From Rhodopirellula sp. (GTDB lineage: Bacteria > Planctomycetota > Planctomycetia > Pirellulales > Pirellulaceae), in contig NZVD01000074.1 of NCBI GenBank assembly GCA_002701385.1, positions 1,663 through 34,538 on the forward strand: 32,876 bases of DNA, given 5' to 3'. The translations under genes were made by a program, and so were the position numbers. The notes beneath the pieces are model-generated. The model made no database searches. It was not told the origin of the DNA and worked only from the letters and a program-made list of their open reading frames with translations. The stretch's first letter is position 1, and each line of letters begins with the position of its first letter. Positions 1 through 32,876 of this stretch are shown piece by piece.

Positions 1-59
1 AGTCCTTAACACTGCCGTATACGATTTAACGTATGTGGTCATAATTTGATTTGAATTGA

Positions 60-3000
60 ATGCTTGATTTGACTCGTTTGTTGGCAAATCAGACAGGCTT
101 TCAAGATACTGTTGCTGCCATTCAGGAAGGTCAGGGAGCCAGTATCGATGGAGTCTGGGGTTCGTCCTGCGCGCTGGTAGCCGCGGCGGTCGGTACAGCC
201 GGCATCCCAGTCAATTTGATTGTGCTACCTCGTGCCAAACAGGTTGATGACTTCCGCGACGATCTGACTCTCTTTACAGACCAGGAAGTGTTTGCATTTC
301 CCGTACTCGAAAGCGGGCAGACCAGAGATACTTACGGAAACGACGATCAGCATGGAGAGCGGATTCGTATTCTCAAGCGTCTGCTTCATCATCAAGAACA
401 CTCCGCCAAACCATGTTCGATTGTGACCAGCATTCAGGCTTTACTCCAGCCTGTGCCGACGCGCGAGTCACTCGCGGCAGCCACCAAAGATTTGCGAGTT
501 GGTGATGTTCTGGATGTAGAACAACTCCAAATCTGGTTAGTTGAAAATGGATTTCACGCAACTTCGGCGGTGGAATTACCAGGCGAGTTTTCGCGTCGGG
601 GAGGAATTCTGGATATCTATGCGCCTGAGTGGGAACAACCCGTACGCTTGGAACTCTGGGATGATGAAATTGAGTCGATTCGTCAATTTGATGTGCGGAC
701 TCAGCGATCGATAGAGTCACGACAGTTGGTGGAATTGACCTCGATTCAGTCTTATTATCACGGCGAAGATCACCTCTCTAATTATCTTCCGACCGGCAGT
801 GGAGTCTGCATCGTCGAAATGACAGATTTGGAAATCCAGGCCCGGGAATATCTTAAACGTGCCGATGATTTTCAGCGTTGCCATCTAGTCCGGGATGTGC
901 TTCAGAGTTTAACTCAGCATGGCTATGTGCTACTCAGCGCTTTAGCCGCGGGTGAATTGCAACACGATTTGAAGTTGGCTTTTGAATCCGTCGAGCGATT
1001 TTCAGGGGACGTGGATAGTATTTCATTGCAGGTCGAGCGTATTGGCAACGATCATCAATTGATCATCGTTTGTCCAACCCAGGCTGAAATCCAACGAATG
1101 CAGGAGATTTTACAGGAAACACGAGCCGCTGACCGGGGGCGAATTCGATACGAGTTAGGGTATCTAAAACAAGGGTTTCATTGGGTCCCCGAAAAAGTGG
1201 TGGTGTTGTCGATAGGGGAATTGTTTCGGCGGACCCAATTGCGGCGTCGGCAGTTGCGGCAAAAAGGAAAACCACTCGATAGCTTTGCCCAGTTGAAGCA
1301 CGGTGAATTGGTGGTTCATCTTGCACATGGAATTGGACGTTATCGGGGAATGGAGTTGCTGGAAAAGGAAGGCTATCAAGAAGAACATCTGGTGGTTGAA
1401 TTTCATGGAAACACCAAGATCTATGTGCCGGCAACACGCATTGATTTAGTTCAGAAATATATTGGAGGTAGGAAGGTTCGTCCCGCGTTGGCCAGAATTG
1501 GTGGTAAGACGTGGCAGAATCAAAAGAAGGCGGCTGCCAAAGCGGTTGAGGATATGGCAGCAGAACTGGTGGAATTGCAGGCAACCAGAATGGCACGGCC
1601 TGGTATTTCTTTTCAACCGGATTCAGGTTGGCAAGGGGAATTTGATGCCTCGTTTCCGTATGACGAAACTAACGATCAACTCAACAGCATTACGGATATT
1701 AAAGAAGATATGCAAAGCACTCGTCCAATGGACAGATTGCTTTGTGGAGACGTCGGTTTTGGCAAAACAGAAGTGGCGATGCGAGCTGCGTTTAAGGCGG
1801 TAGACAGTGGTTATCAAGTGGCCATACTGGTTCCCACGACGGTATTGGCAGAACAGCATTACCAGACGTTTAAAGCGCGGATGGCTCAATTCCCAATCGA
1901 CGTGGCTCGCCTAAGTCGATTTGTTTCCAGTGCCGAGCAACGTGAGGTGGTTGCTGGGATCGCTAGCGGAAAGACGGATGTTGTCATCGGTACGCATCGT
2001 CTGGCTTCCAAAGACGTGCGTTTTCATAATCTGGGACTCGTCATTATTGATGAAGAACAGCGTTTCGGTGTGGAAATTAAAGAACGATTGAAAAATGTCA
2101 GCAACAACGTGGATGTACTGACGTTATCTGCCACTCCGATTCCTAGAACATTACACATGTCTCTGGTGGGCGTACGAGACATTTCCAATCTGTTAACGGC
2201 CCCCGAGGAACGTATTGCGGTGGAAACACGCGTGGTGCGATTTCAGGATGAGATTATTCAGGCAGCGATTCACCGTGAAATGAATCGAGGGGGGCAGGTC
2301 TACTTTGTTCACAACCGAGTGAATGACATTGAACGTGTGGCGAGAAAATTGCACGAGCTCGTTCCCGAAGCTCGAATTGAAATCGGCCACGGGCAAATGA
2401 AGGAATCAGAACTTGAACGAGTCATGGTAGGTTTTGTGAATCACGACTTTGATATTTTGCTTGCCACGACCATTGTGGAAAGCGGCCTGGATATCCCGAA
2501 TGCTAATACCATTTTTATTGATCAGGCAGACCGCTATGGCTTGGCGGACTTACACCAACTCCGTGGGCGGGTAGGACGTTATAAGCACAGAGCTTACTGT
2601 TATTTACTGGTCGATCAACATAAACATATTACGCCAGATGCCGCTCGCCGCCTGCGTGCGATCGAAGAGTATTCGGAAATGGGAGCCGGGTTTGCAATCG
2701 CGATGCGGGACTTGGAAATACGTGGAGCAGGGAACCTCTTAGGAGCACAGCAATCCGGTCATATCGCCACGGTTGGATATGAGTTTTATTGCTCGTTACT
2801 GGAAAACGCAGTACGGCAGATTAAAAAGCAACCTCCTAAACTGGGCATCGAAGTCGAGATTGACTTGCCGGTTGCAGCGTTTTTACCTGAAGATTATGTC
2901 ACGGACATTCGGGCAAAAATCGACTTTTACCGACGCCTGGCAAAATTGGACGATTTCCAGCAAATTCATCAGCTGGAAGAGGAGTTGCTAGACCGGTTTG

Positions 3001-3266
3001 GCCGTCTTCCCAAAAGTGTGCAACAACTTTTGCAACTGGCAGAAATCCGCTTGGAAGCGACGATCTGGCAAATCCAGTCGATTAGTCAGGAAGAGCGATT
3101 TTTAAGAATTGAGTACAGAGACCGGCAGCGAATCGAGCAGTTATCGCGAAATACCAGCGGAGCTTTGAGAATTGCTGATCATAAGAGTGCTTATATGACG
3201 TTGCCAGCGAATGTTAAGAATGATCAAAGTATGGTCGACTTTGTGAAATCAGTGTTGCAGCCATAA
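60..3266 (+). CDS. mfd: Transcription-repair coupling factor Mfd
   Basis: ATP-dependent DNA translocase that removes RNA polymerase stalled at lesions and recruits the UvrABC excision machinery in the cytoplasm. The 1068-residue product is close to the usual family length (about 1150). In order I see a UvrB-like N-terminal region (about 1-330), a CarD-like RNA polymerase interaction domain beginning near residue 411 (KHGELVVHLAHGIGRYRGM), then the RecG-like motor: Walker A GDVGFGKTE near 563, DEEQ box near 664, SATPIPRTLHMSL, and the RGRVGR motif near 835. The C-terminal TRCF domain (LPEDYVTDIRAKIDFYRRL) follows. All motor motifs look intact. The ATG at 60 is the first start in frame; no strong ribosome binding site precedes it. 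The next gene on the same strand starts 95 nt downstream, so co-transcription with the foldase gene is possible. Confidence 0.98.
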   Translation: MLDLTRLLANQTGFQDTVAAIQEGQGASIDGVWGSSCALVAAAVGTAGIPVNLIVLPRAKQVDDFRDDLTLFTDQEVFAFPVLESGQTRDTYGNDDQHGERIRILKRLLHHQEHSAKPCSIVTSIQALLQPVPTRESLAAATKDLRVGDVLDVEQLQIWLVENGFHATSAVELPGEFSRRGGILDIYAPEWEQPVRLELWDDEIESIRQFDVRTQRSIESRQLVELTSIQSYYHGEDHLSNYLPTGSGVCIVEMTDLEIQAREYLKRADDFQRCHLVRDVLQSLTQHGYVLLSALAAGELQHDLKLAFESVERFSGDVDSISLQVERIGNDHQLIIVCPTQAEIQRMQEILQETRAADRGRIRYELGYLKQGFHWVPEKVVVLSIGELFRRTQLRRRQLRQKGKPLDSFAQLKHGELVVHLAHGIGRYRGMELLEKEGYQEEHLVVEFHGNTKIYVPATRIDLVQKYIGGRKVRPALARIGGKTWQNQKKAAAKAVEDMAAELVELQATRMARPGISFQPDSGWQGEFDASFPYDETNDQLNSITDIKEDMQSTRPMDRLLCGDVGFGKTEVAMRAAFKAVDSGYQVAILVPTTVLAEQHYQTFKARMAQFPIDVARLSRFVSSAEQREVVAGIASGKTDVVIGTHRLASKDVRFHNLGLVIIDEEQRFGVEIKERLKNVSNNVDVLTLSATPIPRTLHMSLVGVRDISNLLTAPEERIAVETRVVRFQDEIIQAAIHREMNRGGQVYFVHNRVNDIERVARKLHELVPEARIEIGHGQMKESELERVMVGFVNHDFDILLATTIVESGLDIPNANTIFIDQADRYGLADLHQLRGRVGRYKHRAYCYLLVDQHKHITPDAARRLRAIEEYSEMGAGFAIAMRDLEIRGAGNLLGAQQSGHIATVGYEFYCSLLENAVRQIKKQPPKLGIEVEIDLPVAAFLPEDYVTDIRAKIDFYRRLAKLDDFQQIHQLEEELLDRFGRLPKSVQQLLQLAEIRLEATIWQIQSISQEERFLRIEYRDRQRIEQLSRNTSGALRIADHKSAYMTLPANVKNDQSMVDFVKSVLQP

Positions 3267-3361
3267 GTGGCAAATCCCTAGAATTGCGACACTTAACGGC
3301 CGCCCGTGGTGGGTGTGCGCAGTGCCATGAAAGCTCGTGAAGCCAGGTTTATCTCAATATA

Positions 3362-4708
3362 ATGAAGTTGCAGACCGTTTTCTTTTCGATCGTATTGATA
3401 GGTGTAGGAGCAGTGTCGACTCCGCTCATCCATGCACAGTCATTCCGAAATCCCTTCCCTCCCTCAACGCCTGTCGCAGACCCGATGGTACTTCCCGCCG
3501 TAAATACGCCGGTAAATCAAAACGTTAACTCTCCGCAACAGACGAACCGCTTTGTTCCAGCATCTCAACAGCGACGCATTGCGGCCTTGCCGAATGCAGT
3601 ATCTAGATCAGCTTCCACGCGGAAATCCCGGTTGCCAGGAGCCCGTGACAGCATCTATGAACCAACGGCTGTTTTAGCGAAAGTTGGCCCAGAGTACATC
3701 TTAGCAGGCGATATTATGCCCCAGGTGGATATCGTTATGTGGATGATGTTTAAGGATCGTTCACCCGCGGAGATGGAGAAATATCGTCGACAAATCGATA
3801 TGGAAAAACAAATGCTGATCAGGAGTTTGTTAGGACAGGCGATCGATTCGAAGATATTGTATGTTGCGTTTAAGCGGTCGATGAAACCGGAAGAACTGGC
3901 TCAGTTTGAAGAGCGAGCTTCGGAGGTAATTGACTCCGCGTTTGAATCTTCCATTGATGAAACGTTAGCCAAAGTGAAAATGGCTGACAAAGCAGAGATG
4001 AAAAGGCTACGAGCCAAGGACATGCAAATCACTCAACTGTGCACGCTCATGGTGGAGAATCAAGTAGAGACGCATCGGGAACTTGATGGAATTCTGAGAA
4101 CATTCGGCACTTCGTTGGAACAAGCCAAGCAAACTTTTGCTGAAACCAATTTTGGTCGCCAGGCCCTCACGGTGGATGTCAAACTGAGTTTCGAAGTGAC
4201 TCATCAGGAACTCCTTGATTATTACTTCGAAAATGTGGATGACTATAAGATCACAGAAGCGATTTCATTCGAGCAGCTAACTGTTCAATTCAAGAATCAC
4301 GAAACCAAACAGAAGGCGTACCAAAAAATTTGTGCTTTGGGTAACAGCGTGCTGCAGGGAGCTCGCTTTGATCAGGTAGCGATTGCTCAATCCGAAGGTC
4401 CGAAAGCAAAGTCCGGCGGCAAGTATGAGTTGATTGAACGAGGAGATCTGGTCAGTGAAAAAGTCGAAGAAGTTGCTTTCGACCTACCGGTTAACCGGAT
4501 GAGCCCAGTCATTGAAGATGGCAATGGGTTTTACATCGTACGCGTGCAGAAGCATCGCGAGGAAAATCGCGAGAAGTTCACTGAGGTTCAGTCAGAGATT
4601 GAGCAGGCGATTCAAAACGAGAGAAGAAATGAAGCGATTCAGAAGTACATTACCAAAGTGAAAACCCACATTCCGGTTTGGAACAGTTTCGAGGCCGAGC
4701 GTCAGTAG
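3362..4708 (+). CDS. Exported SurA/PpiC-type peptidyl-prolyl isomerase
   Basis: Probable periplasmic foldase of the parvulin class, acting on outer-membrane or secreted proteins. The 448-residue product begins with a signal peptide (hydrophobic stretch about 5-22, likely cleavage after IHAQ). A SurA-like N-terminal helical region follows (AVLAKVGPEYILAGDIMPQVD at about 103-123, then long charged helices). A parvulin-like domain lies at about 297-395, ending in the typical NGFYIVRVQKHREEN segment. The spacer contains GPKAKSGGKYELIERGDL, matching the GG-x-x-G-W/L segment of the family, although the usual tryptophan is absent. It has one parvulin domain, unlike E. coli SurA, which has two. It lies between mfd and citrate synthase and ends in a strong intrinsic terminator, so the mfd-foldase unit stops here. 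Whether it is catalytically active is not certain. Confidence 0.85.
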   Translation: MKLQTVFFSIVLIGVGAVSTPLIHAQSFRNPFPPSTPVADPMVLPAVNTPVNQNVNSPQQTNRFVPASQQRRIAALPNAVSRSASTRKSRLPGARDSIYEPTAVLAKVGPEYILAGDIMPQVDIVMWMMFKDRSPAEMEKYRRQIDMEKQMLIRSLLGQAIDSKILYVAFKRSMKPEELAQFEERASEVIDSAFESSIDETLAKVKMADKAEMKRLRAKDMQITQLCTLMVENQVETHRELDGILRTFGTSLEQAKQTFAETNFGRQALTVDVKLSFEVTHQELLDYYFENVDDYKITEAISFEQLTVQFKNHETKQKAYQKICALGNSVLQGARFDQVAIAQSEGPKAKSGGKYELIERGDLVSEKVEEVAFDLPVNRMSPVIEDGNGFYIVRVQKHREENREKFTEVQSEIEQAIQNERRNEAIQKYITKVKTHIPVWNSFEAERQ

Positions 4709-4745
4709 TTCATGCGTTAGTGGCAAGCGTTAAATAGACCAAATC

Positions 4746-4785
4746 AAGGCCTCATTATAAGTCGAACTTATGATGAGGCCTTTTT
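4746..4785 (+). terminator. Intrinsic terminator after the foldase gene
   Basis: A 17-bp stem (4746-4762 with 4766-4782) has only one G-T wobble, a 3-nt CGA loop, and a T run at 4781-4785. It starts 38 nt after the stop codon of the foldase gene. It separates mfd and foldase transcription from citrate synthase. Confidence 0.93.
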
Positions 4786-4924
4786 CATTGGCTGTTCAAA
4801 ACATGTCTTTACGTCGGCTATTAAATTGATTTCAGAATGTTATATTGAAGGGACAAAGAATTGAATTAGTTGCATCTTAGATTGATTGAATCTAGCTCCG
4901 TTTTTACGCCAAGGAATGCACTGT

Positions 4925-6193
4925 ATGTCGGATGTTGCAAAACTCTCGGTCGGTGAACATGAATTAGAACTTCCTGTGATCGTGGGTACCGAAGACGAAC
5001 AAGGGCTTGATATTAGCAAGCTGCGTGGATTGACAGGATACATCACGCTCGACGAAGGCTTTGTAAATACTGGGTCCACTCAAAGTGCCATTACGTTTCT
5101 CGACGGTGAAAAAGGAATCCTTCGATATCGCGGTTATGCGATTGAGGAAATCTGCAAGAAGTGTGATTTTATCGATTCCACACTACTGCTACTTAACGGC
5201 GAACTTCCATCGGAAGAACAACGAGAATCATTTCGGCAGGCCGTTATTGCAGATATGCAATTGCCAGCAGGCATGGAGCAACTGATTGAAGCGTTCCCTC
5301 GTGATGCTCATCCGATGGCGATGTTGGCATCCTGCATCAACGCTTTATCAACCCATCATCAGGATCAGGTGGATCCTCTCGACTCTGAACAAGTTCAGAA
5401 TTCAACACAACGATTGATCGCAACGCTTCCGACAATCGCTGCAGCAATTCATCGTCACCGCAGCGGTAAGCCATTTGTCGCGCCCAATCCTGAACTTGGG
5501 TATGTCGAGAATTTCCTGACGATGATGTTTGCGGATGACGAAGGTCAGTACGAAGTCGATTCTGATTTTGTGGATGCACTTAATCTTCTGCTAATCGTCC
5601 ATCTGGATCACGAGCAAAACTGTAGTACGTCGACAGTCCGAGTTGTTGGTTCAGCCAACACTAATTTGTATGCTTCGATTGCCGCTGGTGTATGTGCCCT
5701 TTGGGGACCTCTTCATGGCGGAGCCAACGAAGCGTGTGTCAACATGCTGATGGATATCGCCGCTGACGGTGGAGACGTGGCCAAATATGTGGGCATGGCC
5801 AAAGATAAAGAAAATGGTTTTCGACTCATGGGCTTTGGGCATCGAGTCTATAAAAACTATGATCCTCGAGCTCGTATTATTAAGAGCGCTTGTGATGTCC
5901 TGTTGGAAAAGCTCGACCTGGATGACCCACTCTTTGAAATCGCTCAGTCGCTCGAAAAGGTGGCATTGGAAGATGAGTACTTCGTTGCGAGGAAACTCTA
6001 TCCCAATGTAGATTTTTATTCCGGAGTGATCTATCGAGCTATCGGAATCCCGGTGGAATTATTTACCGTGTTGTTTGCTATGGGCCGCTTGCCGGGTTGG
6101 ATTGCTCATTGGCAGGAATTACATGCATCGCCTACGAAGCGAATCTGTCGTCCTCGCCAGGTGTATACCGGACCGGAACTTCGCGAGTTTTAA
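4925..6193 (+). CDS. gltA: Citrate synthase (type II, GltA-like)
   Basis: Condenses oxaloacetate and acetyl-CoA to citrate, the entry step of the TCA cycle. The 422-residue product matches hexameric type II enzymes (E. coli about 427). Catalytic motifs are all present: GPLHGGANE (substrate-binding His), GFGHRVYKNYDPRA (second His) and LYPNVDFYSG (catalytic Asp). The C-terminus also fits (FAMGRLPGWIAHWQE). The reading frame is open from 4886, but I choose the ATG at 4925: AAGGA at 4910-4914 is correctly spaced for it and far too close to the in-frame ATG at 4916. The N-terminus has the usual short beta region (ITLDEGFVNTGSTQSAITFLDGEKGILRYRGY). It stands alone, with a terminator upstream and no partner TCA gene nearby. 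Confidence 0.98.
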   Translation: MSDVAKLSVGEHELELPVIVGTEDEQGLDISKLRGLTGYITLDEGFVNTGSTQSAITFLDGEKGILRYRGYAIEEICKKCDFIDSTLLLLNGELPSEEQRESFRQAVIADMQLPAGMEQLIEAFPRDAHPMAMLASCINALSTHHQDQVDPLDSEQVQNSTQRLIATLPTIAAAIHRHRSGKPFVAPNPELGYVENFLTMMFADDEGQYEVDSDFVDALNLLLIVHLDHEQNCSTSTVRVVGSANTNLYASIAAGVCALWGPLHGGANEACVNMLMDIAADGGDVAKYVGMAKDKENGFRLMGFGHRVYKNYDPRARIIKSACDVLLEKLDLDDPLFEIAQSLEKVALEDEYFVARKLYPNVDFYSGVIYRAIGIPVELFTVLFAMGRLPGWIAHWQELHASPTKRICRPRQVYTGPELREF

Positions 6194-6548
6194 GACTTGA
6201 ATTCCAGAGTAACACCCTCGCTCAAATCCCCAGGCTCACTGAACACGTCCTGCCCCAAGCCGGATTAATCGCGTCGAATCATAGTATGTTCTTTCGTGTG
6301 TCTATCGATGGCATTGCACGTCCACCCATACCGATTCACATTCAGCAGCGGCATGCTTGAATTCTTTCGATTTCACCGACATTCACTGGTGATTGCCCCC
6401 GGCCTTACAAAAGTCCTAATCGTTACAACCGGCTAATTGCTATGTTCCTAGCTATTAAGTGATTACTTGTCACTCTCGCTGAATACGTCGATACGTAAAA
6501 AGAGGTACCGTTTGCCTCGTATTACGTTATTGCACGGAAGCAATCAGA
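6194..6548. other. Gene-free intergenic stretch
   Basis: No convincing coding region or RNA gene is visible in these 355 bases. A short open frame that overlaps the citrate synthase end and runs to 6360 has no recognisable protein character. The only structure I see is an imperfect hairpin at 6493-6527: ACGTAA pairs with TTACGT, and GAGG with CCTC, separated by a small internal loop. It sits about 20 nt before the GTG start of the WD40 gene, so the stretch probably carries that gene's promoter and 5' leader. Confidence 0.5.
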
Positions 6549-7571
6549 GTGAACAAAATCCGCACGTTTCTATATATCGCTGCCCTGCTGCTACTCGTAA
6601 TTTCTGCGAGTGCCGAAGAGGAATTTTCGCAGGCAATTCCTGTCGACAGTGATCAACCGGTCGTCAGTACGGTGAGCCTGCATTCGGCCGGTAAGCTGTT
6701 GATTACCAGTGGTGATGATCATGTTGTAAGGGTTTGGGATTTGGCCAGCGGTGTTCAAATTAAACAACTAAACGGTCATACAGGATGGGTCCGCACATCA
6801 GCGTTTGTACCCAACACTACGCATGTTCTTACAGCCGGTGACGATGGTAGTGTCCTGATTTGGGATACAGTTCGAGGGACGTTGCTTCGTAAAGTCGCTC
6901 AGGTCGGGTATCGCATCTCGCGACTGGCGGTATCACCAGACGGTCGTCAGGTGGCATTGGTCGGGTTCTCACGCCATATCACTTTGTTGGAATTGGAAAG
7001 TGGAGATGTGTTACATCAGCTGGATGGACAGACCGACGATATTCGGGCGTTGGCATTTTCCCAGTCGGGCAAAGCAATCGCCACAGGTGGACGCGATGGG
7101 TTCATTCGACTCTGGTCTGTGGATAGCGGGCAATCACTGGGAGCGATGGTAGCGCATCGTCAACGAGTCAGAGACCTAGTCTTTCTTCAAGGCGACGCAT
7201 TGATAGTCAGCGTTTCGGACGATCGAACCATGTTTGTTACGGATTTGGGAAATGCTGCTGCCAGTTATCGGATTCCTCTTGGAGGAGTTGTCCCTTTCGC
7301 TTTGGCTGCCTGTGGCGATGTCAACGAAGTGGCTGTCGGCGGCACCGATAATCAGATTTCGGTTTGGAATCTAAAACGCCAATCCATTCGGAAAGTATTC
7401 AAGGGACACGCTGGAAGTATTACCTCTTTGGATTACATTTCCCGACTTAACGCGTTGGGAGGGACACTAGTCTCAGGAAGCTTCGATACGTCGGTCAGAA
7501 TCTGGTCTTTAGGGCCGGTTGAGCCTGTGCGAGTTCGAGTGAGTGAGCAATCGCCGACCGCAGCGAAGTAA
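6549..7571 (+). CDS. Secreted seven-repeat WD40 protein
   Basis: A beta-propeller protein, probably a protein-protein interaction scaffold outside the cytoplasm. The 340 residues start with a signal peptide (MNKIRTFLYIAALLLLVISASA). Seven WD-type blades follow, most recognisable by their D-x-x-V/I-x-x-W-D/S endings: DDHVVRVWDLASG, DDGSVLIWDTVRG, SRHITLLELESG, RDGFIRLWSVDSG, DDRTMFVTDLG, TDNQISVWNLK and FDTSVRIWSLG. That is enough for one closed propeller; blades three and five have lost the tryptophan. The start is a GTG and the ribosome binding site is weak. The LEPR-XLL surface protein starts only 7 nt after its stop, so the two are almost certainly co-transcribed. The binding partner is unknown; the neighbour is an obvious candidate. 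Confidence 0.88.
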   Translation: MNKIRTFLYIAALLLLVISASAEEEFSQAIPVDSDQPVVSTVSLHSAGKLLITSGDDHVVRVWDLASGVQIKQLNGHTGWVRTSAFVPNTTHVLTAGDDGSVLIWDTVRGTLLRKVAQVGYRISRLAVSPDGRQVALVGFSRHITLLELESGDVLHQLDGQTDDIRALAFSQSGKAIATGGRDGFIRLWSVDSGQSLGAMVAHRQRVRDLVFLQGDALIVSVSDDRTMFVTDLGNAAASYRIPLGGVVPFALAACGDVNEVAVGGTDNQISVWNLKRQSIRKVFKGHAGSITSLDYISRLNALGGTLVSGSFDTSVRIWSLGPVEPVRVRVSEQSPTAAK

Positions 7572-7578
7572 GTGAATT

Positions 7579-10542
7579 ATGAAGAACGTAAAAACCACTT
7601 TGAAGTCTATATTGCGACGCCGCGCCTCACGCCGACGTGCAGCGACCGATGCGCCGCTTGGTGGTTATGAAGTTCTGGAACCACGTTGTTTACTAGCAGC
7701 AGATGTTCTACAGCTCGGGGTTGTGTATACCGAGAATGATCTAGGGTCAGACGCCAGTGGTGATACGCTTGAAATCACGTTTGATCAGGGAGTGCCCAAC
7801 ACCCAACTGACGCGTCTCATTCTTCATGGCGATCACAACGACCTTGGATTTGATGCTGGTGATATCGTCTTTGATGTGGCTGAAAACGGCCTTGGTGCCG
7901 ACCACGCATTTCCCCTGACAGTCAGGCAGTTAACGGCACAACATGCACAAGCTTCGGTGGTTGCAACTGTACAGGATGGAAGCAGTTCACTGATTTTGGA
8001 ATTCGAACACTTCACTGCCGGTGACCGACTTGTAGTGGAATTAGACGTGGATGAAGTTGAAATCGCCTTAGGGGGGGCACCTGAGACACGTAATGAAGGA
8101 ATTGACCCAATCACATCCGGGATCGAGTTTCAGGGTGTGAAGATCGTGGCTGAGTTTTCTGCGCCTCATTATCTAGACGCCGGAGCTATGGGAGTATTCC
8201 GCAATAGCTATGACGCCAGTCTGATCGATTCAGGACTGGATTTGCCGGCAGATGATGCCCATGGCATGCGTGACAGAACTGCTGCGGCATTTGTAACAAC
8301 GATTCAAACGCCCCTTCCGATCAGTATTTCAGGATCCGTGTTTATGGATTTGGATAATGATCAAGCATGGGGGAGTGAAGACTACGGAATAGAAGATGTA
8401 CAAATCGAACTCTGGAAATTCGAGGACCATGGTTATGTATCGACCGGGCACTACGCGACGACTAATGCGAGTGGTGCGTATGGTTTTAGCGGCCTCGAAA
8501 CAGGAATCTACGAAGTCCGACAAGTCCAACCGAGCGGACTGATTGATAGTGCTGCCTATGCAGGATTGCTCGAGGACACTTCGGTAGGGACGGTAATTAA
8601 TCCCAACACGGTTTCGGAGATTATCGTAGCCGCAGGCGGAAGTGATGTCGTACAGGTAGACTTCGCCGAAACAGATTTTTCCGACGTTCGGGGCGTCGTC
8701 ACCTCTGAATCTGATGGCCCACTAGGTAATGTCACCGTAACACTCGTCTGTAATGACGGTGAATTAACTCGTTCGACCGTGACTCAGGAGAATGGTGGAT
8801 ACCTCTTTGAAGAGGTTCTGCCTGGTTCGTGTTGGGTTGAAGAAACCACACCCTCAGGATATCTCGACGGACCGGATACACCGGGAACAGTGAACGGAGT
8901 GGCGCAAGGACAGTCGGTGGATGAAGATCGCTTAGGCCCTATAGTCTTGCTTGCAGGTGACCAAGCGGTCGATTACAACTTTACAGAAATTCGCCCTGCG
9001 AATCTTACTGGAGTCGTTTTTCAGGATGGTGATTCGATTGTTGTTCACGCCGAAGAACAGGTGCGATTCCCTGGTAATGGCCAGCTAGATTCTGACGATC
9101 AACGAATCGCGAATGTCACACTGATTCTGACGAATGAAGTCACCGGCGAACAGTGGACGACCAGAACCAACCCTGGTGGGGAATTTGTCTTTAGGAATCT
9201 ACTGCCTGGCTCATACATGTTGCAGGAAGTTCATCCGGAAGGATACCGTGATGGTCCTGACTATGCCGGAACCGGACAAGGACAAGTAGACTCAGCTCAG
9301 GACACCATTCATCAGATTCAGATATCTGCTGGTCAAACCGCAACGGATTATCTGTTTAGTGAATACCAAGCCGAGATTGTACCTCTCGTGACTTCTCCAT
9401 TGGATCCCACGCCGCCTACATCAACCCACGGCAGTTCGACGGTGACTGGTGTTGGTACTGTGAATGCACCGGCCGGCATCATTCAATCTACGAGCAACGA
9501 TAATCGTCAGGATTTACGAGTTGGTCAGCAAATCCCCATCTACTCGGGACAGAATACCACTCGTTTACAAGCGAATGCATGGCACTTGAGTGTGATTGAT
9601 GGCGGGAACCCTCGCGGAGCTCTGAAGCCTGCTGCCGTGGGCCAACTGAGTATGGTATCGACCACCACCCTGACGGTTGAAAAGCGATGGGACGCTGCAA
9701 CACTTGATTCCGGGAGTTGGAGTGCTGTCTCTGTATTCGGCGATGCGATTGACTTGCAGCATGTGGTGATGGGAGATCCAAGTGCTGTTCCACTGGCTGG
9801 AGATTTTAACGGAGACGGAATAACCGATGTCGCTGTCTTCATCGATGGCTACTGGTTTATCGACATCAATGGTAACGGCCGTTGGGATGAAGAAGATTTG
9901 TGGGCCCGGATGGGGAATCATGAAGATCAGCCGGTCGTTGGCGATTGGGACGGAGATGGTAAAGATGATATTGGCGTCTTTGGACTTCAATGGCCGGGCG
10001 ATGGTGAGGTCGTAGAGCAGGATCCTGGCTTGCCGGATGCTGCCAATAAACTGCAAAAGCATGTGCCTAAAAATGTTCCACCCACCGATGCTGCATCACG
10101 CCGCCGGTTATTACAAAAATCCTCACAAGGGCAAGTTCGAGCTGATGTGGTGGATCATGTGTTTAAGTACGGTCGTCAGAATGAAATTGCTGTGGCTGGC
10201 GACTGGAATGGTGACGGCGTAGTAAATATTGGAACTTACCGGGATGGCCTGTGGAGACTCGATCTAAATGGAGATGGACGTATCTCTGAAGGAGATGAAG
10301 TCGTTTCTCTCGGAAGCAGTGACGACCTTCCGGTCAGCGGAGATTTCAACGGAGATGGAATCGATGAACTGGGAATTTATCGCGATGGCACATGGAAGCT
10401 TGATTTAAACGGAGATAGACATTTCGATTCCGTAGACGAGGTTTTCCAGCATGGGAAAGCCGGCGATCGACCTGTCGTAGGTGACTTTGATGGTGATGGC
10501 ATTGATGATATTGCCGTCTATCATGCTAATAAAGCGGGCTAA
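7579..10542 (+). CDS. LEPR-XLL surface protein with SdrD/Cna-B-like and FG-GAP-like repeats
   Basis: A large (987-residue) secreted or surface protein of planctomycetal type. A very basic N-terminus (ILRRRASRRR) is followed by the LEPR motif at 33-36 in the context VLEPRCLLAAD. Next comes a beta-rich domain (about 42-215). Three SdrD/Cna-B-like domains follow: about 247-340 (SGSVFMDLDNDQAWG), 365-460 (GVVTSESDGPLGNVTVTL) and 473-600 (GVVFQDGD...LPGSYMLQEVHPEGY). After a linker, residues about 737-987 form an array of calcium-loop repeats (AGDFNGDGITDVAVF, GDWDGDGKDDIGVF, GDWNGDGVVNIGTY, GDFNGDGIDELGIY, GDFDGDGIDDIAVY) alternating with DLNGDG-type loops. A Pro/Lys/Arg-rich segment of about 60 residues (GLPDAANKLQKHVP onwards) interrupts the array. 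The likely role is a calcium-stabilised adhesin or matrix protein; no enzyme domain is visible. It lies 7 nt after the WD40 gene. Confidence 0.9.
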   Translation: MKNVKTTLKSILRRRASRRRAATDAPLGGYEVLEPRCLLAADVLQLGVVYTENDLGSDASGDTLEITFDQGVPNTQLTRLILHGDHNDLGFDAGDIVFDVAENGLGADHAFPLTVRQLTAQHAQASVVATVQDGSSSLILEFEHFTAGDRLVVELDVDEVEIALGGAPETRNEGIDPITSGIEFQGVKIVAEFSAPHYLDAGAMGVFRNSYDASLIDSGLDLPADDAHGMRDRTAAAFVTTIQTPLPISISGSVFMDLDNDQAWGSEDYGIEDVQIELWKFEDHGYVSTGHYATTNASGAYGFSGLETGIYEVRQVQPSGLIDSAAYAGLLEDTSVGTVINPNTVSEIIVAAGGSDVVQVDFAETDFSDVRGVVTSESDGPLGNVTVTLVCNDGELTRSTVTQENGGYLFEEVLPGSCWVEETTPSGYLDGPDTPGTVNGVAQGQSVDEDRLGPIVLLAGDQAVDYNFTEIRPANLTGVVFQDGDSIVVHAEEQVRFPGNGQLDSDDQRIANVTLILTNEVTGEQWTTRTNPGGEFVFRNLLPGSYMLQEVHPEGYRDGPDYAGTGQGQVDSAQDTIHQIQISAGQTATDYLFSEYQAEIVPLVTSPLDPTPPTSTHGSSTVTGVGTVNAPAGIIQSTSNDNRQDLRVGQQIPIYSGQNTTRLQANAWHLSVIDGGNPRGALKPAAVGQLSMVSTTTLTVEKRWDAATLDSGSWSAVSVFGDAIDLQHVVMGDPSAVPLAGDFNGDGITDVAVFIDGYWFIDINGNGRWDEEDLWARMGNHEDQPVVGDWDGDGKDDIGVFGLQWPGDGEVVEQDPGLPDAANKLQKHVPKNVPPTDAASRRRLLQKSSQGQVRADVVDHVFKYGRQNEIAVAGDWNGDGVVNIGTYRDGLWRLDLNGDGRISEGDEVVSLGSSDDLPVSGDFNGDGIDELGIYRDGTWKLDLNGDRHFDSVDEVFQHGKAGDRPVVGDFDGDGIDDIAVYHANKAG

Positions 10543-10559
10543 GGTCCCGGCGGATTTGG

Positions 10560-10730
10560 CTAGGAGTTCTTTAGCTCGTTTGCTTCATTGGTAATCTTCG
10601 CCAACTCGGCTTCTAACGCTTCCAGTTCACCTGGTTCATCGTTTTGTTGCTTGACGCACACAATTCGGTGTTGCAGATCTTTCTGTTTTTTGCGAATCAC
10701 GGCCAGACGTTTCTTGGATTTCTTGTCCAT
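10560..10730 (-). CDS. Small charged helical protein, 56 aa
   Basis: A short protein not recognised as any named family. It starts MDKKSKKRLAVIRKK and continues with long charged helical sequence (GELEALEAELAKITNEANEL), which looks like a coiled coil with an Arg/Lys-rich N-terminus. No signal peptide or membrane segment is visible. The start ATG is 8 nt after the stop codon of the upstream membrane-protein gene, so it is probably the third gene of the minus-strand operon CCA enzyme, membrane protein, small protein. AAGGG lies about 13 nt before the start, inside the end of the upstream gene, which suggests coupled translation. Support for reality is the tight spacing, the protein-like composition and the clean fit between the stop of the convergent surface-protein gene (10542) and the upstream gene. 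Confidence 0.65.
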   Translation of the reverse strand: MDKKSKKRLAVIRKKQKDLQHRIVCVKQQNDEPGELEALEAELAKITNEANELKNS

Positions 10731-10738
10731 CGTTCAGA

Positions 10739-11281
10739 TTACCCTTCGTCAGTAGAATTGATGTCCACGGTCGTTGTCTCTGGTGCCATAAGCGTCGAGC
10801 GGCTGGAGTTGTCGGAATTTGGAATATCGCGTGCAACCCGAGGGGCGACATTCATGAGCCCTGCAAAGAGCACTACCAGAATCGCCGCCATCATATTGAT
10901 TTTACCCCACTTGGCTTCCTGTTCCTGAAACTTAATGGCCACTTCACTTCGTCCCGATAATAACGAACTGACATAAAAGACAATTCCGACCAGGATGAGT
11001 TTTGCGGTAAAGGCAGCATGATAAATCGGAGTGGGTTTCGGATCACCCTTAAATGCGATGTACGCATTATAGAAGCCACTAATGATAATAATGCCAGCAC
11101 AGATCATGATGACTTTCGCCCAGGTCCGCTTAATCTTCCCTTTGACGTCATTGGCATCATCGCTGTCTTTGAGGGCTGGGATAAGAGTGGTTTGCATGAA
11201 GATGGAACCGCCCACCAGAATGACTGCCGGTAAGATGTGTCCCCACCGTGAAAGTAGTTTGATGTAGTCTGTCGGTTCCAT
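10739..11281 (-). CDS. Four-helix integral membrane protein, CopD-like in outline
   Basis: A 180-residue inner-membrane protein with four predicted transmembrane helices: about 17-36 (ILPAVILVGGSIFM), 54-75 (VIMICAGIIIISGFYNAYIAF), 88-108 (AAFTAKLILVGIVFYVSSLL) and 128-146 (MMAAILVVLFAGLMNV). The first helix pattern (RWGHILPAVILVGGSIF) resembles the start of CopD/DUF2269-type membrane proteins, which also have a His in that position, but I see no defined metal site and would not assign copper transport. The C-terminal 30 residues are polar and Ser/Thr-rich. It lies 12 nt downstream of the CCA-adding enzyme gene and 8 nt upstream of the small helical protein gene, so the three form an operon. 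Confidence 0.75.
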   Translation of the reverse strand: MEPTDYIKLLSRWGHILPAVILVGGSIFMQTTLIPALKDSDDANDVKGKIKRTWAKVIMICAGIIIISGFYNAYIAFKGDPKPTPIYHAAFTAKLILVGIVFYVSSLLSGRSEVAIKFQEQEAKWGKINMMAAILVVLFAGLMNVAPRVARDIPNSDNSSRSTLMAPETTTVDINSTDEG

Positions 11282-11293
11282 GATGCATACTCA

Positions 11294-12559
11294 TTAGGAA
11301 TGAATGGATTGATAAGTTGAACGTGCCAGCGCCTCGGCTTCCACTTTCGTGGTGATATTGCCGAGTAATTGTTGATCCCGCACTGTAGTCAGAACTTTAG
11401 AGAATGCGGGGCCGGGTGTCATGCCCAATTGGATGAGATCTGCTCCGCTTAACAACTCAGCAGGATTCAATTCCTGTTCAGCCAACTGCAATTTTTTTTC
11501 ACAAAATGTAACGCCGTCTAAGACAGACTGGGTGGCTTCGGCGACCGCACGAGCTAGTTGTAATGTAATCGTGCCCCACTGGTGAATCAGGATTTTCTGA
11601 ATCTTGGGCCAGGGAGTTGAACCGGCTTGTAGCAACGTCTCGAAGTTTTCGAGGATCCAAAACGTTGCTTCAGCAATGTCGTTGGATGCCTTCATGGATT
11701 TGATTGTTTTCTTCACATCCTTGGCCGATCGTTGCGGAGCCAGCGTGTGATAGAGTGCCGCAAAGGTTAAGGCGCTATGGTGCACCGGCAAAGAAGCTAG
11801 TACAGCTTTAGCAAGTTCCACTTGGTCTTCATCGGCAGTGGTATCAGGTAATACATAGGGCAGGACTCCTGTGGCTTGCAGCAACTCAAGACCCCGTAAA
11901 CGATTGGGAGAAGCCAACGTTTTTTCCAATTCGACCAGAATACGTTCCCGGGATACCTGACTGAGTTTCTCAACGTACGTGCAGACAGCCTGAAGCGTTT
12001 CCGCTTCGATGTCAAATCCTAGCGTGGTGGCAAATCGAATGGCTCGAAAGATTCGCAATTTATCTTCTTCAAATCGCTCTGCAGGAATGCCGATTGCCCG
12101 GACGAGTTGATTTCTCAGATCCTCTCGCCCTTGAACATAATCAATGGTCTCCATAGTCAGAGGATCCAGGAACATTCCGTTGATAGTGAAGTCCCGTCGT
12201 TGTGCATCGAGTTCAGGCGTACTGTAGGAAACACGGTCTGGACGACGGCCGTCCGAGTAAGACACGTCTTCCCTGAAAGTGGCGATCTCGATGTTGCCCT
12301 GTTGCTTGGAACCAATCAACGTGATAACACCAAACGAGGCTCCGATAGCCAAGGTGCGGCGTCGACCAAACAGTTTGCGGATTTCATCGGGAACGGCATT
12401 GGTTGCTACATCGTAGTCTTTGGGCGTTAGCTGAAGGTGGTGATCGCGCACACACCCACCGGCCCAATAGGAGATAAACCCGTGTTGTCGAAGCGTTTCC
12501 ACGGTTTCAACGGCAAACTCTCGGGCTTTTTCAGCGTCTATGGATTGCGTGCTGGCCAT
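11294..12559 (-). CDS. cca: CCA-adding tRNA nucleotidyltransferase / poly(A) polymerase family
   Basis: Class II nucleotidyltransferase that adds or repairs the 3' CCA of tRNAs (the related PcnB enzymes add poly(A)). In the 421 residues I see the GG-x-x-R-D flexible loop (WAGGCVRDH, 34-39), the catalytic metal pair DYD (48-50), RRDFTINGMF (121-130), and the neck motif EEDKLRIFRAIRFATTLGF with RERILVELEK. The C-terminal part is helical and has no clear HD domain. CCA-adding activity is favoured because the tRNA-Leu in this window lacks an encoded CCA, but the family also includes PcnB. The ATG is the natural start; no good ribosome binding site is visible upstream. It is the first gene of the minus-strand operon, divergent from the rhodanese gene across about 75 nt that must hold both promoters. 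Confidence 0.92.
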   Translation of the reverse strand: MASTQSIDAEKAREFAVETVETLRQHGFISYWAGGCVRDHHLQLTPKDYDVATNAVPDEIRKLFGRRRTLAIGASFGVITLIGSKQQGNIEIATFREDVSYSDGRRPDRVSYSTPELDAQRRDFTINGMFLDPLTMETIDYVQGREDLRNQLVRAIGIPAERFEEDKLRIFRAIRFATTLGFDIEAETLQAVCTYVEKLSQVSRERILVELEKTLASPNRLRGLELLQATGVLPYVLPDTTADEDQVELAKAVLASLPVHHSALTFAALYHTLAPQRSAKDVKKTIKSMKASNDIAEATFWILENFETLLQAGSTPWPKIQKILIHQWGTITLQLARAVAEATQSVLDGVTFCEKKLQLAEQELNPAELLSGADLIQLGMTPGPAFSKVLTTVRDQQLLGNITTKVEAEALARSTYQSIHS

Positions 12560-12635
12560 AGATAGAACATAACAGTTTGAATGATTTTATGTAGACGTCG
12601 AATTGTTGAAACTGTGATTTTGGAGAGTGTCACTT

Positions 12636-12971
12636 ATGAGTGAGTTGGGTCTGGAGATTACCGTCGCGGAAACCAAGCAGTTATTGGAAGAACAGGCAGA
12701 TTTTCACTTTCTGGACTGTCGCGAGCAAAACGAATGGGATTTCGTGAATATCGAGGGAGCCGAGCTTCTGCCGATGAGCGAGATTCAAGAGCGAGTGGCT
12801 GAACTGGAGCCTCATAAGGATCGCCATATCGTGATTCACTGCCACCATGGTGGTCGGAGCTTGCAGGTGGCTCAGTGGTTGAGAAATCAAGGCTATGATC
12901 AGGCGCAAAGCATGGCCGGAGGCATTGATGTCTGGAGTCAGGAGATTGATGGAACCAAACCACGTTATTAA
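12636..12971 (+). CDS. Single-domain rhodanese-like sulfurtransferase
   Basis: A 111-residue rhodanese-homology protein that may transfer sulfane sulfur through a persulfide on its active-site cysteine. Visible features are FLDCREQNEWDFVNIEGA (the family's D-x-R-x-x-x-E-x-x-x-G-H-I region, with Asn-Ile-Glu in place of His-Ile) and the active-site loop IVIHCHHGGRS with Cys69. The C-terminal motif is AGGIDVWSQEID. I choose ATG 12636 over the in-frame GTG at 12627: TGGAGAG at 12621-12627 is spaced 8 nt from the ATG and overlaps the GTG. The second cysteine (Cys28) lies beside the conserved Asp. The short intergenic distance to the SDR gene (39 nt) suggests shared transcription. The substrate is unknown. 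Confidence 0.9.
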   Translation: MSELGLEITVAETKQLLEEQADFHFLDCREQNEWDFVNIEGAELLPMSEIQERVAELEPHKDRHIVIHCHHGGRSLQVAQWLRNQGYDQAQSMAGGIDVWSQEIDGTKPRY

Positions 12972-13010
12972 CGCATCATCTATGGCGGCATATAAGAAGG
13001 AAGATCAGAA

Positions 13011-14000
13011 ATGACGACAGCGTTTGTGACAGGACCGACAGGATGCATTGGGGCGGCCACCGTGCAGTACTTACTGGACCACGGTATACAACGAGTGGTG
13101 GGCATGAGCCGCAAGAGGGATTTCAGTCGAATCGCAGCGTCTTATCATGATCGTTTGGAATTCATTGAAGGAGACATCACTTCGCTCGATCAGGTCCAGG
13201 AAGCGATTTCTTCGGTAGCACCCAATCTGATTATTCATTTAGCTGCCTTCCAGACTCCGGATTGTATGGCACGCCCGCTGCAGGGCATGGAAGTTAACGT
13301 GATCGGTACTCGGAACATTATTCAGGCAGCCAGTCAGTTAGGCAGTACGTTACAACGGTTGGTTTTAGCTTCCAGTTCTGCAGTGTACGGACCGCGCGAA
13401 ATTTACCCGGGAGAAACAGTGACTACCGACGTCCCTTACCTACCTCCCAATCTCTACGGATTTTGGAAGATTTGTAATGAAGGAATGGGACAAGCGTTTC
13501 ATCGTGAAACGGGGATTCCCACCGTTTGTATACGCTTATCCACTTGCTACGGTCCTGGGCGCGATTTGGGTATGACTTCGGCTCCTACTGCGATGTTGAA
13601 ATGTGCTGCGGCGGGGCAGCGATTCAGGATGCCCTATCAGGGGCGCGAACATTTCCACTTTGTAGGCGATGTCGGAGCTGGTTTTGCTGAAGCCGCGATC
13701 AGTCCGTTTAAAGGATACGGAGCTTTCAATCTACGAGGAATCACCGTACACACGGAAGAGTTTATCCGAACGATTCAGCAGGTGGGCGGAGAGTTGGGAT
13801 TGGAAAATGTAGACGTCGGCATCGAAGAGGGTGCTCAGGGAATGCCGTTTGTTAACGATCTGGATGCCGAGGCATCATTGGAGGCATTTCCAGCGATGTC
13901 GTTGACTTCAATTGAGGACGGAATTCGTGTTTCTCTCAAAGCATTCAAAGCGATGGCAGATGCCGGCGAACTAGAGGCTGCTTATAACCCTGGTGGCTAG
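13011..14000 (+). CDS. NAD(P)-dependent epimerase/dehydratase, extended SDR
   Basis: An extended short-chain dehydrogenase of nucleotide-sugar epimerase type, 329 residues, cytoplasmic. The Rossmann motif TGPTGCIG (7-14) binds the dinucleotide. The NLIIHLAA segment, the serine motif LASSSAVYGP (119-128) and the catalytic Tyr149-x3-Lys153 (YGFWK) are all in place, with RLSTCYGPGR downstream. The ligand is not determinable by eye; the family includes UDP-glucose 4-epimerases and related sugar-modifying enzymes. AAGAAGGAAGA just upstream provides a good ribosome binding site for the ATG. It follows the rhodanese gene by 39 nt and is not followed by another gene on this strand until the tRNA. Confidence 0.9.
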   Translation: MTTAFVTGPTGCIGAATVQYLLDHGIQRVVGMSRKRDFSRIAASYHDRLEFIEGDITSLDQVQEAISSVAPNLIIHLAAFQTPDCMARPLQGMEVNVIGTRNIIQAASQLGSTLQRLVLASSSAVYGPREIYPGETVTTDVPYLPPNLYGFWKICNEGMGQAFHRETGIPTVCIRLSTCYGPGRDLGMTSAPTAMLKCAAAGQRFRMPYQGREHFHFVGDVGAGFAEAAISPFKGYGAFNLRGITVHTEEFIRTIQQVGGELGLENVDVGIEEGAQGMPFVNDLDAEASLEAFPAMSLTSIEDGIRVSLKAFKAMADAGELEAAYNPGG

Positions 14001-14422
14001 GGAAATGTCCTGTCTTACGTTGTAGTAATGTCTGCCTATGAACGTAGGATCTTTTCTATTTTGGGTCTCTGAGCTAATTCGTCGATCAATTTGTCCAGAT
14101 AGTGGCACTTGCGTGTTAGACGACTTTTGATTTCCACAATTCGATATCCACAGACATCCCTTTAATAAGTTGGGTTTTGGATTTAGTTTTGCTTGCTTGA
14201 AGAATTCTTTATGGAACATTTTATAAGGGCCCTCAATACGCGTCTCCCTTTCAACAACACCGAGCTCTTTTCGACCAGCTTCTTAATTACCTGCCCAAAC
14301 GAACCCAGTGACTATGTTGGATTTTGATGCTGTCAAAATGCCGTCAGCAACCTCAACTTTTCTGTGCAGCCTACTTCACAAGTAGCCGATTGAGTCGATA
14401 ATAACAGTGTCAAATCACACAT
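14001..14422. other. Gene-free stretch between the SDR gene and tRNA-Leu
   Basis: No convincing gene is visible in these 422 bases. A minus-strand open frame of 82 codons overlapping the SDR end has no protein-like features. The right end probably holds the tRNA promoter (14375-14402). The middle shows no repeats or structures I would defend. Confidence 0.4.
14375..14402 (+). promoter_or_regulatory. Possible promoter of tRNA-Leu
   Basis: TTCACA at 14375-14380 and GATAAT at 14397-14402 are spaced by 16 bp and end 20 nt before the mature tRNA 5' end. This is a plausible sigma-70-type promoter; it was called by eye only. Confidence 0.4.
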
Positions 14423-14506
14423 GCGGATGTGGCGGAATTGGCAGACGCGCTAGATTCAGGTTCTAGTGCCCTTCGGGGCGTGGAGGTTCAACTCCTCTCA
14501 TCCGCA
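14423..14506 (+). tRNA. tRNA-Leu (anticodon CAG)
   Basis: An 84-nt class II tRNA. The acceptor GCGGATG pairs with CATCCGC, followed by an A discriminator. The D-arm reads GGCGGAATTGGCAGACGC. The anticodon stem CTAGA/TCTAG encloses the loop TTCAGGT with CAG at the anticodon. The variable arm is TGCCCTTCGGGGCGT, and the T-arm is GGAGGTTCAACTCCTC. The 3' CCA is not encoded (the next bases are CTTC), so CCA must be added post-transcriptionally; a CCA-adding enzyme gene lies at 11294-12559. An intrinsic terminator follows at 14517. Confidence 0.97.
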
Positions 14507-14516
14507 CTTCATAGAA

Positions 14517-14558
14517 ACAGGGGTTTCCGGCATCACGTTGGAAGCTCCTGTTTTTTTT
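14517..14558 (+). terminator. Intrinsic terminator after tRNA-Leu
   Basis: A 12-bp stem (14517-14528 with 14540-14551, including two G-T wobbles) with an 11-nt loop is followed by eight T (14551-14558). It begins 11 nt after the tRNA, giving a clean monocistronic tRNA transcription unit. Confidence 0.9.
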
Positions 14559-14712
14559 GTGGCTCTCCTGACTACCAAATGACTACCGTGACGGAAATTT
14601 CTAGCTCAATCGGCACTTGCAACGACCTCGCCATGATAATCGAGGCACCAACGCTTTACCGAATTTCCTCGCAGGATTTGAATTCAGCATCCCATCTAGT
14701 ACAGAATGCTTC

Positions 14713-15261
14713 TCAATAATCGGCTGATTCTAAACAATACCATACGTGCTTACGAAGTAGATGCCCCTCAGGAATTAATGGATGGTCAAAAGAGCCACGA
14801 TGCGTCATCCCTAAACGCTGCATGACACGTACAGATCGCTCATTCAAGGGAGTCGTGAACGAGACGATTTGCTTAAGTTTCAATTCGCCAAAAGCATACG
14901 ACAAGCAAGCTTCAGCACCCTCTGTTGCCATCCCTTTTCCCCAATAATCAACGGCCAGCCGCCACCCTATTTCAACGGCCGGGGTGAATTCCGTTTCGTA
15001 TGGAACTTGTTGCATTCCAATAAAACCCATCAGCTGATTATCGTCGAGATTTTCTGCTGCCCAAAAACCAAACCCGTGCAGATCAATCCTCGCGTTCATA
15101 CGTTCCATCACGTCCTCAGCTTCAGCCGGCGACAGCTTTGCAAATTCAGGGAAGAATTCCATAACTCGTGAGTCGGCATTTATCGCAGCGAATGATTCCA
15201 AATCGGTTGGACGATACTTGCGTAATCCGATTCGTTTGGTTTTTATGACAAAATTATTCAT
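14713..15261 (-). CDS. GNAT-family N-acetyltransferase (RimJ/RimL type)
   Basis: A cytoplasmic acetyl-CoA-dependent transferase of 182 residues. It opens with IKTKRIGLRKYRPTDLESF, typical of the RimL/RimJ-like group. The acetyl-CoA pyrophosphate loop lies in EIGWRLAVDYWGKGMATEGAEACLSYAF (R/Q-x-x-G-x-G/A as W-G-K-G-M-A). The characteristic NERSVRVMQRLGM follows, and the C-terminus HVWYCLES is also typical. The acceptor may be a protein N-terminus, amino acid or small molecule and cannot be told. It is the second gene of a minus-strand pair; its ATG is only 4 nt from the stop of the upstream secreted protein gene and directly abuts a short hairpin (15262-15281). Confidence 0.9.
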   Translation of the reverse strand: MNNFVIKTKRIGLRKYRPTDLESFAAINADSRVMEFFPEFAKLSPAEAEDVMERMNARIDLHGFGFWAAENLDDNQLMGFIGMQQVPYETEFTPAVEIGWRLAVDYWGKGMATEGAEACLSYAFGELKLKQIVSFTTPLNERSVRVMQRLGMTHRGSFDHPLIPEGHLLRKHVWYCLESADY

Positions 15262-15281
15262 ACCGTTAATCTTTCAACGGT
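15262..15281 (-). promoter_or_regulatory. Hairpin immediately before the GNAT start codon
   Basis: On the minus strand ACCGTT and AACGGT form a perfect 6-bp stem around the 8-base loop GAAAGATT, ending exactly at the base before ATG. The loop carries the only Shine-Dalgarno-like bases (GAAAG), and the upstream gene's stop codon lies in the 3' arm. Ribosomes finishing the upstream gene would open it, suggesting translational coupling. Confidence 0.4.
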
Positions 15282-15793
15282 TGAGGCAATAAGTTGGGTC
15301 TTGGCATGTCTGCCGAAATGCCAAGAATAGCGATCATTGTGTCCGGCTTTGTGGTTTGAAGGTGATAGGCGTTGGGCATCTTGCCCGATACCGAAATCAA
15401 AACAGCTTTGCTCGACTTCAGTCGTTTTAACACTTCCTTACTACTGAGACGTTTACCATTCAGATTTACAATACGGCTTTGAGAATTTTCGCTTAGCTGT
15501 GACAGCGACGCCGATTCTGATCGATCATTAAAGATCAAAAGCTCCAGCGTGGTACTCTCAGCAGTCACCTTGAGTGTAGGCCATTCCAATTTCGGTCGGC
15601 GTTCGCCAACTACAAACCATCGAATTTTTGGGACCGTTAGCCTGACCGAATAATAGTCAGAGTCATTATCAGGAATCGCAATGGCACTCCCAACGATGGG
15701 TGGTACATCAGTGGGGAACGCCGGCGTTTCACCAGCTTTGACTGTATTAATCGTGTAAGAAGCAAGTATTAGAACAACACAAATTAGTCGCAT
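15266..15793 (-). CDS. Secreted protein of unknown function
   Basis: A 175-residue product I do not recognise. An N-terminal signal peptide is clear (MRLICVVLILASYTINTVKA, likely cleaved before GETPAF). The rest looks like a small beta-rich exported protein: Tyr/Val-rich strands (DYYSVRLTVPKIRWFVVGERRP), then KVTAESTTLELLIFND, and a stretch where LNGKRLSSKEVLKRLKSSKAVLISVSGKMPNAYHLQTTKPDTMIAILG resembles the end of many planctomycetal secreted hypothetical proteins. No cysteines or metal motifs remain after the signal region. It leads a two-gene minus-strand unit with the GNAT gene (4-nt gap). The start ATG is at 15791-15793, with about 240 nt of divergent intergenic sequence to the porin gene. 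Confidence 0.7.
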   Translation of the reverse strand: MRLICVVLILASYTINTVKAGETPAFPTDVPPIVGSAIAIPDNDSDYYSVRLTVPKIRWFVVGERRPKLEWPTLKVTAESTTLELLIFNDRSESASLSQLSENSQSRIVNLNGKRLSSKEVLKRLKSSKAVLISVSGKMPNAYHLQTTKPDTMIAILGISADMPRPNLLPQPLKD

Positions 15794-16034
15794 CCTGATG
15801 ATCTCCTAGGGAAAACTTTTTCTCTGATAACAGCCTCACTGCTGTCGCAGTCTAGCAAATATATTCGATTCCCCAAGCGACTATAAGAACAAACAGAATA
15901 AAAAATAGTGTCCAGAACGTACCTCGCAAAAATATGAAAGTGAAATGAGCAATAGCTTGTTGTTTGTTCACTTGGCAGAATCAACTTTTACCCTTAATAA
16001 ACCGATATTTACTCAAGAGGGGAAAGCTTGATCT

Positions 16035-17408
16035 ATGTGCAATTATTATCAAAAACTATCTATTAACATCTTGTTGTTAGTAATTTGTCCATCGCTTCCT
16101 TGCCTGGCACAGAGCCGTTCGGTCGAACCAGGTAGGATTGTTTATGAAAATCCTATCAATCCGGTGTCGATGAACACACTTGCTCTGCCAGAAGGACTCG
16201 ACTCAGCCAAGGAAAAGGCTCGCGAATTCGAATTCGGCGGTGAATTCCGCATGCGTTACCACAATGAGAACAATCACCGGCCCTCACCAACTCTTGCCAA
16301 CTCGCTTGGTCTAACCGGAACCGACGATGACTTCATACTATATCGCACACGACTGTGGATGGATGCAAAGTTTAATGAACGCCTGAATCTGTACGTCGAG
16401 ATGCTCGATGCCGAAAGCAGTCTGGAGAACTTCCCATCGCGTGGTAATGAAGTTGACCGTCTGGATCTTCATCAGGCTTACGCTGACATCGCACTTAATG
16501 ATCACCTCCAGGCAAAGCTCGGGAGACAGTCGGTTGATATCGGTTCAACGCGGTTGGTTGGTGAAGGGGAATGGGCGAATACTCGCCGAGCATTTGACGG
16601 CCTGCAGCTTTCTCTGGAAAACGAAAACTTTGACCTGGATGCATACTATCTTCATCCGCTATCCATGCAACGGCAAGGTTTCAATCAGACGAATAATGAC
16701 GTCCGTCTGTATGGTATCAACACCCGCCAGCAGGTTAATGAAAAGATTACGCGGAGTTACTACTGGTTGTCGCTGGAACTAGATAATATCGATGCTCGAT
16801 ATGACACCTTCGGTTTCCATTCAAAAGGGGCACGCGGTGATTTGCTTTATGAGTTTGAGGGCGGTGTGCAGGCTGGCCGAAATCCTGATCAGACAAACCA
16901 TCTGGCTGGTTTAGCTGTCATTGGATTGGGAACCGAGTTGCAAGGGAAAATACCTGGTCAATTGTGGGTTTACTACGAGTGGGCCTCTGGTAGTGATACT
17001 CCTGGGAATGGATGGCACCATTACTTCCCGCGCGCCCATCGTCATCTTGGATACATCGATTTATTTGGACGTCGCAATCTAAATGACGTCAATGTGCGAT
17101 GGGATTACCAACCGACCGAGTCACTTGAACTGCGAGTGCACTATCATTATTTCAGTCTCGCCAATCGTGCGGATGTTCCCTACAACACCAACATGACTCC
17201 GTTTGCAGGACTCGGGGCGAATACGTCAGGTAGCAGCAGTTTGGGTCATGAAATTGACTTGCTGGCAACTCTGAAGCTGAACGAGCGGCTGAAATTCCAA
17301 CTCGGGTATGCACACTTCTTTGCGGGTGCATACTATCAAACAACCCCGGGCGCACCTCATTCCGGTGATGCGCAATTCTTTTATACGCAGATGTCGTTGG
17401 AATTTTAA
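16035..17408 (+). CDS. Outer-membrane beta-barrel, alginate-export type
   Basis: A predicted outer-membrane porin of 457 residues. The signal peptide runs to about residue 25 (PCLAQS), followed by a short periplasmic segment and alternating beta strands. The N-terminal barrel pattern (FEFGGEFRMRYHNENNHRP, LYRTRLWMDAKFNERLNLYVEMLDA, LHQAYADIALNDHLQAKLGRQSVDIGSTRLVGEGEWANTRRAFDGLQLS) is the signature of the alginate-export (AlgE-like) family. The last residue is Phe (SLEF), as expected for assembly by the BAM machinery. It would carry acidic or neutral sugars across the outer membrane. GAGGGGAAAG lies about 10 nt before the ATG. The next gene encodes a Tat-exported isomerase, and the surrounding block encodes exported enzymes, suggesting carbohydrate handling. 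Confidence 0.85.
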   Translation: MCNYYQKLSINILLLVICPSLPCLAQSRSVEPGRIVYENPINPVSMNTLALPEGLDSAKEKAREFEFGGEFRMRYHNENNHRPSPTLANSLGLTGTDDDFILYRTRLWMDAKFNERLNLYVEMLDAESSLENFPSRGNEVDRLDLHQAYADIALNDHLQAKLGRQSVDIGSTRLVGEGEWANTRRAFDGLQLSLENENFDLDAYYLHPLSMQRQGFNQTNNDVRLYGINTRQQVNEKITRSYYWLSLELDNIDARYDTFGFHSKGARGDLLYEFEGGVQAGRNPDQTNHLAGLAVIGLGTELQGKIPGQLWVYYEWASGSDTPGNGWHHYFPRAHRHLGYIDLFGRRNLNDVNVRWDYQPTESLELRVHYHYFSLANRADVPYNTNMTPFAGLGANTSGSSSLGHEIDLLATLKLNERLKFQLGYAHFFAGAYYQTTPGAPHSGDAQFFYTQMSLEF

Positions 17409-17544
17409 GCTGACGTTACGCCGGGGAAAGTCGAAAACAATAATCAGGAAACTATCCATTTATCAAAGTCTTCGGGCGGACTCTATTTGCTTCAGTGAGT
17501 ATGATTGGTAGACTCAATCAGTAATTCAAGATGGAGCCAAAAAA

Positions 17545-18438
17545 TTGAAACGACGAGACTTTCTCAAAACAACAGCAGGATCTAGTGCTCTCGGCTTAAC
17601 GACTTCTCTCGCCCGCCCACTTATGGCGTTACCGGAAAATTCAAAATACAAAGCTACCATTGGTCTGCAGTTGTGGACCGTTCGCAACGAATTGAAGCAA
17701 GATAAGCAGGCAACACTAAAGTCGGTCGCAGATGCCGGTTATCAACAAGTTGAATTTGGTGGTGTCGATCAGGGCCTCGAACTCCAGACGCTCTGTAAGG
17801 ACCTTGGCTTGAAAATGACGTCCTCGTTCATCAATTGGCAAGCTATTTGTAACCCGAAAAACAAAAATGCTCCTTCTCTGGAATCGGTGATCGAGGATGC
17901 AAAGAAACTGGAATTGAAGCACCTTGTATTTGGTTATATTGGCAAAAGCTTTCGTCAGACAGCAGATCAGTTCCACGCCCATATTGAACGCGCTAATCTA
18001 TTTGGAGAGATGTGTAAAAAGGCAGGGATCCAATTGTGTTATCACAATCATGCTTTTGAATTTGAGAAAATCGAAGGTGACAAAACAGGATTTGATTTGT
18101 TCATAGAAGGTTTTGACCCGGAAAACTGCAAGTTTGAATTGGACGTATTCTGGGTGAAGATCGGAGGCTGGGATCCCTATCGAACCTTAAAGCGACTGGA
18201 TGGTCGTGTTTCTCAAGTTCATCTTAAAGATCTTAAGTTAGGTTCTCCGATTTTCTATGACGAGAGTCAAGTTCCTCATGATTCCTTTAAAGAACTGGGG
18301 AACGGGTCGATTGATATGCGGAAAGTGATGAAGATTTCTGAAGCGATTGGTGTGGAACAATGTCATGTTGAGCAAGATCAGTCGTCTGATCCGATTAAGA
18401 GCATTTATCAAAGCATTTCGCATCTCCATACGCTCTGA
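17545..18438 (+). CDS. Tat-exported sugar phosphate isomerase/epimerase-like TIM barrel
   Basis: A xylose-isomerase-like TIM-barrel protein (IolE/IolI relatives) of 297 residues. The N-terminus MKRRDFLKTTAGSSALGL is a twin-arginine signal (RR at 3-4), so the folded, cofactor-loaded enzyme is exported to the periplasm. Barrel features are IGLQLWTVRN, VEFGGVD, the metal-binding segment CYHNHAFEFEK, FELDVFWVKIGGWDP, VSQVHLKDLK and the C-terminal CHVEQDQS. The start is a TTG at 17545, with GGAG 8 nt upstream; the ATG at 17531 is out of frame and closes at once. Substrate unknown. The gene follows the porin by 136 nt and is directly followed by a 10-bp inverted repeat at 18441-18524. Confidence 0.88.
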   Translation: MKRRDFLKTTAGSSALGLTTSLARPLMALPENSKYKATIGLQLWTVRNELKQDKQATLKSVADAGYQQVEFGGVDQGLELQTLCKDLGLKMTSSFINWQAICNPKNKNAPSLESVIEDAKKLELKHLVFGYIGKSFRQTADQFHAHIERANLFGEMCKKAGIQLCYHNHAFEFEKIEGDKTGFDLFIEGFDPENCKFELDVFWVKIGGWDPYRTLKRLDGRVSQVHLKDLKLGSPIFYDESQVPHDSFKELGNGSIDMRKVMKISEAIGVEQCHVEQDQSSDPIKSIYQSISHLHTL

Positions 18439-18440
18439 GG

Positions 18441-18524
18441 ACTTCCCAAATCTTAAATGAATCTCTTGCTCTATTAAGTTGTCTTTCTGTCCAGGCTCAA
18501 TGGCAGGATATAGGTTTGGGAAGT
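18441..18524 (+). repeat. Inverted repeat after the isomerase stop codon
   Basis: ACTTCCCAAA (18441-18450) and TTTGGGAAGT (18515-18524) are perfect 10-bp inverted copies. The 64 nt between them contain a smaller dyad, CTTAA/TTAAG. A second perfect dyad, TCAAGC/GCTTGA, follows at 18538-18558. There is no T run. In RNA it would close a large hairpin 2 nt after the stop codon. No target duplication is visible at its ends, so I do not call it a transposon. Confidence 0.6.
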
Positions 18525-18686
18525 TAATATGCGGTCGTCAAGCCTCCACGCAGCTTGATACTTTCTCTAGTCTGTTTTCTGCCGCCGATATAGGCCGATA
18601 TTGAAATACCATTACTGTGCAAGTAATTTTTCATGTGTTAGGGTCAAATCCTGAGGTTGTCAGTACATCCGATGGAAGGAATGATA

Positions 18687-20297
18687 ATGGGCATGTTAAA
18701 GAAATTATTGGTTTGTTTGATAGTATTCTCATGTTGGTCACTGATAGGTACATCCGGATACGCGGACGACTCGCTATCTTTTCGCACAATGACGTGGAAT
18801 ATCTGGCATGGCGGTCGTGAAGATGGTGAGAAAATTGGGCCACAACGTGTCGTAGAAGTCATCCGCCAAAGCAAAGCAGACATCGTTGCTATGCAGGAAA
18901 CTTATGGTTCTGGAGAGTGGATCAGTGAACAGCTTGGGTTTCACTTTCACCCCCGTGGTACCAATGTGTCTATTCATAGCCGCTATCCAGTGCTTGAAGA
19001 TATTTCCGTGTTTGAAAAATTCAAGTGTGTTGGCGCGTTATTGGAATTGCCGGAAGGTCGTAAGCTTGCTTTCTATTCAATTTGGTTGCCTTACAACAAA
19101 GAAATTTGGATAGAAGGTACCCGAGATGTTAATGACTTGGATTCAATAAAATCCGCCTGCGATGCTTCGCGGCAAGATTTACAGAAAATGTGGGCCTTAA
19201 TTCAACAGCGACTCAGTGATGCTAAGTATGCAGATATTCCGATTGTGATAGCAGGCGATTTTAATAGCATGTCTCACCTCGACTATATCAAGCCATTCCG
19301 AAATCAGTTTGATGGTGTCGCAATCGACTGGCCCACCAGTCATATCCTGAGTGATGTAGGGTTTCGGGATGCATGGCGTGAGATTCATCCCGAAGTCAAT
19401 CGCAAGGAGGATCGGACCTGGACACCACGCTTTCCGGAACAACAGCAGGATCGTATTGATTTTATCTATTACCGTGGTTCCCGGTTGGAAGTTCGAGATG
19501 CCGTTGTTATCGATGAACATGCTCAAAAATTTCCCTCCGACCATGCCGCATTGGTTACCGAGTTTTCCTGGTGTAAACCAACGTCATCAAATAGCCTACG
19601 TTTGGTCTCTTACAATATTAAGCACGGTTTGGGTAACGATGGACGCATCGATCTGGACCGCACCGCGGCATTGCTAAATAACCTACACGCCGATTTCATC
19701 GGTTTGCAGGAAGTCGACAACAAGGTCAGACGCAGTGGCATGATCGATCAGGCTCAAACTCTCGGCAAATCTTTGGGTATGAATTCCGCCTTTGGTTCCT
19801 TCATGGACTATCAGGGCGGTAAGTATGGCTTGGGGATTCTTTCGAAATATCCAATTTTGGCAGCAAATGAGATTAAACTGCCCACCGGAAATGAACCACG
19901 CGTGGCGTTGGCCTGTAAGGTGCAGCTACCCGATGATCGTGAAATTATGGTGGTTAACTTACATTTTGACTGGGTTAAAGATGATAATTTTCGATTTCAA
20001 CAAGCAAAGGCACTGGCTAAATATCTGGACAATCTGACCCTGCCGTATGTGTTGATGGGAGACTTTAATGATCAACCTCAATCTCGGACATTAGACTTAC
20101 TTTCAAAAGGTACTTTGTCTGCCGTCAAACCAAGTCAGGACCGCTTCACTTTCTCTTCGATACGACCGACAATCGAAATTGATTTCATTTTTGCCGCTCC
20201 CCGGAAAGCCTGGCAGTTTAGATTCAGTCGCGTCTTGAATGGTAAATTAACGTCCGATCATCGGCCGATTTTGGCGGTCCTTGAACTGAAGCCTTAA
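18687..20297 (+). CDS. Exported protein with two tandem endonuclease/exonuclease/phosphatase domains
   Basis: A 536-residue secreted metal-dependent phosphoesterase-like protein. The signal peptide is KKLLVCLIVFSCWSLIGTSGYA. Two full EEP domains follow. The first begins FRTMTWNIWHGG (Asn38), VAMQET (Glu71), then AGDFNS, QDRIDFIYYRG and SDHAALVTEF. The second begins LRLVSYNIKHGLG (Asn310), FIGLQEVD (Glu about 342), then LMGDFNDQP, EIDFIFAAP and SDHRPILAVLEL. Both catalytic sets look intact. The family includes nucleases, sphingomyelinases and inositol-phosphate phosphatases; the substrate is not determined. GGAAGGA at 18674-18680 is well spaced for the ATG at 18687; the frame is open further upstream, with alternative ATGs at 18672, 18681 and 18693. 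An inverted repeat follows at 20310. Confidence 0.88.
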   Translation: MGMLKKLLVCLIVFSCWSLIGTSGYADDSLSFRTMTWNIWHGGREDGEKIGPQRVVEVIRQSKADIVAMQETYGSGEWISEQLGFHFHPRGTNVSIHSRYPVLEDISVFEKFKCVGALLELPEGRKLAFYSIWLPYNKEIWIEGTRDVNDLDSIKSACDASRQDLQKMWALIQQRLSDAKYADIPIVIAGDFNSMSHLDYIKPFRNQFDGVAIDWPTSHILSDVGFRDAWREIHPEVNRKEDRTWTPRFPEQQQDRIDFIYYRGSRLEVRDAVVIDEHAQKFPSDHAALVTEFSWCKPTSSNSLRLVSYNIKHGLGNDGRIDLDRTAALLNNLHADFIGLQEVDNKVRRSGMIDQAQTLGKSLGMNSAFGSFMDYQGGKYGLGILSKYPILAANEIKLPTGNEPRVALACKVQLPDDREIMVVNLHFDWVKDDNFRFQQAKALAKYLDNLTLPYVLMGDFNDQPQSRTLDLLSKGTLSAVKPSQDRFTFSSIRPTIEIDFIFAAPRKAWQFRFSRVLNGKLTSDHRPILAVLELKP

Positions 20298-20309
20298 GCT
20301 AGCAGTCCG

Positions 20310-20357
20310 AAAACACATGATTCGAGCTAACGTTGAAGGCTTGCCGTTGATGTGTTT
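20310..20357 (+). repeat. Inverted repeat after the tandem EEP gene
   Basis: AAACACAT (20311-20318) and ATGTGTTT (20350-20357) form a perfect 8-bp stem, with an inner AACG/CGTT dyad. It starts 13 nt after the stop codon. A run of A rather than T follows, so it is not a classic terminator in this direction. Confidence 0.5.
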
Positions 20358-20513
20358 CTAAAAAACCTTGAACTCAAATACTGAATCGAAGCGGAGCTGT
20401 CCCATTCAGTTTCCGCGAAGGTTTGGAAAGGTTGATCTCATTTTGGCGGTGATAACAAGAACTTTCGTCTTTTGTATTTTTTGGTAAATCCACGAAAATA
20501 CTAGATCCTAGTC

Positions 20514-20544
20514 TTTACTCTGTACTTTGGTACGGAGTTATAAT
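20514..20544 (+). promoter_or_regulatory. MerR-type promoter and operator
   Basis: A -35 element TTTACT (20514-20519) and a consensus -10 TATAAT (20539-20544) are separated by 19 bp, the overlong spacer typical of MerR-family promoters. Filling the spacer are the half-sites ACTCTGTAC (20517-20525) and GTACGGAGT (20530-20538), with one mismatch and a four-base centre. The core GTAC-N4-GTAC with the flanking GGA matches the known mercury (mer) operator more closely than the ZntR- or CueR-type sequences I know. It lies directly before the regulator gene at 20551, so the regulator is probably autoregulated. Confidence 0.85.
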
Positions 20545-20550
20545 TCTTGC

Positions 20551-21003
20551 ATGGAACAAAAATTACAAGAACTAATGACGATTGGTGGTCTGGCCAAAGA
20601 GGCTGGGGTTGGCGTTGAAACTGTCCGATTTTATCAGAGGAAGGGGCTGCTCAGGATACCTGACCGAACGTCAGGTTTTCGAAAGTATTCTGAATTAGAC
20701 CTGCGTCAGATCAGGTTTATCAAAAGAATTCAGGAACTTGGCTTCACGCTCAAGGATGCAGAATCCCTTCTTGAGATTACTTTTTGTTCCCCCAAGACAC
20801 GACCACTTCTTGAAAAGGTTTGTAACGAGAAGATCGTGGAGATTGAAAAAAAAATAGCTGATTTGAATGGCATGTTGGTTGAACTACGCCAGTTTCACCA
20901 ATCATGCGGTTGTGAAGCGTCGAATACTCTTCAATGCAGCCTTCTTGAATGTTTTGAAAACGATTGGGAATGCTGCGAGAACCCTAATAGGAGAAAGAAA
21001 TGA
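20551..21003 (+). CDS. MerR-family metal-responsive regulator
   Basis: A 150-residue DNA-distorting transcriptional activator. The N-terminal winged helix (MTIGGLAKEAGVGVETVRFYQRKGLL, about 9-34, then SGFRKYSELDLRQIRFIKRIQELGF) is very close to mercury-type MerR. The long dimerisation helix (VEIEKKIADLNGMLVELRQF) and a C-terminal cysteine cluster follow: Cys79, Cys91, Cys119, Cys121, Cys129, Cys134, Cys141 and Cys142. The C119-x-C121 to Cys129 layout resembles the metal loop of MerR/ZntR. Cys79, however, lies about five residues further from the helix than the equivalent residue in those proteins by eye, so the metal is not assigned. The start is ATG 20551; the open frame extends to a TTG at 20527 inside the promoter. 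Its TGA overlaps the start of the cysteine-rich gene (ATGA). Confidence 0.93.
   Translation: MEQKLQELMTIGGLAKEAGVGVETVRFYQRKGLLRIPDRTSGFRKYSELDLRQIRFIKRIQELGFTLKDAESLLEITFCSPKTRPLLEKVCNEKIVEIEKKIADLNGMLVELRQFHQSCGCEASNTLQCSLLECFENDWECCENPNRRKK
20989..20994 (+). promoter_or_regulatory. Ribosome binding site of the cysteine-rich gene
   Basis: AGGAGA lies 5 nt before the ATG at 21000, inside the last codons of the regulator gene. It is one of the best Shine-Dalgarno matches in the window and supports real translation of the 45-residue peptide. Confidence 0.85.
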
Positions 21004-21137
21004 AAGATTCTTGTGAATGCTGTAATACTGGCAAATGTATGTGTAAAGCAGCCGCGTGTAACTGCTGTTGCGGTTCTGAATCCTGTGGCTGTAGTTCGCA
21101 ATGTGTCTGTGGAGATTGCTGCACTGCCTGTTGCTAA
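21000..21137 (+). CDS. Metallothionein-like cysteine-rich peptide, 45 aa
   Basis: A tiny cytoplasmic peptide, probably a metal-sequestering metallothionein analogue. It has 17 Cys in 45 residues (positions 5, 7, 8, 13, 15, 20, 22-24, 29, 31, 35, 37, 40, 41, 44, 45): five C-x-C motifs, one CCC and several CC pairs, with no aromatic residue and no His, and no signal peptide. It begins MKDSCECC and ends CCTACC. The ATG overlaps the TGA of the MerR-family regulator, and AGGAGA 5 nt upstream gives strong translation, so the two genes are one operon under the mer-like promoter. It does not match the His- and aromatic-containing SmtA/BmtA bacterial metallothioneins I know. A terminator follows at 21185. 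Metal identity and function are inferred from composition and context. Confidence 0.85.
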   Translation: MKDSCECCNTGKCMCKAAACNCCCGSESCGCSSQCVCGDCCTACC

Positions 21138-21184
21138 CAGAAATTAAATCGGTTACTAATTCAGCGGCGTCTATTGGACGATCG

Positions 21185-21217
21185 AAACAGCGTAGGAAAT
21201 CCCTACGCTGTTTTTTT
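21185..21217 (+). terminator. Intrinsic terminator of the regulator/cysteine-rich operon
   Basis: AAACAGCGTAGG (21185-21196) pairs perfectly with CCTACGCTGTTT (21202-21213) across a five-base loop, and the T run continues to 21217. It lies 47 nt after the stop codon of the cysteine-rich gene and isolates the operon from the next isomerase gene. Confidence 0.94.
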
Positions 21218-21428
21218 GTGCTTGGATGATAGTTATGATGAAATAAAAGCTATTTGAATAAATGCCTCGGGCTGAGTTTAGATTAGAAGGTCGTAAACTA
21301 AACGACTCTTGACTATCCTCAAAATTACGTGGGTTAAAACTGATACAAAACACACTCGCTAGATGGGCAAATGCATTTGCTTGCCTTCCATAACGCTACT
21401 ATCAACTCACAGATTGGATTTCATTACT

Positions 21429-22310
21429 ATGACAAACCATCCACGCCGTCAATTTCTCAAAAAAACACTTATCGCTACTGCTGGAATTGGTTACCTTCCA
21501 CATTTAGCCAACGCAGCCTATGCTCCTAATAAGTCTGCCAAAGGCATGAGATTTGGCTTGGTAACTTACCTTTGGGGTAAGGATATGGATCTTCCCACTT
21601 TATTGGATGTCTGTGAGAAATCCGGAGTTCTGGGGGTTGAATTGCGTACCCAACATGCCCATGGTGTTGAGCCCGAATTATCAAAGCTACAAAGAGCGGA
21701 GGTCAGGAAACGCTTCGCGGATAGCCCGGTAGAGTTGGTAGGTTACGGGTCCAATGCTCAATACCACGAAAACGACCCAGCCAAAGTCAAAGCCAATATC
21801 GCTTTGACAAAAGAATACCTAAGCTTGATGCATGATTGTGGTGGCAGTGGCGTTAAAGTCAAACCGAATGGATTTGTGAATGATGTTCCCCGAGAAAAGA
21901 CCATCGAGCAAATTGGCTTGTCCTTAAATGAAGTGGCGAAATTCGGAAAGGAGCTTGGACAGGAGATTCGCGTAGAGGTTCATGGACGGGGGACAAGTGA
22001 ACTGCCGGTGGTGCGTGATATCTTCAAAGTTGCCACGCATCCCAATGCCACGGTTTGTTGGAACTCCAATGATGTTGATCTCGATGGTGCCGGGCTTGGT
22101 GAAAACTTTGACATGGTGAAAGACCGATTTGGTAGTACCGTTCATATACGTGAACTCAATGTAGGTAATTATCCTTATCCGGAGTTGATGAAAAAGTTTA
22201 ATGAGATGGACTATCAAGGATGGATTTTGCTGGAAGCACGGACCAACCCGGCCGACAAAATCTCAGCATTAATAGAGCAACGTGAGATTTTTGAACGGAT
22301 GATTTCCTGA
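21429..22310 (+). CDS. Second Tat-exported sugar isomerase/epimerase-like TIM barrel
   Basis: A 293-residue protein of the same broad fold as the 17545 gene, but only distantly similar by eye. The N-terminus MTNHPRRQFLKKTLIATAGIGYLPHLANA is a twin-arginine signal (RR at 6-7), cleaved near ANA-AY. Barrel segments are MRFGLVTYLWGKDMDLPTLLDVCEKSGVLGVELRTQHAHGVEP, VELVGYGSNAQYHEND, the metal-binding region IRVEVHGRGTSELP, CWNSNDVDLDG, VHIRELNVGNYPYPEL and GWILLEARTNPADK. I start at ATG 21429 because it places the Tat motif correctly; the frame is open from 21363, but that extension has no matching signal. The substrate is unknown. It is followed by a small perfect hairpin at 22329 and then the sulfatase gene. 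Confidence 0.88.
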   Translation: MTNHPRRQFLKKTLIATAGIGYLPHLANAAYAPNKSAKGMRFGLVTYLWGKDMDLPTLLDVCEKSGVLGVELRTQHAHGVEPELSKLQRAEVRKRFADSPVELVGYGSNAQYHENDPAKVKANIALTKEYLSLMHDCGGSGVKVKPNGFVNDVPREKTIEQIGLSLNEVAKFGKELGQEIRVEVHGRGTSELPVVRDIFKVATHPNATVCWNSNDVDLDGAGLGENFDMVKDRFGSTVHIRELNVGNYPYPELMKKFNEMDYQGWILLEARTNPADKISALIEQREIFERMIS

Positions 22311-22328
22311 TCCCTCATTTGCCTCCAA

Positions 22329-22352
22329 GTCGACTCCTTGAACGGAGTCGAC
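22329..22352 (+). repeat. Perfect hairpin after the second isomerase gene
   Basis: GTCGACTCC (22329-22337) and GGAGTCGAC (22344-22352) form a perfect 9-bp stem with a six-base loop, starting 19 nt after the stop codon. No T run follows, so it may act as a 3' end stabiliser or a weak terminator. Confidence 0.6.
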
Positions 22353-22457
22353 AGTCTAGCGAACTCTAAACTAGCTACAATCAATTCCGTCAGTCTTTCA
22401 GTATGAATGAAATCCTGAATAGCCTTAAAAAATAAAGTACAGATAAGCGAGCGATAA

Positions 22458-24305
22458 GTGAAACAAACTAGCCTTAACACCTCAATTTTCTTTGTCATCT
22501 TCCTACTTGCCACTTCTGGCTTCGCCGCAGAAAGGCCAAACATTCTCTGGATTACTAGCGAGGATAATGGCATCTCTTGGGTGAGCTCATACGGTAGCAC
22601 CAATGTTCGAACACCGAACATTGATCAACTTGCCGCCGAAGGATTTCGTTACAGTTACTGCTTTGACAATGCTGCTGTCTGTGCACCTACTCGTTCCTGC
22701 TGGATCACAGGCATGTACGGCATCTCTAATGGCACTCAACCGATGAGAAGTCGCAATGAAATTCCTCACGATAGAATCTCCTACTATCCGGACCTGCTGA
22801 GAAAAGCCGGCTATCACACCTCCAATCCAGGCAAGACGGACTACAATATCGGTGGTCGTGATGATTATGATGCGTGGGATGTTGGTAAAGGAGCAGGCAC
22901 CATCTACGGCTGGAAAAAACGGCAAGCCAACCAGCCTTTTTTTGCAGTCGTTAACATTGGTGACAGTCATGAGAGCCGTGCTCATGGCGACAACGAGAAT
23001 ACCAGAAACGATCCCGCTGCAATGAGGTTATTCTCCTATCATCCGGACCTGCCTGAGATTCGCAAGACTTATGCTAAGTACGCTGATGCGGTTGAAAGAA
23101 TGGATGAAAAGGTAGGAAGATGTCTTGCTGAACTTGAAAAAGACGGGCTCAGTGACAGCACGATCGTGATTTATAACTCTGACCATGGTGGAGTGCTTGC
23201 TCGCAGTAAACGTTTTTGCTACTCCAGCGGCATTCACTGCCCACTAGTAGTGCGTGTCCCGGAGAAGTTTAAGCACCTTTATCCGGCAAATCAGCCTGGC
23301 GAAGTGATTGACCGACTCGTCAGTTTTGTTGATATGCCGAAGACTTGGCTGAGCCTCGCCGGCGCAGAAATCCCCGACACGTTTCAGGGAACCGTCTTTT
23401 TAGGCAAAGGCATCGAAGAGGAGCCGGCCTACCACCTTGCTTTTCGCGAGCGTGCTGATGAGCGACTCGATTGTGTCCGTGTCATACGTGACAAGCGTTA
23501 TGCCTATCACAAGAACTATATGCCCTATGCACCGGCTGGACAGCATCTCGCCTATCTCTGGAAGGCCGAAGCCACTCCGGCTTGGGAGCAACACCATCGT
23601 GAGGGTAAAACGAATGAAATCACCGGTCGGTTTTTCGAGCCGCGTGTTTCCGAAGAATTCTTTGACAACGAAAAGGACTTCGACAATGTATATAACCTTA
23701 TCAAAGCTAAGAGGCATCAGGAAAGAATCGCCAAGCTCAAGCATGCCCTTCGCCAACGCCAACTAGAACTCTATGACTCTGGTTTATTGCCTGAGCAAAT
23801 GCGTGTACGTCGTGCCAAAGAGAATGGGCTCACGATTTATGATATGGTTCGTGATGAGAAACTTTATCCGCTTGCCACTTATCTTGATGCCGCTGATTTG
23901 GCGCTTGCGCGGGATAAGACCAATCTTGATACCTTTGTAGATTACCTGAGCCACGAGGACGAAGGTCTACGCTGGTGGGGAATTGTTGGTTTGCATCTGT
24001 TGGATCAGCAATCCGCTCCCGCTACTGCGGCACTCAAAGCAGCGCTCAGTGACGACGCCCACGAAATCCGCATGATGGCTGCCTGGACGCTTGTCAAACT
24101 TGGGCAGTCAGATCAGGCGATCACCTGCCTCGACGACCTCCTCTTTGGAACATGTCACAATGAAGACATGCTGCATAACGTGCTCGAATGGATGGGGGAA
24201 CCTGGCCTACCTTTGGTAAAGAAATACATTGAGAACGATGGTAATCGTCAGGGGCGCTATGGGATCGGGATTTTGGGCAGGATCGCTGAATTGAATGGGT
24301 GGTAA
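22458..24305 (+). CDS. Exported sulfatase with C-terminal HEAT-like repeats
   Basis: A formylglycine-dependent arylsulfatase-family enzyme, 615 residues, that removes sulfate esters, probably from polysaccharides. The signal peptide spans about 1-23 (FFVIFLLATSGFA). The catalytic domain opens RPNILWITSEDNGISW, with the key modification motif C-x-P-x-R at Cys75 (CAPTRS). The later metal-site region is IVIYNSDHGG, with GIHCPLVVRVP following. The first metal cluster is Glu35-Asp36-Asn37 rather than the common DD. After about 440 residues the chain turns helical with HEAT-like repeats (HEDEGLRWWGIVGLHLL, DDAHEIRMMAAWTLVKLG). The start is a GTG at 22458. Maturation would need a formylglycine-generating enzyme elsewhere in the genome. 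Its last codons form one arm of the inverted repeat at 24301. Confidence 0.92.
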   Translation: MKQTSLNTSIFFVIFLLATSGFAAERPNILWITSEDNGISWVSSYGSTNVRTPNIDQLAAEGFRYSYCFDNAAVCAPTRSCWITGMYGISNGTQPMRSRNEIPHDRISYYPDLLRKAGYHTSNPGKTDYNIGGRDDYDAWDVGKGAGTIYGWKKRQANQPFFAVVNIGDSHESRAHGDNENTRNDPAAMRLFSYHPDLPEIRKTYAKYADAVERMDEKVGRCLAELEKDGLSDSTIVIYNSDHGGVLARSKRFCYSSGIHCPLVVRVPEKFKHLYPANQPGEVIDRLVSFVDMPKTWLSLAGAEIPDTFQGTVFLGKGIEEEPAYHLAFRERADERLDCVRVIRDKRYAYHKNYMPYAPAGQHLAYLWKAEATPAWEQHHREGKTNEITGRFFEPRVSEEFFDNEKDFDNVYNLIKAKRHQERIAKLKHALRQRQLELYDSGLLPEQMRVRRAKENGLTIYDMVRDEKLYPLATYLDAADLALARDKTNLDTFVDYLSHEDEGLRWWGIVGLHLLDQQSAPATAALKAALSDDAHEIRMMAAWTLVKLGQSDQAITCLDDLLFGTCHNEDMLHNVLEWMGEPGLPLVKKYIENDGNRQGRYGIGILGRIAELNGW

Positions 24306-24389
24306 GCTCGTTGAAACGGTAGTCAGAACAAACATTTCTGCAGTGCACTCATTGATTTCAAAGGATAAGACTACCAATCCGAGCTTACC
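24301..24389 (+). repeat. Nested inverted repeat overlapping the sulfatase stop codon
   Basis: GGTAAGCTCG (24301-24310) and CGAGCTTACC (24380-24389) are perfect 10-bp inverted copies; the left copy includes the TAA stop. Inside them GGTAGTC (24318-24324) and GACTACC (24369-24375) form a second perfect 7-bp stem. An extended 89-nt structure would form in the transcript, just before the bidirectional terminator. Confidence 0.7.
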
Positions 24390-24390
24390 T

Positions 24391-24424
24391 AAAAACCTCT
24401 CGCTTCTAGGCCGGAGGTTTTTTA
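24391..24424. terminator. Bidirectional terminator between convergent genes
   Basis: AAAAACCTC (24391-24399) pairs with GAGGTTTTT (24414-24422). Because the stem ends in A on one side and T on the other, it gives a T run in both directions. It lies between the convergent sulfatase (+) and DinB-like (-) genes. Confidence 0.8.
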
Positions 24425-24471
24425 ATCGCACTGATTTTATAGGCCCTATCCGATCTTGATCTTGTGTAAAA

Positions 24472-25023
24472 CTACACGAAATTCTTACCGGCACGGGACT
24501 CGTCCAGATATTCGATTGGTTTTTCGCCAAAGGTACGGCGCAAAAGGCCTATTTGACCGATGTGAATATGCTCGTGGTGCGTAAGCCACTCTAGAGCTCC
24601 ACCCTTCCTCGTAAAGATTGGGTGATGATCAAATTCAGGATCGTCAAAAATACAAGATTCAGTCAGTACGTCCGCAGGCATTTCCCTGGTTTCCAGCATC
24701 ACCTGATCATGCACCAGATTAAGTACAGTGCGTAATTCTGTCGGGCTTGGATAGATAGTCGAGTCAGGAGAAACGACGGAGCCATAGCCAAACAGTTCGC
24801 GATAGGTTTCCGGAATGAATGCGGCGTCTGAATCTCGTGGACCACGCACTAGAAACAGCCCTAAGAAATATTCAGCAATCGCAAGGTGTCCAACGTTCCA
24901 CGCGACATGTGTAATTCCCATCGGCATGTCAAACCATTTCTCATGATCGATTCGATCAATCATTTGAAGGGAAAGTATACGAGTGCGATGCAATTGGAAA
25001 AGTATTCGATCTTTATCAAACAT
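24472..25023 (-). CDS. DinB/YfiT-superfamily four-helix metalloprotein
   Basis: A 183-residue cytoplasmic protein with the DinB-like four-helix architecture. The N-terminal helix FQLHRTRILSLQMIDRID is followed by ITHVAWNVGHLAIAEYF, whose His46 is the usual first metal ligand. The last helix carries LEWLTHHEHIHIGQIGLLRR, whose His150-x3-His154 completes the metal-binding triad. Members act as thiol-dependent transferases or metal-dependent hydrolases, and many have no known function; the DinB name itself does not imply DNA repair here. It is divergent from the QueD-like gene across about 200 nt and convergent with the sulfatase. Confidence 0.85.
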   Translation of the reverse strand: MFDKDRILFQLHRTRILSLQMIDRIDHEKWFDMPMGITHVAWNVGHLAIAEYFLGLFLVRGPRDSDAAFIPETYRELFGYGSVVSPDSTIYPSPTELRTVLNLVHDQVMLETREMPADVLTESCIFDDPEFDHHPIFTRKGGALEWLTHHEHIHIGQIGLLRRTFGEKPIEYLDESRAGKNFV

Positions 25024-25224
25024 GCTATTTATATAACTTTCTCAAATTAGCGAGGAATGTTTTTCGGTTGCGAGAATTATAGCTTAAATCAAATTCAGAC
25101 AAATTCGGTAACTTGGATACATGTAGGGAACAGCGAGGCTGTGACTCGATTATCGGGAAAAGATGATTGGCAAGTTGTCGAACTGGAATTACGATAAGAG
25201 ATTCGCAGTCTAAAAGGTTGAAGT

Positions 25225-25692
25225 ATGATTATTCAAAAACAGTATAAGTTTTACGCCGCTCACCGAAATGAACAGTTATTGGACAAGTGCCGTAACCTTC
25301 ATGGTCATCGCTATGGCCTAGTTTGCTTTTTTGAAGTCGAGCGTGATGGAGCTTTGTCGACTTTGTTCGGCGATTTTGATGACAAAATCGAACCGATGAT
25401 CAAAGGTTGTTACGACCATTGTTTCATTGTGAATCGTGAAGATCCACTTTATCAGACCTTGTTGGAGCATCAGGAGAAGCATGGTGAAGAATTTCGCATG
25501 AAAGTGCTGGATTTTCCTTCGACTGTTGAAAATATCGCCTTCCAATTATTTACTGAAATTACCGAGCATGGCTTCCGTTTGAACCGTCTTGAACTTAGAG
25601 AGACTGATACTTCCGTGATTGAATATACTCGGGAAGACTGGGTGGCAGATTGTCGTTTGGATCTGAAGAAACAGGAAAAATCTTCGGGCTAA
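25225..25692 (+). CDS. queD: 6-pyruvoyl-tetrahydropterin synthase / QueD family
   Basis: A 155-residue zinc enzyme of the T-fold superfamily; in bacteria usually 6-carboxy-tetrahydropterin synthase of queuosine biosynthesis. Zinc ligands are His13 (YAAHR) and His26 and His28 (LHGHRY); the catalytic Cys22 is in KCRNLHGH. FGDFDDK, CYDHCFIVN (the catalytic Asp-His pair) and PSTVENIAFQLF match the family, and LELRETDTS holds the pterin-anchoring Glu. The ATG at 25225 is preceded by a weak GGTTGAAG site. No other queuosine gene is in the window and I see no preQ1 riboswitch-like pseudoknot upstream, so a tetrahydropterin role is also possible. A hairpin follows at 25736. Confidence 0.88.
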   Translation: MIIQKQYKFYAAHRNEQLLDKCRNLHGHRYGLVCFFEVERDGALSTLFGDFDDKIEPMIKGCYDHCFIVNREDPLYQTLLEHQEKHGEEFRMKVLDFPSTVENIAFQLFTEITEHGFRLNRLELRETDTSVIEYTREDWVADCRLDLKKQEKSSG

Positions 25693-26010
25693 TGTAGGTC
25701 CGATCTCTTTGCTTTGATGCCCCCAATAATAAAACACAGCCCAGACTCAGGCTGAGGTCCGGCTGTTCTTGCATCAGTGTTTAAAGCCTTATCTCTCGCG
25801 AGCAGGATAGAAGATTTACGCGAGATTTTATTGCCCTAATTAGGTGGAACGCGGGTGTTCCGGAGACTCTCTAAGTCTCTCGTTAACATTGTTGGTTAAA
25901 GTTCTATGTAGATTATAGAACCTGTGGACTTACTGGTGTAAAAAAGAAAAAAGTGCAGGTTTGCGCGTTATTACCACCAAGGACATTAATTTTAACTCAA
26001 TGGATTTGCT
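25693..26010 (+). promoter_or_regulatory. Hairpin-rich leader before the giant surface-protein gene
   Basis: This 318-nt stretch has no gene but many dyads in series: ACAGCC/GGCTGT (25736-25766, a likely end for the QueD-like transcript), TCTCGCG/CGCGAGA (25794-25825) followed by TTTT, the palindrome CCTAATTAGG (25835-25844), GGAAC/GTTCC (25846-25861), GAGACT/AGTCTC (25863-25879), TTAAC/GTTAA (25883-25899) and GTTCTAT/ATAGAAC (25901-25921). I cannot match it to a known riboswitch or leader. Confidence 0.5.
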
Positions 26011-29000
26011 ATGAGCATGATCTCGCGTTTGTTTAGAGATTCCTCTTCTAATACTCCTCTGTCGGATCGGGAGAAACGTTTGCGGCGTCGCCGGTTCTTG
26101 AAGGGACTCGAAGATCATAGTCGTTCAATGCGAATGGAACATTTAGAACCTCGGTTACTGTTGGCGGGTGATTTTTTTGATACTGGTGCCCTGGAAATCT
26201 ATCGAGATGGCGGTTTCTCTGGCGCAATTCCATCCACCGAGGGTGGTCCCTTCACCGAGGCAGGCTCCTTTTACGTTGCTAAAAAGGGCGGAGCAAAGAT
26301 CGTCAAGGTGGATAATGCTGTCCTCGAGTTTGATGGTGTTGACGTTCTTGAATTCACTACCACAGGTTCGGGCGGTACGTCTGTTTTAGGAAAAGGCGGA
26401 GGAGCAAATTGGGAGCTCTTAACGACCGGTTCATGGACCATTAAGACAGATAGCTTACGCACCGAAACGGTAGATGCTGTTTCCGGTGATGGGGATTATT
26501 TAGACTTTGGTATTTTTGAATTTGACACGGCTAATTTCGGCTTTGCGAACAGTGCGTTGACGGTACAGGGGGGCTATCAGTTAGCCGGTATCCCGGGACT
26601 CATTGCTCCCTTCTCGTTTTTAGGAGGTGGTGCTCCTGAGTTTGATATTGAGGGCAATAATTACTGGCGGTTGGGACACTCCGGGAAACTTTTGACGACT
26701 GATGCTTCTTTCACGATTCCTGATATTACGTTTCCCCTAGTTCCCGGACTCTCGGGAATGGATGATCCTCAAGTAAGTCTTGAAGAACCTCAGATCTCCT
26801 ATGTTGGCTCAGAAGACGTCTTTCGCCTTGCCGGTAAAGTTGGGATCGAAAATCTTTGGAACGGTATCACGATTCAGGGTGATTTCCTGGGGGATGATGA
26901 AGCACCGAAGTATGTGCAGTTATCCCAGACAGGAACGGGAGGATTACGCGTTGATACGGTTGGGACCATTGAACTGGAGCCTTTTGAGATAGGTACCGGC
27001 GACAAAGCTATTACGATTGCCGGTAATTTAGAGATCAACACGATTGACGAGGAATATACAGGTAGTCTGACTTTAGAATCTGAGGCGATAGGGGATTTTT
27101 CCGGGATTGCGACATTTTCTGGCGGAAAGGTCGAGAGTGTAGCAGCAAGCTATGCAAAACAATGGGCGTTAGGTAATACCGGCGTCTTTTTCCAGCAGGC
27201 GTTCCTTGGACTTGATGACATTGATGATTCAATGGATTTATTTGTCGGAGCAGAGGCGACGTTGGGTCCGGAAATGACAGTTGAAATACCAGCGATTATT
27301 GCCGGCACAGATGATCCTCTGGAAGCTGATTTTAGCCCGGCTACGATGTCCCTTGTGGGAAGTGCAAGTTTGGCTGATTTTTGTAGTGTTTCGACTTCGA
27401 TGACGCCACCATCAACATTTGAAGATTGGTTCGAAGGAAAACCACAAACAACAGGTTTTAACTTGCTAACCGCCGAAATAGATGATGAGGAATGGTCGCT
27501 GGTGACCGGTACTTTAGATGCAAACTTTGATTGGTGTGAGGGGGTTATTGACGGGGATGCTACCGTAAATATCGGCGATGGACTGGCAGCTGGAACACTC
27601 GAGGCGAAAATCTCATTCGATCCACAACTTAGTGTTGAGCTGAAAGGTAATGCCACCATTGAATTAAGTCGGTTTGATAGTTGGCTACCGGATCTGAATG
27701 GTAATGTTGTTGTTCAGTACAACGATAACAGCAACGATCACATTGCCGCCTACAGCGAATGGTGGGGAGGAGATTACGGGTTCATATATTGGTTGGAATC
27801 TGGTGAATTCAAACCAATTATCAATGGCAGTTATGCTGGCTCGTTTATGGAAGGAGAACATGATCCTAGCGAGTTAAATGAACATGGACATTGGGAATAT
27901 GACACTAAGAATTGGGATGAGCTGTTATTTGCGGTGACCTGGGAAAACATAACACCGGTGGCAGATATTGAAGCTAGACTGCAACTGGTAGATGACAATG
28001 GTGTTGCCTACTCGATTGATCCGGATGATCCCAATACGGATTTTGCGATCACAAGAATGAATCCGGATGTAGAACCGGTTGGAACAGAAGAATTTCATGC
28101 ATTTAAAATTGAGTCAATTGATCCTTTATTTGACATAAATCAGGATTGGACTTTACGTTATGTACCCAGTGGTGGACCCATTGTCCGAAATAACTTCAAT
28201 TTTACTTCCGCAGGATTGTACAGTAATGTAAACGCTGCATTCTCACAGCTGGCTGTTGGCCCCGTGGGAGCGGGTGACTATGAGGTCGATTATGAGGTGG
28301 TCGTTCCGGATCCGACATTTCGAATTGACTTTTATGGCGAGGATCAGGATACCGGGAATCGAGTATTAATAAACTCGGTGGAAAATATTGATAACGGTAG
28401 CTTTGTTATCGATGACAGTTTGATACCCAGTGGTAGCTATAACTTAGTTGCATGGTTGCAAGATACTCCTAATTCACCTGTTTTATGGGTGCCTCTTCCC
28501 CAGACAGCTGGAAGTTCCTTTGTTGTTGATAATCACAATCCGTTTTTTGATTTAGAGGCCAGTGAAGATCTCTACTCACCAAATCCTAATGATGAACTAA
28601 ACGTTATTCTTGAGGGTAAAAAATACTTCCAGTTCACGGTCGTCGCTCGTGATATTGATGGTGATCCTTTAACCTATTCGTTGGTGAACCCGCCAAGCAT
28701 GGTGGGAATCGATTCGAATACAGGATTGGTAACCGTTGTTCGGGATTACACCCGATTGGGGCCTTATACGGAGGAGTTCACGATTAGTGTCTCTGATGAC
28801 TCCGGCGGGACCAGTGAGATTGATGTGAAGGCTGATATAGTTCCCGACGGCTTGCATCCCGCTGATTTTATTCAGGCGCTTAATCTGGTGGGCCATAAGA
28901 TTCAAGATGTCGCCAGTCAGGTTACCGTTCCCAGTGGTATACCTTTTATTAGTAACGCCTACAGCCAAACAGTCAGTTTTGCAGATACATTCCTTCAAAC

Positions 29001-32000
29001 CACGACAGCATTGTTTGAAGATCCTCAGTTGCTCTTAATCAGGTCTGCTGACGTTATTCCTTATGATTATAGTGTCAACGGTCAAGAGGCAGCGTTTTAT
29101 GTTCAGTTGGACTCCAAAACAGCCTATAAGTTGGAATTGGATGCCAACGTAACCGACGCTGCCGGGTTGATTACGGAACTGCGTCAGGCATTGGATAATG
29201 CGGGTGCAGTGGAGTTTCCAGGGGTACCCGGCCCGCGAATTTTGGAACCTGTGTTACAGGTCATAGACGGTGAAGAGTGGGTTGTTATTAAGCCAGTCAA
29301 AAAAGGGGTTTACGACCAGCTGCTCTTAAGTAATTTTTATGTAGAATCCAACTTACTGGAAACAGTTGCACCGAACGGAATACTCCAGAATGACTTGTCA
29401 TTGCAGGTAAGTTTGGAGCATGGAGACCCTGGTCTCCCACCTGATCCGACTAATATAGATCAGGTTGATTTTACGATTTCTTTGGCAGCTTCGGAGACTG
29501 CCGAGAATGAGAGTTTTGACGATTTGCTTGAGCAACTACAGGCCAAATTGCCCGTCCTGGGAATTGGTACTAATCAGTCAAATCCACTTCGTTTTGAACT
29601 TTTTGAAGACCAGAGCGGTGACCATAGGATTGTCCTTTTAGGCACAAGTAAATCAACGGTCGTGGAACTCGATTTGGTGAACACTACCGCCGGCCCGTTC
29701 TATTTATTTGATGACACCGTGGCATCGATCACGGAATCGGATTTTAATAATCCTCACGGATTTGAACCGCAACTGGCTCACTACCAATTTACGTTTAATA
29801 CGGTTCAGGAATTAGTCGATCAGATTAACGACTTTTTTGCTGATGATCCGGCAATTCCCGATGACTTCCATCTGAATTGTCCGGGCGCTGGTTCTGAATG
29901 TTTGACGCTAACTCATGATCAGAATTCAAATGAATTACTGTTTGAGTTTCATTTGGAAGAGACTTGGTCTACGTCAGTTCCACTCGATTTCACTGAGCCT
30001 TTAGATGTGGGGAATTTGGGGACGGTTGAAATTGTTGGTGCGGGCGCTGTGGATGTCCAGTTAACAGCAGAATTGGATACAGCAATCGGGATCGATATGA
30101 CTCCCGGCGGGCGATTAATGCCATTAGGGTATGATACGTTGTTGTCCGAGTTGTATAACTACGATGGTCTACGCATTGATGTGTCTCTAGAAGCGAATCA
30201 GACTCCTCCGGATTTTAATCCGACAACGTTTGACTTGCCTTTGAAACTGTTTGGATCTTTTACGAATCCGACGTCCCCCGCAATATATACAGTTCCAATT
30301 TCGACAAACGGTAATACCAGTATCGAAATGTTAGCCGAGGATGTTGATTCATCGATCAAGGAATTTTTTGCGAATACGATTTACGAAGGCAAGATACGGG
30401 CTGCTGCTAGTCAGGCTGGAAAGATAGTACTAACCAATACAGATGCTGTTATCAATAAACTGGAGTTGGATCAAACGGTATCTGAACTAGGTTTCACCGA
30501 TGTAAATCAACTTATTAGCAAGCGGGTCGATTTAAAGGTGGTCGTGCAGGATGATATCCTGCACGCGACGCAAGCTATAGCGGATTCACAATTGCCGACC
30601 GTATTGTCGGAAGATCCTGTTTATGGAACGAATCCTTATAAGATCTCTCTGGAATGGAATGACCCAGCCAGCCCTGCTTCCGGAGTTCTTGCGCCCACGC
30701 TGTATGATGTGACCTATGATCAGGCAACAGAAGATTACAGCTTGAAGATCTTAAATCCTGTCGCCGGCCTAGACTATTCGATTGAATATGATTATTTGAA
30801 TCCGGTGAGCCCTACGCCTTCAAAAACGTTTGAGGTCATTCTGGATGATACGCTAACCGTTGGTGATGTCATTGCCGCGATCAATGACACCACCGACAAT
30901 GCCGGCTCACTCGCCGAAGACGGAACCCCTTTGACATTGTCGGATCTCCTTTCGGTCAATCTAAATGCTTATCGAGGGCTGGAAATTGAAAGTGAATATA
31001 ACTTCCAGATTGTTGAGCCAGACTTGCTCTTTAGTGATTTGGAACCGATCCTGGGAGAGAGTGCTGCAGCAGGGAATGGGACTTTATCAACGATTGATGC
31101 GTTGGGGCTTACTGGCACCGTTTCCCAGTCAGTGCCGACTTTGGATCAAGTAGATCCTGAATATATCGAAATTAGGGGTGGTTATCGCCTAGATGGCTCT
31201 TCGCTTGACAAAAGGCCTCTTCATCATCGGGTCTGGGTAAGAGAGGACAGTGAAGCCGAACCAACGGTCAGTTTGCATGCCGAGTTAGAGATTGATGATG
31301 CGAATATCACCGCATCCTGGGGGATCGTTGAAGCCGTAGGTGAGCTGTGTTTGTATGCTGATGCTGAGTCGAAGGTCTGGTGGACTGACCCGGCTTATCG
31401 ACAGGCAGATAGTAAACTCTATCTTGATGAGTTGACGAATTCTCCGGTGAAGGATTGGTTTGATGCTGATTGGCTGTCTTTCAATGTATCTGACTGCAAC
31501 CATAATCCCGGTATTGATAACATCGGGACCGATGGTGGTTCTGCGGAGCTTGATTTAGATCTTGCCGTGTTAGGGCAATCGTTGGTGAACGTAAATGCGA
31601 CGGCGTCTACCGATCCGGGTAAGAGTATTGGAGAACCGGATTGGTTTAGTTGGAATGTACTAGTCACTAAAAGCGGTGGTGTGAATGGATTCTCTCAGGG
31701 CCTCACTGTAGATGCGGTTATTCAGGCCGTCCATCAAGGTGTTGAGTTTCTTCAGGATAAGGCAACAGGCAATGATCCGGATTGGGATTGGTTAAACAAA
31801 GACCTGCCTTTGGCAAATCGTTCGGTTGCTGATGGATTAGATTTCCTTGATGATGTCCTGGATAAGATTGATCAATGGGTATATCAGGTCGATACAGCTC
31901 AGTTGTCAACGGTGATTGCTGAATTGAAATCACTGGTTCACAATCTCCCCGATACAGTTACGGATGAGCTAGGTTCTACTTTTCAGGTCAAGGAACGAGT

Positions 32001-32876
32001 AAAGGATAAAATTGATCGAGCGATTGACTTTCTGGAGAACGCATTAAACGTCGAACCAGAGCGTCTTTTGTCACGGCTGATTGTCTCCAGCAGTTTTTTG
32101 CAGTCCCTGGTTGGACAGCGGGTTTCGCCAAGTGACTCTAGTGCATTTGATTTTGGTGAGCTTGTTCCTGAATTAGTTGATAAGCCAAATCCACTGGATG
32201 GAAAAAATTATAAGTGGGGCTTTGATACAACAGGTGACGGAGTCAATGATCTCTTTTTTGAGATGGATGAGTTTAGCCCTGTAGGCTTGATGTTTAAAGA
32301 TCTGCAGGAGAAGGCTCTTGAGATTAAAGAATCCATACCCTCGATGGCTAATTTAATTGAGAATCTTGGGCCCCGGTTGGAAAATGAGTTGTGTGAGGCC
32401 GTCTATGATGCTCAGCAATGTGACGTTGACAACCCATTTGGCATTGATTTGAAACTGGGGGATGTTGATTCTGATTCCATCGATGACACGATTCTATTGG
32501 GGTTAAGATATGATCCGCAGGGACCGTTGGCATTTGAGCGTTTCACTCCCCATTTCGATGTTGCTGATTACGGTCCGATTGAAATAGATGTCGACGGCGA
32601 TGTAGCTTTGACGGTGGACGGATTTGTTCAACTTTCGATGGGAGTGACCTCCGCTGATACAGGTTTAGAGTTTTTTCTGATCACCGACGGGAATGCGCCT
32701 ATTGCCCCTACGGCTGCTCAGTTCAATGCAAGCGTGCTGGGTGAAGTGAGTGCCAGTGTCGGATTTGGGGCTTTGTCCGCTTTGTCCGGCGAGATAGGTT
32801 TGTCGATTGCTGAAGCTGCTGTCGAAGAGCATGTGGTTAACGCTGGCCAGATTACTCTCAACTCTGCACCGGAGCC
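26011..32876 (+). CDS. Giant LEPR-XLL surface protein (3' end outside the window)
   Basis: An open frame of at least 2288 codons with no stop before the window ends. A basic N-terminus (REKRLRRRRFLKGLEDHSRSMRM) leads to the canonical MEHLEPRLLLAGD at 43-54. The LEPR-XLL motif marks large planctomycetal exported proteins; the N-terminus may be a processing or sorting signal. The rest is acidic and beta-rich. A cadherin/Ig-like segment lies at about 867-945 (VARDIDGDPLTYSLVNPP, ISVSDDSGG). Several stretches resemble the short hook-type IN motif (VQELVDQIN, VGDVIAAIN). A late region has long helices (LQDKATGNDPDWDWLNKDL, then DDVLDKIDQWV) followed by calcium-type DTTGDGVNDL and DVDSDSIDDTILLG. 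Nearly cysteine-free. No catalytic domain is visible; a role in surface structure or adhesion is likely. The ATG at 26011 has no clear ribosome binding site. Confidence 0.9.
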   Translation, partial: MSMISRLFRDSSSNTPLSDREKRLRRRRFLKGLEDHSRSMRMEHLEPRLLLAGDFFDTGALEIYRDGGFSGAIPSTEGGPFTEAGSFYVAKKGGAKIVKVDNAVLEFDGVDVLEFTTTGSGGTSVLGKGGGANWELLTTGSWTIKTDSLRTETVDAVSGDGDYLDFGIFEFDTANFGFANSALTVQGGYQLAGIPGLIAPFSFLGGGAPEFDIEGNNYWRLGHSGKLLTTDASFTIPDITFPLVPGLSGMDDPQVSLEEPQISYVGSEDVFRLAGKVGIENLWNGITIQGDFLGDDEAPKYVQLSQTGTGGLRVDTVGTIELEPFEIGTGDKAITIAGNLEINTIDEEYTGSLTLESEAIGDFSGIATFSGGKVESVAASYAKQWALGNTGVFFQQAFLGLDDIDDSMDLFVGAEATLGPEMTVEIPAIIAGTDDPLEADFSPATMSLVGSASLADFCSVSTSMTPPSTFEDWFEGKPQTTGFNLLTAEIDDEEWSLVTGTLDANFDWCEGVIDGDATVNIGDGLAAGTLEAKISFDPQLSVELKGNATIELSRFDSWLPDLNGNVVVQYNDNSNDHIAAYSEWWGGDYGFIYWLESGEFKPIINGSYAGSFMEGEHDPSELNEHGHWEYDTKNWDELLFAVTWENITPVADIEARLQLVDDNGVAYSIDPDDPNTDFAITRMNPDVEPVGTEEFHAFKIESIDPLFDINQDWTLRYVPSGGPIVRNNFNFTSAGLYSNVNAAFSQLAVGPVGAGDYEVDYEVVVPDPTFRIDFYGEDQDTGNRVLINSVENIDNGSFVIDDSLIPSGSYNLVAWLQDTPNSPVLWVPLPQTAGSSFVVDNHNPFFDLEASEDLYSPNPNDELNVILEGKKYFQFTVVARDIDGDPLTYSLVNPPSMVGIDSNTGLVTVVRDYTRLGPYTEEFTISVSDDSGGTSEIDVKADIVPDGLHPADFIQALNLVGHKIQDVASQVTVPSGIPFISNAYSQTVSFADTFLQTTTALFEDPQLLLIRSADVIPYDYSVNGQEAAFYVQLDSKTAYKLELDANVTDAAGLITELRQALDNAGAVEFPGVPGPRILEPVLQVIDGEEWVVIKPVKKGVYDQLLLSNFYVESNLLETVAPNGILQNDLSLQVSLEHGDPGLPPDPTNIDQVDFTISLAASETAENESFDDLLEQLQAKLPVLGIGTNQSNPLRFELFEDQSGDHRIVLLGTSKSTVVELDLVNTTAGPFYLFDDTVASITESDFNNPHGFEPQLAHYQFTFNTVQELVDQINDFFADDPAIPDDFHLNCPGAGSECLTLTHDQNSNELLFEFHLEETWSTSVPLDFTEPLDVGNLGTVEIVGAGAVDVQLTAELDTAIGIDMTPGGRLMPLGYDTLLSELYNYDGLRIDVSLEANQTPPDFNPTTFDLPLKLFGSFTNPTSPAIYTVPISTNGNTSIEMLAEDVDSSIKEFFANTIYEGKIRAAASQAGKIVLTNTDAVINKLELDQTVSELGFTDVNQLISKRVDLKVVVQDDILHATQAIADSQLPTVLSEDPVYGTNPYKISLEWNDPASPASGVLAPTLYDVTYDQATEDYSLKILNPVAGLDYSIEYDYLNPVSPTPSKTFEVILDDTLTVGDVIAAINDTTDNAGSLAEDGTPLTLSDLLSVNLNAYRGLEIESEYNFQIVEPDLLFSDLEPILGESAAAGNGTLSTIDALGLTGTVSQSVPTLDQVDPEYIEIRGGYRLDGSSLDKRPLHHRVWVREDSEAEPTVSLHAELEIDDANITASWGIVEAVGELCLYADAESKVWWTDPAYRQADSKLYLDELTNSPVKDWFDADWLSFNVSDCNHNPGIDNIGTDGGSAELDLDLAVLGQSLVNVNATASTDPGKSIGEPDWFSWNVLVTKSGGVNGFSQGLTVDAVIQAVHQGVEFLQDKATGNDPDWDWLNKDLPLANRSVADGLDFLDDVLDKIDQWVYQVDTAQLSTVIAELKSLVHNLPDTVTDELGSTFQVKERVKDKIDRAIDFLENALNVEPERLLSRLIVSSSFLQSLVGQRVSPSDSSAFDFGELVPELVDKPNPLDGKNYKWGFDTTGDGVNDLFFEMDEFSPVGLMFKDLQEKALEIKESIPSMANLIENLGPRLENELCEAVYDAQQCDVDNPFGIDLKLGDVDSDSIDDTILLGLRYDPQGPLAFERFTPHFDVADYGPIEIDVDGDVALTVDGFVQLSMGVTSADTGLEFFLITDGNAPIAPTAAQFNASVLGEVSASVGFGALSALSGEIGLSIAEAAVEEHVVNAGQITLNSAPE

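Follow-up and report, generated by a model that had tools for sequence, protein, structure and literature searches.

In the window, by which we mean the whole stretch of 32,876 nucleotides that was analysed, a MerR-family regulator gene and a very short gene for a cysteine-rich peptide lie one behind the other between a single promoter/operator and an intrinsic terminator (Table 1). The promoter/operator, the MerR gene, the ATGA overlap, the 45-codon gene with 17 cysteines, and the perfect terminator had all been proposed in a first-pass annotation of this DNA, and every one of them was recovered. The combination of operator, regulator, and peptide is referred to below as the module.

Table 1. 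Features of the merR-peptide operon, in window positions
Feature	Position	Strand	Basis
MerR-type promoter/operator	20514-20544	+	sequence; geometry kept in 12/12 genomes
-35 box TTTACT	20514-20519	+	sequence
Operator dyad ACTCTGTAC-tttg-GTACGGAGT, GTAC-N4-GTAC type	20517-20538	+	between promoter boxes
-10 box TATAAT	20539-20544	+	sequence; 19-bp spacer from -35
merR-family gene, 150 aa	20551-21003	+	ATG 20551, stop TGA ending 21003; Pfam matches
Shine-Dalgarno-like AGGAGA ahead of peptide gene	20989-20994	+	sequence
ATGA stop-start overlap, merR/peptide gene	21000-21003	+	sequence
Metallothionein-like peptide gene, 45 aa, 17 Cys (38%), 0 His	21000-21137	+	ORF, relatives' alignment
Intrinsic terminator: 12-nt arms, 5-nt loop, T7	21185-21217	+	sequence; perfect arms and T7

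An over-long spacer of 19 to 20 bp is described in a passage of PMC9909328 as a hallmark of MerR promoters. Such a spacer, with the dyad lying in the target promoter, was present in all 12 genomes that carry the module, at 19 bp in the three members of the window's genus and at 20 bp in the other nine, and the motif ACTC[CT]GTAC-N4-GTACGGAGT was found in 12/12. The promoter was missing from a generic sigma-70 scan because that scan allows spacers of 16 to 18 nt only; a new kind of promoter was ruled out, the geometry being that of a standard MerR promoter. Transcription usually begins about 7 nt past the -10 box. In 12/12 module genomes, 6 nt separated the -10 box from the merR ATG, and the merR-peptide mRNA is therefore probably leaderless. 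An alternative start of the regulator ORF lies at TTG 20527, and Met9, which is invariant among ten aligned regulators, could be the true start instead of ATG 20551.

The junction between the two genes varied across the 12 genomes, with an ATGA overlap in four, a 1-nt gap in one, and a 13-nt gap in seven, and a GGAG stretch lay close on the 5' side of the peptide ATG in every row. Where the ATGA overlap is present, it is likely to couple translation of the peptide gene to that of merR. At the end of the operon, the terminator arms (21185-21196 and 21202-21213) are 100% complementary and a T7 tract occupies 21211-21217. The generic scan returned two terminator-like sites, the operator dyad being one, compared to a mean of 1.3 (standard deviation, 1.2) in shuffled sequences; because this count is not above that of the shuffles, the terminator call rests on the perfect 12-nt arms and the T7. 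Of the relatives, only the closest, NAT223, had a comparably strong hairpin; in the others it was weaker, composite, or absent.

The cysteines of the peptide are arranged in CC and CxC pairs throughout. In an alignment of ten peptides, Cys was invariant at 16 of its 17 columns (one row, from Nitrospirales, has 16 Cys), the codon switched between TGT and TGC at 14 of those 16, and only 4 of the 29 ungapped non-Cys columns were invariant. Because the cysteines were kept through synonymous codon change while other columns were mostly free to vary, selection acts on the thiols. Histidine was absent from the peptide in 11 of the 12 genomes. The window peptide matched zero families in Pfam and NCBIfam and zero PDB entries at an E value of ≤1, and three relatives' peptides matched zero NCBIfam families at ≤0.1; there was accordingly no Pfam or NCBIfam match to the profile of a described metallothionein family of the SmtA/BmtA type. 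In the broad sense of the term, the peptide has the properties of a metallothionein: it is small and very Cys-rich, and beyond the spacing of its cysteines little of it is conserved. It is probably an unclassified metallothionein of a family that was not found described.

Operator, regulator, and Cys-rich peptide occurred together in 12 genomes, 5 from Planctomycetota and 7 from Nitrospirota. A regulator search of 60 related genomes returned two close orthologs (89% and 81% identical), both in the window's genus and both followed by the same 45-aa ORF. Within that genus the module was present in 3/9 genomes, and the other six, some of them incomplete, gave no regulator match. One genus member, G008, retained the gene that neighbours the module upstream (83% identity), with neither operator nor Cys-rich ORF in the 1.5 kb past it, so the unit seems to be gained or lost whole.

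Searches with the peptide profile extended this distribution. Across 296 genomes of the order, four matches were obtained, namely the window's own, G001, G144 (a new genus), and L035; the last (E value, 0.005) was spurious and was dropped, as neither a Cys-rich peptide nor a MerR was among its ORFs of at least 60 aa. A phylum-wide sample gave only the window's own genome (1/392). The peptide alignment produced 110 pattern matches in GTDB genomes, of which 9 were confirmed, 4 in Planctomycetota (G001, G004, G144, and a Blastopirellula metagenome-assembled genome [MAG]) and 5 in Nitrospirales MAGs, and in all nine a MerR-family gene lay directly upstream with the operator before it. A Nitrospirota-wide sample contained the peptide in 6/295 genomes, two of them new, again with operator and regulator. 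The first-pass annotation had spoken of a planctomycetal operon, which holds for the five Planctomycetota but is too narrow for a module with 7 of its 12 genomes in Nitrospirota.

The same association was seen when the regulator was the query. In the order, 3/296 genomes scored at least 270 bits, with the next best at 128 bits, and in Nitrospirota 6/295 scored above 280 bits, with the next best at 151 bits. A Cys-rich peptide ORF followed the regulator in 3/3 and 6/6 of these high-scoring cases and in none of the 31 other loci (17 plus 14) among the best 20 loci of each search. That the small ORF is conserved next to the regulator had been named beforehand as one of two observations, the other being induction by metal, on which the first-pass proposal would stand or fall, and this conservation was borne out in both phyla. 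Under a looser filter, L103 and L127 showed another Cys-rich ORF, away from the regulator. The short frame could in principle be a chance ORF or a decaying remnant beside a lone merR, as its size and lack of a database family might suggest, but cysteines that stay invariant through synonymous codon change across two phyla, in a gene order kept in 12/12 genomes, reduce the probability of this to almost nothing, and it was rejected.

To place the regulators, a tree of 59 rows was built from 12 module MerRs, 6 yardsticks, and 41 others. Left out were L014 (merR ORF not found), L029 (the second MerR of G057), weaker matches (L015-L020, L025-L028, L030, and L031), and repeat loci (L100-L102, L104, L108, and L119-L124). 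The 12 module regulators formed a single clade with support of 100/100, and the Nitrospirota rows were nested among the planctomycete rows. This nesting suggests that the module moved between Planctomycetota and Nitrospirota in one direction or the other; the tree holds few taxa, and its nearest outgroup, L125 (G882; support, 98/90), which has the same operator type, is itself from Nitrospirota. No match to the peptide at an E value of ≤0.01 was found in 72,556 plasmid records, and none of 119 pattern matches in IMG/VR viral contigs was confirmed, so there was no sign of a plasmid or viral carrier. The module is rare and apparently horizontally shared.

At L125 itself (1465-2999), the MerR heads a gene for an ArsI/CadI-family enzyme (144 bits; cut-off, 116) and an aquaporin gene, a possible MerR-controlled arsenic or cadmium operon. 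The GTAC-N4-GTAC arrangement also stands, at a similar position, ahead of 11 of 30 related merR loci (L103-L118 and L125-L138) in Planctomycetota and Nitrospirota (L104, L107, L110, L111, L114, L117, L125, L126, and L132-L134), which have this operator class in common.

Within genomes, the exact operator was far more restricted. It occurred once per genome in 10/10 of the module genomes searched (of 12), always at the merR-peptide operon, and this supports a regulon that would consist of that operon alone. Sites with two mismatches beyond the exact site numbered 9 in total over the 10 genomes, compared to 35 for a reversed-pattern control; in the window's own genome there were 3, compared to 2 for the control.

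The regulator has both parts expected of its family, an N-terminal winged helix-turn-helix (HTH) MerR domain and a dimerisation helix. Pfam matches were to PF13411 (E value, 2.1e-17; 63.4 bits; cut-off, 21.6) and PF09278 (E value, 4.7e-11; 43.6 bits; cut-off, 25.4). An AlphaFold model (10 sequences; mean pLDDT, 73) showed the HTH, a wing, a long helix (residues 84 to 120) with C119 near its end, a loop, and a short helix (131 to 136), with low confidence in the loop up to C129 and in the C-terminal stretch that holds C141 and C142. In ten aligned regulators, C79 and C129 were invariant (10/10), C119 was present in 9/10, the tenth being an X from an ambiguous base, and C91, C134, C141, and C142 were also invariant. 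The last three of these fall in a motif at residues 134 to 142, CFENxWECC, that is invariant in the ten, is missing from the fetched mer MerRs, and has a weaker form in the outgroup L125 (CFEPGWKCE); as speculation, it could be an extra or second metal site.

A passage of PMC9909328 gives Cys82', Cys117, and Cys126 as the Hg ligands of Tn501 MerR, and according to parts of PMC9909328 and PMC11591864 a Cys at the position of residue 79 goes with sensors of +2 metals and a Ser with sensors of +1 metals, with exceptions listed in PMC11591864. The best solved relative of the regulator was 5crl, "Mercuric resistance operon regulatory protein" (E value, 2.5e-21), followed by 4ua1. C79 paired with Cys82 of 5crl in the structure-relative search, and a profile alignment shifted this pair by three residues; in both alignments C129 paired with the last Hg ligand and C119 lay two residues before the middle one, at a position that in the profile alignment is also a Cys. 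The 4ua1 entry is a Hg MerR of Bacillus. The best NCBIfam match was TIGR02051, the Hg-responsive MerR equivalog, at 102.2 bits (103.9 and 109.7 bits for two module relatives), below its cut-off of 150.85, and the next best were ZntR models at 94 bits, compared to a cut-off of 143. Since the regulator fell under the curated cut-off of every metal-sensor model in the NCBIfam search, this does not fix the metal. Neither does the tree settle it, because its deep branches have weak support and the yardstick Hg MerRs are spread over more than one group.

Mercury is nonetheless the most likely inducing ion, and our estimate for it is a little under one half. The best NCBIfam and PDB matches of the regulator are mercury regulators, 32 of 40 plasmid relatives of the NAT61 regulator, among the matches listed, are labelled as mercury regulators, and MerT-domain genes follow the related MerRs of L126 (just over cut-off) and L133, which have the same operator type. 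MerF follows L135, which has no GTAC-N4-GTAC site. Several observations speak against a firm call. The two alignments disagree on which cysteines match the Hg ligands of 5crl, and the best plasmid relative (Manganitrophus), despite its annotation as Hg(II)-responsive, is followed by a heavy-metal P-type ATPase gene and not by mer genes.

Cadmium, zinc, or lead are possible inducers at somewhat over one third, with other ions making up the rest; arsenic is possible too. The circuit would then be the same, run by one of these ions as in ZntR, CadR, and PbrR, and the peptide would be a Zn/Cd metallothionein with an SmtA-like role. We regard this as a credible minority reading. The ZntR models score nearly as high as the mercury model, the closest outgroup MerR stands beside the ArsI/CadI enzyme and aquaporin genes, a P-type ATPase gene follows the best plasmid relative, and the downstream part of the Nitrospira operator, GAGTGTAT, is zntA-like. 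Besides the mercury-labelled matches, the GTAC half-sites, which resemble those of fetched mer promoters, argue against it, as does a peptide that lacks His in 11/12 genomes, compared to the His-using metallothioneins of Pseudomonas described in part of PMC7387436. The left half of the window operator fits mer at 10/12 bases and Escherichia coli zntA at 9/12, and the right half fits both at 6/9. The comparison differed by one base in twelve for the window, three for UBA2972, and one for a Nitrospira site; because mer and zntA are barely separated, the operator match was not used as proof of the metal.

The surroundings of the operon in the window are ordinary. Pfam analysis of the 12 genes between 10739 and 25692 found no metal pump, MerA, or P-type ATPase above cut-off, in agreement with the earlier statement that no transporter, MerA, or P-type ATPase gene lies nearby; genes beyond this interval were read as ORFs only. 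The nearest to a transporter were an alginate-export porin match (16035-17408) and a sub-threshold CopD match (10739-11281), among genes for an endonuclease/phosphatase family protein, two sugar-isomerase-like proteins, a sulfatase, a DinB-like protein, and others. The two sugar-isomerase-like (AP_endonuc_2) genes, at 17545-18438 and 21363-22310, flank the operon within a few kilobases, and the product of the former has a weak, sub-threshold TAT-signal match.

Neither MerT/P nor merA or any other mer detoxification gene lies under the operator in the window module. MerA above cut-off was found in 0/10 module genomes and in one of 14 controls; lower-scoring relatives of MerA, perhaps enzymes such as lipoamide dehydrogenase, matched in all ten and in 14/14 controls. 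MerB was found in 0/12 module genomes, a weak result, since no control genome matched either.

MerC-domain genes were more frequent. One lies directly downstream of the module in the planctomycetes ZT42 and NAT61 (PF03203; 78 and 72 bits), so that it adjoins the module in 2/10 genomes, and MerC-domain proteins are encoded in 8/10; no MerC gene was found in G001 or G004 (69% completeness). The description of the locus as one autoregulated regulator plus one peptide, offered in the first-pass annotation, fits the single exact operator per genome, but with MerC added in two relatives the minimal two-gene form is not universal. The module-adjacent MerC proteins (L039 6393-7064 and L043 6220-7089) carry a Cys-rich insertion, with a domain match of about 170 residues compared to 108. 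The MerC-domain gene of the window's genome lies elsewhere and adjoins a Fur-family gene (L049, G000:C8 near 224164-224625; Pfam). Because of that Fur adjacency, which is also among the points in favour of cadmium, zinc, or lead, an adjacent MerC is weak evidence for mercury and was rejected as proof of it. A MerC-domain gene also adjoins a Fur-family gene in G697 (L048), as judged by eye, and the two loci together hint that MerC-domain proteins in these phyla may serve metal homeostasis outside mercury resistance.

The MerC genes bear as well on whether the peptide might be a delivery or redox partner, either a metallochaperone that passes metal to MerC or another membrane protein or a thiol buffer in oxidative stress. 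The adjacency in ZT42 and NAT61 and the occurrence of MerC-domain proteins in 8/10 genomes would suit such a role. We consider it improbable, as MerC is not adjacent in 8/10 genomes and was absent from the G001 and G004 searches, the peptide has zero Pfam matches and hence none to a chaperone domain, and its non-Cys positions are nearly free to vary, unlike those of a docking protein.

The observed base consists of the operon architecture and its conservation, an exact operator that is unique in each genome searched, and the constraint on the cysteines. From it we read the locus, with a probability of roughly three in four, as a MerR switch that controls its own expression, responds to a thiophilic +2 metal, and has a metallothionein as effector, forming a self-contained buffering operon. 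The behaviour of the two protein families would supply the repressor-activator action, the class of metal and its ligands, the leaderless start, chelation, and feedback. A MerR-family dimer would occupy its own promoter at the over-long spacer and keep it off until a thiophilic +2 ion is bound by Cys79 of one protomer and Cys119 and Cys129 of the other. The metal-bound dimer would then untwist the DNA, RNA polymerase would begin transcription on the merR ATG or directly beside it, and coupled translation of the resulting leaderless merR-peptide mRNA would yield the 45-aa, 17-Cys peptide. The peptide would chelate the inducing metal as cytoplasmic thiolate clusters, free metal would fall, and the circuit would shut off. 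This mechanism is well anchored on its regulatory side, and on its metal side it is what we infer from family membership.

A fuller version, put forward only tentatively and doubtful as a whole, would make this a MerA-free, horizontally exchanged Hg-tolerance module. It would combine a diverged clade of Hg-type MerRs, one leaderless operon as the whole regulon, and a new, largely His-free metallothionein family, through which some planctomycetes and Nitrospira would sequester Hg(II) and not reduce or export it, with MerC added in some lineages.

Several known systems resemble the module. SmtB belongs to the ArsR family, and SmtA has fewer cysteines and uses histidine. Cyanobacterial smtB-smtA, as described in part of PMC7387436, likewise pairs a dedicated metal-responsive regulator with an adjoining metallothionein gene as an autonomous unit. 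SmtB is, however, a divergently transcribed repressor (PMC7387436), whereas the regulator here is of the MerR family, co-directional with and overlapping the peptide gene, and probably leaderless, and its peptide is 38% Cys without His. SmtA/BmtA-type metallothioneins are also small Cys-rich peptides; the module peptide differs in its 17 Cys of 45 residues, lack of His, CC/CxC pairs throughout, and lack of a Pfam family. Operons in which merR stands with merT/P/A have in common with the module a GTAC half-site MerR promoter and a MerR-family sensor, whose cysteines in the module lie in or near the three expected regions. They differ from it in that the module has no MerT/P, its genomes have no MerA over cut-off (0/10), its effector is a predicted metal-binding peptide, and its regulator scores below the Hg-MerR cut-off. 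In Pseudomonas aeruginosa, the MerR-family sensor CadR controls Zrd, a small metal-binding Cys protein for which the authors draw a comparison with metallothioneins, as passages of PMC12301328 describe. Zrd, in contrast, belongs to the zinc-ribbon proteins and has two predicted Cys4 sites, and the cadA exporter is also part of the network under CadR (PMC12301328), whereas the exact operator of the module is unique to its two-gene operon. Full-text searches, by title and abstract opening and with most subscription literature outside their scope, found no MerR-controlled metallothionein operon named in print; the closest found were CadR-zrd and, with a different kind of regulator, smtB-smtA. The module is genuine, conserved, and rare, a putative two-gene unit of metal response built from known kinds of parts (a MerR switch and a metallothionein), and its combination and peptide family were not found described.

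Metal sensors of the MerR family mostly govern export or reduction. In this operon the sole other gene encodes a peptide of metal-binding type that belongs to no described family, and the module suggests that some bacteria may meet a mercury-like metal with a sponge and not with a pump or reductase. A survey of mer genes (PMC8261052) raises the question of how cells could cope with Hg(II) when they have no MerA and names thiol-based routes, and the word metallothionein is absent from its main text. The module would give a genetic handle on MerA-free handling of Hg(II). With one promoter and an apparently leaderless mRNA within 700 bp, it is also a candidate sensor-sink cassette that could be transferred in one piece to a laboratory strain.
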